Part shown: positions 1 to 64,000 of the stretch, one piece after another
How the letters are laid out: every line of letters begins with the position of its first letter
Numbering within the stretch: the stretch's first letter is position 1
Assembly: GCA_017542245.1 (NCBI GenBank)
Contig: JAFXXN010000053.1
Location: 16,107 to 80,106 of the forward strand
Source of the DNA: Lachnospiraceae bacterium
GTDB taxonomy: Bacteria; Bacillota; Clostridia; Lachnospirales; Lachnospiraceae
Direction: 5' to 3'
DNA: 64,000 nt
The notes under the pieces: generated by a model
The model's database searches: none
Told to the model about the DNA's origin: nothing
Seen by the model: only the letters and a program-made list of their open reading frames with translations
Translations under genes and position numbers: made by a program

Positions 1-185
1 AACATTTTCTTCTGTACTTTCTTCCTGACACCATTCTTTATCTCAATAACGTCCTGAAGAGGTACCGATACTTCAAGTATCTGATCCTGAAGTCCTCTGT
101 TCTCGATAGTCTTCTCAATATTGGCTTTTACTTTGTTCTCATACCCTGAATAAGTATGAACGACATACCAGTTAGCTTCTGCCAT
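1..185 (-). CDS. nusG: Transcription termination/antitermination protein NusG (N-terminal part, cut by window edge)
   Basis: The minus-strand reading from the ATG at 185 begins MAEANWYVVHTYSGYENKVK, the classic start of the NusG NGN domain. About 61 codons are present before the window ends, so the KOW domain is not visible. NusG binds RNA polymerase and modulates pausing and Rho-dependent termination. It follows secE by about 50 nt in the conserved secE-nusG order, with rpmG upstream in the same operon. Confidence 0.95.
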   Translation of the reverse strand, partial: MAEANWYVVHTYSGYENKVKANIEKTIENRGLQDQILEVSVPLQDVIEIKNGVRKKVQKKM

Positions 186-235
186 ATTTTAACTCCATTT
201 CTGTATGCGACCTCAAGTTTCCTGATTTCTTATGA

Positions 236-439
236 TCACAATGTTAAAATTTTGTCTAAACCAAACTTTATGGCTGCATCAACCAGTGCGATGATTGCAC
301 CCAAAATGACAGAAACGACTACTACGGCAGCTGATTCCTTCATCAGTGTGACCTTATCGGGCCAAACTATCTTTTTGAATTCTTTCTTTACTCCGGAAAA
401 GAAACTTTCCTTTTTCTTAGGAGCTGCTGCATCACTCAT
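236..439 (-). CDS. secE: Preprotein translocase subunit SecE
   Basis: A 67-residue protein with a basic N-terminus, the conserved amphipathic segment FKKIVWPDK and one C-terminal transmembrane helix. This is the short single-span SecE typical of Gram-positive bacteria. SecE clamps SecY in the SecYEG membrane channel. The ATG at 439 is preferred over the GTG at 448 because an AGGAAGG ribosome binding site sits about 8 nt before it. It lies between rpmG and nusG. Confidence 0.95.
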   Translation of the reverse strand: MSDAAAPKKKESFFSGVKKEFKKIVWPDKVTLMKESAAVVVVSVILGAIIALVDAAIKFGLDKILTL

Positions 440-459
440 AGTGCACACCTTCCTTTCTG

Positions 460-609
460 TTATTTGGTTTCCTTGTGCATCGTATGCTTCTTACAGAACC
501 TGCAATACTTCTTTGTTTCCATTCTGTCAGGATGATTCTTTTTTTCTTTCGTCATGTTGTAATTACGCTGCTTGCATTCTGTACATGCCAATGTAATCTT
601 TACTCGCAC
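460..609 (-). CDS. rpmG: 50S ribosomal protein L33
   Basis: A 49-residue ORF starting at GTG 609 reads (M)[17 protein letters not shown] and ends with [17 protein letters not shown]. The two Cys-x-x-Cys pairs are those of the zinc-binding form of L33. A GGAGGT site precedes the GTG. It is the first gene of rpmG-secE-nusG, behind the promoter at 706-734. Confidence 0.95.
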
Positions 610-705
610 AACTTCCACCTCCGTTAATTTATTCTCACGAACAATGTGGTATTTTGCCCGTGGCTGTATGCAGGCAACAAAAAAAGAACTGTCGCCAGCC
701 TTTAC

Positions 706-734
706 ACTTTATCACGTATTTTGTGCCATGTCAA
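706..734 (-). promoter_or_regulatory. Sigma-A promoter of the rpmG-secE-nusG operon
   Basis: On the minus strand TTGACA (734-729), a 17-nt spacer and TAAAGT (711-706) form a near-consensus promoter about 95 nt upstream of the rpmG start. An A/T-rich inverted repeat (AAGAACT/AGTTCTT arms near 684-690 and 734-740) flanks it. Confidence 0.75.
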
Positions 735-762
735 GTTCTTTTTTTATATTTTGATTTATTTT

Positions 763-942
763 TCAGTTACGAATTATCGCTTTTACATTTTTTTCAGCCT
801 GTTTCCTGGGAATCATTATCATATGTCCACAGCCGCAGCACTTTAATCTGAAATCCATGCCGATCCTTAATACTTCCCACTCACTGTTACCGCACGGATG
901 CTGTTTTTTCAGCCTGAGCCTGTCTCCAACCTGTATGTCCAT
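763..942 (-). CDS. DUF951 family protein
   Basis: A 59-residue protein starting MDIQVGDRLRLKKQHPCG and containing the family-typical EWEVLRIG and FRLKCCGCGH segments. DUF951 proteins are small, widespread in Firmicutes and of unknown role; the cysteines and the OB-like VGD start suggest a small nucleic-acid or metal-binding fold (inference). The ATG at 942 is chosen over the upstream in-frame start at 984 because the family begins at MDIQVGD and an AGAGGTGG site lies just before it. Confidence 0.85.
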   Translation of the reverse strand: MDIQVGDRLRLKKQHPCGNSEWEVLRIGMDFRLKCCGCGHMIMIPRKQAEKNVKAIIRN

Positions 943-990
943 AACCCACCTCTGTTTCAAAGTATCCGTTTGAACTTTCAGCAAAAGTCC

Positions 991-1467
991 CTATGCCAAG
1001 AAACCTCTATTGGTCCCAATGCCCATATCCGCCTCGTTTAATGTTCCTTTTCCGTACGTTAGCCCGGCATATATCTGTTGAGCATTCTCCATTACGCTTT
1101 CAGAATTATCCTGTCCCGCTATTTGAGAAAATGCTTCGCCGATACGTGAAAGTATTCCTCTCGCCTCATCCAGTCCTCGGTCCTCTCCAGAAATGTCACA
1201 GGCAATAAGTTTTTTCTGAACATACTCATAAATGCTTAAAAGATTTTTTGAAATGGGATACTTAAAATCAAGCGATCTCATCAGTTCGCCAAGGAAACGC
1301 TGCGCAGATTTAAGTTCCGTCCTGTATCCGTTAACATCGCCTTCTTCAAGGCATTTCGAAGCACAATCGATATTTTCTATGATAATATCAAATGTTACAA
1401 CTACAAGATCGGTCTTATTAGCCTGACTGATCCGTCTTGTAAAATCTTTCTTTTTTTCAGAAGTCAT
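991..1467 (-). CDS. fliS: Flagellar secretion chaperone FliS-like protein
   Basis: 158 residues, all-helical in appearance. It carries the FliS hallmarks: a conserved LVVVTFDIIIENID helix, a central SAQRFLGELMRSLDF segment, then a YEYVQKKLIAC helix. FliS binds the C-terminus of flagellin in the cytoplasm and delivers it to the flagellar export apparatus. The protein is slightly longer than usual because of a C-terminal tail rich in Gly and Asn. The start at 1467 has a GGGAGGT site. No other flagellar gene is in the window, so it is isolated from its usual fliD/flagellin neighbours. Confidence 0.8.
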   Translation of the reverse strand: MTSEKKKDFTRRISQANKTDLVVVTFDIIIENIDCASKCLEEGDVNGYRTELKSAQRFLGELMRSLDFKYPISKNLLSIYEYVQKKLIACDISGEDRGLDEARGILSRIGEAFSQIAGQDNSESVMENAQQIYAGLTYGKGTLNEADMGIGTNRGFLA

Positions 1468-1502
1468 AGTCAGAACCTCCCAAATTTGATGTGTATTATC
1501 CT

Positions 1503-1733
1503 TCAGGCTTCAAATTCGACGTCAACAAAATATCCTTTTTCATTTTTCCGGATATCCACTACTGTTCCTTCCGTAGACATTATCCTGTCAGAAAAAGAAA
1601 AGTTTCCGGACATGGCAACAGCCGGTACTATTATATAGTAATAAAATGCGACTGTGCTTTTTTCCACAATACTGACCCTTTGACCGATTTCCACCAGTCC
1701 GGGACGTTCCATCTTAAATTCTTCTTTGCGCAT
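1503..1733 (-). CDS. Small protein of unknown function between fliS and ftsH
   Basis: I do not recognise this protein. About 76 residues from the ATG at 1733 (GGAG site 4-5 nt before), with an alternative upstream start at 1826. It is predicted to be beta-rich: VEIGQRVSIVE, a YYYIIVPAVAMSG strand, then STEGTVVDIRKNEKGYFVDVEF, which resembles a small beta-barrel (PilZ- or SH3-like). It sits 35 nt upstream of fliS on the same strand, so a motility-linked role is possible but unproven. Confidence 0.5.
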   Translation of the reverse strand: MRKEEFKMERPGLVEIGQRVSIVEKSTVAFYYYIIVPAVAMSGNFSFSDRIMSTEGTVVDIRKNEKGYFVDVEFEA

Positions 1734-1831
1734 GTTTCTCCATCTTCCAATTTTTCCCGAATGCCGGGCGTTAATATGAGAAACCGGAGTTTTTTTGTAC
1801 TCCGGAAAAAGATTACGAACAGTCAATTTCG

Positions 1832-3772
1832 TTACGTTGCCGTAACAGCCGCCGTCTCTGATTCGTTTAAGCTCTCCGAAACCTCAGAAGCGGTAGTAAC
1901 AGTCTGAACGTTCCGATTGGAAATAACCTCATTATATAACTCCATAAACTGCTTTCCGGTAATGGTTTCTTTCTCACTTAAATAAGAAGCTATTCTGTCC
2001 ATGATATCCCGGTTATCTTTAAGAAGTTCTTTTGCCTTTTCATAGCATTCCTTAAGAAGCTTCATAACCTCATGGTCTATCTCCGCTGAAGTCGCATCTC
2101 CGCAATTAAGTACCGGACGGCCGTCAAGATACTGGTTACCCATTTTTTCAAGACCTATCAATCCGAACTTTTCAGACATACCATACTGAGTTATCATGGC
2201 TCTTGCAATATCTGTAGCTTTCTCTATATCATTTGAAGCGCCTGTCGTTATAGAACCGAACACCAGTTCTTCAGCAGCTCGCCCACCATAAAGAGTAACC
2301 AGACGGGCTTTGAGTTCTTCCTGGCTCATCAAATATTTTTCTTCCTCGGGAACCTGCATTACATAACCGAGAGAACCCATTGTCCTGGGGACAATAGTAA
2401 TCTTCTGCACCGGTTCGGCATTCTTCTCGAGCGCAGTTATAAGCGCATGACCGGTTTCATGATATGCAACAATTTTCTTTTCTTTCTCGCTTAGGATCCT
2501 GTCTTTCTTTTCCTTTCCGGCAATAACTACTTCAACCGACTCCATAAGATCGTCCTGGGTAACAAGAGTCCTGTTCTTTTTTACAGCCAGAATAGCTGCT
2601 TCATTGATTATATTAGCCAGATCGGAACCAACAGCTCCCGATGTTGCAAGTCCTATTTCCTCTAAATTTACCGAATCTTCGAGGAGAACATTTTTTGCAT
2701 GAACTTTAAGTATTTCAATTCGTCCCTTTAAATCCGGTTTATCGACAATTATACGTCTGTCAAAACGGCCTGGACGCAAAAGTGCCTTGTCTAATACTTC
2801 CGGACGGTTTGTTGCCGCAATTATTACTACGCCTTTTGATGTGTCAAAACCATCCATTTCTGACAACAACTGGTTCAGAGTCTGTTCACGTTCATCATTT
2901 CCTCCGCCATACTGAGCATCTCTGCTTTTACCTATAGCGTCTATCTCATCAATGAACACGATACACGGAGCATGACCCTGTGCCTGTTTAAACAGGTCTC
3001 TTACACGGGATGCACCGACACCGACAAACATTTCAACAAAGTCAGAACCTGTTATCGAAAAGAACGGTACATGAGCTTCACCGGCAACTGCCTTTGCAAG
3101 AAGAGTTTTTCCGGTTCCCGGAGGTCCTACAAGAAGGGCACCCTTAGGAAGCTTGGCACCTATCTTCTGATATTTGCCGGGGTTATGAAGGAAATCAACA
3201 AGTTCGTTTATTGATTCTTTAGCTTCGTCCTCGCCTGCTACATCTTTAAATGTTATGCCGGTTTCTTTCTCCACATTATATATTTTGGCATTGCTCTTAC
3301 CGACTCCCATGATTCCGCCACCCTTGCTTAATCCGCGGAAAAGGAAGAACATCAGACCATATATAATGATAAAAGGAAGAATATATGCAAGGAATATATC
3401 GATAAGGGTAGTACTTGAGTCAACTATTTCTTCAGAAAAAACAACATTTTTCTCGCGCAGTCTGTTTACAAGATCGGGATCATATACTCCACCTGTATAA
3501 TATGACTGTTCCACTCCGTAGGCCGAAGCTCTGTTCCTTGGTTTTATCACAATTCTGTCGCTTTTTATCAGGACTTCGCTTATCGCATCATTCTCCAGCA
3601 TTGACAAAAACTTATCATAAGTTATTTCCTGAACCGAATCCTTTGATATGTTTTTTGTGAAATAACTGAAGAATAATACCATGATCGCAGTTACGACCAG
3701 ACATGCGATAAATATTCTTTTATTCTGTGGTGATTTATTTCCGTCACCGTTTCTGTTATTATTTGAATCCAT
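1832..3772 (-). CDS. ftsH: ATP-dependent zinc metalloprotease FtsH
   Basis: 646 residues. Transmembrane helices at about 20-37 and 124-146 flank a small extracytoplasmic domain. An AAA+ module follows, with Walker A GPPGTGKT (216-223), Walker B IVFIDE (271-276) and the second region of homology around [19 protein letters not shown]. The zinc site is HETGH (438-442). FtsH is a membrane-anchored hexamer that degrades unassembled membrane proteins and short-lived regulators. The C-terminus has a Thr/Ser/Glu-rich tail. A GGAG site precedes the ATG. Upstream is degV, separated by a dispersed repeat. Confidence 0.97.
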
Positions 3773-3861
3773 TATTCTCCAAACTGTATGTATATACGGT
3801 ACCCGTCATTTGCGTTTCTTAATACTTCCGACATATACATACCAATCTTTATAACTCTTTT

Positions 3862-3932
3862 TCAATGTCACCTTGAAAATGCCTTAAGCGTTTCCGGCAA
3901 CAAAACGATGCCCCGCATCTTCAATTTTGTTA
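3862..3932 (-). repeat. Dispersed hairpin repeat, copy 1 (divergent)
   Basis: About 70 nt related to 16808-16882 and 42667-42821. Read on the minus strand it holds an AACAAAA...TTTTGTT outer stem around GATGC/GCATC, followed by a GAAAcGC/GCaTTTTC-type stem. It begins right after the TGA of degV and ends about 90 nt before ftsH. Relative to the other copies, the changes fall mainly in loops. Confidence 0.75.
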
Positions 3933-3934
3933 AA

Positions 3935-4864
3935 TCATACAAATTTAAACGAAGGATCGTCTTCCTTGATCAGTTCATCAATATATTTCTGGGCAGGCGA
4001 AGGAGCATCCAGACATACCGCCCCCATCATACCGGGGCCGGTATGAGCACCGATAGCACAGCCTAAGAAACCTTTAACAACTTTTTTAATTCCATATCTT
4101 GATTTTAATTCTGCTATGAAAGCATCATCATCATCGGAACAATCCGCATGAACAGAACCGATTACCTGGTTTTCAAGCTGATAACCTCTTTCTCCGATAA
4201 CTTCTATCATCCTCGCAATAGCTTTCTTTCTGCCTCGTACTTTCTGGAATACCTCCAGTTTTCCTTCATCGGTAACTTCTATTATAGGCTTTATATCAAG
4301 AAGTCCTCCTGCAATAGCTGAAGTCCTGCTGATCCTGCCGCCTTTATACAAATACTCAAGAGTATCTACCATAAATATATGTTCCATATGATCAAAATGG
4401 AATCTTGCAGCTTCCATAACTTCTTCCTTCGATGCACCTTTTGACTGCATATAAAGGGCAAAGAATACACACATTCCAAAACCTATGGAGGCACATTTTG
4501 AATCCATAATATCAATCTTGAAATCAGGATATTTTTCCAACAGTTCGTTTTTTGCAAGATTTGCTGCGTTGAACGTTCCTGCTATACCGGTTGAAAAACA
4601 AAAATACAGTACTTCCTCTCCTGCCTTGGCGTATGGTTCAAAATTCTGATAGAACATATATTCATTAATATGGTAAGTAGTTACATTCTTTCCGGAACGA
4701 AGGATGTCATAAAACTCATCCGGGAACACCGTCTCACCGTCAAAATAGTCTTTTCCTTCTATAACAACAGGAGTGGGGATAACACGAAGATTATACTTAT
4801 CAATGACCCACTTAGGCATATCAGTAGCTGAATCCGTTATAATAGTATATTTATTCGTAGCCAT
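3935..4864 (-). CDS. DegV family fatty-acid-binding protein
   Basis: 309 residues from MATNKYTIITDSATDMP, the canonical DegV start with the TDS...D motif. Further family marks are YFCFSTGIAGTFNAA, LEYLYKGGRIS and the C-terminal IGAHTGPGMMGAVC. DegV/FakB proteins bind a fatty acid and present it to the FakA kinase for phospholipid synthesis. The ATG at 4864 matches the family start; longer in-frame extensions to 5104 run through the terminator and small-RNA locus and are rejected. No strong ribosome binding site lies close to the ATG. Confidence 0.88.
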   Translation of the reverse strand: MATNKYTIITDSATDMPKWVIDKYNLRVIPTPVVIEGKDYFDGETVFPDEFYDILRSGKNVTTYHINEYMFYQNFEPYAKAGEEVLYFCFSTGIAGTFNAANLAKNELLEKYPDFKIDIMDSKCASIGFGMCVFFALYMQSKGASKEEVMEAARFHFDHMEHIFMVDTLEYLYKGGRISRTSAIAGGLLDIKPIIEVTDEGKLEVFQKVRGRKKAIARMIEVIGERGYQLENQVIGSVHADCSDDDDAFIAELKSRYGIKKVVKGFLGCAIGAHTGPGMMGAVCLDAPSPAQKYIDELIKEDDPSFKFV

Positions 4865-4987
4865 TATGAGAATGTGTCTGCCGCTAAAGCAGCTATCCTT
4901 TCTAAGTATTCTTGTCACATACAGAGTTATTATAACATATAATTGTGAAAAAAGAAAGAAAAAAGAAAAAAACTTTGCAAAAAAAGA

Positions 4988-5206
4988 AAAGGCGATATAA
5001 AAATCGCCTTTAATATTCCGTGAAACACCCAAAGTGCCGCTTCCCTCTTTCTGAGTCCTAGCAAATGCTAGGTGGGTGACCTCACTTAGACCGCTGTCTT
5101 CCACTCAACGGAGGCCTGACATTAACCTAAAAATGTTGGAATCCCTTATTATGAATGTAGGTTCAAAAATACAGGATCACGCACACCTCAGGATGTTTCT
5201 TGTTAT
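4988..5206 (-). ncRNA. ssrS: Free-standing small RNA, probable 6S RNA
   Basis: A consensus promoter (5213-5241) would start RNA near 5206. A Rho-independent terminator (AAAGGCGAT/ATCGCCTTT, 4988-5011, plus a T-run) ends it. No convincing ORF lies between. The 5' segment GAAACAUCC pairs perfectly with the 3' segment GGGUGUUUC, and GAGGUG pairs with CACUUU, giving a long closing stem around a largely open middle. Inside are an AACCUA/UAGGUU hairpin and a perfect CCUAGCA/UGCUAGG hairpin after ACCCACCU. About 180 nt with a long closing stem and internal bubble fits 6S RNA, which binds the RNA polymerase holoenzyme. Family assignment is from architecture and memory, not a covariance search. Confidence 0.62.
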
Positions 5207-5212
5207 GTGTGT

Positions 5213-5241
5213 ATTATACACCCTGCTATAAAAAATTGCAA
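5213..5241 (-). promoter_or_regulatory. Promoter of the small RNA
   Basis: Minus-strand TTGCAA (5241-5236), 17-nt spacer, TATAAT (5218-5213). One of the best promoter matches in the window, as expected for an abundant stable RNA. Confidence 0.85.
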
Positions 5242-5349
5242 GTACAAATATTGAATTTTTTAATTTTTTTCAATTAAAATTCTGTAAATTCTTCTCTTTT
5301 TCTATTAAATCGTCATTTTAAGATAAATAGCTTGTTTTCTTTTTCCGGG

Positions 5350-6498
5350 TCATCCCACTACAGCTACGCGCCTGCCCTTAGGCTGTTTGCTCTCGTAAAC
5401 TGCACTGTTGGTTTCAATACAATCTCCGCCTTTATCTTTAGCAGTAAACATTGCAGTCTCAGCAGCGTCATACAGCTCATAATAATCATTATCTACCGTA
5501 GGAACAGCTGTAGCAACACCGATACTCAAAGTAACAAATCTGTTCTTTGCGTCTTTTGCGGCAGGTATTCTCTTTCTGTCGAGAAGTTCTTTTATTTTTT
5601 CGGCAAGTTTCTCATCATCTTTACCATGTCCGCCTTCCATACATACCAGGAATTTCCCGCCATCCAGTCGTGAAACAATATCTGTATTTTTAACTACTGC
5701 AGATCTTATAATCTCCGAAACGGCTTTGATCAGATCATCCCCGCGCTTTGTTCCGTGTTCCATATTATATGCCTGCAATCCGTCTATGTCTGCCATGATC
5801 ACAGTAAAACGTTTTCTGCTTCGTACAGAAGACATTATGGACATATAGGCCATACGTTCAAGCCCTTTTCTGTTAAGCAGCCCGGTCATCCTGTCAATTT
5901 CAACTTTACCGTCACTGTCTTTAACACGTTCTCTAAGTCGTATATGCTCTATGGTATGTTTGAAAAGATATCTTGACATAGCATAAAGCAGAACATTCAT
6001 AGTAATGATGTTAAATACTTCAAATCCGTTAGTTCCGAATTTTGCTATAAGGAATACTACATATACTGTTTCGGCAACGATCCCGTAAAGCATCTCTATG
6101 GGCTCAAGTGCAGGAACAAGCATAAGCACTATGAGCATCAAACTGTAAAATGTGACACCCGTACCGGCAAGCTTGTTTGCATATATAAGAACAAATGAAA
6201 ACAATTCGAAGACAATCCAAAATCCACGATATGCCCATAAGCACATCATGTTATCCCTGCTTTTCATTGCAAGAAATGATAACACCGCAAATGTTATATC
6301 AAGTACTTCAAAGAATATCAAAAGGCCGGTCAATATCCCGCTTACTGCTTCGTCTTCAAAAATAAAAATATTAATAACAAGCATGACCGGAAGTAATCCT
6401 GCACATATGACAGCCGTAAAAAATGCCCTTTTTATGTTCTCCATGGACAACCTGGCCAAAACTCTCATATTTTCCTGCTTACGTAATCTCTCACCCAT
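5350..6498 (-). CDS. Membrane protein with degenerate GGDEF domain
   Basis: 382 residues. Roughly six hydrophobic segments occupy residues 28-180, followed by a GGDEF-type domain from about 200 (MTGLLNRKGLE, then MADIDGLQAYN). The signature loop that should read GG(D/E)EF is DGGKF at 279-283, so diguanylate cyclase activity is unlikely. Such proteins often act as GTP or c-di-GMP sensors or are relics (inference). The start is uncertain: ATG 6498 has a crowded GGAG, while the ATG at residue 11 (6468) has a better-spaced AGGA. A promoter lies at 6593-6621. Confidence 0.8.
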   Translation of the reverse strand: MGERLRKQENMRVLARLSMENIKRAFFTAVICAGLLPVMLVINIFIFEDEAVSGILTGLLIFFEVLDITFAVLSFLAMKSRDNMMCLWAYRGFWIVFELFSFVLIYANKLAGTGVTFYSLMLIVLMLVPALEPIEMLYGIVAETVYVVFLIAKFGTNGFEVFNIITMNVLLYAMSRYLFKHTIEHIRLRERVKDSDGKVEIDRMTGLLNRKGLERMAYMSIMSSVRSRKRFTVIMADIDGLQAYNMEHGTKRGDDLIKAVSEIIRSAVVKNTDIVSRLDGGKFLVCMEGGHGKDDEKLAEKIKELLDRKRIPAAKDAKNRFVTLSIGVATAVPTVDNDYYELYDAAETAMFTAKDKGGDCIETNSAVYESKQPKGRRVAVVG

Positions 6499-6592
6499 AA
6501 CTCCGCATCTTCCCGCACAAAATGCATGAATTTTCTATACAATTTTAACAACAATATTTTGTTGCCATTAAAAAAAAATCACTACATTTAGA

Positions 6593-6621
6593 AGTCTATC
6601 ACAACTACCTAAACATTTCAA
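6593..6621 (-). promoter_or_regulatory. Promoter of the GGDEF-like gene
   Basis: Minus-strand TTGAAA (6621-6616), 17-nt spacer, TAGACT (6598-6593), about 95 nt upstream of the ATG at 6498. Confidence 0.6.
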
Positions 6622-6675
6622 GATGTTTTTAACAAAGATTTTCAATTTTTTCATATTTTTTTGTAAATACTTCAT

Positions 6676-6719
6676 AAAAAATATGTGACCTAAATAAATA
6701 CATATATTTAGGTCACATA
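6676..6719 (-). terminator. Rho-independent terminator after the PfkB-type kinase
   Basis: A perfect 15-bp inverted repeat (arms 6682-6696 and 6705-6719, TATGTGACCTAAATA) followed on the minus strand by six T. It lies about 50 nt after the kinase stop codon. Confidence 0.85.
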
Positions 6720-6771
6720 AAACTGGAAAATTTCTATATCTTGTGTATTAAATTGTCTGAATATTTTGCAA

Positions 6772-7659
6772 TTACTTTTCAAGAGCATTAATATCTTCTA
6801 ATTTGGGCGGATACAATGCAAGCGGGAATTTTGTAACTGCGATAGCGGCACATGCGGCAGCAAAGCATACAAGTTCATCATCATCCATGCCTTTCAGAAG
6901 ACCATATACACAGCCTGCCTTAAAAGCATTATCTGCGCCAACCGTACAAAGAGGATCAACCGTAAAAGGAATCCTGGTATTCAGTTCTCCTCCCCGTCTG
7001 CCATATATGATATTGTCTCCTCCGGTGATAACCACAAGGCCTTCCCCGTTCTCAACAAGTTTCTCATATACCTCCTCCGGAGTCTTACCCGGATATTTTC
7101 TTTTTAAGCCCTCACTGGAAATTATGGTAACAGCTGCATGTCTGAATACATATTCATCATGTCTGCAGTCTATCGTAACATATGGCTTTCCATAATAATT
7201 ACATAACTCAGCAGCAGCCTCTGTTCCATCCTCAAAATACGGATCGATGGCAGCAACCTTACAGCCGGCTACATCGCCTTCCTTCGGTATATTCCAGCGT
7301 TTCTGTCCGTTATTATGGAAATCATACGTTGTACCGAAGGCTGTCTTTTTTCCGTTTCCTACGATCACATAATCTTCAAGGCCTTCATAATTTAAGTCAA
7401 AGCACAATGAACTTATGTCAACATTCTTGTCCTCATAAAACTTTCTGACAAGCGGTGCGACATTCTTTCCGATATGGTTGCCGTCAACCTTTACATTTAC
7501 CCCAAGTCCGGCAAGTATGGTAGCACAGTCTCCGGTTTCCCCGCCTGGAAGCCTGTATTTTTCCGACAATTCCGAATAGCTGTCCGGAGCCAGGAAATCA
7601 CCCTTTACCATAAATGAATTAGTCGCCAAGATCATCCCGTACAAATATACTTCTGCCAT
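6772..7659 (-). CDS. PfkB-family (ribokinase-like) sugar kinase with altered catalytic motif
   Basis: 295 residues. The N-terminal glycine motif is LPGGETGDCATILAGLG (38-53) and the C-terminal PfkB signature is TVGADNAFKAG (239-249). In the family this signature reads D-T-x-G-A-G-D, with the last Asp as catalytic base; here that place holds Asn244, preceded by Asp243. It would phosphorylate a sugar or nucleoside if active; the substrate cannot be told from sequence. It is a single gene with its own promoter (7718-7745) and terminator. Confidence 0.82.
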   Translation of the reverse strand: MAEVYLYGMILATNSFMVKGDFLAPDSYSELSEKYRLPGGETGDCATILAGLGVNVKVDGNHIGKNVAPLVRKFYEDKNVDISSLCFDLNYEGLEDYVIVGNGKKTAFGTTYDFHNNGQKRWNIPKEGDVAGCKVAAIDPYFEDGTEAAAELCNYYGKPYVTIDCRHDEYVFRHAAVTIISSEGLKRKYPGKTPEEVYEKLVENGEGLVVITGGDNIIYGRRGGELNTRIPFTVDPLCTVGADNAFKAGCVYGLLKGMDDDELVCFAAACAAIAVTKFPLALYPPKLEDINALEK

Positions 7660-7717
7660 ATTTACTTCTCCTTTTCTTTTAATGCAAAGTATTGGTCGAG
7701 TTATTTCTAATGCTTTA

Positions 7718-7745
7718 ATTATCCCCGATTCTGAAAATTTGTCAA
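7718..7745 (-). promoter_or_regulatory. Promoter of the PfkB-type kinase gene
   Basis: Minus-strand TTGACA (7745-7740), 16-nt spacer, GATAAT (7723-7718), about 60 nt upstream of the kinase start. Confidence 0.7.
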
Positions 7746-7765
7746 CCTATTTTATTATAGAATTT

Positions 7766-8371
7766 TCAATTTTCACTATCAATCTGATTTCTGTTAAGAT
7801 CATCAAGAGTAAGATGATATGAAGGTAAAAACTCTGCCATGAAAATCTTTGCTTCCTCAAGCCACATTTCTTCTATTGAAGCTTCAAGTGTCCTGCCTGC
7901 ACTTTTAAATTCCGTATTCCCCGTTTTTTCTTCTTCGATGCATTTAATAAGTGCCGAAAGCTTATCCGCAGCCTTGACCAGTTTCATCTCATATTCAAGT
8001 GTTTTATCCGGGAAAAAGAGTTCTTCATAATCCGGCCTCATATCGTCCGGAAGCATATCAAGCAGTTTTCTGTTAGCCTTTGCCTCAATCTCCTTAAATG
8101 CTCCTTTTATATCTTTGTTAAGGTATTTTATCGGAGTAGGCATATCTCCGGTTATTATTTCGGAAGCATCATGATACAAGGCTATAAGTACAGCTTTTTC
8201 AGCATTAAGATTTTTCCCGAGCCTCTTATTTCCTATAACACAAAGCGCATGTGTAAGAATACTGACTTCTAAGGAATGTTCACTGATATTTTCCGTATAT
8301 GAATTTCTCATAAGAGCCCACCTGTCAATATATTTCATCCTTGACAGCATGGCATAAAAATTGTTCTGCAT
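7766..8371 (-). CDS. yfbR: 5'-deoxynucleotidase YfbR (HD domain)
   Basis: 201 residues, matching E. coli YfbR along its length as I recall it: SRMKYIDRWALMRN near the start, ENISEHSLEV, then the HD pair in LYHDASEIITGD and KAADKLSAL. YfbR is a metal-dependent phosphohydrolase that removes phosphate from deoxyribonucleoside 5'-monophosphates and helps balance dNTP pools. It starts 31 nt after the uvrA stop codon on the same strand, so co-transcription with uvrA is likely, linking nucleotide turnover with repair. Confidence 0.93.
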   Translation of the reverse strand: MQNNFYAMLSRMKYIDRWALMRNSYTENISEHSLEVSILTHALCVIGNKRLGKNLNAEKAVLIALYHDASEIITGDMPTPIKYLNKDIKGAFKEIEAKANRKLLDMLPDDMRPDYEELFFPDKTLEYEMKLVKAADKLSALIKCIEEEKTGNTEFKSAGRTLEASIEEMWLEEAKIFMAEFLPSYHLTLDDLNRNQIDSEN

Positions 8372-8402
8372 ATTTTTTCCTTTCTTCCGACAGCTGATAA
8401 TA

Positions 8403-11237
8403 TTACAGCATAGTTTTCAGGAATTCACCGGTATAGGATTTTTTATCTTTGGCAATTTTTTCGGGAGTTCCCTCTGCCACTACCGTTCCTCCCTTGTCAC
8501 CGCCTTCCGGACCGATATCGATAATATAGTCGGCACTTTTTATCACGTCAAGATTATGTTCAATGACAACCACGGTGTTACCGTTTTCCGTAAGCCTCTG
8601 AAGTATTTCTATCAGCTTTTTCACATCATCAAAATGCAGTCCGGTAGTCGGTTCATCCAATATATAGATAGTTCTTCCGGTGCTCCTTTTGCTAAGTTCG
8701 GTAGCAAGTTTTACACGCTGTGCCTCTCCTCCCGAAAGCGATGTTGAAGGATGACCGAGTTTTAAATAACCAAGCCCCACTTCATTGAGAGTTTCTATTT
8801 TTCTCCTTACAGACGGAACATTTTCAAAGAACTTTACTGCCTCTTCTATATGCATTTCAAGAACTTCATAAATATTCTTTCCTCTGTACCTGACATCGAG
8901 AGTATCCCTGTTATACCTTTTTCCTCCGCATACCTCGCAAGGAACATAAATGTCGGGAAGAAAGTTCATCTCTATCTTTATAATACCGTCCCCCGAACAT
9001 GCTTCACATCTTCCACCCTTTACATTAAAACTGAAACGTCCTTTACTGTATCCTTTTGTTTTAGCATCGGTAGTTGCTGCAAAAAGATCTCTTATCAGGT
9101 CAAATGCGCCTGTGTATGTGGCAGGATTCGATCTGGGTGTTTTCCCGATAGGTGACTGATCGATATCAATAACTTTATCAAGAAGTTCCATTCCAAGAAT
9201 ATCATCATGTTTCCCGGGAATGACCGTACGTGCACGGTTCAGTTCCCTCGCAAGACGTTTATATAATATTTCAGTAATAAGAGAACTCTTTCCGGAACCT
9301 GATACGCCTGTAATACAGGTAAATACGCCAAGAGGTATTTTTACGTCTATATTTTTCAGATTATTTTCTCTTGCACCCTTGATCGTAAGAAACTCTTCGG
9401 GTTTTCTTCTTATTTTAGGAACATCGATCTTTATTCTCCCGCTTAAATATGCTCCGGTTATTGATTTAGGATTTTTTGATATTTCATCAGCTGTTCCTAT
9501 TGCTACAACTTCTCCGCCGTTACTTCCTGCTCCCGGTCCTATATCGATGATACAATCGGCAGCACGCATGGTATCTTCGTCATGTTCAACTACAATCAGT
9601 GAATTTCCCAAGTCTTTAAGATCCTTTAATGCTTTGATCAGTTTTCCATTATCTCTCTGATGAAGTCCGATGCTTGGTTCGTCAAGAATATATGCGACCC
9701 CTACAAGTCCTGAGCCTATCTGTGTTGCAAGCCTGATACGCTGGGCTTCACCTCCGGAAAGTGAAGCCGTTGCTCTTGAAAGTGTAAGATAATCCAATCC
9801 CACTTCTATTAAAAAGCCAATTCTTGCATTTATCTCTTTTAATATAAGCTGGCCTATCTTTTTCTGCATATCGGTGAGTTTAAGCGACTTCATAAACTTT
9901 GCGAGATCAACAATAGGCAGATCTGTTAATTCGGAAATGTTTCTGTCACCCACCGTAACTGCAAGTGCTTCTTTCTTAAGCCTCTTTCCCCCACAGGTTA
10001 CGCATGGAATAATCTGCATATACTGCTCATATTCCGGTTTAGTGGATTCGGCAGCTTCACGGTATCGTCTCCGGATATTACCGATAATACCTTCAAAACT
10101 GGTATCAAAAGTTCCTTCGCTGTGAGCACCCTTATAATATATGTTAAGTCTTTTTCCGTCCGTTCCGTAGAGTATCAGGTTTCTTTCCTTTTCCGTCAGC
10201 TTATTAAACGGTCTTGAAAGATCGATATTGTATTCCCTCGAAAGAGCATCCAGGATGACTCTGCTGTAAGATGAAGTATCAGGCAGGGACTTCCATCCGT
10301 TTATAGTTATCGTGCCTTTTTCGAGGATACTTCTGCTTTGATCCGGAATAATCAGTTCTACACTGAATTCCTGTCTTGAACCCAAACCCGCACAATCAGG
10401 GCAGGCTCCAAAAGGATTGTTAAATGAAAATGTTCTCGGTTCAAATTCTTCTACACTGATCCCACAATCAGGGCAGGCAAAATTCTGGCTTAAGGTAATC
10501 TCCTGTTGATTTTCCGATCCTACAATTTCACATACAGAGAGCCCGCCGCCAAGTTTCAGACTGCTTTCAAGAGAATCGGAAAGTCTTTTTTCGATCCCTT
10601 TTTTCACTACAAGCCTGTCAATGACTATCAATATATTGTGTTTATTATTTTTTTCCAGTTTTATTTCCTCATTCAGATCATAAACATGACCGTCGACAGA
10701 AACACGTACATAACCGCTTCTCCTGGCCTGGTCGAATATTTTCGTATGTTCTCCCTTTCGTCCTCTGACAACCGGCGAAAGAATCTGAATTCTGGTTCCT
10801 TCATCAAGTTCCATTATCTCATCGACCATTTGATCGACAGTCTGCCTTTTTATCTCCTTACCGCAATTCGGGCAGTGCGGTATACCTATTCTTGCATACA
10901 GCAGTCGGAAATAATCATATATCTCGGTAACAGTTCCTACCGTAGATCTCGGATTATGATTAGTTGATTTCTGATCTATTGAAATAGCAGGAGGGAGTCC
11001 TTCTATAGATTCCACATCAGGTTTTTCCATCATTCCCAAAAATTGCCGGGCATAAGAAGAAAGAGACTCCATATAGCGTCTCTGCCCTTCTGCATAAATA
11101 GTGTCAAATGCAAGTGATGATTTTCCCGAACCGGACAGCCCCGTAAGAACCACAAAACTGTCTCTGGGTATATCAACACTTAAGTTTTTAAGGTTATTCT
11201 CTTTTGCTCCTCTTATCTTTATGTAATTCTTTACCAT
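8403..11237 (-). CDS. uvrA: Excinuclease ABC subunit A
   Basis: 944 residues, full length for UvrA. Two ABC ATPase halves are visible: Walker [15 protein letters not shown] near residue 33 and [13 protein letters not shown] near 640. Each half has its own LSGGEAQR signature and zinc module (CPNCGKEI, and CEACSGDG with CEVCGGKR). UvrA2 scans DNA for bulky lesions and loads UvrB. The ATG at 11237 follows a CAGGAGA site. uvrB lies upstream on the same strand, separated by the HATPase/STAS pair and a terminator. Confidence 0.98.
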
Positions 11238-11296
11238 TATCTTCTCCTGAAACGGATACTATAAGCATCCTGATTTCTGATTTTCCTTCTAACATT

Positions 11297-11342
11297 GAAA
11301 AAGAGACGGTCCTTTTGTCCAAATGACACAGACAACCGTCTC
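11297..11342 (-). terminator. Terminator after the HATPase-like gene
   Basis: On the minus strand GAGACGGT (11342-11335) pairs with ACCGTCTC (11310-11303) and is followed by TTTTTC. It separates the HATPase/STAS transcript from uvrA. Confidence 0.8.
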
Positions 11343-11358
11343 AATGTCGTAAAACTAA

Positions 11359-12000
11359 TCAGAAACTTCTTTTTTCAATCGTAAGTTCGATCTTATTGCC
11401 CTTAACTCCGACACGAACATCATCAGCAATATTAGCAACGATGGACTTTTCAAGTTCATCCCATGCTTCCTTGACTGCTTCATCTGTGTTCGAAGTGTTC
11501 TCTATGGAATTTCTGTAATTTTCCAGCGACCACATGTAATTCATGGAATAGATCGCGCTGCCCGGATCGATCTCACACATGCCCATATTGCCATACATGA
11601 GTGCCTCTCCGCCATACTCTGCCTGAAGGCTTCCGACTTCATCAATACTGTAAAGGCCATTCTCAATGATCTGCCTGATCTTTCCCATTAATCCCTTACC
11701 GGCTGCATTTTTCTTATCAGAAGATGCCTGGATAAGTTCCTGCTTCTTTTTGTAATCCATCTCGCTCAAAGCTTCCAGGCGAATACGTACGGCGCATTTC
11801 TTATCATTTTCAATCCAAAAATCTGCACTGAAATCTCCTGTTATTGCTTCAACCATGCCCAAAGTCTCTTCTACAAGAAGCCTTACCCTTAAAGCACTTT
11901 TCTTATCCATGTCAGTATACATGGCAAATTTTTCCGCTTCCTGCAAAGCCATGTTCATGCCTTCGCCGCTATTTTTGATCTTAATCTTATCAGTCTGCAT
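11359..12000 (-). CDS. Degenerate anti-sigma-type (RsbW/SpoIIAB-like) HATPase protein
   Basis: 213 residues. Residues 34-60 (ALRVRLLVEETLGMVEAI) resemble the N-box helix of serine-kinase anti-sigma factors, but the metal-binding Asn is replaced (Met49 in my alignment) and no clear DxGxG G1 box is present. A GKGLMGKIRQI segment near 101 may be a relic of the G2 box. About 90 further residues are unassigned. It lies 33 nt after the STAS gene, the normal arrangement of antagonist and anti-sigma factor. The likely role is partner-switching with loss of kinase activity (inference). Confidence 0.55.
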   Translation of the reverse strand: MQTDKIKIKNSGEGMNMALQEAEKFAMYTDMDKKSALRVRLLVEETLGMVEAITGDFSADFWIENDKKCAVRIRLEALSEMDYKKKQELIQASSDKKNAAGKGLMGKIRQIIENGLYSIDEVGSLQAEYGGEALMYGNMGMCEIDPGSAIYSMNYMWSLENYRNSIENTSNTDEAVKEAWDELEKSIVANIADDVRVGVKGNKIELTIEKRSF

Positions 12001-12033
12001 AATTATCTCCCAAATAATAGAACAGCACAGACT

Positions 12034-12336
12034 TTATTCTATAGTAAGAATGTCTGAAAAACCGGTAACCTCAAATATTTCATTTACTTCTTCAGATACA
12101 TTCTTCACTTTCATGCTTCCCTGTTTGCTCATGATCTTCTGTGCCGAAAGGAGAACTCTAAGTCCTGCACTGGATATATATTCCAACTTTTTAGCATCGA
12201 TAGTAAGTTCGGTAACACCTTCAAGAGATGCCTTTATCTCACTCTCAAGCTGGGGGGCGGTGACAGTATCCAGTCTTCCTTCCAAAGCTACGCAAAGTTT
12301 TTCTGCTCCGTTGTTTTCCTTCTTAATGTTAAGCAT
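12034..12336 (-). CDS. STAS-domain anti-sigma factor antagonist
   Basis: 100 residues forming one STAS domain (SpoIIAA/RsbV family): LEGRLDTVTAPQLESEI, a TIDAKKLEYISSAGLRVLL strand-loop and a C-terminal FEVTGFSDILTI. The Ser-Ser at 55-56 is in the position phosphorylated by the cognate kinase. In partner switching the unphosphorylated antagonist binds the anti-sigma factor and frees the target. It precedes the HATPase-like gene in the same transcript. No PP2C phosphatase or sigma factor is nearby. Confidence 0.88.
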   Translation of the reverse strand: MLNIKKENNGAEKLCVALEGRLDTVTAPQLESEIKASLEGVTELTIDAKKLEYISSAGLRVLLSAQKIMSKQGSMKVKNVSEEVNEIFEVTGFSDILTIE

Positions 12337-12482
12337 TATTATTTCCTCCCATTACATAATGTTTAATATAATATATATGACATCTCTTACAAAGCATAAG
12401 CCTGTAAAAAGTTCACTCTCTATTTATACCACAAAATTTTTAAAAATGCTATTAAAATTATAGAAAATTTTTAAAATGTTTT

Positions 12483-14501
12483 TTATGTCTCATTCAGCTT
12501 CCGTCTTATCTCCATCAAACGGTCTCTGAGCTCGGCCGCTTTTTCAAATTCAAGCTCAGCTGCAGCCTTCTGCATATCCTTCATCAGTTTTGCCGCTGCT
12601 GCTTCAAGTTCCTGAACGCTCATCGATTCAGGATCTTTTTCTATTCCCGCATGAGCCTTGTCAACTTTTCTTGTAATACTTATAAGTTCCCTTACTTTTT
12701 TTACTATAGTCTTCGGTGTTATACCGTTTTTATCATTATAATCCTGCTGTATCTTTCTTCGCCTTTCAGTCTCACCTATAGCTTTTTCCATCGATTCGGT
12801 CATATGATCGGCGTACATTACAACATGCCCGTGTTCATTACGTGCAGCCCGTCCTATAGTCTGAATAAGCGATACCTCTGATCGCAGAAATCCTTCCTTA
12901 TCGGCATCTAGGATTGCAACCAGGCTTACCTCAGGAATATCAAGCCCCTCCCTTAAAAGGTTAATGCCTACCAATACGTCAAAGACATCCATTCTCATAT
13001 CTCTGATAATCTGTGAACGTTCAAGTGTGTCCACATCCGAATGCAGATATTTTACCCTTATTCCCGCAGTTCTCAGATATTCTGTCAATTCCTCTGCCAT
13101 TCTTTTCGTAAGCGTAGTTACAAGTACCTTTCCTGCTATAGGTTTTTCCCCGTTCTCATCCGGTACCTGAGCTGCTTTTATTTCTTTTCTTATTTCCTCT
13201 ATAAGATCATCTATCTGACCTTCGGCAGGCCTTACGTCTACTTTCGGGTCCAAAAGCCCTGTCGGACGTATAACCTGTTCAGCTCTCAGCAGCTCATGCT
13301 CTTCCTCATACTGCCCCGGAGTTGCCGAAACAAACATAACCTGATCCAGCATCGATTCAAACTCGTCGAACTTAAGCGGTCTGTTATCAAGTGCCGAAGG
13401 CAGTCTGAATCCATAGTCGACAAGAACGGTCTTTCTGGCACGATCACCGTTAAACATACCTCTGAACTGCGGCATAGTCATATGGGACTCATCGACGATC
13501 ATAAGGAAATCATCTCCGAAATGTTCAATAAGCGTATGAGGGGTTGCTCCTTCCGGAAGGCCCGCAAGATGTCTGGAATAATTCTCTATTCCCGAACAAA
13601 TACCCGTTTCTCTCAGCATCTCAATATCAAAATTTGTCCGCTCGCTGATTCTCTGTGCCTCTATGAGTTTTTCTCTTTCTTTAAAATATTTTACTCTGTC
13701 CTCTAATTCAGCCTCAATTGCGGTTATCGCCTTTTTCATTCTGTCTTCCGGAACAACATAATGTGATGCAGGGAATAGCATAACATGTTCCATGAGCGCC
13801 CTTACTTTCCCTGTCAGCGCTTCCGTCTGGCTTATCTTGTCTATTTCATCCCCGAAAAACTCGACTCTGTAAGCATAATCTTCAGAAGCTATCGGATATA
13901 TTTCCACCACATCACCGCGAACCCTGAATGTACCTCTGTGAAAATCAATCTCATCACGGATATACTGCATATCAACGAGCCGTCTGATCACCTTATCCCT
14001 GTCAACCGTCATTCCCGGTCTCAAAGAAAGAGTCATCTCCGTATAGTCCTCTTGTGCAGCTATGCCATAAATGCAGGATACACTTGCTACTATAATAACA
14101 TCTCTTCTCTCTGCAAGAGCCGCCGTTGCTGAATGTCGCAAACGGTCTATCTCATCATTGATCGCGGAATCCTTCTCAATATATGTATCAGTAGACGGTA
14201 CATAAGCTTCCGGCTGATAATAATCATAATACGACACAAAATACTCTACGGCATTCTCGGGAAAAAATTCTTTAAACTCTCCGTACAACTGAGCAGCCAA
14301 TGTCTTATTATGTGCAATAACTATAGTCGGTTTATTCAGAGCGGCAATAACATTGGCCATTGTAAATGTCTTGCCGGAACCCGTAACTCCCAAAAGTGTT
14401 TCGAACTGATTTCCGGCTTTAAATCCCTCAACCAGTTCTTTTATTGCTTCGGGCTGATCTCCCGTTGGTTTAAAATCGCTGTGTAACACAAAATGGTCCA
14501 T
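12483..14501 (-). CDS. uvrB: Excinuclease ABC subunit B
   Basis: About 672 residues. Walker [14 protein letters not shown] near residue 38, the beta-hairpin region [21 protein letters not shown], helicase motif GRAARN, and the C-terminal UvrC-binding UVR domain ([14 protein letters not shown]). UvrB verifies damage and recruits UvrC. The second ATG (14501) is favoured over 14504 because it gives 5-nt spacing from GGAG. Promoter at 14542-14569. Confidence 0.98.
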
Positions 14502-14541
14502 CATAACTCCAGTTTTTCGGGCAAACCCGTATTTGAATCAT

Positions 14542-14569
14542 ATTATAACAGAATAAACGTAAATATCAA
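14542..14569 (-). promoter_or_regulatory. uvrB promoter
   Basis: Minus-strand TTGATA (14569-14564), 16-nt spacer, TATAAT (14547-14542), about 40 nt before the uvrB ATG. No obvious LexA box was recognised by eye. Confidence 0.75.
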
Positions 14570-14600
14570 CATACCGTTCTACATTTTATCAAAATTTAAC

Positions 14601-14629
14601 TTGTATTTTTTATACAACTGGTATATTAT
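14601..14629 (+). promoter_or_regulatory. Ferredoxin promoter
   Basis: TTGTAT (14601-14606), 17-nt spacer, TATTAT (14624-14629), 44 nt before the ferredoxin ATG and divergent from the uvrB promoter. Confidence 0.7.
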
Positions 14630-14673
14630 GGTATCGAGCAGAAATGCAACTTTCATGAAGGAGGATTAAAAAA

Positions 14674-14844
14674 ATGGCTTATAAGATTAGTGAAGACTGC
14701 ATCAGCTGTGGTGCTTGTGCAGAGGGATGTCCTGCAGGTGCTATAGCAGAGGGCGACGGCAAGTTCGAGATCAATGCAGATGCTTGTGTAGATTGCGGTG
14801 CTTGTGCTGAGACTTGTCCCGTTGGTGCTCCTCAGCAGGCTTAA
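14674..14844 (+). CDS. 2[4Fe-4S] clostridial-type ferredoxin
   Basis: A 56-residue protein with two clusters of the CxxCxxCxxxCP type: CISCGACAEGCP near 9-20 and CVDCGACAETCP near 38-49. It is a low-potential one-electron carrier used by hydrogenases, pyruvate:ferredoxin oxidoreductase and similar enzymes. AAGGAGGATT lies before the ATG. It is monocistronic, with its own promoter and a terminator at 14863-14895. It could supply electrons to Fe-S enzymes such as the nitrogenase-like reductase at 30-36 kb, but nothing ties them directly. Confidence 0.96.
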   Translation: MAYKISEDCISCGACAEGCPAGAIAEGDGKFEINADACVDCGACAETCPVGAPQQA

Positions 14845-14862
14845 TCTAAGTCTAAAAAATTT

Positions 14863-14895
14863 AAATGCCCTATATCTCGGATATAGGGCATTTTT
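14863..14895. terminator. Bidirectional terminator between ferredoxin and dnaB
   Basis: A 12-bp perfect stem (14863-14874 with 14882-14893) followed by T on the plus strand and by an A/T-rich run on the minus strand. It serves the convergent ferredoxin and dnaB genes. Confidence 0.85.
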
Positions 14896-16236
14896 CTATT
14901 CTCTTGAAAGATTAACAAATCGTGAGTATTGAAGCTGACATCCCAGCTTTATCTTTCCGGTAGGACCGTTTCGCTGTTTTCCGATTATCACTTCAGCTAT
15001 TCCTTTATCCTTGGACTCTTCTTTATTATAGTATTCATCCCTGTATATAAACATAACAACGTCAGCGTCCTGTTCGATCGCACCCGACTCTCTTAAATCC
15101 GATAACTGAGGTCTCTTATCTTCCCTCTTCTCAACATCACGCGAAAGCTGTGACAGTGCAAGCACGGGACATTCCATCTCTCTCGCGATAGCTTTCAATG
15201 AACGTGAAATCTCAGAAATTTCCTGTTGTCTTGATTCCGATCCTTTTCCCCCGGCAGTCATAAGCTGAAGATAATCTATGATAATAAATCCCAGCCCTCT
15301 CTCCATTTTCAGTTTTCTGCATTTAGATCTCATCTCACGTACGGATATTCCCGGTGTATCGTCAATTATAAGTGTTGATTCTCCTATGATCCTGGCACTC
15401 TCTACCAGCTGTCCCCACTCATTGGGCTTCAGATTTCCCGTTCGTATAGATTGAGCATCTATTTTGGAATTCATGGCTATAAGACGGTTAGCCAGCTGCT
15501 GTCGAGACATCTCAAGACTGAAAAATACAGTCGGAATCCTTTCCTTTGTTATTACATGCTCGGCAATATTTAAAGCTAAAGCTGTTTTTCCCATTGACGG
15601 ACGGGCTGCAAGCAAAAGCAGGTCGGATTTTTGAAAACCGGCAGTCTTTACATCAAGATCATAATATCCGGTGGTTATTCCCGTAACCTGTCCGGATTGC
15701 TTGGAAGCATTTTGAATATTATTCAGTACTTCCACTACTGTCTGCTTAATACTTACGATATCTCCGGATCTTCTCCTTTGGGTTATATCATAAATTTTCT
15801 TTTCACTCTCTTCCAATATGATGTCAAGTTCGTCATTCTCGGCATAACATGCGCCTGCTATCTCATCAGAAGCTTTTATCATTTTTCTTAAAGTAGCTTT
15901 TTTTGAAACAATCCCTGCATAATTTTTCATATGGGCCGAAGTAGGTACCGACGCAAGAAGATCCCTTAATGACTCCAAAGAATAATATTCTTCCGGAACA
16001 CTCTTTTCCATCAACTTATCTCTTAATGTAAGTATATCTACAGAAACTCCGGAATCATACATCTGAACAATTGTTTCAAATATTTTTCCGTATTTAGGTG
16101 AATAAAAGTCATCGGCTGATACAATTTCAACAGCTACGGGAATCATGTCGTTATCCCTTATCAAAGCGCCCACCACTGCCTGTTCGGCCGCTGCGTCATT
16201 CGGGAGAATTCTTTTTATGGCTGCTGTTTCATCCAT
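14896..16236 (-). CDS. dnaB: Replicative DNA helicase DnaB
   Basis: 446 residues from the ATG at 16236, chosen for the AGGAGG site just upstream and the family start MDETAAIKRILPNDAAAEQAVVG. The N-terminal domain is followed by a RecA-like domain with Walker A ARPSMGKTALALNI, then DYLQLM and the EQDADVVMFIYRDEYY segment. DnaB is the ring helicase at the replication fork. It follows rplI and gdpP in the order conserved in many Firmicutes. A hairpin at 16282-16312 lies between rplI and dnaB. Confidence 0.97.
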   Translation of the reverse strand: MDETAAIKRILPNDAAAEQAVVGALIRDNDMIPVAVEIVSADDFYSPKYGKIFETIVQMYDSGVSVDILTLRDKLMEKSVPEEYYSLESLRDLLASVPTSAHMKNYAGIVSKKATLRKMIKASDEIAGACYAENDELDIILEESEKKIYDITQRRRSGDIVSIKQTVVEVLNNIQNASKQSGQVTGITTGYYDLDVKTAGFQKSDLLLLAARPSMGKTALALNIAEHVITKERIPTVFFSLEMSRQQLANRLIAMNSKIDAQSIRTGNLKPNEWGQLVESARIIGESTLIIDDTPGISVREMRSKCRKLKMERGLGFIIIDYLQLMTAGGKGSESRQQEISEISRSLKAIAREMECPVLALSQLSRDVEKREDKRPQLSDLRESGAIEQDADVVMFIYRDEYYNKEESKDKGIAEVIIGKQRNGPTGKIKLGCQLQYSRFVNLSRE

Positions 16237-16281
16237 TATTACCTTCCTCCTGATTTTTTCTACATTTATCGTGCATATAAA

Positions 16282-16312
16282 GGCGGACTCTCTTAAAACG
16301 AGAGGTCCGCCC
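16282..16312 (-). terminator. Hairpin between rplI and dnaB (terminator or attenuator)
   Basis: On the minus strand GGCGGACCTCTC pairs with GAGAGTCCGCC around a short loop, followed by TTTATATG. The T-run is short, so partial read-through into dnaB is likely. Confidence 0.55.
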
Positions 16313-16329
16313 ATCAAAGTCTAAATTTG

Positions 16330-16776
16330 TTAAATCAGTTCAACCTTAACCGTCAAGTCTACAGATACCTTTGGATGGAGCTTAACTCCTACTTTAAAGC
16401 TTCCTGCGGTTTTGATAGGCTCCGATACCAGGAGCTTCTTTTTATCTATCTCGTATCCGTACTGTTCTTTAAGACCTGCCGAAATTTCCTTTGCAGTAAC
16501 CGAACCGAAAGTTTTGCCTCCCTCTCCGCCTTTTATCTCAAGTTTTACAACTTTCTTCTCGAGTTCTTCTCCCAAAGCCTTGGCTTCATCGTATATTTCT
16601 TTCTGTCTCTTCTCTTCTTCAGCTTTTTGGACAGCCAGCTCCTTAAGGTTCTTATCGGTTGCCTCAAGTCCAAGTTTCTTCGGAAGTATAAAGTTTCTGG
16701 CATAGCCGTCATTAACCTTAACTACTTCACCTTTTTTACCCAATTTATTTACGTCCTGTAACAATATAACCTGCAT
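16330..16776 (-). CDS. rplI: 50S ribosomal protein L9
   Basis: 148 residues: MQVILLQDVNKLGKKGEVV with the L9 signature GYARNFILPKKLGLEAT, a long connecting helix, and a C-terminal RNA-binding domain. L9 binds 23S rRNA at the base of the L1 stalk. It is located between gdpP and dnaB, separated from gdpP by a copy of the dispersed repeat. Confidence 0.97.
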   Translation of the reverse strand: MQVILLQDVNKLGKKGEVVKVNDGYARNFILPKKLGLEATDKNLKELAVQKAEEEKRQKEIYDEAKALGEELEKKVVKLEIKGGEGGKTFGSVTAKEISAGLKEQYGYEIDKKKLLVSEPIKTAGSFKVGVKLHPKVSVDLTVKVELI

Positions 16777-16807
16777 TTTAAATCCTCTTTTCTATCATAT
16801 CAATTTA

Positions 16808-16882
16808 GTCAATGTCACCTCGAAAACGCCTTCTGCGTTTCCTCGGTAACAAAACGATGCTCCGCATCTTCTATTTTGTTAT
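16808..16882 (-). repeat. Dispersed hairpin repeat, copy 2
   Basis: About 75 nt. Positions 16808-16869 are identical over 62 nt to 42668-42729. It contains three nested or adjacent inverted repeats: AACAAAA/TTTTGTT, GATGC/GCATC and GAAACGC/GCGTTTTC. The stop codon of gdpP (16879-16881) lies inside its end, so transcripts of gdpP run straight into it. Confidence 0.88.
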
Positions 16883-18933
16883 ATTTCTTTGTTGTTTACC
16901 ATGTCGGCCAGAACATTTTTAACTTTCTGTTTAGCTTCAGCAATAGTACATCCTGAGAGCTGAGCTCCGGCAACACTCATATGACCTCCGCCGCCGAGTT
17001 TTTCCATTACAACCTGAACATTTACTTCGTCTATGGAACGCGCACTTATATAAATTTGATTATTATACTCGGTAAATACAAAACTTGCTTTTATATCGCT
17101 TATATCCATAAGTTCATTTGCAACCTGTGCTCCAAGAACTGTAGGTGCTCCGGCATCTTCAGCAACGCACTCCGCAAATACAAACCCCTTCATGAATATC
17201 TCTGAAGTGGATACCGCCCGTGCTTTCGCAATATATTCATCCATATCCGTCCTAAATGCTTTTCTGATACGTGTAACATCAGCTCCGCATCTCTTAAGGA
17301 ATGCCGCAGCCTCAAAAGTCCTGACTCCAGTCTTTGTCAGGAAGTTATTTGTATCGATCATTATTCCCGAATACATGGCTTCTGCTTCAATACTCTTAAG
17401 CTTAATGCCGTCTCCGACATACTGCAGCATTTCGGCAACCATCTCACATGCAGAAGAGATATATGGTTCAATATACGAAAGAACAGCATCATTGATCGAA
17501 TCCGAAGTCTGACGATGATGATCAAAAAGAACCTTGGTTTTAGCTATTTCGAGAAGTTCCGGACATTCAGTATACCCGGGTCTGTTAACATCTACAACAA
17601 CAAGAACAGTACTGTCATCGCAGAGAGCTATGGCCTGTTCCGAGTTTATGATCATATCTGAATACTCTGCCGGAGCCTGTTCTCCCTGGAAACGGCCTAC
17701 AACCATACTAATGGAATCTGTAACTTTGTTAAGAATGATATAAGCCTTTTTTCCAAGATATTTAACTATCCTGTAAACACCTACGGCAGCGCCGAAAGCA
17801 TCAGCATCGGGCATAGAATGACCCATTATAATAACTTTCTCATTTTCTTCAATGATTTCCCTAAATGACTGTGCCTTTACTCTTGCCTTAACACGGGTAC
17901 TCTTTCCAACCGAAGCACTCTTTCCTCCGTAATACAGGAATTCGTTCCTATCCTTTATTACAACCTGATCACCGCCTCGGCCAAGTGCCAGATCAATGGC
18001 CGCATGAGCTGCTTCATAACTTTCGGTATAGGAATCGATACCTGCTCCGATACCCATACTTATAGTTACCGCCATCTCATTTCCAATATTAACATCACGT
18101 ACTTCATCAAGAATGCTGAAGCGGATATTCTTAAGTTCTTCAAGATAAAGATTCTGAAGAACAATAAGATATTTATCCTTTTCCGGTTTCTTTAAAAGTG
18201 CCTGATAATCCTGAAAATACTTATTTATCTTTCTGTCGATAAGGGCACTCAGTAATGAACGCCTTACCTCATCAATACTCTCAAGAGCCTCTTCATAATT
18301 ATCAATATAAAGCAATGCGACTACTAACTGCCTGTCTTTTAAATATTTCTGGAGCCGAAGTATTTCTGTCTCATCATAAAAGAAAACCGAAATCAGTATA
18401 TTGTCCTTTTCTTCTACAATACTGTTATTTTCTTCATTCCAGTCTGCATCTTCAACATATATATTTTTTAACTCTGCACGGTATTTCTTTTCACCTACCG
18501 AAATATGTACAACGGATATTTCATCTGCAGTGGGAAGAATATTCTTTGTGATTTCCGGAAATATCTGTCCGATACTTGCCTTCAGTTTTGCTTTTTCCTT
18601 ACAGAGTTCCGTAAATTCGTTATTTGCTGACAAAAGTCTTCCGTCTTCATCAAGCAGCGCATAAGGAACAGCCATCTCCTTTATAAGGCTTTTCTGAACC
18701 TGTCCGAAACTGGCACCGAATCTTACCAGCTGTTCATTTATCTGTCCACGTTTCAATACTATAAGTATCGCTACTCCCGCAATATATACAGAGACAAATA
18801 TAGTAACTATCTTCCCTGCACTTGAATCCAGGAAGTAAACGTATACATTCATTATTATAAGCAGAATGGACAGATATAAGGGCCACATGATAATGGATCT
18901 CATAAATGGTCTTATTTTTCTGTTCTTCAACAT
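16879..18933 (-). CDS. gdpP: Cyclic-di-AMP phosphodiesterase GdpP
   Basis: 684 residues from the ATG at 18933 (GGAG site 5 nt upstream). Two N-terminal membrane helices, a PAS-like segment, a degenerate GGDEF domain, then a DHH domain with MGHSMPDADAFG (370-381) and the eponymous DHH (471-473), and DHHA1 with GGGGHMSVAGAQ (647 onward). It hydrolyses c-di-AMP to pApA and so affects osmolyte, cell-wall and potassium control. First gene of gdpP-rplI-dnaB; promoter at 19002-19031. Confidence 0.95.
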   Translation of the reverse strand: MLKNRKIRPFMRSIIMWPLYLSILLIIMNVYVYFLDSSAGKIVTIFVSVYIAGVAILIVLKRGQINEQLVRFGASFGQVQKSLIKEMAVPYALLDEDGRLLSANNEFTELCKEKAKLKASIGQIFPEITKNILPTADEISVVHISVGEKKYRAELKNIYVEDADWNEENNSIVEEKDNILISVFFYDETEILRLQKYLKDRQLVVALLYIDNYEEALESIDEVRRSLLSALIDRKINKYFQDYQALLKKPEKDKYLIVLQNLYLEELKNIRFSILDEVRDVNIGNEMAVTISMGIGAGIDSYTESYEAAHAAIDLALGRGGDQVVIKDRNEFLYYGGKSASVGKSTRVKARVKAQSFREIIEENEKVIIMGHSMPDADAFGAAVGVYRIVKYLGKKAYIILNKVTDSISMVVGRFQGEQAPAEYSDMIINSEQAIALCDDSTVLVVVDVNRPGYTECPELLEIAKTKVLFDHHRQTSDSINDAVLSYIEPYISSACEMVAEMLQYVGDGIKLKSIEAEAMYSGIMIDTNNFLTKTGVRTFEAAAFLKRCGADVTRIRKAFRTDMDEYIAKARAVSTSEIFMKGFVFAECVAEDAGAPTVLGAQVANELMDISDIKASFVFTEYNNQIYISARSIDEVNVQVVMEKLGGGGHMSVAGAQLSGCTIAEAKQKVKNVLADMVNNKEI

Positions 18934-19001
18934 ATATTCTCCATATACGGTATTCATAGAATGTAAAGGCATAAATGCCCAATTATCAAAATACAGGTTT
19001 T

Positions 19002-19031
19002 ATTATACTATAAACACGGCTGTTTTGTCAA
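19002..19031 (-). promoter_or_regulatory. Promoter of the gdpP operon
   Basis: Minus-strand TTGACA (19031-19026), 18-nt spacer, TATAAT (19007-19002), about 70 nt before the gdpP ATG. Confidence 0.8.
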
Positions 19032-19191
19032 TCAAAACGAAAAACACAAAAAGTATTGTAAAATATTCTTGTACTGTCACACAGAAGTCACTTTAGCCCT
19101 TTAAAATGACACCAAGGAGAAAATTTAAGAGCCGTTCACGCTTGCCTTAAAAAGGCTCTAAGAAATAATGATCATACAGGAGACCGCTATT

Positions 19192-19884
19192 ATGGAATTG
19201 CTTAATGTTCAAAATCTCACAAAAGAGTATGGTTCAGGTTCAACACTCGTTAAAGCTCTGGATAATGTATCCTTTAGTGTACAGCATGGAGAATTTCTTG
19301 CTATCATCGGACCGTCAGGCTCCGGAAAATCCACGCTTTTGCATGCACTCGGAGGTGTAGACCGCCCAACATCCGGGAAAGTATATATGGACGGGCAGGA
19401 TGTCTATGATCAAAGTGAGGAAAACCTTGCAATATTCCGCCGCAGGTATGTCGGACTCGTATATCAGTTCTATAACCTGATCCCTGTTCTAAACGTAGTT
19501 GAAAACATAACTCTTCCTGTTCTCATGGATGGCAGAAAAGTCAATGAGGAAAGGCTTGAGGAGCTTCTTGATATTCTAAAACTCAAAGACAGGCGCGATT
19601 ATCTTCCGAACCAGCTCTCAGGCGGTCAACAGCAGAGAGTTTCCATTGGACGTGCTCTTATGAGTGCTCCTTCCGTTGTACTTGCCGATGAACCCACCGG
19701 AAATCTTGATTCAAAAAACAGTCAGGAGATCGTAAACCTTCTGAAATATTCAAATATACGCTACAAACAGACTCTTATAGTCATTACTCACGATGAATCA
19801 ATAGCCCTTCAGGCCGACCGCGTAATAGCTATCGAAGACGGCAGAATAGTAAAAGATGAGCGAATAAAAAACCCGGCATACTGA
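19192..19884 (+). CDS. ABC transporter ATP-binding protein (MacB/LolD type)
   Basis: 230 residues from the ATG at 19192, favoured over 19168 because a CAGGAGA site precedes it. Walker A GPSGSGKST, Q-loop VYQFYNLIP, signature LSGGQQQR, Walker B VVLADEPTGNLD and H-loop ITHDES. This is the LolD/MacB/FtsE clade, whose members power mechanotransmission rather than classical transport. It is followed after 90 nt by its two-FtsX-domain permease. The leader (about 19128-19161) contains an AGAGCC/GGCTCT inverted repeat. Confidence 0.93.
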   Translation: MELLNVQNLTKEYGSGSTLVKALDNVSFSVQHGEFLAIIGPSGSGKSTLLHALGGVDRPTSGKVYMDGQDVYDQSEENLAIFRRRYVGLVYQFYNLIPVLNVVENITLPVLMDGRKVNEERLEELLDILKLKDRRDYLPNQLSGGQQQRVSIGRALMSAPSVVLADEPTGNLDSKNSQEIVNLLKYSNIRYKQTLIVITHDESIALQADRVIAIEDGRIVKDERIKNPAY

Positions 19885-19974
19885 CCTTATCCGAAAATCA
19901 ATAAGCAAGTTTTCTTTCTATGTGCGGAATTTTTAAATATTACAAAGATTATAAAAACGAGGAATTAACATATC

Positions 19975-22902
19975 ATGAATATATTCAGGATATATGTCAA
20001 AAGAAATCTTAAACTCAATAAGCTGCGGACAACAATGACCATTCTGGGAATTATCCTCTCTATGGCACTTATCACCGCTGTTATAGAGGGAGGATACAGC
20101 GGGCTCGAATATGTAAGAGAAGTATTAAAAGGTACTTACGGAAGCTTTCATGGTTACTTTTATAATTGTACCAAAGAAGATGTCCGTGACCTTACAGCAG
20201 ACCCACAAGTTGAACAAAGTGTCGTTTACAAAACCCTCGGATGGGCTGATATCGGAAGTACAAACTCCACAAAGCCTTATCTTCTTATAAAAGAAACAAC
20301 ACCCGATATTGTCAATCTCGTAAATCTTGACATCATTGATGGACGAATGCCCGAAAATTCCTCTGAAATACTGATTTCGGAACATTTATCCTATAACGGA
20401 AATGTTGAATTCAAAACAGGCGATACTATAACTGTTACTCCCGGAAAGAGATATCTTAACGGCAATGTCATAATGTCTGACGATGTACCTTTCACGTCCG
20501 GTGAATATCTTCTTCCTCTCGAAAAAGATAATGAATCACATACTTATACCGTAGTCGGCATCATGAGCAGATTTTCTTATTACATAGAAAACTATTATTG
20601 TCCCGGATATACTGCCATCACAATAAGTGATGATATTTCAAATATTAAAGACACGGAATACGGAGTTTTTTACTCTTTGACAGATGCTGCCGGTTTTAAT
20701 GAATTTGTAGGATCGTTTTCAGAAACACACCCGTATGTAAAGAGCTATAAAAACAGAGAACTGGTAGCCCTCTACGGAGGAATAAGCGACAGATCCTATT
20801 TTCTGTTTATACTCGGTTTTATCCTGATACTTATCTTTCTTATTGTTTTTGGTACAGTTGCCTTAATATACAATTCTTTTTCTATATCCGTAAGTGAAAG
20901 AACGAAACAGATTGGTATACTGAAATCCATAGGAGCTACAAAGAAGCAGATAAGGAGATCTATATTTTATGAAGCATTTTTTGAATGCATTATCGCCATC
21001 CCTTTAGGTCTCGTCTTAGGTTGTTCGGGAATTGGCGCAACTCTTTATCTTATGCAGGAAGGTTTTTCCAATTTCATAGCAGGATTCGGAGGCTATACAG
21101 CCGCTATAAACGTTAAGATAGGCATAGTGCTTAATTTCCCTCTCTTACTTGTTTCAGTCCTGCTGGTAGTTTTTACAGTTGTTATATCGGCCATCATTCC
21201 CGCATTAAGGGCTTCAAGCGTATCACCTCTTGATTCCATAAGACAAAACAACGATATCCGCATTAAATCTCATCATTTAAAACAGCCTAGGATTTTTGCC
21301 AAAATATTCGGAATAGAAGGGATGCTTGCTTCCAGAAATTATAACCGTAACCGAAAGAGATACCGCGCAACCATTGTTTCTCTTGCATTAAGTATCATTT
21401 TATTCATTGCGGCTTCTTCGTTTTGTTCATATCTCGGCGATGCAATATCCGATGAATTTTACGAAGGCAATATGTCTTTAATATATTATGTGGATACCTA
21501 TACAGAGGACGGAGAACCTATGGATGAAGCAGATTATGATAATATTTTTCGTATCCTTTCTTCTTCTGAAGCAGTACATAAGGTTATCCGTGTAAAACAA
21601 TTATATGATTCGGTAATCCAGGATCCGAATCTTTTATACGAAGTTCCTGACAATTCTTATGAATCAATGTTCACTGATGAAGTCGCAGCTCCCGATACTT
21701 TCGACGAAACATCCGAAAATATGTATGATCATAACGCCGAATTATTCTTCATAGATAACAATAGTTTTAAAGAATTATTGGAAAATGAGGGAATAGAATA
21801 TTCACCGGATTCGATTCCGCAGGCTGTTGTGTACAACTACGGAGTATTTTATTCATTTGATGAGGAAGGTAACAGAAAAAAGTTTAGTTATAATTTTACG
21901 GATGACGACTCTCTCCCGAAAAATATAAGCTGTAACTGGTACAATATTGAATACGTTTTGGATAACGGATATATTGTCATGACCGAAACCATTGATAAAA
22001 ACGGCGAAGTTTATCTTGTCTATTTTTCTGAGGAGGATATAAATACATTCTATGATAATATTATGTATTCCGAAGAGAATGTTGAGGATATTGACATATT
22101 TGACAGCCTTTTACAAGAAACACTTCAGTCACGTCTCGATCTGGGATTGCCTACAGATAAAGCTCCTACTGATTTTCATACCAATACCAAATATGAATTT
22201 TTAGATAATGCCGTATTTGTCAAGAAGAGCCTTCTTGAGCATTCAATAGATATCTCGATAATAGGAACCACATATAATAAAGACTATGCATTTACGTCAG
22301 TACCGGCAATTATCCTGCCTTACAGTGACATAATATCTGAGACAATGCTTTTAGATAATGAAGAATTTCTTATATACAGTTCCGATCCTAATGCAACAGA
22401 AAAAGACATCAATCTCAAATTGACAGAAAACAATTATAGTAACTCCGGTGTGTATAACCATGCAGCAAATAAGCAGAACACTAATTTCTTACGCAAATTC
22501 ATCAGTATATTCTCTTATGGATTCGTTCTGCTTATCTCCCTTGTTGCCATAGCAAATGTATTTAATACCATATCAACAAACATAGCTTTAAGGCGCAGAG
22601 AATTCGGAATGCTTAAATCCATGGGACTTTCCAACCGCGGTATCGGAAGAATGCTCAATATCGAATGTCTTATTTACGGAATTAAAAGTGTACTGTTAGG
22701 ATTACCGATAGCTATACTCGTCACATATGCGGTATATAAGGTTACAAATAATGCTTTCAGTATCACATTTTATGTTCCGTGGTATAGTGTAGTCATCGCT
22801 ATAGCAGCTGTTTTTACGGTTGTTTTCATAACGATGATGTACGCTTCCAGAAAGATAAAAAAAGACAATACGATAGATGCGTTAAAGAATGAAAATATAT
22901 AG
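19975..22902 (+). CDS. Large FtsX/MacB-type ABC permease
   Basis: 975 residues with a duplicated layout. An N-terminal membrane helix (about 18-40) leads to an extracytoplasmic domain, followed by three helices near 270-420 (first FtsX domain). A second set begins with a helix near 465 and a roughly 320-residue, strongly acidic extracytoplasmic domain (about 490-815), and ends with three C-terminal helices (second FtsX domain). Both FtsX domains carry the REFGMLKSMG/RTKQIGILKSIG-type coupling helix. Such transporters typically export lipoproteins, peptides or toxins, or act in antimicrobial-peptide resistance; the substrate is unknown. No two-component system is adjacent, unlike BceAB. Confidence 0.9.
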   Translation: MNIFRIYVKRNLKLNKLRTTMTILGIILSMALITAVIEGGYSGLEYVREVLKGTYGSFHGYFYNCTKEDVRDLTADPQVEQSVVYKTLGWADIGSTNSTKPYLLIKETTPDIVNLVNLDIIDGRMPENSSEILISEHLSYNGNVEFKTGDTITVTPGKRYLNGNVIMSDDVPFTSGEYLLPLEKDNESHTYTVVGIMSRFSYYIENYYCPGYTAITISDDISNIKDTEYGVFYSLTDAAGFNEFVGSFSETHPYVKSYKNRELVALYGGISDRSYFLFILGFILILIFLIVFGTVALIYNSFSISVSERTKQIGILKSIGATKKQIRRSIFYEAFFECIIAIPLGLVLGCSGIGATLYLMQEGFSNFIAGFGGYTAAINVKIGIVLNFPLLLVSVLLVVFTVVISAIIPALRASSVSPLDSIRQNNDIRIKSHHLKQPRIFAKIFGIEGMLASRNYNRNRKRYRATIVSLALSIILFIAASSFCSYLGDAISDEFYEGNMSLIYYVDTYTEDGEPMDEADYDNIFRILSSSEAVHKVIRVKQLYDSVIQDPNLLYEVPDNSYESMFTDEVAAPDTFDETSENMYDHNAELFFIDNNSFKELLENEGIEYSPDSIPQAVVYNYGVFYSFDEEGNRKKFSYNFTDDDSLPKNISCNWYNIEYVLDNGYIVMTETIDKNGEVYLVYFSEEDINTFYDNIMYSEENVEDIDIFDSLLQETLQSRLDLGLPTDKAPTDFHTNTKYEFLDNAVFVKKSLLEHSIDISIIGTTYNKDYAFTSVPAIILPYSDIISETMLLDNEEFLIYSSDPNATEKDINLKLTENNYSNSGVYNHAANKQNTNFLRKFISIFSYGFVLLISLVAIANVFNTISTNIALRRREFGMLKSMGLSNRGIGRMLNIECLIYGIKSVLLGLPIAILVTYAVYKVTNNAFSITFYVPWYSVVIAIAAVFTVVFITMMYASRKIKKDNTIDALKNENI

Positions 22903-22928
22903 ACTTTGGTCATTATCCATATAAGAAA

Positions 22929-23723
22929 TCATACATGATACATCAGTATTGCGGCAGCAATGGCTGCATTTAATGACTCAATTTTACCTGCCATGGGGAT
23001 ATATATTCTTTTGTCAGCCAGTTCTACAGCTTCACGGCTTAAACCGTTTCCTTCATTACCGATCAGAATGGCTGCTTTCTCGGAATATGTTATCTCCTGG
23101 TATGGTACCCCGCCGTGAAGATATGCCGCGTATACTGTTATTCCATATCCTTTTAATTCTTCTATTGCAGCATAAAAATTTTCACAATATACAAAAGGCA
23201 TACGGAATATTGACCCCATGGTACTTCTTACTACCTTGGGACTGAAAATGTCTGCACAATCCCTGCTCATTATTATGCCCGAAACCCCTGCTGCCTCGGC
23301 AGTCCTAAGCATAGTTCCGAGATTTCCCGGATCCTGGATATTTTCCAGCAATAATATCTTTTTACCGATAATATTCTTTACGCTATAATAAGGTTTTTTC
23401 ACTGTGCACATTATGCCCTGAGGGGTTACCGTCTGGCTGATATTTTCAAATACATTGTCTTTTACTGCCAAAATTTTTTCATATTCAGATGAAATTTCTG
23501 ATTTTAATAATTTATCTTTTATTTCATCCATTGCAGAACTTGAAGAAAAACTCTCTGATACAAAAATAGACTCTATACATTCCGGTGCCGTTTCTAATGT
23601 ATCTTTAAAAATCCTTAAACCTTCAATTACAAAAAAGCCCTGCCTATCACGTTCTTTCTTTAACTTAAGCAGGGCCTGAAGATTCTTTATTTTTTCATTT
23701 TTATTGCTTGTTATCAATTCCAT
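22929..23723 (-). CDS. TrmH/SpoU family RNA 2'-O-methyltransferase
   Basis: 264 residues from the ATG at 23723. An N-terminal substrate-binding segment (LITSNKNEKIKNLQALLKLK, VIEGLRI) precedes the SPOUT knot motifs LLENIQDPGNLGTMLRTAEA, ILIGNEGNGLS and IPMAGKIESLNAAIA. It methylates ribose in rRNA or tRNA using SAM; the target base is not predictable. The first codons overlap the end of prfA (TGATCATG), so the two are translationally linked. Confidence 0.92.
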   Translation of the reverse strand: MELITSNKNEKIKNLQALLKLKKERDRQGFFVIEGLRIFKDTLETAPECIESIFVSESFSSSSAMDEIKDKLLKSEISSEYEKILAVKDNVFENISQTVTPQGIMCTVKKPYYSVKNIIGKKILLLENIQDPGNLGTMLRTAEAAGVSGIIMSRDCADIFSPKVVRSTMGSIFRMPFVYCENFYAAIEELKGYGITVYAAYLHGGVPYQEITYSEKAAILIGNEGNGLSREAVELADKRIYIPMAGKIESLNAAIAAAILMYHV

Positions 23724-23725
23724 GA

Positions 23726-24799
23726 TCAATTCTCGCTCATTTTCAAAAGCTTTGCAGCCTGATCTGCGGCAGTGAGGCTGTCAATCAGCTGATCAAGATT
23801 TCCGTTCATTACGTCATCCAAAGTGTAAAGTGTAAGTTTTATCCTGTGATCGGTACATCTGCTCTGAGGAAAGTTATAGGTTCTGATCTTTTCGGATCGG
23901 TCTCCGGTTCCAACCTGACTTCTCTTGACTTCAGCTTCAGCATCATGTGCCTTTTCAAGCTCGAGTTCATACAATTTGGCACGAAGTACCCTTAATGCTT
24001 TATCTCTGTTCTTAAGCTGCGACTTTTCATCCTGGCATGATATAACTATCCCTGTAGGTATATGTGTAAGACGAACTGCAGAATCCGTAGTATTTACGCA
24101 CTGGCCACCGTTTCCCGAAGCCCTGAAAACATCAAATTTACAATCATTAAGATCAAGATTTACCTCAACCTCTTCAGCCTCTGGCATGATAGCTACAGTT
24201 GCCGTTGACGTGTGAATCCTTCCGCCTGATTCCGTTACCGGTATACGCTGTACACGATGAACTCCGCTTTCATATTTAAGTCTGGAATAAGCTCCTTTAC
24301 CGTTTACCATAAATATGACTTCTTTGAACCCGCCTATACCACTTTCATTTACACTGACCAGTTCTATCTTCCATCTTTGTGAATCAGCATATTTGCTGTA
24401 CATCCTATACAACTCAGCGGCAAAAAGCGCTGCCTCATCGCCTCCCGCTCCTCCTCGGATCTCAACTACAACATTCTTTTCATCATTCGGGTCTTTCGGA
24501 AGAAGCAGTATTTTAAGTTCATTTTCAACCTCAGATATCCTCTGTCTTGAAGAAGAAAGTTCTTCTTTCAGCATATCCCTCATTTCAGGATCATTTTCAC
24601 TGTCCAAAAGTTCAAGGCTGTCCTCTATCGTCTGTTTTACCGACTTGTATTCCCTGTATTTTTCAACTATGGCCCCCATGTCGGTCTGTTCTTTCATAAG
24701 TTTTCTGAAACGGCTCTGGTCATTCACTACCTGCGGTTCAGAAAGTTCTGCCTGAATTTCCTCAAAACGCCGTTCCAGTTCCTCTATTTTTTCAAACAT
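23726..24799 (-). CDS. prfA: Peptide chain release factor 1
   Basis: 357 residues. The stop-codon recognition loop reads P-V-T ([14 protein letters not shown]), the RF1 type rather than the SPF of RF2. The catalytic GGQ is in [20 protein letters not shown]1 releases peptides at UAA and UAG. It is encoded 2 nt after prmC, whose product methylates the GGQ glutamine. Confidence 0.97.
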
Positions 24800-24801
24800 C
24801 T

Positions 24802-25758
24802 CTATTTCTCCGTAATGACTCCCTCGATCACTCGCCTTAAACCGGCAAGATCACGATGAACCTCTATCTCCGCAAACCCGGCTTCTCTCATCATATCTCC
24901 GACGGGCTCGGCTTGAGAATCATCAAATTCCATGATGAGTCTGCCACCGCTAAACAGGTATCCGGGTGCCTCCCTGCATATCCTTCTGTAAAAATCCATG
25001 CCGTCATCACCGCCATCCAAAGCAAGATGCGGTTCATGCTCTGTAATTTCCGGCATAAGATCCTGTATCTCATTCCTTACTATATATGGCGGATTTGCCG
25101 TTATAATATGAAATTTCCCCTTAACCAGAGAAAAAAGATCGCTCTCAAGAAAATCTATTTTACAACCTGTCATGTCAAAAATACTTTTTTGAAGATTTAA
25201 TTCGAAATTTCTTCCGGCTATCTCTAACGCTTCTTTTGAAATATCGGCACCGGTCACGGAGATGAATATATTCTCACTATATTTCTTATCATTTTTTAAC
25301 AGCTTTTCCATAACTGTAAATCCTACAGAAACAGCTACACATCCACTCCCCGTACAAAGATCCAAAACCTTGAGACCGGCTTCTTCAGAATCCGTTTTCT
25401 GCCAGAATCCCGGTTTTGCTTTTATAGCCTCAAGACTTCTCTTTACAGCAAGTTCAGCCAGTATTTCGGTATCAAATCTGGGGATAAGCACATCTTGTGT
25501 AACAATAAAACTGTACCCCATAAACTCGGTACTGCCTATAATATACTGCAGGGGCTCATGATCTGCCCGACGTTCCACAAGCTTTTCAAAGATCTCTGCT
25601 TCCCTCTTTGGCATTTCTTCATACAGCTTAACAAATAAGCTGCTTCTTTCAAGCCCTGTAGCAACAAGAAGAAGATATTCTGCATCAACTTCCGCTTCTT
25701 CTATACCGGCAGCCTTAAGTTCAGATGCTGCCTTCTTTTTCGCATCGGAATAACGCAT
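24802..25758 (-). CDS. prmC: Release factor glutamine methyltransferase PrmC
   Basis: 318 residues. The class I SAM site is [15 protein letters not shown] and the catalytic motif is NPPY in [13 protein letters not shown]. The N-terminal helical domain ([35 protein letters not shown]) binds the release factor. It N5-methylates the GGQ glutamine of RF1 and RF2. Overlapping or near-overlapping with prfA is the conserved layout. Confidence 0.96.
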
Positions 25759-25773
25759 TTTCCCCTCAACTAT

Positions 25774-27165
25774 CTACTCTTTAAAATATTTATTTAGTGC
25801 ATTTAAAACTTCATCATCCTCTTCTTCATCACTTGAATCAAGGAGATTTCTATCAGGATACTGTAAATTATCCTTAACATCTTCTTCTGTATTTTCTATA
25901 TCAATATCCTGATCTTTTGCCAAAGATTTTGCCTTATCTGCCGCCTCTCTTGCAAGAGCCTCGGAGAGCTCATCGTCTTTAATCTCCTGTCCCTGCAGGC
26001 TATCAATCCTGGCATCGATTTCCTTTATTTCTTCTTCAGACAGATCGGTATCTATAATCCCCTTTGCTTCACGTCTCTGACGTATCTCTTTCTCACGTTC
26101 CCGCCTGCGTTTATCTTTAATGGAAGCCTTATCATTTCTTTTAGCTTCTTCTTCGGCTCTGGCGTCTTCCTGAAATGCTCTCCAGTCAAATACTGCTTCG
26201 ACCGAAGCTATAGCACACTCAATCATAGAATCATCCGGTTCACGCGTAGTAAGTTTCTGAAGCGCAAGTCCCGGTTTGCTCAGTACTGCCACCACTTTAT
26301 TATCTGTTCGGCCCGCAAGACGTATAAACTCATATGAAAGCCCCGCAATAACAGGTACAAGAAGTATTCTGCCCACAACCATAAGTATAGTGGACTCAAA
26401 TCTGATAAACATAAAGAAAATAATACTTATGACCATTACAATAAGAAGGAAACTGGTTCCGCATCTCTTATGTTCCCTTGAGCATTTTCTTACGTTCTCT
26501 ACATTAAGTTCCAACCCACTCTCAACACAATTTATCGACTTATGTTCAGCGCCATGATACATAAAAACTCTCTTAATATCTTTCATGCAGGAAATTGCAG
26601 CCACATAACCGACAAAAAGAGTTATTCGGATAAGTCCCTCCACAACAGCCAACAGAACTGTAGATTCTATTACTTCCTTTAAAAATTTTGAGATAAAGTA
26701 AGGAAGGATCATAAAAATCCCGACGGCAAGAACAACGGCGAAAAATACCATAAGTCCCATTAATAAGCCTTCTTTTCTCTTTTCTTCCTTATTCTTCTCT
26801 TTATTGATAGTCTGTCTTATCTCAGAAAAACTCTGGGCCGGACGGTTTTCATCATATTCCTCTTCATCTGCATTTTTAGTTTCATTTGCTTTAGATGCAG
26901 TTTTTTCTGTCTCATCCTCATCTTCAAAAAAGCTGGCAGACCATGTAAGAGTTTTTATACCGATAACAAGTGACTCCGCAAATGTAACCACGCCTCTGAT
27001 AATGGGAAGTTTAAAAAACTTAGATTTATCCCCAAGAGAAGTGGTATGCTGATCATCCACCTCTATAGTTCCATCAGGTTTTCTGACGGCACAGGCATAA
27101 TGAGAGCCGTTTTTCATCATAACGCCCTCCATAAGAGCCTGTCCACCGATTCCGGATGCTTTCAT
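25774..27165 (-). CDS. DUF1385 (YqhQ-like) membrane protein with long charged C-terminus
   Basis: 463 residues. It begins GIGGQALMEGVMMKNG, the conserved DUF1385 start; hydrophobic segments lie around 133-160, 165-190 and 240-290, and the family motif YHGAEHKSINC is near 210. The last roughly 130 residues are highly charged (RRREREKEIRQRREAKG, then acidic stretches), unlike the short YqhQ of bacilli. Function unknown; in Firmicutes it is frequently next to rpmE-prfA-prmC, as here. AGGAGG precedes the ATG. Confidence 0.85.
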   Translation of the reverse strand: MKASGIGGQALMEGVMMKNGSHYACAVRKPDGTIEVDDQHTTSLGDKSKFFKLPIIRGVVTFAESLVIGIKTLTWSASFFEDEDETEKTASKANETKNADEEEYDENRPAQSFSEIRQTINKEKNKEEKRKEGLLMGLMVFFAVVLAVGIFMILPYFISKFLKEVIESTVLLAVVEGLIRITLFVGYVAAISCMKDIKRVFMYHGAEHKSINCVESGLELNVENVRKCSREHKRCGTSFLLIVMVISIIFFMFIRFESTILMVVGRILLVPVIAGLSYEFIRLAGRTDNKVVAVLSKPGLALQKLTTREPDDSMIECAIASVEAVFDWRAFQEDARAEEEAKRNDKASIKDKRRREREKEIRQRREAKGIIDTDLSEEEIKEIDARIDSLQGQEIKDDELSEALAREAADKAKSLAKDQDIDIENTEEDVKDNLQYPDRNLLDSSDEEEDDEVLNALNKYFKE

Positions 27166-27189
27166 AAGTTTTTCCTCCTATAGGTAAAC

Positions 27190-27222
27190 CAAAAAGGCTG
27201 AGGCCATATAACCTCAACCTTT
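27190..27222 (-). terminator. Terminator after rpmE
   Basis: On the minus strand AAAGGTTGAGG (27222-27212) pairs with CCTCAGCCTTT (27203-27193), followed by T. The stem contains one G-U pair. Some read-through into DUF1385 is likely. Confidence 0.7.
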
Positions 27223-27240
27223 AATCTTAAGTGATAAATT

Positions 27241-27447
27241 CTAATTATTTCCCAGACCATACTTACGGTTGAACTTATCAATAGCACCACGAGCCTGAAC
27301 TGACTTCTGCTGTCCTGTATAGAAAGGATGGCACTTTGAACAGATTTCAACGTGAATTTCTTTCTTTGTCGAACCGGTCACAAACTCATTGCCGCAGTTG
27401 CATGTTACCTTTGCCTGATAATATGTAGGCTGTACATTCTCTCTCAT
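27241..27447 (-). CDS. rpmE: 50S ribosomal protein L31 (zinc form)
   Basis: 68 residues from the ATG at 27447 (GAGGTG site 6 nt upstream). CNCGNEF and CSKCHPFYTG supply the zinc cysteines, placing it in the zinc-containing L31 class. The AIDKFNRKYG C-terminus is typical. Promoter at 27504-27532. Confidence 0.96.
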   Translation of the reverse strand: MRENVQPTYYQAKVTCNCGNEFVTGSTKKEIHVEICSKCHPFYTGQQKSVQARGAIDKFNRKYGLGNN

Positions 27448-27503
27448 TTTTTTCACCTCATCTTTTACTGATTTTCTTATCTTTCAGATACACAGTGAAA
27501 CTG

Positions 27504-27532
27504 ATTATATCACGGGTAGATTCAAAATGCAA
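27504..27532 (-). promoter_or_regulatory. rpmE promoter
   Basis: Minus-strand TTGCAT (27532-27527), 17-nt spacer, TATAAT (27509-27504), about 57 nt before the rpmE ATG. Confidence 0.8.
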
Positions 27533-27559
27533 GAGATATTTTTAATATTTCAAAATATT

Positions 27560-29095
27560 TTACATCAGCTTGGTCTTTTTTACCATATTACAGAATTCTT
27601 TATTGTTCCTGGTCCTTGAAAATACACTGATTATTTTCTCAACCGCACTCTCTGCCCTGCCTGAACTGAATGCATGCCGGATGATTTCGTTTGCCTCCTG
27701 TTCCTCCGGAGTCAGAAGCAGGTCATCACGTCTTGTACTCGATTTAGGAAGATCTATGGCCGGAAAAATCCTCTTCTCAGAAAGGTTTCTGTCAAGAACA
27801 ATTTCCATATTACCTGTTCCTTTAAACTCTTCAAAAACAACATCATCCATACGGCTTCCGGTTTCCACCAGAGCTGTTGCCAGAATGGTAAGGCTTCCTC
27901 CTTCTCTCATGCACCTTGCTGCACCAAAGAACTTTTTGGGCATATGCAGTGCCGCAGGATCAAGGCCTCCCGAAAGAGTCCTTCCGCTGGCGGTACATGT
28001 AAGGTTATATGCACGTGCAAGACGTGTGATACTGTCAAGAAGGATAACTACATCCTTCTTCTGTTCAACCATTCTCTTGGCTCTCTCTATCACCATTTCC
28101 GATACTCTTTTATGATTGTCCGGCAATTCATCAAAGGTTGAATAAATAACGGTAACATTCTCTCCTTCAATTGATTCCTTTATATCTGTTACTTCCTCCG
28201 GACGTTCATCTATAAGAAGTATAAGCAGCTGTATTTCAGGATTATTTGTAGTAATCGCATTTGCTATCTGTTTTAAAAGAGTTGTCTTACCTGCTTTAGG
28301 CTGTGAAACTATCATTCCACGCTGACCTTTACCTATGGGAGAAAGAATATCCATAATTCTCATGGCAGGTGAACATCCCGGTGTTTCCAAATAAATCCTT
28401 TCGTGTGGAAATACAGGAGTAAGATTTTCAAACCTTGGTCTTCTTCCGTCTTCGTAAGGTCTTAACCCATTTACCGTCTTGCAATAAAGCATGGCGTTAA
28501 ACTTTTCACCGGGCATTTTCTGCTTTGTAAGCCCTACTATAAGATCTCCTTTTCTTAAGTTCATCTTCCTTATCTGATCACGGGATACATAAACATCCAT
28601 ATCACTTGGAAGGCAATTCATATTTCTGATAAATCCGTATCCGTCCGGCATTATCTCAAGGATACCTTCTTTTGTATCTCCCCGGTTATAACCCGGATTT
28701 TCTTTTTTCTGAGAGCCCTGGAAATTATTCTGCTGCTGATCGTCTGACCTGGTCCCCCCCTGTTCGGATTCTTCTCCGACAAATTCTTCTGCAACGGAAT
28801 TTCCATCAGTTTCATTTTCTCTATAATCCTCTGATAATCCGTCAGGCGTATAGTCCTCCGAATAATCATCTTCTTCATCCATTATCTCAGGTTCATTATC
28901 ATTTTTTTCTTCGATTTCAAAAATGGGTTCATCTATCTCAGAAACCATTTTGTCATTTTCAGAAGAGCTGATGGAATCATCAAATTCATTTAATGCGTCT
29001 ATAAGCTGCTGCTTTTTTAAAGAAGATGCCTTATTCACACCTTTTTGTTTTGCCATTTCACGGAGTTGTGTAACTGTCATATGACTATAATCCAT
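27560..29095 (-). CDS. rho: Transcription termination factor Rho with acidic N-terminal insertion
   Basis: 511 residues. The N-terminal Rho-N helices (MTVTQLREMAKQKGVN) are separated from the RNA-binding cold-shock-like domain (GILEIMPDGYGFIR, near 143) by about 100 residues rich in Asp, Glu, Asn and Gln. The hexameric ATPase domain follows, with Walker A PKAGKTTLLK and the Q- and R-loop regions typical of Rho. Rho unwinds RNA-DNA hybrids to terminate transcription. Such insertions are known in clostridial and actinobacterial Rho. Promoter at 29272-29300 with a leader of about 170 nt. Confidence 0.96.
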   Translation of the reverse strand: MDYSHMTVTQLREMAKQKGVNKASSLKKQQLIDALNEFDDSISSSENDKMVSEIDEPIFEIEEKNDNEPEIMDEEDDYSEDYTPDGLSEDYRENETDGNSVAEEFVGEESEQGGTRSDDQQQNNFQGSQKKENPGYNRGDTKEGILEIMPDGYGFIRNMNCLPSDMDVYVSRDQIRKMNLRKGDLIVGLTKQKMPGEKFNAMLYCKTVNGLRPYEDGRRPRFENLTPVFPHERIYLETPGCSPAMRIMDILSPIGKGQRGMIVSQPKAGKTTLLKQIANAITTNNPEIQLLILLIDERPEEVTDIKESIEGENVTVIYSTFDELPDNHKRVSEMVIERAKRMVEQKKDVVILLDSITRLARAYNLTCTASGRTLSGGLDPAALHMPKKFFGAARCMREGGSLTILATALVETGSRMDDVVFEEFKGTGNMEIVLDRNLSEKRIFPAIDLPKSSTRRDDLLLTPEEQEANEIIRHAFSSGRAESAVEKIISVFSRTRNNKEFCNMVKKTKLM

Positions 29096-29271
29096 ATATT
29101 GTTCTCCATTCTGATAGTTTTATAAAATCCGGGGGATCTTTAATAGAATCGTAAAAAAGTCACAGGAAACTACCTGGTATATATCAATTTTGTTAAATAA
29201 ATCAATAAATCCTATAAAGAATGTATGATATCAGTAATACAATCTTTTCTTGAAATATCTGACCAGAGTTC

Positions 29272-29300
29272 AGAATAACATAACTTTATTTCTTTTGCAA
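29272..29300 (-). promoter_or_regulatory. Probable rho promoter
   Basis: Minus-strand TTGCAA (29300-29295), 17-nt spacer, TATTCT (29277-29272). It would give a long A/U-rich untranslated leader to the rho start at 29095; rho genes are commonly autoregulated in their leader. Confidence 0.6.
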
Positions 29301-29309
29301 GACCAAAAT

Positions 29310-29600
29310 TTAGGTATCCTCTTTAAGCCTTGCTTTATGATGGGGATTTTTCCTTACTATTTCTGCTCCGGCAGCAAGTTCGGTTAAAATAGCAGCACCA
29401 TATGTCACACTTATGGAATCTACCTTCGATAAAAGTTCACCCTGTTCGGTTGAAACATATTTGGGTTTCAATCTGTTTAATGCATAACATAATATATCTG
29501 TCTTACATATATCACAAGTACAGCAGTTCAGTTCAGGTAACAACTGCTCTAACTTATCTTCGACCATATTTTCCATTATGTTTCTAACCAAAACAGCCAT
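29310..29600 (-). CDS. comFB: Late competence protein ComFB-like
   Basis: 96 residues from the ATG at 29600 (GGAGGTG site). VRNIMENMVEDKLEQLLPEL is followed by CCTCDICKTDILCYALNRLKPKYV, the ComFB signature with its cysteines. ComFB-like proteins bind cyclic dinucleotides in cyanobacteria and are of unclear role in Firmicutes; comFA and comFC are not present here. Confidence 0.85.
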   Translation of the reverse strand: MAVLVRNIMENMVEDKLEQLLPELNCCTCDICKTDILCYALNRLKPKYVSTEQGELLSKVDSISVTYGAAILTELAAGAEIVRKNPHHKARLKEDT

Positions 29601-29680
29601 TCCGTTCACCTCCGACATATGACCTGTCCAACCAGTTTCATTTTACATTTGCCCGCACTTATTGTCAAGAAATTTATCAA

Positions 29681-29715
29681 AAGAAAACTCTCTTTACCGT
29701 TTTCGATAAAGAGAG
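29681..29715 (-). terminator. Terminator of the nitrogenase-like/ABC operon
   Basis: On the minus strand CTCTCTTTATCG pairs with CGGTAAAGAGAG around AAAA, followed by TTTTCTTTT. It lies 30 nt after the stop of the substrate-binding lipoprotein gene. Confidence 0.85.
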
Positions 29716-29744
29716 TACAATTTGTAAAACAATCTGTTTTCTAT

Positions 29745-30935
29745 TTATTTTCCGTTACCGGCAAAACCTGTACCGGCTGCCGCAACAGGTGAAAAAATCT
29801 TATCCGCCTGTTCCTTCGTAAGCGTTATACCAAATACTTCTTTATAGTAATTAATTGTTTCTTCCGTAATGTCAACATCATCAAAGAGTGCCGGATATGC
29901 GGTTTTTGCCAACCACAGCAGTGTTACAGGAGTATCAACTCCGCAAGTATAACTCCTGTACATCCCAAGAGGCATTTTATATACCTGTTTGTTCTTTATT
30001 GCATCAATTTCATTCCAGTTATAATTTCCGACTGTATTATTATACAGATCATCAGGAGTAGCCGTATTAAAGTTAGTGATAAATATCATTTCGGGATTCC
30101 ATGAATAAATCTGTTCCATATTCACCGCAACCGAATTATCATTTTCAAGTTCTTCTGCGGCATTTATCGCTCCGATAGCATCACACCACCACTGTCCGAA
30201 AAATTTTTTTCCGCTTGTCATAATATTTGAATCAGAATACTGGAACAGGAAAAATGCCTTAACCTTTTTTTCATCAGGCATTCCGCTGACTTTATCCTGC
30301 ACCCGCTTATACGTCTTTTCAGAGTATTCTCTTACAATAGCCGACTTATTATTATCAGGGAAAAGCTGAACCAGTGTTTCAATCCACTGATTTAATGTTT
30401 CAATTGCATCATAACCCCATTTCCCGGGAGAAATTGCTATGGCGGGTATTCCTGCATTTTTATATACTTCTCCCTCTTCTTTACTTCCTGCACTGTAGAA
30501 TACCACATCCGGATCCAGTTTCATGAGTTCTTCTACATTTACATTTGTGCCGTCAATAAAATCTGTTTTTGCATTTAATATTTCAGGATATAATTCACCT
30601 AAAAGTCCATTCTTTGCCGCACTCATACAGGGAGGTGCCATTCCTACAATCTTTTCTGCCGAATCAAAAAATACGGTAAGCACCGATGCCATAGGGTAAA
30701 TATCTGCCACAACAATTCTCTTTATATCATTTGGAACTTCAACCTGATTTCCCGCATGATCCGTGACAATGTGTTTTCCCTCTGAAGCCGTCTGTTTGTT
30801 ATCACCGTTTCCTTCATTTCTGGAATCATTATTTCCCGTGCCTCCGTTACCGGTATTTCCTGAATTCCCCGAACTGCATGCAGCAAGTCCCAGTATAAGA
30901 ACTGCGCTTAACAATAATGCCACTAACTTCTTCAT
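29745..30935 (-). CDS. Metal-chelate-type ABC substrate-binding lipoprotein
   Basis: 396 residues. Lipoprotein signal peptide MKKLVALLLSAVLILGLAAC with lipobox LAAC and a Gly/Asn/Ser linker. A class III periplasmic-binding (Fe3+-siderophore/cobalamin) fold follows: ITDHAGNQVEVPNDIKRIVV, VEELMKLDPDVVFY and IYSWNPEMIFI are typical. It would capture a metal chelate, corrinoid or haem-like ligand outside the membrane for the FecCD permease encoded upstream in the same operon. It is the last gene, separated from the rest of the transporter by the nitrogenase-like genes. Confidence 0.9.
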   Translation of the reverse strand: MKKLVALLLSAVLILGLAACSSGNSGNTGNGGTGNNDSRNEGNGDNKQTASEGKHIVTDHAGNQVEVPNDIKRIVVADIYPMASVLTVFFDSAEKIVGMAPPCMSAAKNGLLGELYPEILNAKTDFIDGTNVNVEELMKLDPDVVFYSAGSKEEGEVYKNAGIPAIAISPGKWGYDAIETLNQWIETLVQLFPDNNKSAIVREYSEKTYKRVQDKVSGMPDEKKVKAFFLFQYSDSNIMTSGKKFFGQWWCDAIGAINAAEELENDNSVAVNMEQIYSWNPEMIFITNFNTATPDDLYNNTVGNYNWNEIDAIKNKQVYKMPLGMYRSYTCGVDTPVTLLWLAKTAYPALFDDVDITEETINYYKEVFGITLTKEQADKIFSPVAAAGTGFAGNGK

Positions 30936-30985
30936 TTAAAAATCACCTCTTGATTATTTATTTCAGATACACTAATGTATCATGA

Positions 30986-32236
30986 TCACAAAACAATTAT
31001 AGAAACATCTTTTATCAGATCAGGAATGTCATTTCTGAATAATCTCCCGGAAAAAGCTTCATGCGGAACCGGGATAAATTTTAGTTCTTTATTATCATAT
31101 GTCTTCTTACATATGGGTTTAAACAGCGGATCTGCGATAACAGCTTTTAAATTTTCTCCTGACATGATAATTTCTTTTATATCATCCTCACATATATCCG
31201 TAGCCGTAAGAGCCACAGTACAATACTCCGTCTTCATGTTTATATATGCTGCAAGTGACTTGGAACTTACTCCCTCTCCGATTACAATAACATCTGCGTT
31301 CTTCATTTCTCTGCAGATATCATCCTTTTGTTCAAGGCTGAGATTTCTCACTTTTTTATCTGTATCATATCTTTTTTTATAAAAAATCGTTATAATATTC
31401 TCTTCATTAACATCTTCGCTGTAGCACTTTTCCAGGCTGATATCCTCCCCGCCTATCGGGATTCCGATCTTATACGGTGTTCCGAACATACTTTTCAGTC
31501 TATATGCCACCTTTAGTCCGCTTTCCGAAACCACATAATTCAGATGCGCCGTTCCGGCCTTTTCAATATCCGTAAGTCTGCTCCCCATAGCCCACGATGA
31601 AATGATTTCAATTCCTTGTTTGCCCAGCCATTCCCTTATTGAATCAACACTCCCGTTAACAGAAAAATCCAGCGGTGTCAATCCTAAAATATTAGCTGTC
31701 GTTTTTTCTGATTTTTTTAAATCTTTTTTTACTACCCTTTCAGCTAGTCTTAAAAACGCTTCTTCGGCTCCATGAATATATGATCTCATACCGGTTGTCC
31801 CAAATCCGAATGCCGGAATCCCCGTTTCTGATTCAATTATATTAACAGCAGCATTCACATCAAAGCCGGTCATTGCAGGGATCGTAGTTCCGACTATGGC
31901 AATAAAAGCCGGTCTTAATTCCCGAGCCGTTTCGATAACATCAGATATCAGCTTCCCGTCATCTCCCATAATTGCTTCTATTTCAGTTAAACCTGATATA
32001 TAAACCATACCGTCGGTATCATACCATCTGGGTTCATCGTGTGTTGTATATGTAGAATTACATCCGGATGCATCATGCATGACTATCATTCCGCCAAGTT
32101 CAAATAAAGCAGAGCATACGCCGAATGAATCCGCCGAATATGTTGAAATAAAACCTGATGTCTGTTTCAAGTCACTTCTCCTTTTCAAATTCAAGTTAAG
32201 AACTTCGGGGGTAAAGCTACTATTTTCACCCTTCAC
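30986..32236 (-). CDS. Nitrogenase component 1-like protein (NifD/NifK superfamily), subunit B
   Basis: 416 residues. The fold signature is near the N-terminus: TYSADSFGVCSALFELGGM then MHDASGCNSTYTTHDEP, the superfamily segment that supplies P-cluster or [4Fe-4S] ligands. Cys41 and Cys59 are candidate ligands; the third cysteine of true NifD is absent (ELRPAFIAIVGTTI where NifD has a Cys). It lacks the FeMo-cofactor Cys/His region of NifD. The start overlaps the end of the preceding component 1 gene by 11 nt. It is probably half of a heterodimeric reductase fed by the NifH-like protein. Substrate unknown. Confidence 0.82.
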   Translation of the reverse strand: MKGENSSFTPEVLNLNLKRRSDLKQTSGFISTYSADSFGVCSALFELGGMIVMHDASGCNSTYTTHDEPRWYDTDGMVYISGLTEIEAIMGDDGKLISDVIETARELRPAFIAIVGTTIPAMTGFDVNAAVNIIESETGIPAFGFGTTGMRSYIHGAEEAFLRLAERVVKKDLKKSEKTTANILGLTPLDFSVNGSVDSIREWLGKQGIEIISSWAMGSRLTDIEKAGTAHLNYVVSESGLKVAYRLKSMFGTPYKIGIPIGGEDISLEKCYSEDVNEENIITIFYKKRYDTDKKVRNLSLEQKDDICREMKNADVIVIGEGVSSKSLAAYINMKTEYCTVALTATDICEDDIKEIIMSGENLKAVIADPLFKPICKKTYDNKELKFIPVPHEAFSGRLFRNDIPDLIKDVSIIVL

Positions 32237-33602
32237 CGCAACATCCGCAGCCCATACCCTTTATCTGGACCAGACCACGCATATCCTTTTTATTTGCGAC
32301 GGCATCTCTCATAAGTTCCAGGGTGTCGATTATAGCTTCAAATCCAAACATTCCGCCACCTTCAACTACATTTACAAAATAATCGGTATTAAGAAAATAT
32401 GCTGCTTTCTGCCCTAATGCAAGCCATTTTTCTCCGGATTTTTTTTCTCCGGAAGCCATAAATCTTGATTTTACATTAACCGTAGCATAAATCATAAGAT
32501 CAGGATAATTTTCTTTCAGATAAACATAATCCGCCTTTTCCTCATCTATGAACCCGTCAAGATAAAGTCTCTTCACATTAAAGCCATGTTCAAGTAAAGC
32601 TTTTGCAACCGATGTCGGTCTTTGACAAAATGTATAATCTATGGCTATAGGTATATCCCTTGTAATTTCCAAAGTTTTTCCAAATTCTTCCTCGCACAGA
32701 GCAATCTTTTTTTCATAATCAGTTTCGGAAATAATACCATTGCTCACACTGTCTTCAAGACTGTAAAGTGTTTCTTCCAAAAGATTAAGCATCCCGGTTA
32801 TCTCATTGTAATCCCAACTGTATGTCAGATAGAGATGTTTTCCTCCAAGCCTTTTCTCAAGTTCCTTTCCTCCGGCTTTTGCTGCAGGATAATAACTGAT
32901 ATAAAGACTGCTTTCGGCCATTTCCTGATACTCGTTATAAGATCTGCATGAAGTTATTTCATGTATCTTCATCCCGTGCCCTTTAAGAATTCCTATAATC
33001 TCCGAGCCTTCTGAAGTTGGCAGATCATTGCCTATTATAGCCACCGCTTTTTTATTTATCTCTCTCGGCTTCAAGAGTGCATAGAGCTGACGGCGCATTG
33101 TCTGATCGGGTGTAAGGCCGCTTTTCCTTAATGTAGGGTTCATATAGCAATCAACAAAATCTATATCAGGGAATCTATCCCTTAAAGAATCAAACATAAC
33201 TCTCCAGTCACACCCGGTAAAATGATGGACACAGCTGGTATATACCAGTATTGCAGGCGGTTTTTCAGGCAATTTGCCAATTATATCGCTTACCCCTTCT
33301 ATCAGCAGTTCTTCCAGATTTCCTTCCAAAAGATTATTCTCTTTTATCTCAACAGTTGAAAATCTGTCCATGGCGTTCATTTCTGCTGCAGTGAGTACTA
33401 CTCCTCTTAAACAGCTTGCCGCACAAACAAATATCTCATGTGCTTCCGGAATAAGCATACCTGTGTGTACAATATTCCATGTTCCCCTTGCAGGTGATGC
33501 ATATTCAAGGCCGCTTTTAAAAGGGCTCGGGAATTCCGAATCGCCTATTCTTATAACCGCACCATTCTCTGTTATTTCCCTTTCTCCTACTTTTTTAAGC
33601 AT
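32226..33602 (-). CDS. Nitrogenase component 1-like protein (NifD/NifK superfamily), subunit A
   Basis: 458 residues. Candidate cluster ligands are Cys60 and Cys64 (FVCAASCLRG) and Cys124 and Cys131 (YTSCVHHFTGCDW), spaced as in the three-Cys set of NifD/NifK, BchN/BchB and CfbD. The C-terminus ends in an unusual Cys-rich GMGCGCCGEG (449-458). No homocitrate/FeMo-co site is recognisable, so it is unlikely to be a true nitrogenase. It overlaps the next gene and follows the NifH-like gene after about 95 nt. AGGTGAG precedes the ATG. Confidence 0.82.
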   Translation of the reverse strand: MLKKVGEREITENGAVIRIGDSEFPSPFKSGLEYASPARGTWNIVHTGMLIPEAHEIFVCAASCLRGVVLTAAEMNAMDRFSTVEIKENNLLEGNLEELLIEGVSDIIGKLPEKPPAILVYTSCVHHFTGCDWRVMFDSLRDRFPDIDFVDCYMNPTLRKSGLTPDQTMRRQLYALLKPREINKKAVAIIGNDLPTSEGSEIIGILKGHGMKIHEITSCRSYNEYQEMAESSLYISYYPAAKAGGKELEKRLGGKHLYLTYSWDYNEITGMLNLLEETLYSLEDSVSNGIISETDYEKKIALCEEEFGKTLEITRDIPIAIDYTFCQRPTSVAKALLEHGFNVKRLYLDGFIDEEKADYVYLKENYPDLMIYATVNVKSRFMASGEKKSGEKWLALGQKAAYFLNTDYFVNVVEGGGMFGFEAIIDTLELMRDAVANKKDMRGLVQIKGMGCGCCGEG

Positions 33603-33696
33603 ATCTCACCTGCCAGATAACGGCTTTCCTTTCTCTTTAATCCGTTTTTTCCAAATAACTCTTTTTTAAGTAAAATAAATATCAAAAAACAAATAT

Positions 33697-34443
33697 TCAA
33701 TAATTGATAAGCTTCTCCGCCAATCTCCTATACTCTTCAGCCATATCACTGTCCGGAAATGCTTCAATAACTGTCTTTCCCAGTTCTTCTGCATCCTGGA
33801 CTATTTCACTGTGTGTCAGTTCTCCTATTACGGATGTGTTAAAATCAGAAGCCAGTTCCTCAACCTTTGCGTTTTCATTTTTTACATCTCTGTGATTTAA
33901 TATGATACCGCCTAATGAAGCATATCCCCTTGAACGGAAATTATCTATGGCCATAGCAATGTTAGCGGCAGCATGTATTGCCATATTTTCTCCCGATGTT
34001 ATTATATATACCCTGTCGGCATATCCTGCATGCATCGGCATTGAAAATCCACCGCACACCACATCTCCAAGCACATCATAAAGAACAATATCCGGTTTAT
34101 AAATCTCATAAGCTCCTTTTTCTTTTAGCTTATCCAGTGCTGCAATAATGCCTCGCCCTGCACAGCCGACTCCGGGAGTAGGTCCTCCCGCTTCTACACA
34201 TAAAACCCCCGCAGTTCCTTCTACAACCATATCTTTATATTCAAAAGCATTCTTCTTTTCTCTTATAAGATCAAGCACAGTTGTGATTTTTTTATCTTTT
34301 CTGAGGCTGAGTGTAGAATCTGCTTTAGGATCGCACCCGATCTGCATAACTTTAAACCCTTTTTCGCTCAAAGACACTGCTATATTTGAAACTGTTGTTG
34401 ATTTTCCTATTCCGCCTTTTCCGTATATAGCTATTTTTTTCAT
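33697..34443 (-). CDS. NifH-like Fe protein (nitrogenase reductase superfamily)
   Basis: 248 residues. P-loop GKGGIGKS (8-15), the switch II region DVLGDVVCGGF, and both cluster-bridging cysteines Cys94 (GVGCAGRG) and Cys130 (DVVCGG). It should form a homodimer with one [4Fe-4S] cluster and deliver electrons one at a time with ATP hydrolysis. At 248 residues it is shorter than NifH (about 290), like other non-nitrogen-fixing members. It is encoded between the ABC ATPase and two component 1 genes, so the partner complex is clear even though the substrate is not. Confidence 0.9.
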   Translation of the reverse strand: MKKIAIYGKGGIGKSTTVSNIAVSLSEKGFKVMQIGCDPKADSTLSLRKDKKITTVLDLIREKKNAFEYKDMVVEGTAGVLCVEAGGPTPGVGCAGRGIIAALDKLKEKGAYEIYKPDIVLYDVLGDVVCGGFSMPMHAGYADRVYIITSGENMAIHAAANIAMAIDNFRSRGYASLGGIILNHRDVKNENAKVEELASDFNTSVIGELTHSEIVQDAEELGKTVIEAFPDSDMAEEYRRLAEKLINY

Positions 34444-34487
34444 ATTTTTTCCTCGTCTTTTCCTGTTTCTCTAAGTAACTTCTTCTT

Positions 34488-35285
34488 TTATTTTCTGGTT
34501 ACATATATCGGAACAATGTTTTTTATTACCTCACCGTCCACCTGCATTTCATTTATTATTGCTTTTACTCCAAAAAAGTTTTCTATATTTTCCTCATTTA
34601 CGACATCTCCGGTCCTCCCAAAAACCGGTAATCTTCCACCTAATAAAAGCGAACAGTCGGCTTTCTGCAGAGCATGCTTGGGATAGTGGGTATTAAAAAT
34701 ACAGCTGATCCCTTTTTTCTTTAATTTATCAAAAGTATTAAGTACTATAAGCTGATTTCTGAAATCAAGACCGGATTCAGGTTCATCAAGAATAAGAAGT
34801 TTTGGATTTGATACAAGAGCCTTTGCAATCAAAACCATCTGAAATTCTCCGCCGCTTAAAGAACTGCATGTCCTGTTTTTCAAGGCCGATATACCCAGTT
34901 CTTCCATTATGTTTTCTGCGGCCTCCAAATCTGTTTTTTTAGGTACCCCGAAAAAGGATACCTGTCCGCTTCTTCCTAAAAGAACATTTTCAAATGCAGT
35001 ATACCCCGTAGCTGCCATACGTTGTTGAGGCACGTAACTCACCTTTTCCCAAAATTCCTTAAAACTAAGGGTATTTGTATCCCTTTCATCAAAAAAACTC
35101 TTGCCGCCGGTCCATTTCAGCATTCCCATAAGGCATCTTAAGAAAGTGGTTTTTCCGCTTCCGTTTGGCCCGAGGATTGCCATTATCTGTCCGCTCTCAA
35201 GGGAAATATTTACTTTATCGAATAATAGGTCTGCTTTTTCATTTTTGTCATAAGAAAATGAAACATTCTCTGTTCTCAATTTCAT
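34488..35285 (-). CDS. Metal-chelate/cobalamin-type ABC ATPase (FecE/BtuD family)
   Basis: 265 residues. Walker A GPNGSGKTTFLR, Q-loop YVPQQR, signature LSGGEFQM, Walker B LLILDEPESGLD and H-loop FNTHYPKHAL. The YVPQ motif and length place it with iron-siderophore, haem and cobalamin importers. The signature SGGEFQM and H-loop NTHYP deviate slightly from consensus. It is encoded directly after the FecCD permease and before the NifH-like gene. Confidence 0.92.
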   Translation of the reverse strand: MKLRTENVSFSYDKNEKADLLFDKVNISLESGQIMAILGPNGSGKTTFLRCLMGMLKWTGGKSFFDERDTNTLSFKEFWEKVSYVPQQRMAATGYTAFENVLLGRSGQVSFFGVPKKTDLEAAENIMEELGISALKNRTCSSLSGGEFQMVLIAKALVSNPKLLILDEPESGLDFRNQLIVLNTFDKLKKKGISCIFNTHYPKHALQKADCSLLLGGRLPVFGRTGDVVNEENIENFFGVKAIINEMQVDGEVIKNIVPIYVTRK

Positions 35286-35336
35286 CAGCTTTATCTTCTC
35301 CTAAAAATTCTGCTATATAGAAGGCTTATACCTAAC

Positions 35337-36314
35337 TTATAACTTTTTTCTGGATGTAAGTATTAATATAAAGAATGGTGCACCGATTATGGCAGTAAGT
35401 ATGGATACCGGAATTTCTGAAGCACTTACAGATCTGGCAACTGTGTCAACCATCACCATAAAAGCAGCTCCTATACAGATTGAAGCAGGTATCAGTTTTC
35501 GTCCATCCTGCCCCCAGATCATCCTGCACATATGAGGCACAATCAATCCTACCCAGCCTACCTGTCCACACATTGAGATTACTGAGCTTGTCATAGCTGT
35601 AGCACAAATGACTACCAGGGTTCTTAAAAGCTTTACATTGGTTCCGGATGCGATAAGCTCATCTTCGGAAAGAGAAAGCAGATTCAGTCTCCATCTTAAA
35701 AGAAATATTATTATAACGCTAACAATAATTACAGGTGCCCCTATCACGAGATTTTTATATCCCGCACTGCCAAGGCTTCCCATAAGCCAGTAAGTTATTG
35801 CCGGAAGCTGTGATTCGGCATCTGCCAAAAATTTTACAAGCGAAACGAGCGCCGAAAAAAGCGATCCTACCATAATCCCGGATATTATAAGGACTGCAGG
35901 ACCATGTCCTCTTCCCGAAGCCGTTAATCTGGTGATAACAACAGCGGCTATACCCATACACAGTGACAATATCTGAACACCTATCATATTAAAACCAAGA
36001 AGTAATCCAAGCGCTGCGCCAAAGCTTGCTCCTCCTGCAACTCCCATAGTATCCGGTGTTGCAAGCGGATTCGAAAAGAATCCCTGGAAACTGCATCCGG
36101 CTACAGATAACCCGGCTCCGCATAAAAGTCCTAAAAGTATTCTTGGAAGCCTGATATTCTGTATGGTTATTTTAACGCTTCCGCTGATATCCTGCGAACC
36201 GGTAAGTGCTTTCAGAACATCTAAAGGACTTATTGAATTTCTTCCTATGCAGAGACATACAAGCGCTGTAATGATAGGAAATATTATTAAAATAATTATA
36301 GTCCGTTTTTTCAC
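35337..36314 (-). CDS. FecCD-type ABC permease
   Basis: 325 residues with 9-10 hydrophobic segments. FecCD family marks include IRLPRILLGLLCGAGLSVAG, NPLATPDTMGVAGGASFGAA, GQVGWVGLIVPHMCRM and the C-terminal GAPFFILILTSRK. It would form the membrane dimer of a BtuCD-like importer for an iron, haem, corrinoid or other metal-chelate ligand. It follows the TM1266-type regulator gene by 39 nt and precedes the ATPase gene. Confidence 0.93.
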   Translation of the reverse strand: MKKRTIIILIIFPIITALVCLCIGRNSISPLDVLKALTGSQDISGSVKITIQNIRLPRILLGLLCGAGLSVAGCSFQGFFSNPLATPDTMGVAGGASFGAALGLLLGFNMIGVQILSLCMGIAAVVITRLTASGRGHGPAVLIISGIMVGSLFSALVSLVKFLADAESQLPAITYWLMGSLGSAGYKNLVIGAPVIIVSVIIIFLLRWRLNLLSLSEDELIASGTNVKLLRTLVVICATAMTSSVISMCGQVGWVGLIVPHMCRMIWGQDGRKLIPASICIGAAFMVMVDTVARSVSASEIPVSILTAIIGAPFFILILTSRKKL

Positions 36315-36352
36315 AATTTCCCCGTCCTGTTTTCCCGAGCTGTCATTCCGCT

Positions 36353-36619
36353 CTATATTTCCTCTGACTCAGTGGTTACATTTGAGTAATTTGTTTTGGC
36401 TGAGACACCTTTCAGCTTTCCAATCTTTCCGGTCATACTGTTTATTTCATCTTCAGGGGCATCTATCGCCACACATATAATATTAACATTTTTCTCTCTA
36501 TAGGGCAGTCCCATCCTGCCGATGATCCTCTCCCTAAACTGTGATAAAATCGAATTAAGTTTTTCCACAGAGGAAACGTCCTCAAGTATTATCGATATAA
36601 CTGCAACTCTTTTTTTCAT
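36353..36619 (-). CDS. TM1266-type ACT-like putative regulator (iron-only hydrogenase system regulator family)
   Basis: 88 residues from the ATG at 36619 (AGGAG site 7 nt upstream; the longer frame to 36733 crosses the terminator and is rejected). MKKRVAVISIILEDVSSVEKLN, FRERIIGRMGLPYREKNVNI and GKIGKLKGVSAKTNYSN match the TM1266 family, which adopts an ACT/NikR C-terminal-like fold and is usually found beside [FeFe]-hydrogenase maturation genes. No DNA-binding domain is present, so it may bind a metal or small ligand rather than DNA (inference). First gene of the nitrogenase-like operon. Confidence 0.88.
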   Translation of the reverse strand: MKKRVAVISIILEDVSSVEKLNSILSQFRERIIGRMGLPYREKNVNIICVAIDAPEDEINSMTGKIGKLKGVSAKTNYSNVTTESEEI

Positions 36620-36656
36620 AGTTGGTCTCCTGTTGTTAGATTTTGCACTTTTGACC

Positions 36657-36697
36657 TTAGTATTAAAAAGAGCTGTATCCGTAAAAGGATACAGCTC
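36657..36697 (-). terminator. Terminator/attenuator in the leader of the nitrogenase-like operon
   Basis: On the minus strand AGAGCTGTATCC (36697-36686) pairs perfectly with GGATACAGCTCT (36679-36668) and is followed by TTTTTAATA. It stands downstream of a strong promoter and upstream of the first gene, so it must be bypassed for operon expression. Confidence 0.82.
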
Positions 36698-36714
36698 TGA
36701 TACCTGATTATATA

Positions 36715-36777
36715 TTAAAAAAACCGGTTCCAAAAAGGACAGATTACATATGCTAAAAGAATCCGGGCAGAACTCAT
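36715..36777 (-). CDS. Possible 20-residue leader peptide
   Basis: A short ORF inside the leader: ATG at 36777 with AGGGG 4-5 nt upstream, 20 codons (MSSARILLAYVICPFWNRFF), TAA at 36717-36715, 18 nt before the terminator stem begins. Its position between promoter and terminator is that of an attenuation peptide. It could also be fortuitous, because the ATG lies within a possible AATTCGG/CCGGATT hairpin. Confidence 0.4.
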   Translation of the reverse strand: MSSARILLAYVICPFWNRFF

Positions 36778-36861
36778 CTTTCCCCTATCCGAATTAACAT
36801 CATAATATGTCGTTTATCTTTCACTTCAATTTTGTTACATTTCAGTGTCAGAGCTTGATTT

Positions 36862-36890
36862 ATTATATTATGCCTTTATTACTTTGTCAA
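36862..36890 (-). promoter_or_regulatory. Consensus promoter of the nitrogenase-like operon
   Basis: Minus-strand TTGACA (36890-36885), 17-nt spacer, TATAAT (36867-36862): perfect sigma-A consensus. It gives a leader of about 235 nt before the first gene, holding a small hairpin, the possible leader peptide and the terminator. Confidence 0.88.
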
Positions 36891-36964
36891 TCCCCTTCTT
36901 TTTTCAATTATTCCTGTTATGGTGCCGAGGTTTATTAAAAACATATTAAGTTATTGTGAACCGC

Positions 36965-36993
36965 TTGACATTTCTAAATGATTATGTTATATA
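36965..36993 (+). promoter_or_regulatory. Promoter of the hemolysin III-like gene
   Basis: TTGACA (36965-36970), 17-nt spacer, TATATA (36988-36993). The leader of about 140 nt contains a TGGG...CGATCA / TGATCG...CCCA inverted repeat around 37038-37081. Confidence 0.7.
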
Positions 36994-37140
36994 GTATTTA
37001 AAACTACATAATGTGGCAAAGACAATCAAACCGTATGTGGGAGTCGATCACAGAACCATCCCATGATCGGCAAACCCATCCTCATAATTGCAGAAGGATT
37101 ACCATTAAAAAACTTATAGAAATCGGAGGGAGGAGTTTAA

Positions 37141-37797
37141 ATGTCAAGAAAAAGAGAAGTAGCTATGATGAATTATAACTTGTGCGAAGAACTTATCAGC
37201 TCCATATCTCACGGAGTAGGAGCAGGGCTAGCAATAGCAGCCACAGTTCTCTGTATTGTCAGGTCGGCACATTTAGGAAATCCATGGGCAATAGTCTCAT
37301 GTTCAATATTCGGTTTTACCTTGATAATGTTATATTGTATGTCCACAATTTATCATGCCCTTCCAAGAGGAAAGGCTAAAAAAGTATTTAGAGTTATAGA
37401 TCATTGTACAGTTTTTCTCCTGATAGCTGGAACATACACTCCATGCATGCTGGTACATTTCCATAATGCAAAAGGATGGATAATGTTTGGTATTATCTGG
37501 GGGCTCGCGGTTTTAGGCATTATATTCAATGCGATCGATGTTGATAAATATGAAACTGTATCTGCCGTTATCAATGTAATAATGGGGTGGGCAGTATGCT
37601 TTATGTTCGGTGATCTTATCGCTGCCATAGGAACCGGAGGCGTCGTTCTTCTTATAGCCGGCGGAGCTTCATATACTATCGGTGCCATACTCTATGGTTT
37701 AGGAGAAAAAATCCGATATATGCATTCAATTTTTCACTTCTTCTGCCTTGGCGGAAGCATCTGTCATTTTCTGGCAATATACAATTATGTGTTATAA
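37141..37797 (+). CDS. Hemolysin III / PAQR family membrane protein
   Basis: 218 residues with seven hydrophobic segments. Family residues are visible: ISHGVGAGLAIA at the first helix, STIYHALPRG, IDHCTVFLLIAGTYTP, and HSIFHFFCLGGSICHF near the end. The Ser, His and Asp residues form the metal site of the PAQR fold. The role in bacteria is not settled; hydrolase or membrane-homeostasis roles are proposed. GGAGGGAGGAG lies just before the ATG. Confidence 0.92.
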   Translation: MSRKREVAMMNYNLCEELISSISHGVGAGLAIAATVLCIVRSAHLGNPWAIVSCSIFGFTLIMLYCMSTIYHALPRGKAKKVFRVIDHCTVFLLIAGTYTPCMLVHFHNAKGWIMFGIIWGLAVLGIIFNAIDVDKYETVSAVINVIMGWAVCFMFGDLIAAIGTGGVVLLIAGGASYTIGAILYGLGEKIRYMHSIFHFFCLGGSICHFLAIYNYVL

Positions 37798-37805
37798 CAA
37801 AAACA

Positions 37806-39110
37806 CTACTGTTGATTGTCGATTATGTTCCTAGCAGCATCCAGACTCTCAGTCTCTGTAATATTCCTTAATACTCTGTTAATGGCATTTGAACGAGTTG
37901 TAATCAGCTTTTCCAGATCCTCGTCCACATGCCTTAATTTATCTCTTGTAGAACTAAGTGCAGAAGAAAACGTTCCGAATTCTTTTTTTGCCGCTTCCAA
38001 AACTTTCTGTATTTCTGCACTTTTCTGCCTTATCTTTAAAGTCTGAAATCCCATTCTAAAGGTATTTAACATAGCGGCCATAGTGGAAGGTCCTGCTATG
38101 TTAACTTTGTACTTTCGCTGAAGTTCCTCAACAAGTCCGGGAGTATTTACGGCTTCTGAATAAAGACCTTCTGCCGGAAGAAACATAAGTGCAAAGTCAG
38201 TTGTTTTGGGCGGATATATATATTTTTCGCTAATACTTTTTGCTTCCTCCCTAATAGTAACATTCAGTTTCTTCCTTCTCTTTTCGGTTTCTTCCACATC
38301 CCCTGAACTGATTGCATCTGCTAATGCAGCATAAGTGTCCCCCGGGAATTTAGCATCTATTGGAAGATAAACTTTTTCCGAATCTTCAGTTCCCGGAAGT
38401 TTTATAGCAAAATCCACCCTGGTATCTCCACGTCCGGTTACATTTACCTGCTTTTCATACTGATCCTGCGACAGTATTTCTTCCAATATACTTTCCAACT
38501 GAACTTCCCCAAAATTTCCTCTGGTTTTAACATTAGAGAGAACCTTTTTTAAGTCTGTGATATTTCCGGCAACATTCTGCATCTCTCCGAGACCCTTTGA
38601 AACATTCATCAGTTGTTCACTTACAGCTTTAAACGAATCATTGATTTTTTTATCCAGGGAATCCTGCAATTTTTCATCTACAGTTCCTTTTATCCGGTCA
38701 AGACTGTCACGTGTATCATTAGTCAGTTTTGTCATGCTTTCAGATATCAGCCTGAACTGTTTATCCTGTTCCTGGCTGATATTACGGCTCAGTTCAAACA
38801 CAATCTTTTCTATCTTCTCAATAATGTTCTGCAGATTCTTCAGTTCTCCGGAAAGCTTATCGCCAAACAGATCCATGTTCTGTTTTATTGTTTCGGATAC
38901 TATCGAATTCTGCCTGTATATCTGGTCAAGTATATCAGCTGTACCGTCATCATAATACTCTTTCAGTTGTTTTATCAATCCATCTCCTGCTATCCGTTCT
39001 TCAATAGTTCTTATCTTTTTCGAAAGAATATAATGGCTTATTATAGAAAACGTCAGTATAATGATTCCAAAAACTATTACCATGATCAAAATTACATATT
39101 TAACATCCAT
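37806..39110 (-). CDS. rmuC: DNA recombination protein RmuC homologue
   Basis: 434 residues. One N-terminal membrane helix, a long coiled-coil region (about 30-180), then the RmuC nuclease-like domain with SNVKTRGNFGEVQLESILE, VDFAIKLPG, YLPIDAKFPGDTYAAL and FALMFLPAEGLYSEAV. RmuC limits inversions at short inverted repeats in E. coli and has a restriction-endonuclease-like core. It is directly downstream of the DUF4250 gene (2 nt gap). Confidence 0.93.
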   Translation of the reverse strand: MDVKYVILIMVIVFGIIILTFSIISHYILSKKIRTIEERIAGDGLIKQLKEYYDDGTADILDQIYRQNSIVSETIKQNMDLFGDKLSGELKNLQNIIEKIEKIVFELSRNISQEQDKQFRLISESMTKLTNDTRDSLDRIKGTVDEKLQDSLDKKINDSFKAVSEQLMNVSKGLGEMQNVAGNITDLKKVLSNVKTRGNFGEVQLESILEEILSQDQYEKQVNVTGRGDTRVDFAIKLPGTEDSEKVYLPIDAKFPGDTYAALADAISSGDVEETEKRRKKLNVTIREEAKSISEKYIYPPKTTDFALMFLPAEGLYSEAVNTPGLVEELQRKYKVNIAGPSTMAAMLNTFRMGFQTLKIRQKSAEIQKVLEAAKKEFGTFSSALSSTRDKLRHVDEDLEKLITTRSNAINRVLRNITETESLDAARNIIDNQQ

Positions 39111-39112
39111 CT

Positions 39113-39295
39113 TTAATTTCTCCCGCGGAAAACTGTGTCAGCTTTTATATACTCATAGCCGCCGGCTTTTAACTTATTTAGAAGATCCTCCATATCTATG
39201 TCAAGAGAATCACACAGTTCGTCAAGAGAAGAAAATTCATCCCTTAATTTAGTATTTATAAAGCTATAAAGCATATCAGGATCCGAAGGAAGCAT
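39113..39295 (-). CDS. DUF4250 family small protein
   Basis: 60 residues from the ATG at 39295 (AAAGG site 9 nt upstream). LPSDPDMLYSFINTKLRDEFSSLDELCDSL is followed by a helical end with GYEY, matching DUF4250, a small helical family common in Lachnospiraceae and other clostridia. Function unknown. It is likely co-transcribed with rmuC. Confidence 0.8.
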   Translation of the reverse strand: MLPSDPDMLYSFINTKLRDEFSSLDELCDSLDIDMEDLLNKLKAGGYEYIKADTVFRGRN

Positions 39296-39391
39296 ATTTA
39301 AAAACCTTTCTAGAATAAACTTTTCGATTATAGGCAGTTTAAAGCGCTGAAATATTCCCACAAGATTTAATCTAAACAAGAACTGTCGGCA

Positions 39392-40462
39392 TCAGAATAT
39401 TGAAGATAATTTATCTATACCCATTACGGTAAGAACCATATATAAAACATAGAGGAGCAACATTATTCCTCCCTGGAGTCTTGTGAACTTCTTTGCTATC
39501 AGCATAGGGATAACCGCAACACATCCTATTATCAGACACGCAGGGAAATCAATTACTGCGACTGACTCAGCTACCGGCAAAGGTTTTCCTGATATCAGGT
39601 TACAGATCGGCATAATAAATGTCAGATCCATGATATTGGCACCAATTATATTCCCGACTGAAAGTGAAGACTGCTTTTTTATTATAGCGGTTATAGTAGT
39701 AACAAGTTCAGGAAGAGATGTGCCTATAGCTATGATCGTAACCGAAATAACTCTTTCTTCAATGCCTATCATAAGAGCAATTTCGCTTCCGTTATCAACC
39801 AGAAGATCTGCTCCGAAAACAACAGCCAGTGCACCCAGAATAAATTTTATAATATTGGAAATTATAACCGTTTTTGTTTTCGCCTCAGGTCCAAGTCTTT
39901 CTTCTTTTCCACCCTTAACAGCCTTTACAGCCGAACGGACATTGTCAACCATGGCAATTACAAATATTATCATAAGCAGAATACTTGTAACTGTTCCGAT
40001 ACCGTCTATGCTGCCTGCTCTGGCTATGCTTCCGACAACGACTATGATCACGGCGGCACCAAGCATCAGAATTGTTTTTAATATATAGTCCTTTCTTTTT
40101 ATAGCTGCAGGGATACATATGATACCGATAGCCATAATAAGTCCAAGATTGGCGGTTACGCTTCCGACAGCATTACCTATTGCCATATCTACTCTTCCTT
40201 CTCCTGCCGCCATAGCAGAAACAAGCAGTTCCGGAAGAGTCGTTGCTATACTTACTACTGTTGCACCGACTATCAGTTTCGGAATACCTGATACTTCAGC
40301 TATCCATGTTGCTGCGTCAACAAAAACATCTCCGCCTTTAACTATCAGTATAATACCTACCGCAAGCATAATCCCCGGATGGAGAACTGTTCCCAGACAG
40401 AAATTAATTATCAGCAGTACCGGAATAAGACAAAAATCAAGTAAGATTTCAGATTTAGACAT
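39392..40462 (-). CDS. CaCA-family cation (Na+/Ca2+-type) antiporter
   Basis: 356 residues from the ATG at 40462 (GAGGTGAAGG site). It has about ten membrane helices in two inverted halves, each with an alpha-repeat: VGATVVSIATTLPELLVSA with GNAVGSVTANLGL, and VTIIAIGTSLPELVTTI with GNIIGANIMDLTF. The acidic residues in these repeats bind the cation. A yybP-ykoY-type riboswitch lies just upstream, which argues for Mn2+ (or Mn2+/Ca2+) export rather than housekeeping Ca2+ exchange. Confidence 0.93.
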   Translation of the reverse strand: MSKSEILLDFCLIPVLLIINFCLGTVLHPGIMLAVGIILIVKGGDVFVDAATWIAEVSGIPKLIVGATVVSIATTLPELLVSAMAAGEGRVDMAIGNAVGSVTANLGLIMAIGIICIPAAIKRKDYILKTILMLGAAVIIVVVGSIARAGSIDGIGTVTSILLMIIFVIAMVDNVRSAVKAVKGGKEERLGPEAKTKTVIISNIIKFILGALAVVFGADLLVDNGSEIALMIGIEERVISVTIIAIGTSLPELVTTITAIIKKQSSLSVGNIIGANIMDLTFIMPICNLISGKPLPVAESVAVIDFPACLIIGCVAVIPMLIAKKFTRLQGGIMLLLYVLYMVLTVMGIDKLSSIF

Positions 40463-40523
40463 TTCCTTCACCTCATTTTTCTCATCAATATCACATTTTT
40501 CAATATAGATTATTATTTCGAAA

Positions 40524-40560
40524 ACAAGCTTGCACTGAGGGTATTCGTACATATAAAAAA
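40524..40560 (-). repeat. Post-terminator sequence shared with 58382-58423 (copy A)
   Basis: Read on the minus strand, the segment after the riboswitch terminator T-run (CGAATACCCTCAGTGCAAGC and following) matches the segment after the terminator at 58415-58451 at about 22 of 28 aligned positions. Confidence 0.5.
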
Positions 40561-40589
40561 CCCATGCATGGCAATAAAACCATGCATGA
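40555..40589 (-). terminator. Expression-platform terminator of the Mn2+ riboswitch
   Basis: CATGCATGG and CCATGCATG (minus strand) form a stem around a TTTTATTG loop, followed by TTTTTTAT. It directly follows the aptamer's GATGAGAC end, so it is the likely switch element. Confidence 0.8.
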
Positions 40590-40685
40590 GTCTCATCGTT
40601 TAAGGTAAGCCAGACCGAAAAACGGACAGTGTTGTTGGCTTTTCCACGCGATACGCCAATTATCGCGCCAATTACTCCCCCATAA
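40590..40685 (-). ncRNA. yybP-ykoY manganese riboswitch aptamer
   Basis: The minus-strand RNA reads GGGGGAGUAAUUGGC near its 5' end, then paired GCGAUA/UAUCGC, GCCAACAACACUGUCC, GGUCUGGCUUACC and ACGAUGAGAC. The 5' GGGGAGUA signature and the two-leg layout closing with GAGAC are those of the yybP-ykoY Mn2+ riboswitch. It lies between a consensus promoter and a terminator, upstream of a cation antiporter, the usual target class. Confidence 0.85.
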
Positions 40686-40705
40686 ATGTATTCGAATTTA
40701 AAACG

Positions 40706-40734
40706 ATAATATATCATCGCCATAGATTTGTCAA
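40706..40734 (-). promoter_or_regulatory. Promoter of the riboswitch-antiporter transcript
   Basis: Minus-strand TTGACA (40734-40729), 17-nt spacer, TATTAT (40711-40706), about 15-20 nt before the aptamer start. Confidence 0.82.
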
Positions 40735-40916
40735 GGAAAAATTAAAAAAATCTATATTCGCAATATTTAACATATAATAAGCAAAATAGTCAAGTGACAT
40801 TTAAAATAAAGTATGATAATATTTTAGTATAACGATTTACTAAATTCACACTCCGATTTGATCTGTTTATAAAAGCAGGTTATCACGGAGAAAAATGTAT
40901 TTACAGGAGGGGTAAA

Positions 40917-42512
40917 ATGGCAAAAATCACAGTGCATCCGAGTTTCGAAATCGGAGAAATCTCAAGCAGGCTTTTTTCAGCATTCTTAGAGCCTATTGGT
41001 ACTATGGTAAACGGTTTTATGTACAATCCCAAGCATCCCACAGCTGATGAACAGGGTTTTAGAGGAGACGTAATCAATGCTCTAAAGGCTACAGGTATTC
41101 CTGCAGTCCGTCTTCCCGGCGGAAACTTTGTATCAGCATGGCAGTGGAAAGATTCCATCGGACCTAAGTCTGAGAGAAAGGTACATCTTGATCCCGCATG
41201 GTACCAGTATATACCTAATGATGTAGGACATGATGAATACCTGCAGTGGGCTGAAAAGATTAATACAGAGTCTCTTTATACTATTAACATGGGTACCGGC
41301 ACCATGCAGGATGCTATGGATCTGGTAGAGTATACAAACTTTGAGGGTGGTTCATACTGGTCCGATCTTCGTAAGAAAAACGGACATGAGGCTCCTTACA
41401 AGGTGAAAATGTACTATCTCGGAAACGAGATGGACGGACATTGGCAGTTAGGCTCATGGGAAGGCAATCCCGATGGCTATGGCTTCAGATGCCAGGAAAC
41501 TTCAAAAGCTATCAAGTGGATTGATGCTTCCATTGAGACAGGTGTTTGCGGTTCTTCAGCATTATTTATGGATCATTATCCTACATGGGATGAAAAGGTG
41601 CTTGACCAGTGCTATGACACAGTCGATTATCTTTCTATCCATCATTATCACAGTGCTCCGCCTTCGGATGTAAAGGCTTTACTTGGCGGTTCACTCTACT
41701 ATGAGGATTTCATCAACACAGAAGCTGCTATGATCGATTTTGTTGCAGCAAAGCACAGATCACCTAAGAAGGTAATGATCTCATTTGATGAATATGGCTG
41801 CATGATGAGAGAAAACAGTCCGCTTAATCCCGGATGGGGACGTTACAACATGGCAAGATCCCATTTCCGTTTTAATCCTGAAAGACCTTATATCCTTCAT
41901 GATCCCGATAAAATGAAACATTTCATGTTCCCCGGACGCGAGATACTGCATATGCTCTCATTTATTTCTGTACAGCTTGCTTTCCTGCGTCATGCTGACA
42001 GAGTTAAGATCGGCTGTATGACCGGAGGACTCGGTGCACTCTGCGCATCGGATCATGATAATGTTTGGAAGACCGCATCCCACTATGCATATATGCAGAT
42101 GTTAAAGTATGCAAAGGGTACATCCATGAGGACCGCAGTAGAATCCGATACATACGATATGCCTGGATATGCTATTGATGATACTTCACAGTACACAGGT
42201 AAAGAGGGGGTAAATTATATCGATTCCGCATCGGCATGGGATAAGGATAATAACACCCTCACTGTATTTGCCATCAATAGAAATGAAAATGAAAGCTACG
42301 GCTTAAACGTAGATATTAAGGGCTTCGAAGGCTATACAAACGTAGAACATTTTGAGACTTTCTGTACCGATGAGGAACTGGATAAGGTTAGCTCAGTGGA
42401 CAATCAGGAAATGTTCCTGCCCAAGAAAAATACTGCCGGTGAGCTTAAGGACGGTGTATATTCCGTAAGTATTAAGCCTCTTTCATGGAATGTATTTGTA
42501 TTTAAAAAATAA
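40917..42512 (+). CDS. GH51 alpha-L-arabinofuranosidase
   Basis: 531 residues without a signal peptide, so intracellular. (beta/alpha)8-barrel marks include AVRLPGGNFVSAWQWKDSIGP, the acid/base motif YYLGNEMDG and the nucleophile region ISFDEYG. A C-terminal beta-domain ends VSIKPLSWNVFVFKK. It releases terminal arabinofuranose from arabino-oligosaccharides taken up from plant hemicellulose or pectin. AGGAGGGG precedes the ATG. No transporter or regulator for arabinosides is adjacent, so it stands alone. The upstream 150 nt show no convincing promoter beyond a weak GTGACA/GATAAT pair near 40795-40820. Confidence 0.93.
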   Translation: MAKITVHPSFEIGEISSRLFSAFLEPIGTMVNGFMYNPKHPTADEQGFRGDVINALKATGIPAVRLPGGNFVSAWQWKDSIGPKSERKVHLDPAWYQYIPNDVGHDEYLQWAEKINTESLYTINMGTGTMQDAMDLVEYTNFEGGSYWSDLRKKNGHEAPYKVKMYYLGNEMDGHWQLGSWEGNPDGYGFRCQETSKAIKWIDASIETGVCGSSALFMDHYPTWDEKVLDQCYDTVDYLSIHHYHSAPPSDVKALLGGSLYYEDFINTEAAMIDFVAAKHRSPKKVMISFDEYGCMMRENSPLNPGWGRYNMARSHFRFNPERPYILHDPDKMKHFMFPGREILHMLSFISVQLAFLRHADRVKIGCMTGGLGALCASDHDNVWKTASHYAYMQMLKYAKGTSMRTAVESDTYDMPGYAIDDTSQYTGKEGVNYIDSASAWDKDNNTLTVFAINRNENESYGLNVDIKGFEGYTNVEHFETFCTDEELDKVSSVDNQEMFLPKKNTAGELKDGVYSVSIKPLSWNVFVFKK

Positions 42513-42666
42513 TATCGTTGGAAAAGTCATCCTATGTTTATGTGAAAAATTCAAAAATGGTAATCTTAACATATTAATGGATTATATTGTCATTTGCACA
42601 GGAAACAATTGTATTTTATCAAAAAAACATAGTATAATGAGTTTCATAGAAGATATGGGGCTCATT

Positions 42667-42821
42667 TGTCAATGTCACCTCGAAAACGCCTTCTGCGTTT
42701 CCTCGGTAACAAAACGATGCTCCGCATCTCATTTCAGTCGGGGCTTGAACCCCGCCTGAAACGAAGATATTCCCCCACCTTCGCTACGCTAAGAGGTGGG
42801 GGATATCTTCTATTTTGTTAT
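42667..42821 (-). repeat. Dispersed hairpin repeat, copy 3, with inserted palindromic segment
   Basis: The first 62 nt equal copy 2. The element is then interrupted by about 80 nt before its TTCTATTTTGTTATA end. The insert carries two perfect-stem hairpins: TTTCAG/CTGAAA with CGGGG/CCCCG (42732-42761), and GAAGATAT plus CCCCCACCT pairing with AGGTGGGGG plus ATATCTTC (42763-42810) around a 13-nt loop. It lies between the GH51 and aldo/keto reductase genes, oriented opposite to them. Confidence 0.82.
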
Positions 42822-42922
42822 ATGTCATAGGAACCGTTCTGCATCATTGCTACAATGGAGTGTCGACCGGTAACCACCAACATTTGAATGAGAGATAAAT
42901 AAATTAGCTTGGAGGATTTATT

Positions 42923-44044
42923 ATGGAGAAGAGATTTATTAATAACTTAGGTGTTTCTACATCATTACTTGGTTTTGGATGTATGAGACTTCCTCAAAAG
43001 GATGGCAAGATCGATGAGGTTTTGGCAGAGCAGTGTATCGATAAGGCATATGCTGCAGGCGTCAATTATTTTGATACCGCATTTCCTTATCATAACGGAG
43101 ACAGCGAGCCGTTTGTTGGAAAGGTACTGGACAAATATCCCAGAGACAGTTATTTCCTGGCTACAAAGCTTCCCTGTTGGAATGTACACGAACTTGAAGA
43201 TGCTAAAAAGATATTTCAGAATCAATTGGACAGACTTCATAAAACATACGTTGATTTCTTCCTTCTTCATGCACTTGGCAGAGACCGTTTCCGCCAGATG
43301 CGTGATCTTGGAGTTATCGAGTATTTAAAGGAAGAACAGGCAAACGGCAGGATCAAATTCTTAGGCTTCTCATTCCATGACAGTTTTGATGCTTTTAAGG
43401 AGATTATTGAATACAGAAAATGGGATTTCTGCCAGATACAGTTTAATTACATGGATACCGAGGAGCAGGCAGGTCTTAAAGGTGTACAGTTAGCAGAAAG
43501 TCTTGGTGTACCGCTTGTTATCATGGAACCTGTAAAAGGTGGCTCGTTAGCAAATCTCCCTGAAGATGTAACTAAAGAGTTTAAGCGTTTGGCACCCGAT
43601 GCTTCCACAGCATCTTGGGCTTTAAGATTTGTGGGTTCATTTGACAATATCAAGGTAATCCTTTCAGGTATGTCCACTGAAGAACAGGTTGATGATAATC
43701 TTAAGACCTTCAATAATTTCAAGAAATTAAATGATGAAGAAATGAAGGCCGTAACGGAGACCGCTGAAGCACTCCGTCGTCGAGTATTTAACGGATGTAC
43801 AGGATGCCGTTATTGTATGCCTTGTCCTAACGGTGTTGATATTCCTAAAAACTTCCGTATCTGGAATACTTACGGTATGTATCAGAACACCGGACATGCC
43901 AAATGGGAATGGAGTACTTTTCAGGATGATCAGAAAGCTAAAAACTGTATCCAGTGTGGTATGTGTGAAACCCAGTGTCCTCAGCACTTAAATATTCGAG
44001 ATGATTTAAGCAGACTGCAGGGTATGATGGATGAATTAAAATAA
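42923..44044 (+). CDS. Aldo/keto reductase with C-terminal 4Fe-4S domain
   Basis: 373 residues. The AKR barrel has GFGCMRLPQ, FDTAFPYHNGDSE (catalytic Asp and Tyr) and DFFLLHALGRD. The C-terminus adds a ferredoxin-like domain with CTGCRYCMPCPNGVDIP and CIQCGMCETQCPQHL. This is the predicted Fe-S oxidoreductase subgroup of aldo/keto reductases found in anaerobes; its substrate is unknown. TTGGAGGATTT lies before the ATG. Confidence 0.92.
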   Translation: MEKRFINNLGVSTSLLGFGCMRLPQKDGKIDEVLAEQCIDKAYAAGVNYFDTAFPYHNGDSEPFVGKVLDKYPRDSYFLATKLPCWNVHELEDAKKIFQNQLDRLHKTYVDFFLLHALGRDRFRQMRDLGVIEYLKEEQANGRIKFLGFSFHDSFDAFKEIIEYRKWDFCQIQFNYMDTEEQAGLKGVQLAESLGVPLVIMEPVKGGSLANLPEDVTKEFKRLAPDASTASWALRFVGSFDNIKVILSGMSTEEQVDDNLKTFNNFKKLNDEEMKAVTETAEALRRRVFNGCTGCRYCMPCPNGVDIPKNFRIWNTYGMYQNTGHAKWEWSTFQDDQKAKNCIQCGMCETQCPQHLNIRDDLSRLQGMMDELK

Positions 44045-44054
44045 GAATAGATAA

Positions 44055-44108
44055 GGACGGTTCTGTATCGCAATTTGGGCAACACAGAACCGTCCCTTCT
44101 CTCTTTTT
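44055..44108 (+). terminator. Terminator after the aldo/keto reductase
   Basis: GGACGGTTCTGT (44055-44066) pairs perfectly with ACAGAACCGTCC (44084-44095), followed by CTTCTCTCTTTTTT. It also faces the end of the convergent M18 gene. Confidence 0.85.
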
Positions 44109-45430
44109 TACTTAAAAAATGCTGTGATCAATTTAACCAGTTCATCCTGATCGGAAGCTCCCATAAGCTCTCTGGCCGAATGCATGGCAAGTATCGGAAC
44201 ACCGATATCTACTGTATACATCGGGAGATGGGACGAAATAATTGGTCCTAATGTACCACCGCCCGGCATGTCGGAGTTATTTACAAACTTTTTGTATTTT
44301 ATACCATATTTCTCACAGAGCTGTTGAATACCGGCTACAGCCACACCATCATATGTGTATCTCTGATTTGCACTGAGCTTTAACGTCACTCCGTCACCCA
44401 TGCGCATATTGTTGACAGGATCATACTTTTCAGCCTTTGCAGGATGAAGTGCATGTGCGACATCCACACTTAGGAGAAAGCCCTTTCTAATATCTGTATC
44501 AAGACTTATCTCATCTTCACAAAAACTTCTGTATATCTTTCTCAGTATCAGACGGAGTAATTCTGAATCAGCGCCCTGTTTTGTTTCAGATCCAATCTCC
44601 TCATTGTCAAAAAGAGCTATCAGATTTAATGCATTAAAGTTTCGGTCATTACATTCCTTTTCTGCAGATGCGTTTATCAGCCCTTCCACCAAGGCAAGAC
44701 ATGATGTAATATTATCAAGTCTCGGAGAAGAAATCATCTCATTGTTCAACCCAACATATGCAGGTTCTTCTGCATTGTAAACTATCAGATCAAAATCAAG
44801 GATTTCTTCCTTTTTCTCCTTTATTTCTTTTGCCAGCATATCCACAAAATAAGAATTCTTATTCAGCTTATCGTCCAACATACCAAGTAACGGCAGCATA
44901 TCATTCTGCTTTGTAAGTTTTACTCCATCATTTACATCACGATTGTAATGTACCGCCAGATTTGGTATAGTAAGGAGCGGACGTTTAAAATCTACAAGTA
45001 TTTCTCTGGGAGCATAGATATCATCGCTTTTAAGAAGCACCCTTCCTGCTACAGATAACGGTCTGTCAAGCCAGGTATTAAGTATCGGTCCTCCATAAAT
45101 CTCTGTATTTATCCTCAGATATCCTCTCTGTTCAAGCTCAGCTACAGGTTTGATATGCAAGCAAGGAAAATCAGTATGTGCAGCTGCAATATGTATTATT
45201 TTCTTTGCTGACTCTTTAATTGGCATTGTAAATGCAAAAAGCGATGTCTTAAAAGGAAGTATATAATACTTTCCACCCTGATTTATCTTCCAGTCCTTAT
45301 CTAAAGATAACTCTGAAAAACCTGCTGCTTCCAGCATTTTTCTCGACTCTTCCACTGTATGGTACGGTGATACCGCTTTCTTTATAAAATCTGCTAATCG
45401 GTTTGATGCCGATGTTTTTTTTGCTGCCAT
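44108..45430 (-). CDS. M18 family aminopeptidase
   Basis: 440 residues from the ATG at 45430 (GAGGTG site). Metal-binding and catalytic marks: AAHTDFPCLHIKP, LFDNEEIGSETKQGA, and SDMPGGGTLGPI near the C-terminus. M18 peptidases are dinuclear-zinc, dodecameric cytosolic enzymes that remove N-terminal residues, often acidic ones. Extended in-frame starts to 45481 run into the repeat fragment and are rejected. Confidence 0.93.
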   Translation of the reverse strand: MAAKKTSASNRLADFIKKAVSPYHTVEESRKMLEAAGFSELSLDKDWKINQGGKYYILPFKTSLFAFTMPIKESAKKIIHIAAAHTDFPCLHIKPVAELEQRGYLRINTEIYGGPILNTWLDRPLSVAGRVLLKSDDIYAPREILVDFKRPLLTIPNLAVHYNRDVNDGVKLTKQNDMLPLLGMLDDKLNKNSYFVDMLAKEIKEKKEEILDFDLIVYNAEEPAYVGLNNEMISSPRLDNITSCLALVEGLINASAEKECNDRNFNALNLIALFDNEEIGSETKQGADSELLRLILRKIYRSFCEDEISLDTDIRKGFLLSVDVAHALHPAKAEKYDPVNNMRMGDGVTLKLSANQRYTYDGVAVAGIQQLCEKYGIKYKKFVNNSDMPGGGTLGPIISSHLPMYTVDIGVPILAMHSARELMGASDQDELVKLITAFFK

Positions 45431-45462
45431 TATTGCACCTCGTTTCATAATTAATATAAATG

Positions 45463-45491
45463 ACATAGCTCCGCATCTCATTTTGTTATAT
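45463..45491 (-). repeat. Fragment of the dispersed hairpin repeat (copy 4)
   Basis: AGCTCCGCATCT followed by CATTTTGTTATA, matching the GATGCTCCGCATCT...TTTTGTTATA end of copies 2 and 3. The rest of the element is missing. It lies 33 nt upstream of the M18 start. Its CTCATTT join matches the point where copy 3 is interrupted. Confidence 0.6.
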
Positions 45492-45522
45492 TACTTCGAT
45501 TTAGGATCATTGTCAACCCATC

Positions 45523-45548
45523 AAAAAAGACAGGGACTCGCCCTGTCT
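45523..45548 (-). terminator. Terminator of the thiamin operon
   Basis: On the minus strand AGACAGGG pairs with CCCTGTCT around CGAGT, followed by TTTTTTG. It lies 15 nt after the tenA stop codon. Confidence 0.82.
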
Positions 45549-45562
45549 AATAGGTATAAAGC

Positions 45563-46216
45563 TCAATCTATAAACGCATCCCAGAATTTATTTTCAAACT
45601 CTGCGCAGGTTTTAAATATCCTGCATAATGTTTCTTTCATCTCTTCGTTTATATCGGCTGTTATCCTGTTTACAATACTCTGCCACTTTTCATTTGTCTC
45701 AACGTACTCCTTGGAGGTATATGCATCAAACCAGAATTTATAATAGGACTTTTCTATCTTCTCTCCGTATTTTTTACATAACTTTTCGCCAAGATAAGCG
45801 TAATTCCAGCAGCACTGAAACAGTGCTGTAAATCCTCCCAAAAGGCCGCTCTTGTCAATAGTATCATGGTAGAACCGGATATAATCAGCTACAACCTGAT
45901 TCTTTCCTGTATTCTTTATTGTATCATCAGATATCCCAAGTTTTTTCATAGCGGGCAAATGTACACTCTCTGTTTCATATACAGTTACATCTACAGCCAT
46001 CTTTAAGAAGTCTGTAACCTCACTGTCATCCGATAACTTAAGCAATCTTTCAAGTATATCTTTATACTCAAGAAGATAGTAATAATCCTGGAGCATATAT
46101 CTTGAATATCTGTCCTCTTCCAAAGAACCGTCTGCCATTTTCTTTAAGAATTCTTTTTCTGCTGCCTTCTCCCAAAGAGCCTCAACTTGTGAATATAATG
46201 TATCTGTTATTTTCAT
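45563..46216 (-). CDS. tenA: TenA family thiaminase II / aminopyrimidine aminohydrolase
   Basis: 217 helical residues: MLQDYYYLLEYKDILERLL, VYETESVHLPAMKKLG, and a central FQCCWNYAYLGEKL whose cysteine aligns with the TenA catalytic Cys. TenA hydrolyses degraded thiamin to recover the HMP pyrimidine. Last gene of the TPP-riboswitch operon, consistent with a salvage role alongside thiD, thiE and thiM. Confidence 0.9.
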   Translation of the reverse strand: MKITDTLYSQVEALWEKAAEKEFLKKMADGSLEEDRYSRYMLQDYYYLLEYKDILERLLKLSDDSEVTDFLKMAVDVTVYETESVHLPAMKKLGISDDTIKNTGKNQVVADYIRFYHDTIDKSGLLGGFTALFQCCWNYAYLGEKLCKKYGEKIEKSYYKFWFDAYTSKEYVETNEKWQSIVNRITADINEEMKETLCRIFKTCAEFENKFWDAFID

Positions 46217-46257
46217 GATTTTTCCTTTCTAATCTTTCAAACATGATGCTGTGGATT

Positions 46258-46956
46258 TCACTTTTCAGCAATAATAGCAACATATCCACCACTCTTGTAC
46301 CCTTCGGAAACCTCCTCGGGCTCCTCGTTTGTGTACAGAGGATTCTTAACCAATGTCTGATAGAAATCAAAATTCTTGATACCAAGGTCTTTTAATACAT
46401 TGATTTTTTCTTCTGTAGTATGCCAAACTCCCGATGATGCAAGTGCCAAAGGATAAGGAAGCTCAGGCATAGCCCCCTCGAGGAATTCATGATCATATGT
46501 TTTAAGGCTCTTTCCTAAGAGATACATAAATCCAAATGCACTCTCCTTAGGTACATCCAAAAGGATCAGTTTTCCGTTTTTCTTTAATGCACGAAGGCTC
46601 TTTTCGTAAATAGGCTTAAGGTCTTCCATATAACTGGAACTGCCGTTAAAATATATTATATCATAAGTCTCATCAGGCAGATCAACATCCTCAATAAGAC
46701 CGTATTTGATCACATTGATACCACGCTTTTCAGCTATCCTGCCCATATCCTCTGAAGGTTCGATACCGTCAATGTTTGAGCTGTCAATATAACTCTCAAA
46801 AAGTCCGCTGCCACAGCCTACAGAAAGAAGCTTCTTTCCCGTTATATCACCTAATACCTTTTCAAAGAGACGAAGTTCGCTGGTAAAAAGATTTTCGTTT
46901 TTCATAAACCATTCATCATATTTATCAGCATATCCGTCAAATTTCTGTTTTCCCAT
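46258..46956 (-). CDS. Class I SAM-dependent methyltransferase of unknown target
   Basis: 232 residues. SAM-binding motif I LLSVGCGSGLFESYI and the motif IV-like YDIIYFNGSSSYM followed by LKKNGKLILLDVPK place it in the Methyltransf_11/UbiE-like group. It lies between thiD and tenA with short gaps, all on one strand, so it appears to belong to the thiamin operon. No methylation step is known in thiamin salvage. AGGAGA precedes the ATG. Confidence 0.82.
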   Translation of the reverse strand: MGKQKFDGYADKYDEWFMKNENLFTSELRLFEKVLGDITGKKLLSVGCGSGLFESYIDSSNIDGIEPSEDMGRIAEKRGINVIKYGLIEDVDLPDETYDIIYFNGSSSYMEDLKPIYEKSLRALKKNGKLILLDVPKESAFGFMYLLGKSLKTYDHEFLEGAMPELPYPLALASSGVWHTTEEKINVLKDLGIKNFDFYQTLVKNPLYTNEEPEEVSEGYKSGGYVAIIAEK

Positions 46957-47020
46957 TTTTGTAATCTCCTGTTTTTACAATACTTTCTATAATATTCACA
47001 AAAGCCACTTTGCTTTCACA

Positions 47021-47845
47021 TTAGTAGAACTTTCCTGACAAATTGAAATTGTGCATCATAGGTCCGCTGCCTTTTCCAAGGTCAAGCATAGCAGACAAGG
47101 CCCCTGAAATATATTCCTTTGCCATTTTTACAGCTTCTTCCATCTCCATGCCTTTTGCAAGATTTGATGCTATGGCCGACGACAGTGTACAGCCTGTACC
47201 ATGAGTATTGGGATTATCTATTCTTTTCCCATTAAACCAGGTAAGGCTCGCCTCTTTATAGGAAGTATTTGTTATGATCTCGCCTTTATATAAAAGGTCA
47301 TTGGCATCATTAATATTGTGGCCGCCTTTGAGCAATACATCACAGTTATACTTTGTCCCTATCAGCTCTGCAGCTTTTTCCATGTCATTTTCAGTTTCAA
47401 TTTTCATCCCTGAAAGTATTTCTGCCTCAGGGATATTGGGAGTTACAACACTTGCTATAGGTAACAGACTTGCGGTAAGAGTGTCTATCGCCTCATCCTG
47501 TAAAAGCTTTGAGCCGCTTGTCGCTACCATTACAGGATCCACAACTATGTTTTTTGCTCCGTAAAAAGTGAGCCTTTCAGCTATTACCCTGATAAGCTCT
47601 GAAGAAGATACCATCCCGATTTTTACCGCATCGGGAAAGATGTCTTCAAATACAGCATCTATCTGCTGCTTAAGGAATCCCGGATCCACTTCCAAAATTC
47701 CCCGTACGCCGGTCGTGTTCTGGGCTGTAAGGGCCGTAATAGCCGTCATCCCATATACACCATTCATAGTCATGGTCTTTAAATCTGCTTGAATACCGGC
47801 GCCTCCGCTGGAATCACTTCCGGCGATTGATAATACTGTTTTCAT
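47021..47845 (-). CDS. thiD: Hydroxymethylpyrimidine/phosphomethylpyrimidine kinase
   Basis: 274 residues from the ATG at 47845 (AAAGGA site). Begins VLSIAGSDSSGGAGIQADLK, the ThiD hallmark; ends with the ribokinase motif NTHGTGCTLSSAIASNL. It phosphorylates HMP to HMP-P and HMP-PP, the pyrimidine half of thiamin. Extended starts to 47983 are rejected. Confidence 0.97.
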   Translation of the reverse strand: MKTVLSIAGSDSSGGAGIQADLKTMTMNGVYGMTAITALTAQNTTGVRGILEVDPGFLKQQIDAVFEDIFPDAVKIGMVSSSELIRVIAERLTFYGAKNIVVDPVMVATSGSKLLQDEAIDTLTASLLPIASVVTPNIPEAEILSGMKIETENDMEKAAELIGTKYNCDVLLKGGHNINDANDLLYKGEIITNTSYKEASLTWFNGKRIDNPNTHGTGCTLSSAIASNLAKGMEMEEAVKMAKEYISGALSAMLDLGKGSGPMMHNFNLSGKFY

Positions 47846-47921
47846 CGTTTTTTCCTTTCTGGCTAGTATTATTTTTATATGGCGATCCAAGGTGGTGCCC
47901 CCAGTGAACCGCTTAAGGGTT

Positions 47922-48557
47922 TTAAAACCCAAGTTTATCTCTGATTGCAGCCGACAACTCCTGCGCTGCAAGCTTCGGATCATCTGCTTTCATGATAGCT
48001 GAAACCACACAAATTCCTGCTATCGGGATACCCTTTAATACATCTATGTTATCTTTATTTAATCCGCCTATCGCATTGGCAGGGATTGGAACTGCATGAC
48101 AGATTTTATCCAGCATATCAGTCGACGTAAGGATGGTCTTTACCTTGGTAGTTGTAGGATATATAGCTCCTACTCCCAGGTAATCCGCTCCCTGTTCGTA
48201 TGCCTCTTTAGCCTGTTCCACAGTCTTGGCGGTAGCTCCGATAATTTTGTCAGGACCGAATATTTTTCTGGCTGTCTCTATCGGCAGATCACTTTGACCT
48301 AAATGCACTCCTTCGGCATCAATAGCCATAGCAACATCCAGTCTGTCATCTATGATCAGCGGAACGTTATACTTTTTAGTAAGTTCATGCACCGACTTTG
48401 CAAGATCAAGATATTCCCTTGTTGTCCTTTCTTTTTCCCTTAACTGGACAAGTGTAACTCCCCCATCCAATACTGCTTTCACACGACAAAGGAATTCATC
48501 TTTATCATATGGTGTGCTATCCGTAATAAAATATAGTCTCGTATTAAAGTCCTTCAT
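47922..48557 (-). CDS. thiE: Thiamine-phosphate synthase
   Basis: 211 residues from the ATG at 48557 (AAAGG site 8 nt upstream; the GTG at 48566 is less likely). LYFITDS, GVTLVQLREKE, LIIDDRLDVAMAIDAEGVHLGQSDLP, and YLGVGAIYPTTTK are ThiE landmarks. It joins HMP-PP and thiazole phosphate to give thiamin phosphate. Confidence 0.97.
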   Translation of the reverse strand: MKDFNTRLYFITDSTPYDKDEFLCRVKAVLDGGVTLVQLREKERTTREYLDLAKSVHELTKKYNVPLIIDDRLDVAMAIDAEGVHLGQSDLPIETARKIFGPDKIIGATAKTVEQAKEAYEQGADYLGVGAIYPTTTKVKTILTSTDMLDKICHAVPIPANAIGGLNKDNIDVLKGIPIAGICVVSAIMKADDPKLAAQELSAAIRDKLGF

Positions 48558-48626
48558 GCACTTCACCTTTCCTATAATGCTTTATATCCTCAAACCCTGA
48601 TAATTCCAATGTCCTGCATAACCTTC

Positions 48627-49418
48627 TTATAACATTTTCTGAATCTTTATCCTGTCCTCTATCTCTTTATCCGTAATGGTCGACAGATTATCCATTAAAT
48701 TTACCATAAACGTGCCGCTGCCTTTTTCTGTTTCAGACAGTTCCCCGCATATTCCAAACATAGTGCTTGCCGCTATAGCTGCCTCATATCCGTCTGTTAC
48801 AGACAGAAATGCTGCACATAATGCTCCCTGCATACAGCCTGTTCCTGTAACTGTGGCAAGCTGAGGACTTCCATTATTTATATACACTACATTTTTTCCG
48901 TCAGTTACTATATCTGTTTTTCCGCTCACCAGGACAGTAGTATGATAAGTTTTAGCAATTTCAAATGCAGCATGTCCGATAATGTCGATTTTCAGAGTTT
49001 CGTCTGCATCTACCCCGCTGGATGAATATCCTTGATCATACAGTGCATATATTTCTGAATAATTACCCTTGATCACTGAAGGAACTGCTCCATTTATGAG
49101 CCTGAAAACATAATCTCTTCTTGACGGCAAACATGCCAAACCGCATATATCAAGAACAAACCTTATGTTGTTTTCACCTGCTGTCTTAGCTGAAATAAGC
49201 ATGGACTCTTTTCTTACATCCGTAATATTACCTATATTAAGCATCAATGCTCCGGCACTGTTTGTGATTATTTTTGCCTCCTCCGGATGTTCAGCCATCA
49301 TCGGTCGTGCTCCTAAAGCAAGTATTGTATTAGCACATTGATTAATCGATATAGGATTTGTAATGCAATGTATCAGAGGACGCTTTTCTCTTATTTTTTT
49401 TCTATATTCCAAGATCAA
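48627..49418 (-). CDS. thiM: Hydroxyethylthiazole kinase
   Basis: 263 residues. It starts with TTG at 49418, read from the family start (M)ILEYRKKIREKRPLIHCITN and a GGTGAGG site 8 nt upstream; there is no ATG in the right place. Further marks are LALGARPMMAEHPEE, VIKGNYSEIYAL and VTGTGCMQGAL with its catalytic Cys. It salvages the thiazole alcohol by phosphorylation. Confidence 0.96.
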   Translation of the reverse strand: MILEYRKKIREKRPLIHCITNPISINQCANTILALGARPMMAEHPEEAKIITNSAGALMLNIGNITDVRKESMLISAKTAGENNIRFVLDICGLACLPSRRDYVFRLINGAVPSVIKGNYSEIYALYDQGYSSSGVDADETLKIDIIGHAAFEIAKTYHTTVLVSGKTDIVTDGKNVVYINNGSPQLATVTGTGCMQGALCAAFLSVTDGYEAAIAASTMFGICGELSETEKGSGTFMVNLMDNLSTITDKEIEDRIKIQKML

Positions 49419-49459
49419 ATATTTTACCTCACCTTAATTAGTTCTTCTCTGCTTTGGGT

Positions 49460-50197
49460 TTAACATCCCGGCATTTCCGTATTATGCTTCTCTTTTACTT
49501 TTTTCACAATAAAATAAATGATTGCTGTCACCAGGAATACTCCTATAGATCCATATGCCAGATATCCCCATACAGCTCCTTCTATACCAAATACCTGAGG
49601 AACCATAAAAAATACAAAAAATAATATTGCTCCAAATGCGGCTATCAAAATCGTATTCGATAATACCGTACTTTTATCCGAAAAAACTTTGCTCCCCAGC
49701 ATATCCTGTATCTTGGTCAGCATCCCGATATCGGCAAATTTTCTCAAGAAGAAAAATGCTATACTTCCTCCGATAAGTGTCCCGCATATAAATGACGGTA
49801 CATAAAAGAAAAGGCTCAGCCCTTCCTTTCCCCATATAAGTGACATAACCGGATATGATACTATAGCTCCTATTATACCTGTCCCGATTATTTCACCAAG
49901 TACTGCAAATATCAGTTTCCCTTTTGAAAATCGATAGAAAATTCCTGATAAAAACGCTCCGAATATAGCACCTGTAAGTGCCAACGGAGGTATGCCCATA
50001 ATAGTCATACGGATAATCCCGATAATAAACGCACAAAGTAATGAGTACCATGGTCCCATAAAAACCGCACATACAATATTAATAAAGTGTGCCATTGGAC
50101 ACATACCCTCTACTCTAAGGATAGGAGATATTACAACACCTATAGCGATGAGCATGGAGAGTACGACCAGTTTCAAAATGCTTTTCGAATTCTTCAT
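49460..50197 (-). CDS. thiW: ThiW thiazole-precursor transporter component (ECF S-component type)
   Basis: About 245 residues from the ATG at 50197 (GAGAGGT site). Hydrophobic, with about six membrane helices: LVVLSMLIAIGVVISPILRVEGMCPM, HFINIVCAVFMGPWYSLL and a long C-terminal part. ThiW is the predicted S-component for hydroxyethylthiazole uptake; it needs the shared ECF energising module, not encoded here. The C-terminal roughly 80 residues extend beyond the usual ThiW length of about 165. First gene after the TPP riboswitch. Confidence 0.85.
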   Translation of the reverse strand: MKNSKSILKLVVLSMLIAIGVVISPILRVEGMCPMAHFINIVCAVFMGPWYSLLCAFIIGIIRMTIMGIPPLALTGAIFGAFLSGIFYRFSKGKLIFAVLGEIIGTGIIGAIVSYPVMSLIWGKEGLSLFFYVPSFICGTLIGGSIAFFFLRKFADIGMLTKIQDMLGSKVFSDKSTVLSNTILIAAFGAILFFVFFMVPQVFGIEGAVWGYLAYGSIGVFLVTAIIYFIVKKVKEKHNTEMPGC

Positions 50198-50213
50198 TTT
50201 TTTACCTCTCATG

Positions 50214-50383
50214 TGATTTTCAGGATAAATCTATCCTGTCGGTCGGAGATCAATTCCTCCCTCTCACGCCGAAACACGGCTTCCCATCGCATATTAATTA
50301 CATGATACAAGGCGCTCCCCTTCTATCCGTCCGGAACCGTCCGGAAACTATCGCAATCCATCTCCTTTCACTTAAAACCCGTT
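50214..50383 (-). promoter_or_regulatory. Structured leader between TPP terminator and thiW
   Basis: About 170 nt without an ORF. Read on the minus strand it holds a tandem 10-nt duplication (TTCCGGACGG twice, 50346-50327) and three short hairpins: GCCGtgtttCGGC (50280-50268), GGAGG...CTCC (50260-50245) and CAGGATAgattTATCCTG (50238-50221). None matches a class I recognise. Confidence 0.4.
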
Positions 50384-50413
50384 AAACAAACAGGGCTGCC
50401 TGATCGGCAGCCC
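50384..50413 (-). terminator. Terminator of the TPP riboswitch
   Basis: GGGCTGCC (minus strand) pairs with GGCAGCCC around GATCA, then TGTTTGTTT. It follows the aptamer by about 24 nt and is the likely transcription-control element. Confidence 0.85.
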
Positions 50414-50436
50414 AAATAGTTCTTACTTAATAAAGC

Positions 50437-50520
50437 CCTCCCTACGTTGGCATTACCCAAATCAGGTTATCGGTCGAAGGCCACACCTTCCTCTCAGCCT
50501 GTGATACAAGCTCCCGCATT
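50437..50520 (-). ncRNA. TPP (THI-box) riboswitch aptamer
   Basis: The minus-strand RNA contains the conserved elements in order: GCGGGAGCUUG, CAGGCUGAGAGG, ACCUGAUUUGGGUAAUGCCA and ACGUAGGGAG. This is the standard TPP-binding aptamer. It controls thiW-thiM-thiE-thiD-methyltransferase-tenA; TPP binding should favour the downstream terminator and shut the operon off. Confidence 0.97.
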
Positions 50521-50534
50521 TATATTTCAAAAGT

Positions 50535-50562
50535 ATTTTAACACGTTTTCCTCAAAATGCAA
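50535..50562 (-). promoter_or_regulatory. Promoter of the thiamin operon
   Basis: Minus-strand TTGCAT (50562-50557), 16-nt spacer, TAAAAT (50540-50535), placing the transcript start about 10 nt before the TPP aptamer. Confidence 0.65.
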
Positions 50563-50586
50563 GTCTTTTTTTCTCTGTTTCCGATT

Positions 50587-52300
50587 TTACTTTACATTAA
50601 GCGTTGCTGCATTTGATGTTACCATATTTCCAACACTGTCGGTTACTACACACCTGAACTTATATCCGTTCCTATCTGCATTTACCGCTACTGTAAGAGT
50701 ATTTGTGTTGTATCCCTGCATTCCGGAATTAACCCAGGTGTTTCCTCCGTCCTTGCTGGTCTGCCACTGGTATCTTATTCCGCTTCCGCTTGCTGTTATA
50801 CTGAATGTAGCCGTATCACCTGAATCTGCTGTCACATCCGAAGGCTGTGAAGATATTATAAGCTCTGTATCGGATTTTACAGAAAGTGTTGCTGCATTCG
50901 AAGCTACCTGATTTCCAACATTGTCTGTCACTACACATCTGAATTTATATCCGTTTCGGTCTGCATTAACAACTACAGACAAATTGTTTGTGTTATATCC
51001 TGTCATTCCGGAATTAATCCAAGTATTTCCTCCGTCCTTACTGGTCTGCCACTGATATCTTATTCCGCTTCCGCTTGCTGTTATAGAGAATGTGACCAAA
51101 TTGCCGGGAGCTGCTGTTACATTTTCCGGATGAGAAGTTATCTTTAGTTCTGTTTCAGACTTAATCTTAAGTGTTGCTGCACTTGATGTTACTTTATTTC
51201 CTACATTATCCGTTACTACACATCTGAATTTATAACCATTTCTGTCTATATTTGCAGCTACAGTAAGGGTATTTGTGTTATATCCTGTCATTCCGGAATT
51301 AACCCAAGTGTTTCCTCCGTCCTTACTGGTCTGCCACTGGTATTTTATTCCGCTTCCGCTTGCTGTTATAGAAAATGTGGTATTCGTTCCGGATGTTACT
51401 GTTACATCTGAGGGCTGCTTGGTTATCTTAAGCTCTGTTTCTGCCTTAATCTTAAGAGTTGCCGCATTTGATGTCAGCTTATTTCCCACGTTATCAGTTA
51501 CTACGCATCTAAACTTATAACCGTTTCTGTCTATATTGGCAGCTACGGTAAGAGTATTTGTGTTATAACCTGTCATTCCGGAATTAACCCAAGTATTTCC
51601 TCCGTCCTTACTGGTCTGCCACTGATATTTTATCCCGCTTCCGCTTGCTGTTATGGAAAACTTAGCATTGGTTCCTGATGCTACCGTTACATCCGAAGGA
51701 TGCGCTGTTATCTTAAGCTCTGAATCCGCCTTTATGGAAAGTTTTGCCGCATTTGATGTTAATTTATTTCCCAGCTTATCTGTTATTATACATCTGAACT
51801 TGTAACCGTTCCTATCTATATTTGCAGCTACAGTAAGAGTATTCGTGTTATATCCTTTCATTCCGGAATTAACCCAGGTGTTTCCACCATCCTTGCTGGC
51901 CTGCCACTGATATTTTATCCCGCTTCCGCTTGCTGTTATGGAAAACTTAGCATTGGTTCCTGCTGTCACTGTTGCATCTGAAGGCTGCTTAGTAATCTTA
52001 AGTTCAGATGAGGGTTGTACTGTAAGGGTTGCTGCATTTGATGTTACTGAATTTCCTGCATTATCGGAAACTACACATCTGAACATGTATCCATTTCTCT
52101 CCGCAATCGCATTTACCGAAAGAGTATTTGTGTTGTAGCCGCTCATCGAGGAATTCACCCATGAGGTTCCTCCATTCTTGCTGACCTGCCACTGATATTT
52201 TAATCCCGATCCGCTCGCTGCTACAGAAAAAGAAGTCTGCGTTCCCTCTTTAACAGAAATATTTGCAGGCTGAGTTGTTATAGCCAAGCTGCTTCCACCG
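50587..52300 (-). repeat. Six tandem 285-bp repeats encoding Ig-like modules
   Basis: The same landmark (CATTCCGGAATTAA on the plus strand, or its variant) recurs near 50721, 51006, 51291, 51576, 51861 and 52146, an exact 285-bp spacing. Modules 1-5 from the left are very similar at DNA level; the one nearest the CAP domain (52016-52300) is the most diverged. Confidence 0.92.
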
Positions 52301-53169
52301 GTTACGGTTATATCATACTCAAAAGTCCTGCCTAATAATGCAGCTGAAATTTTTCCTGTTCCTGCATGAAGGCCGGTCATGTTTCCGCCTGAAGCTTTTA
52401 CATAATAATCCTCAGATTCAAATACCAAAGGAGAAAGCTCAAGCTTATCTTCCAGTTCAGATCCTGAAAACTTCACATATGGTATATATACAGGAGCTGA
52501 TACCGTGGAACCTACAGCAACTGCTTTTGCTCCGGAATCGTATTCAACACTTACATCATTAGCATAGGAATTTAATACTTTTACAGAAACCTTCTTGTCG
52601 CCGTCAACAGGGGAAGTATAAGTCTCATTCTGTCCCTCATCAGTATAAACCTGTACCCAGAAATCGATGTTATCTTCCATTTTAACGTGAGCGATTCCTA
52701 CATGTGTAAAATATCCCAAAATAATCTTACGTGTTTCATCTTTTTCAGTCAACTTGCTAAACGCATTTTCTAAAGTCATAGTATTCTGCGTTCCGAATAA
52801 AACATTTTCACCGTACATAGCATATCTGGGGGAAATATTAAATCCAAAATCTGCCAGAGTCTGCTCATATGATTGTCCGTCCGGTCTCTTGTGATCCGTA
52901 TTAAATCTGACTACCAAATCAGCTGCTCTCTGCATTGCTACTTTTTCAAGATCATAGTCATATGCAAGAGGACACTGAGAATCTTCATATCTTCCGTTAT
53001 TTGCTCTGTAAGTGTTGATCAAGCTGAGCATATTGCGCGCATCAGTCTGTTTATATAAAACAGAAAAACTGACAGTATCAACATCTGCAGCACTCACCGG
53101 CTTTGTAAAAGTATTAAAGCCAAATACTAATGCCAATACCAGGACCAAACAAACAACTCTTTTCTTCAT
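50587..53169 (-). CDS. Secreted CAP-domain protein with six Ig-like repeats
   Basis: 860 residues. Signal peptide 1-27 (cleavage after PVSA). A CAP/SCP domain spans about 40-180, with NTDHKRPDGQ (His93), MYGENVLFG (Glu121) and THVGIAHVKM (His156/161) supplying the family's cavity residues. A roughly 110-residue linker region precedes six tandem Ig-like repeats of 95 residues (291-860), each with a KITKQPSDVTV start and GIKYQWQTSKDGGNTWVNSG core. No LPxTG or membrane anchor. Likely exported to bind a surface, matrix or another cell (inference). It starts 21 nt after the ABC exporter gene. Confidence 0.88.
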   Translation of the reverse strand: MKKRVVCLVLVLALVFGFNTFTKPVSAADVDTVSFSVLYKQTDARNMLSLINTYRANNGRYEDSQCPLAYDYDLEKVAMQRAADLVVRFNTDHKRPDGQSYEQTLADFGFNISPRYAMYGENVLFGTQNTMTLENAFSKLTEKDETRKIILGYFTHVGIAHVKMEDNIDFWVQVYTDEGQNETYTSPVDGDKKVSVKVLNSYANDVSVEYDSGAKAVAVGSTVSAPVYIPYVKFSGSELEDKLELSPLVFESEDYYVKASGGNMTGLHAGTGKISAALLGRTFEYDITVTGGSSLAITTQPANISVKEGTQTSFSVAASGSGLKYQWQVSKNGGTSWVNSSMSGYNTNTLSVNAIAERNGYMFRCVVSDNAGNSVTSNAATLTVQPSSELKITKQPSDATVTAGTNAKFSITASGSGIKYQWQASKDGGNTWVNSGMKGYNTNTLTVAANIDRNGYKFRCIITDKLGNKLTSNAAKLSIKADSELKITAHPSDVTVASGTNAKFSITASGSGIKYQWQTSKDGGNTWVNSGMTGYNTNTLTVAANIDRNGYKFRCVVTDNVGNKLTSNAATLKIKAETELKITKQPSDVTVTSGTNTTFSITASGSGIKYQWQTSKDGGNTWVNSGMTGYNTNTLTVAANIDRNGYKFRCVVTDNVGNKVTSSAATLKIKSETELKITSHPENVTAAPGNLVTFSITASGSGIRYQWQTSKDGGNTWINSGMTGYNTNNLSVVVNADRNGYKFRCVVTDNVGNQVASNAATLSVKSDTELIISSQPSDVTADSGDTATFSITASGSGIRYQWQTSKDGGNTWVNSGMQGYNTNTLTVAVNADRNGYKFRCVVTDSVGNMVTSNAATLNVK

Positions 53170-53189
53170 ACAATATTACCTCCATTTTA

Positions 53190-54902
53190 TTATCCCTGTT
53201 CAGTACTTGCATATATTTCTTTATAAACATCACAGGTTTTTATCAGTTCTTCATGTGTTCCTTTTCCTACCAGATTTCCATCTTCAAGTACAAGAATCAT
53301 ATCCGCATGCTGTACAGTAGATGCCCTCTGGGAAACGATAAATATTGCAGGATTCCATTTGAGACTCTTCAGAGCTTTTCTCAGTGCAGCATCAGTTGCA
53401 TAGTCCAATGCCGATGAACTGTCATCCAGGATAAGTATATCCGGCTTTCCGACCAAAGTTCTGGCGATTGAAAGACGCTGTCGCTGTCCTCCTGAAAAGT
53501 TCCTGCCTTCCTGTTCGACCTCACGGTCCAGATCTATATCCGAGACCTGTGCCAGGGTCATGGCCTCCTTAAGTTCTTCATCAGATGCCGACCCATTGCC
53601 CCACCTTAAATTTTCACGGACAGTTCCTTTAAATAATACCGCTTTTTGCATGACAGAGCCAACTTTCCTTCTGAGCTCTCCCAAATCATAGTTTCTGACA
53701 TCTATGCCATCCACTAGAACCTGTCCTTTTTCAACATCATAATATCTTGGAATAAGATTTACTATGGACGTCTTTCCTGAGCCGGTTCCTCCGATTATAC
53801 CGGTAATCGTTCCGTAAGACGCTTCAAAATCTATATCTTCCAAAGCATCTTCTCCGCCTTCATTATATTTCATAAATACATTTTTAAACCTGACAGCATA
53901 GTCAGAAGATGTTTCCTTATCTCCCGGGTCTTCCGAAACCACCCTTATCTCCATGCCCTCAGGTATCTCAAGAACATCAGTAATCCTCTGTCCGCAGGCA
54001 AGGCCCTTTGTTATAGTGATAAAAGTATTCGCAAGCTTAATCAGTTCTACCAGTATCTGTGAAATATAATTTACAAGTGCAACTACAGCCCCTGCAGTTA
54101 TAACATTATTTTCAACCCTTATAGCTCCGGTATATAACAGTACTATAAGTGCAACATTGATAATAATGTAAGTTACGGGATTCATCAAAGCCGAAAGTCT
54201 TCCGGCAACTTCCTGTAATCTTCTGTGCTTTCCGGTTTCATTATCGAAATTGACAATTTCTCTCTCTTCCAATCCGAATGCACGTATAACCCTTACACCT
54301 GTGAGATTTTCTCTTGTCAGTCCTAAAAGCTTATCCAAAGCCCCCTGCACTTTCTTAAATCTCGGGAGCGTCATATACAGAAGACCAAATACCAGAACAA
54401 AAAGGATAGGTACAACTACAGCAAATACCAAAGCTGCTTTAACGTCCACCGTAAAGGCCATTATCGTAGCTCCGAATACAATAATAGGTGATCTCAGAAA
54501 CAGCCTAAGTGTCATATTAACCGCAGTCTGCATCTGATTAATGTCACTCGTCATCCTGGTGATAAGTGTTGAAGTTCCCTGTTTATCACTTTCTCTAAAT
54601 GAAAGCTTCATGATATGTGAAAACATGGCATGTCTCAGTTCTGTTGCAAATCCTACCGCTGCCTTAGCAGCAAAGAACTGTGCCGAGATGGCAAACCCAA
54701 AACCAAGAAATGCAAATGCCACAAGTACCAGTACCATTTTTATCACATAAGAACTATCTCCGTTTTCAAGTCCCGTATCGATCAGAGATGCAATAACCAA
54801 AGGTACTGTAAGCTCAAAGACAGCTTCCAGGAGTTTAAAGAAGGGAGCCAGAAAACACTCCATTCTGTAATTTTTTAAAAATACCCAAAGTCGTTTAGTC
54901 AT
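53190..54902 (-). CDS. ABC exporter half-transporter with degenerate ATPase site
   Basis: 570 residues: six-helix exporter domain then ATPase domain with Walker A GGTGSGKTSI and signature FSGGQRQR. The Walker B end reads LILDDSSSALD (Asp in place of catalytic Glu) and the switch is VSQRAST (Gln in place of His). This pattern marks the non-catalytic half of heterodimeric exporters, whose partner gene normally follows. Here the next gene is the CAP protein and no partner is present. The start overlaps the sir2 stop codon (ATGA-type overlap). Confidence 0.9.
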   Translation of the reverse strand: MTKRLWVFLKNYRMECFLAPFFKLLEAVFELTVPLVIASLIDTGLENGDSSYVIKMVLVLVAFAFLGFGFAISAQFFAAKAAVGFATELRHAMFSHIMKLSFRESDKQGTSTLITRMTSDINQMQTAVNMTLRLFLRSPIIVFGATIMAFTVDVKAALVFAVVVPILFVLVFGLLYMTLPRFKKVQGALDKLLGLTRENLTGVRVIRAFGLEEREIVNFDNETGKHRRLQEVAGRLSALMNPVTYIIINVALIVLLYTGAIRVENNVITAGAVVALVNYISQILVELIKLANTFITITKGLACGQRITDVLEIPEGMEIRVVSEDPGDKETSSDYAVRFKNVFMKYNEGGEDALEDIDFEASYGTITGIIGGTGSGKTSIVNLIPRYYDVEKGQVLVDGIDVRNYDLGELRRKVGSVMQKAVLFKGTVRENLRWGNGSASDEELKEAMTLAQVSDIDLDREVEQEGRNFSGGQRQRLSIARTLVGKPDILILDDSSSALDYATDAALRKALKSLKWNPAIFIVSQRASTVQHADMILVLEDGNLVGKGTHEELIKTCDVYKEIYASTEQG

Positions 54903-55699
54903 AGTTTAGAAAATACTTCTCCCAACCCCATATTTAAGACAAGATTTGCGGAAGAATCATAAGGTGTGGAAGATTTATTGATCAATACCAGCTTATTTCC
55001 GCGATAATAATTTAATAGCCCTGCTGCCGGATATACCACCAGCGAAGTGCCGCCAACTATAAGCATATCTGCTGCGCTGATAGCTCTGCATGCGTTTGAC
55101 CATATCTCATCATCAAGACCTTCTTCATACAGAACTACATCAGGCTTGATCAGTTTTCCGCACTCAGGACATATCGGAAGCCCGAAACGTCTTTTACCGC
55201 TCTTCAGTTTTCCGTCTATATTTTCACCTGCAGCAAGTCTTTTTTCACAATCCTCATCTATAAGTTTTATCACTTCATCTCCCGAATAAAACTTATGGCA
55301 TTTCATGCAATAATTTTTTGCCACCGTCCCATGTACTTCATACACGGTCTTGCTGCCTGCCTTTTGATGAAGCCCGTCGATATTCTGGGTTACAACAGCT
55401 TTAAGCTTGCCGGCTGCTTCGAGCTCAGCAAGTTTAATATGCGTAATATTGGGTTCAATTCCGTCAAGCAGGATTTTCTTCCTGTAAAATCTGTAAAATT
55501 CTTCAGGATCCTTCATAAAGAAAGAATGGCTTATTATCTGTTCCGGCGGATAGTCATACTGCTGATTGTATAATCCGTCCACGCTCCTGAAGTCAGGAAT
55601 TCCACTCTCGGTAGAAACGCCGGCGCCACCAAAAAAAACAATATTGTCGCTCTCTTTAACCATTTTTAGGAACTTCTCGATTTTTTCTTCGTTCGACAT
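54899..55699 (-). CDS. Sir2 family NAD-dependent protein deacylase
   Basis: 266 residues from the ATG at 55699 (AAGGAGGAT site). FFGGAGVSTESGIPDFRS, TQNIDGLHQKAGS, the catalytic His in YEVHGTV, and two zinc pairs CMKCHKF and CPECGKL separated by an enlarged, Glu/Lys-rich zinc-module loop. The end has GGTSLVVYPAA and LINKSSTP. It removes acyl groups from lysines using NAD+. It leads a sir2-ABC-CAP operon, with a promoter at 55783-55811. Confidence 0.94.
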   Translation of the reverse strand: MSNEEKIEKFLKMVKESDNIVFFGGAGVSTESGIPDFRSVDGLYNQQYDYPPEQIISHSFFMKDPEEFYRFYRKKILLDGIEPNITHIKLAELEAAGKLKAVVTQNIDGLHQKAGSKTVYEVHGTVAKNYCMKCHKFYSGDEVIKLIDEDCEKRLAAGENIDGKLKSGKRRFGLPICPECGKLIKPDVVLYEEGLDDEIWSNACRAISAADMLIVGGTSLVVYPAAGLLNYYRGNKLVLINKSSTPYDSSANLVLNMGLGEVFSKL

Positions 55700-55782
55700 T
55701 TTATCCTCCTTCTTATCATCCTGCTCTTCACAATCTTTCAAAACACTGTAACATGTAAGACCCTGTTTCCAAAATCCAATTA

Positions 55783-55811
55783 ATTATACAACAATTTACT
55801 ATGTTTTTCAA
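55783..55811 (-). promoter_or_regulatory. Promoter of the sir2-ABC-CAP operon
   Basis: Minus-strand TTGAAA (55811-55806), 17-nt spacer, TATAAT (55788-55783), about 80 nt before the sir2 ATG. Confidence 0.78.
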
Positions 55812-55900
55812 TCTGTTTTTGATGCATCTGCTTATCTTGTAAAGCCTGTTCTCACTGAATATTGAAGCAAAAAAGAATACTTTTTCAAAGATGCTGGTGC

Positions 55901-56356
55901 CTAGTTACTTGCCAGTTTAAACAATCTGTCATTATATTTCGAAACTGTTGTAACACAGTACATTATGCTTTCTTCTATAAGATCCTTCGAAATAATACTG
56001 TTTCTGAAAGGAATCGCCATACGGAATACAACTTTTCCTCTTTCAATATTGTAATCATAATTACCTGCATAAAGATCGTTATAATTCAATTCACATAAAA
56101 GCCGGGCAAACTCCGTACCTTTATTCTGCGGAACGTCAAACGGTAATACCGAAAAAAGTGTCAACAATCCGTTTTCAGCATAAATAGACAGTTTTACATG
56201 TACTTTAAACGGCTCTGCAGTAAAATCTCCGTCTACCATAAGCCTTTCATTATTAATTATTATAGAATCCTTGATGGCATCTTTTTCAAAGATTTCTTTT
56301 CCGATAGAAAAAAGTCTCGATGTCACCACGTTCATTTCCGCCTGAGTCATGTCCAT
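55901..56356 (-). CDS. YbjN-like (type III secretion chaperone fold) protein
   Basis: 151 residues. The pattern of strands (VHVKLSIYAENGLLTLFSVLPF), LLCELNYNDLYAGNYDYNIERGKVVFRMAIPF, and a C-terminal helix (LIEESIMYCVTTVSKYND) resembles the YbjN family, whose fold is that of type III secretion chaperones. Function unknown. It starts 6 nt after the AAA+ gene, so the two are co-transcribed and probably work together. Confidence 0.68.
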   Translation of the reverse strand: MDMTQAEMNVVTSRLFSIGKEIFEKDAIKDSIIINNERLMVDGDFTAEPFKVHVKLSIYAENGLLTLFSVLPFDVPQNKGTEFARLLCELNYNDLYAGNYDYNIERGKVVFRMAIPFRNSIISKDLIEESIMYCVTTVSKYNDRLFKLASN

Positions 56357-56362
56357 CCTCCT

Positions 56363-58351
56363 TTAAAACCCAATACGTGTCTTTATTGCAAGCTTTTCGG
56401 AAAATTCTTTCTCTCCCGAAGCTGCCAGAAAATCTTCCTTTCTCAATGTTATAAGCTGGTTTCCCGACATTGATGTGCGCATAGCTGCTTTAGACCAGCA
56501 TCGCTCATAAAGATTTCTTACAAAACGGGCATTTGCGAATTCGGCAGATTGCATATATTCCTTTGACAAAGAATCAAAATAGTCCATAGCCGCTTTCGAA
56601 AACTCTTCATCGAATTTAAAATGTTTTTCAACGAATGACATAAAAATATCATACAGCTGTTTTCTGTCATAACTTTCAAATTCCAAAAGGAAAGGCATAC
56701 GGCTTCTTAATCCGGCATTTCCTTCCATCAATTTGTTCATATCGTCTTTATAGCCTGCCATAACCACTACCATATCATCCCTATGGTTTTCCATCTCCGA
56801 AACAAGTGTGGTAAGCGCCTCACGGCCATAATCCGAATTTCTGTCGTCGCCCTGATAAAGCGCATAAGCTTCATCTATAAAAAGAACCGAACCATATGCA
56901 TCTCGGCAGATAGCTGAAGTCTTCGGAGCAGTCTGTCCGATATACTCACCGCAAAGATCCCTGGCAGAATATTCAAAGAAATATCCATTTCTCAATATCC
57001 CATTCTCTCTGAATATCTGTCCCAGAATCCTTGCAACAGTTGTCTTACCTGTACCTGGAGCTCCTGCAAATCTCATATGCAGACACGGACGCTCCATCGT
57101 TTTATTCTCAATGGCTATTTTTACCTGGGCAACTATTTCCTTTATCCTTTCGGCAATTTTCTCCATACCGATAAGTTCACTTAAGGCGTCAAAACCATCT
57201 TTAGTCTTTTTATTAAATGTCGGAGAAAGTTCAAGAATATCATTCTGGATTATATGTTTGTTGTCAGCTCCGTTTTCTTTAACAGCGGTATTTTCCGAAT
57301 CAGATTTTGCTTTAAGCCACAGCATCTCATATACAACCTTCATAACCGATTGTATACCATAAAATCTTCCGTCACTCTTTTCCTCACAAAGTCTTGAGAA
57401 AAATACATCCCAAACAATATCGTCTGCGGAATATCCCGCCTGCTTCAACGCTCTATAGGCACATTCCTTCAATTCATCATTATTAAAGGGCTGAACAGAA
57501 ATAGCCCGTATATAAAGTACATCGGCAAGTACTTTTCTGATCCCGTTAAATGCCTCCAGTTCGAGAAAAGGAATTCTGAAAAAGAATATATATGATTCTT
57601 CCAAAGCCACAAGTTTCGTAAGAAATGTCTTTAATTCATTGTGTTTTGATTTTTCAAGATATTCACTTATGTCAAGGCAGACAAGCTTACCGGACTCTTC
57701 ATCATTATACAGAGCTTCTATTGCTTCAGGTATAGTCATGGAATCCGGTTCTGATTTTGAAGACAGTCTGATCTCCACTACGGCCTGCTTTGTATTAAAT
57801 GAAAAAAGTTCAAGATCCTCTATCAATTCCTTAAAGTCATCTAGTGCGGTAGAAAGCCCATACCCATCATCAACCGAGATAAGATAATTCTGAAAAAGAA
57901 AACTTTTATAGATACCGTTTCTTTTAATCTGAGGAGAAACCTGCAATATTTCATGGCAAAGCTCTTTGAACTCAGACCAGCCCACCTTTTCGGATATATT
58001 ATTAAACGACTCATAAACTTCCGGAGCATTTGCTCCGCTTTCCGATATATTAACCGATACAATCCCTTCACAGATAATGCTGCAGGAATTATCTGTTGTC
58101 TCAATTACAAAACGGTCTTCAGGAAGACCGATGCAAGAAGAAATAACCGGTAAAAGCTTATTTTTCATTTCTTCACATCCGTGTGACTCAGCTTTTATTG
58201 AAAGTCCGATAAGACTTTCCTTTTCGATAATCATTTCCGGAAGATTCAACTCCTGGATATGATTTTTAATATCCTCTGCAGGAAGAATCTGAGAATACTG
58301 TCTGGTAAGGACAAAATCCTGTTCCAGGGTTATCTGAATATCAAGTATCAT
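56363..58351 (-). CDS. CbxX/CfxQ-type AAA+ ATPase with large unknown N-terminal region
   Basis: 662 residues from the ATG at 58351 (GAGGAG site). The first 370 or so residues match nothing I know. The C-terminal AAA+ module has LSELIGMEKIAERIKEI, Walker A GAPGTGKT (430-437), Walker B VLFIDEA (489 onward), MAGYKDDM and GLRSRMPF with the arginine finger, typical of the CbxX/SpoVK/EccA group. EccA-type ATPases service type VII secretion; CbxX remodels Rubisco. The pairing with a YbjN-like chaperone suggests protein remodelling or export (inference). Confidence 0.85.
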   Translation of the reverse strand: MILDIQITLEQDFVLTRQYSQILPAEDIKNHIQELNLPEMIIEKESLIGLSIKAESHGCEEMKNKLLPVISSCIGLPEDRFVIETTDNSCSIICEGIVSVNISESGANAPEVYESFNNISEKVGWSEFKELCHEILQVSPQIKRNGIYKSFLFQNYLISVDDGYGLSTALDDFKELIEDLELFSFNTKQAVVEIRLSSKSEPDSMTIPEAIEALYNDEESGKLVCLDISEYLEKSKHNELKTFLTKLVALEESYIFFFRIPFLELEAFNGIRKVLADVLYIRAISVQPFNNDELKECAYRALKQAGYSADDIVWDVFFSRLCEEKSDGRFYGIQSVMKVVYEMLWLKAKSDSENTAVKENGADNKHIIQNDILELSPTFNKKTKDGFDALSELIGMEKIAERIKEIVAQVKIAIENKTMERPCLHMRFAGAPGTGKTTVARILGQIFRENGILRNGYFFEYSARDLCGEYIGQTAPKTSAICRDAYGSVLFIDEAYALYQGDDRNSDYGREALTTLVSEMENHRDDMVVVMAGYKDDMNKLMEGNAGLRSRMPFLLEFESYDRKQLYDIFMSFVEKHFKFDEEFSKAAMDYFDSLSKEYMQSAEFANARFVRNLYERCWSKAAMRTSMSGNQLITLRKEDFLAASGEKEFSEKLAIKTRIGF

Positions 58352-58381
58352 CTTCAAACACTCCTCAAATATTTTTATTTT

Positions 58382-58423
58382 GCAAGCAAGCTTCCATTGT
58401 GGGCATTCGCTTATCGCAAAAAA
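58382..58423 (-). repeat. Post-terminator sequence shared with 40524-40560 (copy B)
   Basis: On the minus strand, after the terminator T-run, GCGAATGCCCACAATGGAAG and the following GCTTGCTTGC match the sequence after the Mn2+-riboswitch terminator at about 22 of 28 aligned positions. Confidence 0.5.
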
Positions 58424-58451
58424 GTCATCAGGCAGATGACCTGATGACTTT
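58415..58451 (-). terminator. Terminator of the ABC-DUF1854-ABC operon
   Basis: AAAGTCATCAGG pairs perfectly with CCTGATGACTTT (arms 58440-58451 and 58421-58432) and is followed on the minus strand by TTTTTT. It lies 44 nt after the stop of the last ABC gene. Confidence 0.88.
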
Positions 58452-58494
58452 ATTTTATCATAGATTATCAATATTTACAATTAGAAAAACTGTA

Positions 58495-60687
58495 TCATCC
58501 GGCATTCATCTCAAGCTGGGCGTTTACGAGTCCCGCATAAATTCCGTTTCTCGCCATGAGCTCGTCGTGTGTACCCACTTCAGCTATATGATGATTATCT
58601 ATAACCACAAGTCTGTCCGCATCTTTTAAAGTTGACAGTCTATGGGCTATAGCAAAAGTAGTCCTGCCGTTTGTAAGTCTCTCCAAAGCTTTCTGGATAA
58701 GATATTCACTCTCGGTATCAAGACTGGCAGTTGCCTCATCAAGTATCAAAAGCTTGGGGTTATTCAGAATCGCTCTTGCTATAGCTATTCTCTGTCTTTC
58801 TCCACCTGAAAGATTAAATCCGCGTTCACTCAGATAAGTATTGTAACCGTCCGGAGTACGGCAAATGAATTCATGCGCATTAGCCATTTTGGCTGCCTGG
58901 ATAACTTCCTCATATGTTGCATCTGGCCGGGCAAATCTGATATTGTTCAAAATAGTTCCCGTAAACAGGAAGGTTTCCTGAAGAACGACACCTATCTGTG
59001 AATGATATGTTTCAAGTTTTATGTCCCTGATATTTACACCGTCTATCAGTATTTCACCGTTATCAACTTCGTAAAGATGCATGATAAGATTTATAAGTGT
59101 TGATTTTCCTGTTCCGGAAGCTCCGACTAGACCGATCATCTCACCGGGTTTTACATCAAGTGAAATTCCATCGAGTACCGGTTTATATGACTTATATCCA
59201 AACGAAGCATCTTTAAACTGAACATGTCCTTTTACTATGTGATCAACCGATTTCTCTGTATCAAAGATATCCGGTTCCTGATCCATGATGTCTCCTATAC
59301 GTTCAAGACTGGTTACCAGGTTCATAAGCTGTCTTGGAAGATTGGAAAGCCACCCAACATACTGATATAACAATGACGAATATGTTATGAACTGAATCAG
59401 TTCACCCACAGATTTGGTTTCGTCCAGAACTCTTACTCCACCGAAATAGGTAACAAAATATACTCCGACGCTTACCATAAACTGCATTCCGGGAAAGAAT
59501 ACTGCCCAGAATTTTTCATTGTTATACTGAACTTCTTTAAACTCTTCCGCAGTATCATCAAAATGTTTTGATTCATCCTCTTCCTTGCCATATGACTTAA
59601 CTACTGACATGCCTGAGATAACATCCTGAAGATTACTGTGTATCTTATCTGATTTAACCCATTGCATATGGAAACGTCTATGAACAAATTTCCTGAAGCT
59701 CATAGAAATAATTATCGTTACCGGAATGAAAGCAAATGCAAGTAACGCAAGTTTCCAGTCAAGTATCAGCATAAATATAACATCAAATAAAAAAATTATC
59801 CCAACTGTAATAAGATCACAGGCAGTATCATTTACAAATTCTTTTATCCTTGCAGTATCATTTACTACACGGTTCATAAGCTCACCGGGCTTTCTGTCAT
59901 TTATAAATGACAGTGATAAAAGCTGTATTTTCTGATACAGTTTCCGTCTTAAGTCCGTACTGACATTTGTTCCGAGCTTCGAACACAGATAGTATTTAAT
60001 AATATTTACAAGGATGATACCGGCACTCATGCCGAACATTGCCAACAATACCGGGATTGCACTGGCAAAGGTTTTATCTCCGTTTTTTATTACATCATCG
60101 ATAAGTACCTTCTGCATGGATGGATTAAACAATGTTACAGCGGCGGCAAGTAACATAAATACCATTATGACAGCCAAAGTCTTCTTATACGGTGAAAGCA
60201 TGACTCTTAATTCATGTAACATACCGCGTTTCTTGTTGGAGCATCTCGGACATACTTTTGTTCCTGGAAGGGCCCTTCCGCATTTCAAACATGTTGTTTC
60301 ACTCTCATTACTGAATACCCTTGCCTTAGGATTTTCTTTTAAAAGCTTACATCCCCTGGATATATATGCAAATCTCGACAAATGCTTAGAAGAGAATCTT
60401 ACAAGTATCTGTTCTTTCGCATTTTTATCTTTTGTTGTATAGTACAAAACTCCGCAGGCAATCATCGGTTCACTTAATACTTCAGACACCTCGCTGAGTT
60501 TCAGTTCATTTTTTAATACGCCTTCTTCCAGTACTATCAGACGCTTTTCAGTAATAACAACATATGAATCTTTAAGAAAACCACCGTTTTCTGCGATATC
60601 AAAAGGCACACAGTAAACAATGCTTTCATCAGAGTTCAGTTGCAAAAGCTTTATATATGATTCTTTTAAATCGTATTTAAGTATCAT
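58495..60687 (-). CDS. ABC exporter with N-terminal PH-like and zinc-ribbon domains (second subunit)
   Basis: 730 residues. Residues 1-125 look like a bacterial PH-type domain (SYVVITEKRLIVLEEGVLK, LSEVSEVLSE). A zinc ribbon follows (CLKCGRALPGTKVCPRC), then a six-helix exporter domain and an ATPase with Walker A GASGTGKST, LSGGERQR, LILDEATASLD and IAHRLST, all catalytic residues intact. It pairs with the ABC subunit at 61311-63734; the DUF1854 gene lies between them. Confidence 0.9.
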   Translation of the reverse strand: MILKYDLKESYIKLLQLNSDESIVYCVPFDIAENGGFLKDSYVVITEKRLIVLEEGVLKNELKLSEVSEVLSEPMIACGVLYYTTKDKNAKEQILVRFSSKHLSRFAYISRGCKLLKENPKARVFSNESETTCLKCGRALPGTKVCPRCSNKKRGMLHELRVMLSPYKKTLAVIMVFMLLAAAVTLFNPSMQKVLIDDVIKNGDKTFASAIPVLLAMFGMSAGIILVNIIKYYLCSKLGTNVSTDLRRKLYQKIQLLSLSFINDRKPGELMNRVVNDTARIKEFVNDTACDLITVGIIFLFDVIFMLILDWKLALLAFAFIPVTIIISMSFRKFVHRRFHMQWVKSDKIHSNLQDVISGMSVVKSYGKEEDESKHFDDTAEEFKEVQYNNEKFWAVFFPGMQFMVSVGVYFVTYFGGVRVLDETKSVGELIQFITYSSLLYQYVGWLSNLPRQLMNLVTSLERIGDIMDQEPDIFDTEKSVDHIVKGHVQFKDASFGYKSYKPVLDGISLDVKPGEMIGLVGASGTGKSTLINLIMHLYEVDNGEILIDGVNIRDIKLETYHSQIGVVLQETFLFTGTILNNIRFARPDATYEEVIQAAKMANAHEFICRTPDGYNTYLSERGFNLSGGERQRIAIARAILNNPKLLILDEATASLDTESEYLIQKALERLTNGRTTFAIAHRLSTLKDADRLVVIDNHHIAEVGTHDELMARNGIYAGLVNAQLEMNAG

Positions 60688-60714
60688 TATGATTCTCCGA
60701 TATAAATGTCATTG

Positions 60715-61293
60715 TTACAAGAATAAATCAAGCTTCTTTCTCTCATTAGGACTTAAAGCAAGCACATCAGGGATTTCAAACCGGTTTTCATCAACGTCAG
60801 AAATAAGTATTCTTGTTTCTGTAAGATGTACTACCGAACTTCCACCCATATTTATTGTAAATCTGCACTCTCCTCTGTCGGTAACCACATCAAAATAAGC
60901 GTATCCGTACTCATCCTTTATATTGATTATCTTTGTAATAATAGGAGTAAAATATCTCATGTTCATTTGCTCAGTGAGCAGTTCGGCGGTCTCTTTTGTT
61001 ACATCCTTCAAATCCTTTATTATTCCTATTTCTTTGGAATTCTCATCAGATGTTCTGATTGAAATATAATGGTTGGGATCAGTAAACGGAAACATCCTTA
61101 CAACCTGAATCCTCTTGTATTCCTCATCTCCTATTTTAAGGGAAACGAATCCTCCGCCTGTTGCCTTAAATTCCGCATTCTTTTTATCAATAAACCGCAT
61201 TTTCAGCATTTCTTCGGTTTCTTTTTCCATCTGTTCAAGATTGAACTCTTCTCCGCCGCTAAAACCTCCCGGCCTTCTGTCAAAACGTCCCAT
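60715..61293 (-). CDS. DUF1854 family protein
   Basis: 192 residues. GGGFVSLKIGDEEYKRIQVVRMFPFTDPNHYISIR, IGIIKDLKDVTKETAELL, and YFTPIITKIINIKDEYGYAYFDVVTDRG are DUF1854 hallmarks. In other bacteria this family is found beside paired ABC exporters, including sets annotated near cyanophycin genes; its function is unknown. It is encoded between the two ABC subunits with 17-27 nt gaps and a strong AAGGAGGG site, and so probably interacts with the exporter in the cytoplasm. Confidence 0.87.
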   Translation of the reverse strand: MGRFDRRPGGFSGGEEFNLEQMEKETEEMLKMRFIDKKNAEFKATGGGFVSLKIGDEEYKRIQVVRMFPFTDPNHYISIRTSDENSKEIGIIKDLKDVTKETAELLTEQMNMRYFTPIITKIINIKDEYGYAYFDVVTDRGECRFTINMGGSSVVHLTETRILISDVDENRFEIPDVLALSPNERKKLDLFL

Positions 61294-61310
61294 CTTACCC
61301 TCCTTCGTGT

Positions 61311-63734
61311 TTACTCAATGCCCTTCAGAGCCAATGCTTTTCTCTGAAGTTCCATGAGTTTGAAATAGGTTCCTTTCATTTCTTCCAACTCTTTATGTGT
61401 TCCGCGCTCAGTTATCTTTCCGTTATCTATTACCACCAGATAATCAGCATCCTTTAGTGTTGAAAGCCTGTGAGCTATAGAAATAGTAGTTCTTCCTTTT
61501 ACAAGATATGATATCGACTTCTGGATATCTCTCTCCGTTTCAGTATCAACAGATGCAGTAGCCTCATCAAGAATAAGTATCTTGGGATTAGAAAGTATCG
61601 CTCTGGCTATTGAAATACGCTGTTTTTCACCGCCAGAAAGCTCTCTTCCTGATGAACCTATCCTTGTATCATATCCGTCAGGCATCCTCATGATAAATTC
61701 ATGTGCACTGGCCAGTTTCGCAGCCCTTATGACGTCTGCATGCGAAGCCGAAGGATTTGCATAAGCAATGTTTTCCTCAACCGTTCCCATGAAAATATAT
61801 GTCTCCTGAGATACCATGGCTACATTTCTTCTTAATGATTTAAAACTCAGATCCTTTATATCTTTTCCATCAATCAAAATCTGACCTTCCTGCGGATCGT
61901 ACATTCTTGAAATAAGGTTAACCAATGTCGTTTTTCCAGCACCGGACCGTCCGACTATACCAAGCATACTGCCTGCCTTTATATCCAGATTAAGTTCTTT
62001 AAGTACCGGTCTGTTAACTTCATATCCGAACGATACATTTTTAAGTTCTATTCTTCCCTCAGGATTTTCAAGATTTACAGGATTTTCAGCCTCTCTGATT
62101 TCCGGAACCGAGTCTATTATTTCAAACATTCTCTGAGCACTGTTCATACTGTCTGCCCACCAGTGAAATACTCTGGAGAAAAAGTTTATAGGACCCTGAA
62201 GCTGTCCGACATAACCTACAAAAGTAATAAGTACGCCGAGTTCGATCTCTCCAGCTACCATGATAAGATAAACTCCGATAAGCCATACGGATATATTTAA
62301 CAATTCAAAAATACCGGAGTAAGATCCTCTTACAAGGTTCTGAGTACCGACTATGCTCATTTCAGCATCCCTAAGCCTCAGATTATTCTTTTCAAATCTT
62401 GTTGTTTCTCTGTTTTCCTGACCAAATGCCTTTACTACTCTGGCACCTGTCAGGTTATCATTTACCTGGCTGTTTACTGCTCGTTCAGCTCTGTGTCTGT
62501 GCCCGAACTGAGTCCATACTCTCGGGCGAAGCTTAAGACCTATAAGCATTACAAACGGCATTATAAAAATAACCATAAGTGTCATCTGCCACTTAATGCT
62601 AAACATCATTACCAGCGAAACTATTATCATTAATCCGTTGATAAAGATATAAGGACAGCCGTCAATAAAAAATCCGGTAACTCTGTCTGCATCACTCATG
62701 ACACGTGTCATAAGGCTTCCTGTTTGACGCGATCTGAAAAAACTTATCGAAAGTTTACCCATATTACCGAATATACTCTTTTTCATATCACATACTACAC
62801 CAGTAACTATCTTAGCAGCAAAAATTCCCTGCAGCATATGGATAAAAATAAGAGTCAGTCTTGTCATTAACATTGTGAGGACCACCATCATCAATGCCGT
62901 TATATATTTCCCGTCTTCTATCCCGAATTGTTTCAAAAAATCATTGTTTTTTGCAAGAACTTTGTCATAAAGTATCGTTCCGTTAAGATATGGCCATACA
63001 AGGTTCAACAGTGAGGTAAGAATATAGCAGATAAACATTAATACTATTTTTCCCCTGTATGGTTTAAAATATCCCAGAACTCTAAAGAATATGGACTTTC
63101 TGTCCATACATCTCGGGCAAACTTTTCTGCTCCTGTCCGGATACATCATACCGCAGACAGGACAGTACTCGTCTCCTTCGCCTTCCTCTTCCTTACCGTA
63201 AGTTCTTATTTTCTCCAAACGTTCTTCCTTTGTAAGTCCTGCGTCCGGATCATCTTTTTTGTCAGTCTTTTTATTGTCGGGAGCACCTTTATCAAACGGA
63301 TTTCCACGTAATTCCATACATAATTTATCGAATGTCCTGATAAGCTTATGCATTTCTCTTTTATATAAATTCGAAAAAGCTGTCAGCCGATATGATATCC
63401 CGTCAATTTCTGCAACAAGCACACTGCAGGCAACCTGAAGCTCTCCCTTCAGGCTTTTTACTTTTTCAAGATCATATATCTTAACAGCCCATTCTTTATC
63501 ATGTTCATCTTCCCGTGTTCTTTTTGAAGTATATCCCTTAAATGATCTCACTTCCTTTATATCGGGAGGTGATGTAATAACTGCCATTTTTTCAAGGGTA
63601 ATTACAACAAATCCGTCTGCATATTCACACTCCGTGTTCATATCCACAGGTGATGCAGCGAATATATCCTCTTCCTTTATTCCGTTATTTTCCAGCAAAC
63701 GCAGAACCGCTTTCGGAAATATCCCTTTTTTCAT
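61311..63734 (-). CDS. ABC exporter with N-terminal PH-like and zinc-ribbon domains (first subunit)
   Basis: 807 residues from the ATG at 63734 (GGAGGTTAG site). A roughly 140-residue N-terminal domain related in pattern to that of the partner (GFVVITLEKMAVITSPP) is followed by a charged linker, a zinc ribbon (CPVCGMMYPDRSRKVCPRC), a six-helix exporter domain and an ATPase with GRSGAGKTT, LSGGEKQR, LILDEATASVD and IAHRLST. Both subunits have intact catalytic Glu and His, unlike the degenerate exporter at 53190-54902. Substrate unknown. Confidence 0.9.
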   Translation of the reverse strand: MKKGIFPKAVLRLLENNGIKEEDIFAASPVDMNTECEYADGFVVITLEKMAVITSPPDIKEVRSFKGYTSKRTREDEHDKEWAVKIYDLEKVKSLKGELQVACSVLVAEIDGISYRLTAFSNLYKREMHKLIRTFDKLCMELRGNPFDKGAPDNKKTDKKDDPDAGLTKEERLEKIRTYGKEEEGEGDEYCPVCGMMYPDRSRKVCPRCMDRKSIFFRVLGYFKPYRGKIVLMFICYILTSLLNLVWPYLNGTILYDKVLAKNNDFLKQFGIEDGKYITALMMVVLTMLMTRLTLIFIHMLQGIFAAKIVTGVVCDMKKSIFGNMGKLSISFFRSRQTGSLMTRVMSDADRVTGFFIDGCPYIFINGLMIIVSLVMMFSIKWQMTLMVIFIMPFVMLIGLKLRPRVWTQFGHRHRAERAVNSQVNDNLTGARVVKAFGQENRETTRFEKNNLRLRDAEMSIVGTQNLVRGSYSGIFELLNISVWLIGVYLIMVAGEIELGVLITFVGYVGQLQGPINFFSRVFHWWADSMNSAQRMFEIIDSVPEIREAENPVNLENPEGRIELKNVSFGYEVNRPVLKELNLDIKAGSMLGIVGRSGAGKTTLVNLISRMYDPQEGQILIDGKDIKDLSFKSLRRNVAMVSQETYIFMGTVEENIAYANPSASHADVIRAAKLASAHEFIMRMPDGYDTRIGSSGRELSGGEKQRISIARAILSNPKILILDEATASVDTETERDIQKSISYLVKGRTTISIAHRLSTLKDADYLVVIDNGKITERGTHKELEEMKGTYFKLMELQRKALALKGIE

Positions 63735-63798
63735 CACTAACCTCCATGTGCCGCTATATGCAGCCATTGGGAATTAAAACATTTTTAATCCTAGCAAA

Positions 63799-63827
63799 AT
63801 ATTACTTAAAACAATTTATATAGTCAA
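63799..63827 (-). promoter_or_regulatory. Promoter of the ABC-DUF1854-ABC operon
   Basis: Minus-strand TTGACT (63827-63822), 17-nt spacer, TAATAT (63804-63799), about 65 nt before the first ABC ATG. Confidence 0.62.
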
Positions 63828-63991
63828 TCTACTATCTTGCAATAGAGATGTTCTATCTTGTGACTGCTTTTTAAGGAGAAAAGTAGTCTAAAACCATTGA
63901 AATTACTGGCTTTTCAATCCTAAATATGGTAAAATAAATGCAAAGGAAAACACTGTTTTTATAAAAAAACCTTGCACTTAGGAGAAGCCAT

Positions 63992-64000
63992 ATGTATAAA
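63992..64000 (+). CDS. Start of a plus-strand gene (cut by window edge)
   Basis: ATG at 63992 preceded by TTAGGAGAAG at good spacing; only the codons for M-Y-K are inside the window, so no product can be named. The upstream 200 nt contain an ATTGAAA...TTTCAAT inverted repeat and A/T-rich sequence with a possible TAAAAT -10 box near 63930. Confidence 0.45.

Follow-up and report, generated by a model that had tools for sequence, protein, structure and literature searches.

In the standard route to the H-cluster of [FeFe] hydrogenases, tyrosine is split by HydG, yielding CO and CN−; the Fe(CO)2(CN)(Cys) unit that HydG supplies to HydE is then converted by HydE and HydF into the diiron site. The CO and CN− ligands are all reported to be derived from tyrosine in this route (PMC3105041) and to be made through HydG (PMC11736057). 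For Group IV nitrogenase-like genes of Coprococcus catus, Dos Santos (2012; PMC3464626) noted two linked NifHEN-like sets next to ‘hydrogenase maturation proteins’ and suggested a role in active-site assembly or hydrogenase maturation. Within the portions of the openly licensed literature covered here, nothing beyond that account bears on a HydG-less or nitrogenase-like route to the H-cluster.

The operon described here lies in the window (the whole 64,000-nucleotide stretch of DNA analysed) of a Lachnospiraceae genome, G000, and carries a nitrogenase-like reductase, NflHDK, of a clade that we name Nfl(a). Judged from gene content and genome comparison, it is likely that Nfl(a)HDK stands in for HydG in H-cluster assembly. 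An earlier note on this DNA had described a same-strand set of seven genes between one promoter and one terminator, and both the coordinates and the Pfam/NCBIfam matches agree with that description (TM1266-like, FecCD, ABC_tran, Fer4_NifH, Oxidored_nitro twice and Peripla_BP_2). None of the seven is a radical SAM gene. The features are:

36862..36890, minus strand: sigma-70-type promoter, TTGACA-17-TATAAT (consensus scan, 12/12 matches; pattern match only)
36810..36856, minus strand: conserved leader RNA motif R1, hairpin CUGAYACC-GAAAU...UUGA-GGURAAAG
36669..36698, minus strand: intrinsic terminator inside the leader
36353..36619, minus strand: TM1266-like protein, 88 aa (TIGR03959 110.3 bits, cut-off 60.8; PF21699)
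35337..36314, minus strand: FecCD/BtuC-type permease (PF01032, 275 bits)
34488..35285, minus strand: ABC ATPase of the same importer (PF00005; F420-0/FecE-type matches below cut-off)
33697..34443, minus strand: NflH(a), NifH/CfbC-like Fe protein (PF00142, 295 bits)
32226..33602, minus strand: NflD(a), component-1-like (PF00148, 42 bits)
30986..32236, minus strand: NflK(a), component-1-like partner of NflD(a) (PF00148, 87 bits)
29745..30935, minus strand: binding lipoprotein, Peripla_BP_2 (PF01497)
29687..29716, minus strand: intrinsic terminator closing the operon, 13-pair stem, then a T run

The promoter (36890-36862) is the sole 12/12 match in the scanned region, in which promoter-like sites are in no excess over shuffled sequences (31 versus 33.3, sd 6.7). 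The leader terminator and the R1 hairpin had both escaped the earlier note. The 5′ flank of the leader terminator is complementary to the 5′ end of the leader (AGCTCTGA/TCAGAGCT), antiterminator matches of this kind being given without a chance control. R1 is paired in 52 of 52 cells, with covariation, in an alignment of 13 sequences, and scores 40.2 bits by cmsearch in the window, which is itself one of the 13 training sequences. No leader had an Rfam match at gathering score in the window or at seven related loci. R1 was found upstream of Nfl(a) operons, upstream of HydF-HydE (loci L087 and L136) and, at only 3 of 39 HydG loci, upstream of HydG or TM1266-HydG (L103, L163 and L164).

The reductase proteins belong to the nitrogenase superfamily, with PF00142 and PF00148 matches over cut-off and a predicted component-1 fold. 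The expectation that no characterised family would claim them was borne out for the families modelled in NCBIfam, as no score attains its cut-off. NflH comes to about 80% of the thresholds for NifH and CfbC (about 317 bits for each, against 394 and 402), and NflD and NflK fall far lower, the better of the two giving 29 against 654 for NifD and 16 against 427 for NifK; the remaining scores are 65 against 505 for NifE, 26 against 268 for CfbD, 196 against 345 for BchL, 162 against 331 for BchX and 43.5 against 490 for BchB. By sequence, NflD(a) found only NifE in the PDB, at E 0.36–0.39, and identity to solved MAR chains is 13–15%. AlphaFold models of NflD(a) (pLDDT 87) and NflK(a) (pLDDT 80.5) have the component-1 fold, and among the 50 Foldseek matches listed (probability 1.00, TM by query length 0.49–0.66) are nitrogenase, NifEN and MAR for both proteins and DPOR for NflK. 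Since the trees held no NifD, Bch, Mar or Isr reference sequences, family placement is based on the HMM scores and the fold search. Cysteines C60, C64 and C124 of NflD(a) and C59 of NflK(a) fall in invariant alignment columns. NflD(a) also ends in KGMGCGCC, and a KGxGC-type tail is present in 39 of 46 clade a sequences and in 0 of 45 from clades b and c.

Nfl(a) occurs in 41 of 397 family genomes, about a tenth, clade a being assigned in unfetched genomes by NflD identity of at least 36% (other kinds at most 31%) and in G167 by its K gene. Among HydE-positive family genomes, HydG was found in 3 of 40 with Nfl(a) and in 170 of 181 without it (Fisher 1e-28), counts to be read with the genomes not being independent, so that the HydE tree offers only four independent pairs on well-supported branches. 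The pairs test on these was not significant: on average Nfl(a) ran opposite to HydG in 1.6 pairs, the same way in 0.0 and without difference in 2.4. The class sample gave HydG in 0 of 14 HydE-positive genomes with Nfl(a) and 41 of 54 without. The anti-correlation holds in both genome layouts described below, and HydG is absent from four Nfl(a) genomes that are each a single contig (G191, G232, G319 and G514); three of the 41 family Nfl(a) genomes (G224, G356 and G394) carry both systems. In the window's own genome, HydE and HydF accompany a hydrogenase with the H-cluster motifs TSCSPGW, MPCTAKKFE and EIMACPGGCVNGGG; for HydG, neither G000 nor G134, of the same genus, gave a TIGR03955 match at 1e-60. 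The G000 assembly is 8.6% contaminated; G134 is clean and has the same pattern. Because HydE and HydF are kept, it is probably HydG, the maker of the Fe(CO)2(CN) unit, that Nfl(a) replaces.

Nfl(a) and HydG are both missing from eleven HydE-positive family genomes. One of them, G048, has Nfl(c), and ten have no NflD match; among these ten, a contig of G362 ends in an NflK-HydF fragment, three genomes are 69–86% complete and six, namely G142, G181, G326, G369, G086 and G332, are unexplained. PF02906 hydrogenase-like genes were also present in 45 of 55 sampled genomes with no Nfl, HydE or HydG, and the H-cluster motifs were intact in the one inspected, G241; the absence of genes is thus no proof by itself that a substitute exists. 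PF02906 was for its part rejected as a marker of active hydrogenase.

The gene neighbourhoods tie Nfl(a) to hydrogenase maturation. At least one of TM1266, HydE and HydF lies within 11 kb of 38 of 49 Nfl(a) loci (TM1266 at 29, a lower bound, as it escaped the ORF caller at L007 and L044; HydF at 22; HydE at 16), and none of the three is in view at the other 11. HydE lies inside the Nfl operon at L008 and HydF adjoins it at L004, both above the equivalog cut-off. In the distant Nfl(c) clade, none of 20 loci showed HydE, HydF or HydG, and TM1266 was found at one, again a lower bound. Three loci were left out of both sets: L012, whose NflD frame is broken; L013, a weak hit from an archaeon; and L077 of G262, which is of mixed kind. 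TM1266 is present in 22 of 36 fetched HydG stretches, mostly taken from the best-scoring matches rather than at random, with many ordered TM1266-HydE-HydG(-HydF); at several loci the Nfl genes occupy the HydG slot of this order.

The importer is less constant. It is present at 16 of 49 Nfl(a) loci (type I, as in the window) and was not seen at 33; at 28 a second NflHDK and/or Hyp genes take its place (type II, with Hyp genes and the second reductase Nfl(b)), at five neither module adjoins, and at none of the 49 do both occur. The binding protein recurs at 16 of 20 Nfl(c) loci. The proposed linkage to FecCD and the binding protein recurs, yet it is not constant, and the absence of the transporter from relatives, named in the earlier note as refuting its interpretation, holds for part of them. 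The recurrent associations are the linkage to TM1266, HydE and HydF and the absence of HydG, and the importer does not define the system.

FecCD/Peripla_BP_2 importers usually carry iron chelates, so Nfl(a) and its importer might serve iron or metal acquisition, co-regulated with hydrogenase genes through their need for iron, with loss of HydG tolerated for other reasons, free CO/CN− or a different enzyme being examples. The occurrence of the related Nfl(c)-importer set away from Hyd genes and the six HydE-positive genomes in which the lack of both HydG and Nfl has no ready explanation fit this view, as does the reported activation of about 1% by HydE and HydF alone, without HydG, in vitro (PMC9431212). 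We regard it as unlikely, since the HydG anti-correlation holds in both layouts although no importer was seen at 33 loci, and since iron supply fails to explain type II. There, HypCDEF, the cyanide machinery of [NiFe] hydrogenases, is present in the clusters, and its HypE retains the C-terminal cysteine (PRIC in 25 of 25: 24 in Nfl clusters and one in G011), yet of 30 family genomes that carry both Nfl(a) and HypD, 24 gave no [NiFe] hydrogenase match. HypC is in 30 of 30 type II genomes (counted through PF01455, a start-motif regex that found 7 of 27 being too strict), and [NiFe] hydrogenase in only six of 30.

The Hyp genes and Nfl(b) added in type II, the cysteine tail peculiar to NflD(a) and the different gene surroundings of HydE and HydF could also indicate that Nfl(a), HydE and HydF make a variant of the H-cluster or a different organometallic cofactor. 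This is rather improbable: HydE has 116 columns conserved at 90% or more in both the Nfl and HydG groups and none that is group-specific (L008 being labelled Nfl-only with its genome not searched for HydG), and standard H-cluster motifs are kept in the hydrogenase of the window's genome and in one at L081. In a poorly resolved HydE tree, the two groups interleave. An unchanged HydE also favours the replacement of HydG.

The earlier note had instead proposed that a metal chelate, corrinoid or tetrapyrrole is imported and reduced, perhaps to release metal or to scavenge sulfur or carbon; on that view the set would have nothing to do with hydrogenases. The importer within the same operon in the window, the equal CfbC and NifH scores of NflH and the binding protein at Nfl(c) loci without hyd genes speak for such a function, which may be the correct one for Nfl(c). 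For Nfl(a) it is very improbable, given the linkage to hyd genes, the anti-correlation with HydG, the lack of a visible transporter at most loci and the leader RNA common to some HydG and HydF-HydE operons; the proposed purpose was not supported. The binding protein has a conserved Cys20, taken as the lipid-bearing cysteine, and its nearest PDB sequence is 4ovk (E 3e-41); as its nearest entries are this unnamed protein, HI_1472 and iron and nickel proteins, no ligand was deduced. Since the conserved residues of the type I protein are common to 17 Nfl(c)-side proteins (preselected at >40% identity to references) and HydE and HydF are missing from 8 of the 12 family genomes with Nfl(c), the ligand is probably not specific to hydrogenase.

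If Nfl(a) does replace HydG, its chemistry and the imported ligand are matters of speculation. ATP-driven NflH would pass low-potential electrons to an NflD/NflK dimer holding one Fe-S cluster on the conserved cysteines. This dimer would finish building an iron-diatomic unit, one possibility being the reduction of CO2 to CO on iron, and pass the unit to HydE, perhaps via the NflD(a) cysteine tail. In type II, HypF/HypE would derive cyanide from carbamoyl phosphate and place it on HypC/HypD, with Nfl(b) as second reductase. In type I genomes no source of cyanide is apparent, which counts against the proposal, and the window's genome gave no HypC or HypD match, nor any further PF00148 match at E 0.001; there, the FecCD importer would bring in an iron/ligand precursor. 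Because importer and Nfl(b)/Hyp module share a place beside Nfl(a) and were at no locus seen together, the cargo could conceivably be the Hyp-module product, an iron precursor bearing cyanide or carbonyl that other microbes release, although we think this quite unlikely. If so, H-cluster building blocks would be both salvaged and exchanged within anaerobic communities, as cobamides are.

The genomic evidence suggests a second, undescribed route to the iron/carbon monoxide/cyanide core of hydrogenase. A natural HydG-independent route would be a second solution to iron-CO-CN chemistry and would assign a role to a so far uncharacterised nitrogenase-like clade in 41 of the 397 family genomes. It would also connect [NiFe] with [FeFe] maturation and supply new means of producing hydrogenases. 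The old question of what the remaining Group IV nitrogenase-like enzymes do would become directly testable.

Among known systems, CfbCD, DPOR/COR (BchLNB, BchXYZ), methylthio-alkane reductase and isethionate reductase resemble Nfl(a) in that a NifH-like protein drives a component-1-like partner, and the isethionate reductase set is reported also to depend on an ABC importer (PMC11423573). Nfl(a) differs from the Cfb and Bch families in scoring below their equivalog cut-offs and in its neighbours, from CfbCD in having two component-1 genes rather than one, and from the solved chains in its 11–17% identity to the 50 best listed. The Coprococcus catus sets are probably our type II; the account of Dos Santos (2012), in the text drawn on here, makes no mention of HydG absence, Hyp genes without [NiFe] hydrogenase, an interchangeable importer or the leader RNA. 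With HydEFG maturation (TIGR03955, TIGR03956, TIGR03918), Nfl(a) has in common its partners HydE, HydF and TM1266, a comparable position in the operon, the company of hydrogenases in the genome and, at the few HydG loci noted above, the leader RNA, but HydG is a radical SAM tyrosine lyase whereas Nfl(a), to which it is unrelated, is a nitrogenase-like reductase driven by ATP.

The seven genes of the window operon, all on the minus strand, were as described earlier and their families agree with Pfam and NCBIfam; the promoter matches the consensus at 12 of 12 positions and a terminator closes the operon. A leader of ~235 nt with its own terminator, lying directly ahead of the first operon gene, had been missed. 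It folds better than shuffled versions of itself, 1 of 200 equalling it (z = −2.56). This terminator, located by a scan of the window, is listed with three side observations:
36698-36669, minus strand: terminator within the leader
29310-29618, minus strand: ComFB-like gene directly 3′ of the operon, preceded by a promoter-like site of its own (such a gene also lies 3′ of the Nfl operon at loci L003 and L004)
5022-5197, minus strand: 6S RNA
50420-50527, minus strand: TPP riboswitch

No PF00148 proteins were found in the window's genome beyond those of the operon. HydE and HydF are encoded there, as is a hydrogenase in which the three H-cluster motifs are all present; searches of this genome for HydG, HypC and HypD gave no match. 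The assembly is 8.6% contaminated; a clean genome of the same genus (G134) carries the window-type NflHDK, HydE and HydF, and HydG was not found in it.

An NflH search of genome contigs yielded 11 loci, of which ten were used. NflD searches were positive for 54 of 397 genomes of the window's family, counting its own, and for 19 besides its own in a search of 371 genomes of the class. Neighbourhoods were fetched for part of the NflD-positive genomes, with genes labelled by BLAST against the window and reference genes (HydE, HydF, HypF/D/E and LarB/C/E, above the NCBIfam cut-off). Trees split Nfl into three clades, Nfl(a), which contains the window, Nfl(b) and Nfl(c). NflD(a) formed a single clade of 46 (support 0.927; SH-aLRT 100 in a second tree with four outgroup rows), and the family positives were classed as 41 Nfl(a) genomes, 12 Nfl(c)-type and one other (G262).

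HydG and HydE, called in the family sample at E 1e-60, occurred in 176 and 221 of the 397 genomes. Among HydE-positive genomes, HydG was present in 3 of 40 with Nfl(a) as against 170 of 181 without (Fisher 1e-28), and HydE accompanies Nfl(a) in 40 of 41 genomes. Pooling the Nfl clades, 38 HydE-positive genomes have Nfl without HydG, 166 HydG without Nfl, 7 both and 10 neither; HydG occurred without HydE in 3 genomes, and 164 have none of Nfl, HydE and HydG. In the class sample, HydG exceeded the cut-off in 0 of 14 Nfl(a) genomes, 4 of 5 other Nfl genomes and 41 of 54 Nfl-negative genomes; two of the Nfl(a) genomes, G601 and G705, gave weaker matches (222 and 217 bits versus a cut-off of 312), and two of the Nfl-negative genomes, G706 and G526, likewise gave matches below cut-off only. 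Among the genera listed, three (g59, g82, g104) include one species with HydG and another with Nfl(a) instead; g103 pairs a HydG species with one that has both. Among 80 genomes examined, HydF was found in 9 of 10 with the type I layout (Nfl(a) with a FecCD importer), 5 of 5 tested with type II (Nfl(b) and/or Hyp genes), 5 of 5 HydG controls, 4 of 12 with Nfl(c), G262, G245, 7 of 10 exceptions and 0 of 36 with none of Nfl, HydE and HydG.

The most economical account has Nfl(a) doing the job of HydG together with HydE and HydF. The chemistry may include reduction of CO2 to CO, which is within reach of nitrogenase-like reductases. Counting against this account are the listed exceptions and genome G241 (L099 6741-8441, minus strand; L100 8579-9949, plus strand), in which one hydrogenase-like gene has all three H-cluster motifs, yet searches for HydE, HydF and HydG gave no match. 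Of the family genomes that lack HydE, HydG and Nfl, 55 were sampled, and hydrogenase-like genes (PF02906) were present in 45 of these.

HydE was compared in a set of 64 (31 Nfl-only, 23 HydG-only, 3 both, 7 neither). HydG-only and Nfl-only proteins interleave in one poorly resolved tree, with 11 changes between them on the best tree, on which a pairs test had no power. With one divergent outgroup row left out, 22 HydG-only and 31 Nfl-only proteins have 116 common columns at ≥90% and 0 group-specific ones. Judged by its sequence, HydE is unchanged between the two kinds of genome.

TM1266, HydE or HydF lies within 11 kb at 38 of 49 Nfl(a) loci (TM1266 29, HydE 16, HydF 22), some of these loci being cut by contig ends. 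The transporter linkage that the earlier note took to be functional was recovered at 16 of the 49, with Nfl(b) and/or Hyp genes instead at 28, both at none and neither at 5; for three of the last, further contigs of the genome (G071, G091 and G741) carry Hyp or Nfl(b), and L054 and L092 begin at a contig end. The importer/Hyp label, assigned to 42 rows, switches at least four times along the NflD(a) tree, two switches being forced by strongly supported branches. Importer and Hyp module look interchangeable beside Nfl(a), which is the basis for reading the importer as bringing in what the Hyp module makes, though we consider this quite unlikely.

Other arrangements were seen at single loci:
L075 5592-11458, plus strand: R1 leader (see below), TM1266, then a binding protein of the NMT1 type with a BPD permease, a different importer class, then divergent NflHDK; its genome G285 gave no HydE/F/G match
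L088 6479-10575, plus strand: TM1266, BPD permease, ATPase, NMT1-type binding protein and HydF, possibly a third arrangement; its genome G181 has HydE, with no HydG or Nfl match
L006 12367-15325, plus strand: LarB/LarC/LarE nickel-pincer genes adjoining NflHDK
L046: LarB/LarE-like genes, by BLAST

The 20 Nfl(c) loci have a binding protein in 16, HydE/F/G in 0 and TM1266 in 1. Those with the binding protein, mostly with FecCD and ATPase and no hyd genes near, are L009, L011, L064-L070, L072-L074 and L148-L151; the earlier proposal of chelate import and cytoplasmic reduction may fit them.

A short hairpin motif, R1, is common to 13 leaders: 52 of 52 cells pair, both sides change in 3 of 4 pairs, and the covariation score is 0.587 versus 0.25 for shuffles. 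A covariance model built from these leaders matched six loci outside the training set, all at E <1e-4, preceding TM1266/Nfl(a) genes (L007), HydF-HydE (L087, L136), HydG (L103, whose genome G224 has both systems) and TM1266-HydG (L163, L164); R1 was found at only 3 of 39 HydG loci examined. A simple scan placed a terminator 3′ of R1 in the window and at L007, L087 and L136. The one it placed at L103 is poor in T, and at neither L163 nor L164 did it find any. Because the segment 3′ of the hairpin can pair with the terminator region in several leaders, the sequences suggest that R1 leaders work by antitermination. Counted with no chance control, these pairings comprise 8-12 bases in 7 of the 13 leaders, 7 in L003 and L075 and only 6 in L044, L135 and L138; in the window it is the 5′ end, not the post-hairpin segment, that pairs. 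An Rfam search at the leaders of the window and seven loci gave no match. A TwoAYGGAY RNA lies beyond the NflK gene of another locus (L045 12731-12895, minus strand).

Nfl(a) and HypD occur together in 30 family genomes, all 30 with HypC. A [NiFe] large-subunit match was obtained for only 6 of them, and each of these has a second HypC and HypD. Searches of 10 type I genomes for HypC, HypD and [NiFe] hydrogenase found none. The C-terminus of HypE reads PRIC in 25 of 25 cases, 24 in Nfl clusters and one from G011. PMC4506123 describes HypF and HypE as placing cyanide from carbamoyl phosphate on the C-terminal cysteine of HypE, and HypD as carrying Fe(CN)2CO. A cyanide source is obvious in type II; none is apparent in type I.

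NflD(a) keeps C60, C64 and C124 in 46 of 46 sequences and NflK(a) keeps C59 in 38 of 38; these cysteines would suffice for one interface Fe-S cluster. A KGxGC-type C-terminal tail is present in 39 of 46 NflD(a), 0 of 20 NflD(c) and 0 of 25 NflD(b). Residues 451-458 of NflD have low confidence in the AlphaFold model, as would be expected of a flexible tail. Among the best 50 matches listed, the NflD and NflK models match nitrogenase, NifEN and MAR chains at 11-17% identity, and NflK also DPOR, and no family stands out as the closest; the superposition of NflK is poor (rmsd ~9 Å or more).

Our search of the accessible literature text found no account of a nitrogenase-like replacement of HydG. 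Dos Santos 2012 (PMC3464626) notes that Group IV sequences adjoin ABC transporters, with metal transport coupled to cofactor assembly proposed, and that in Coprococcus catus NifHEN-like proteins adjoin hydrogenase maturation proteins, for which a role in metallocluster assembly was proposed.
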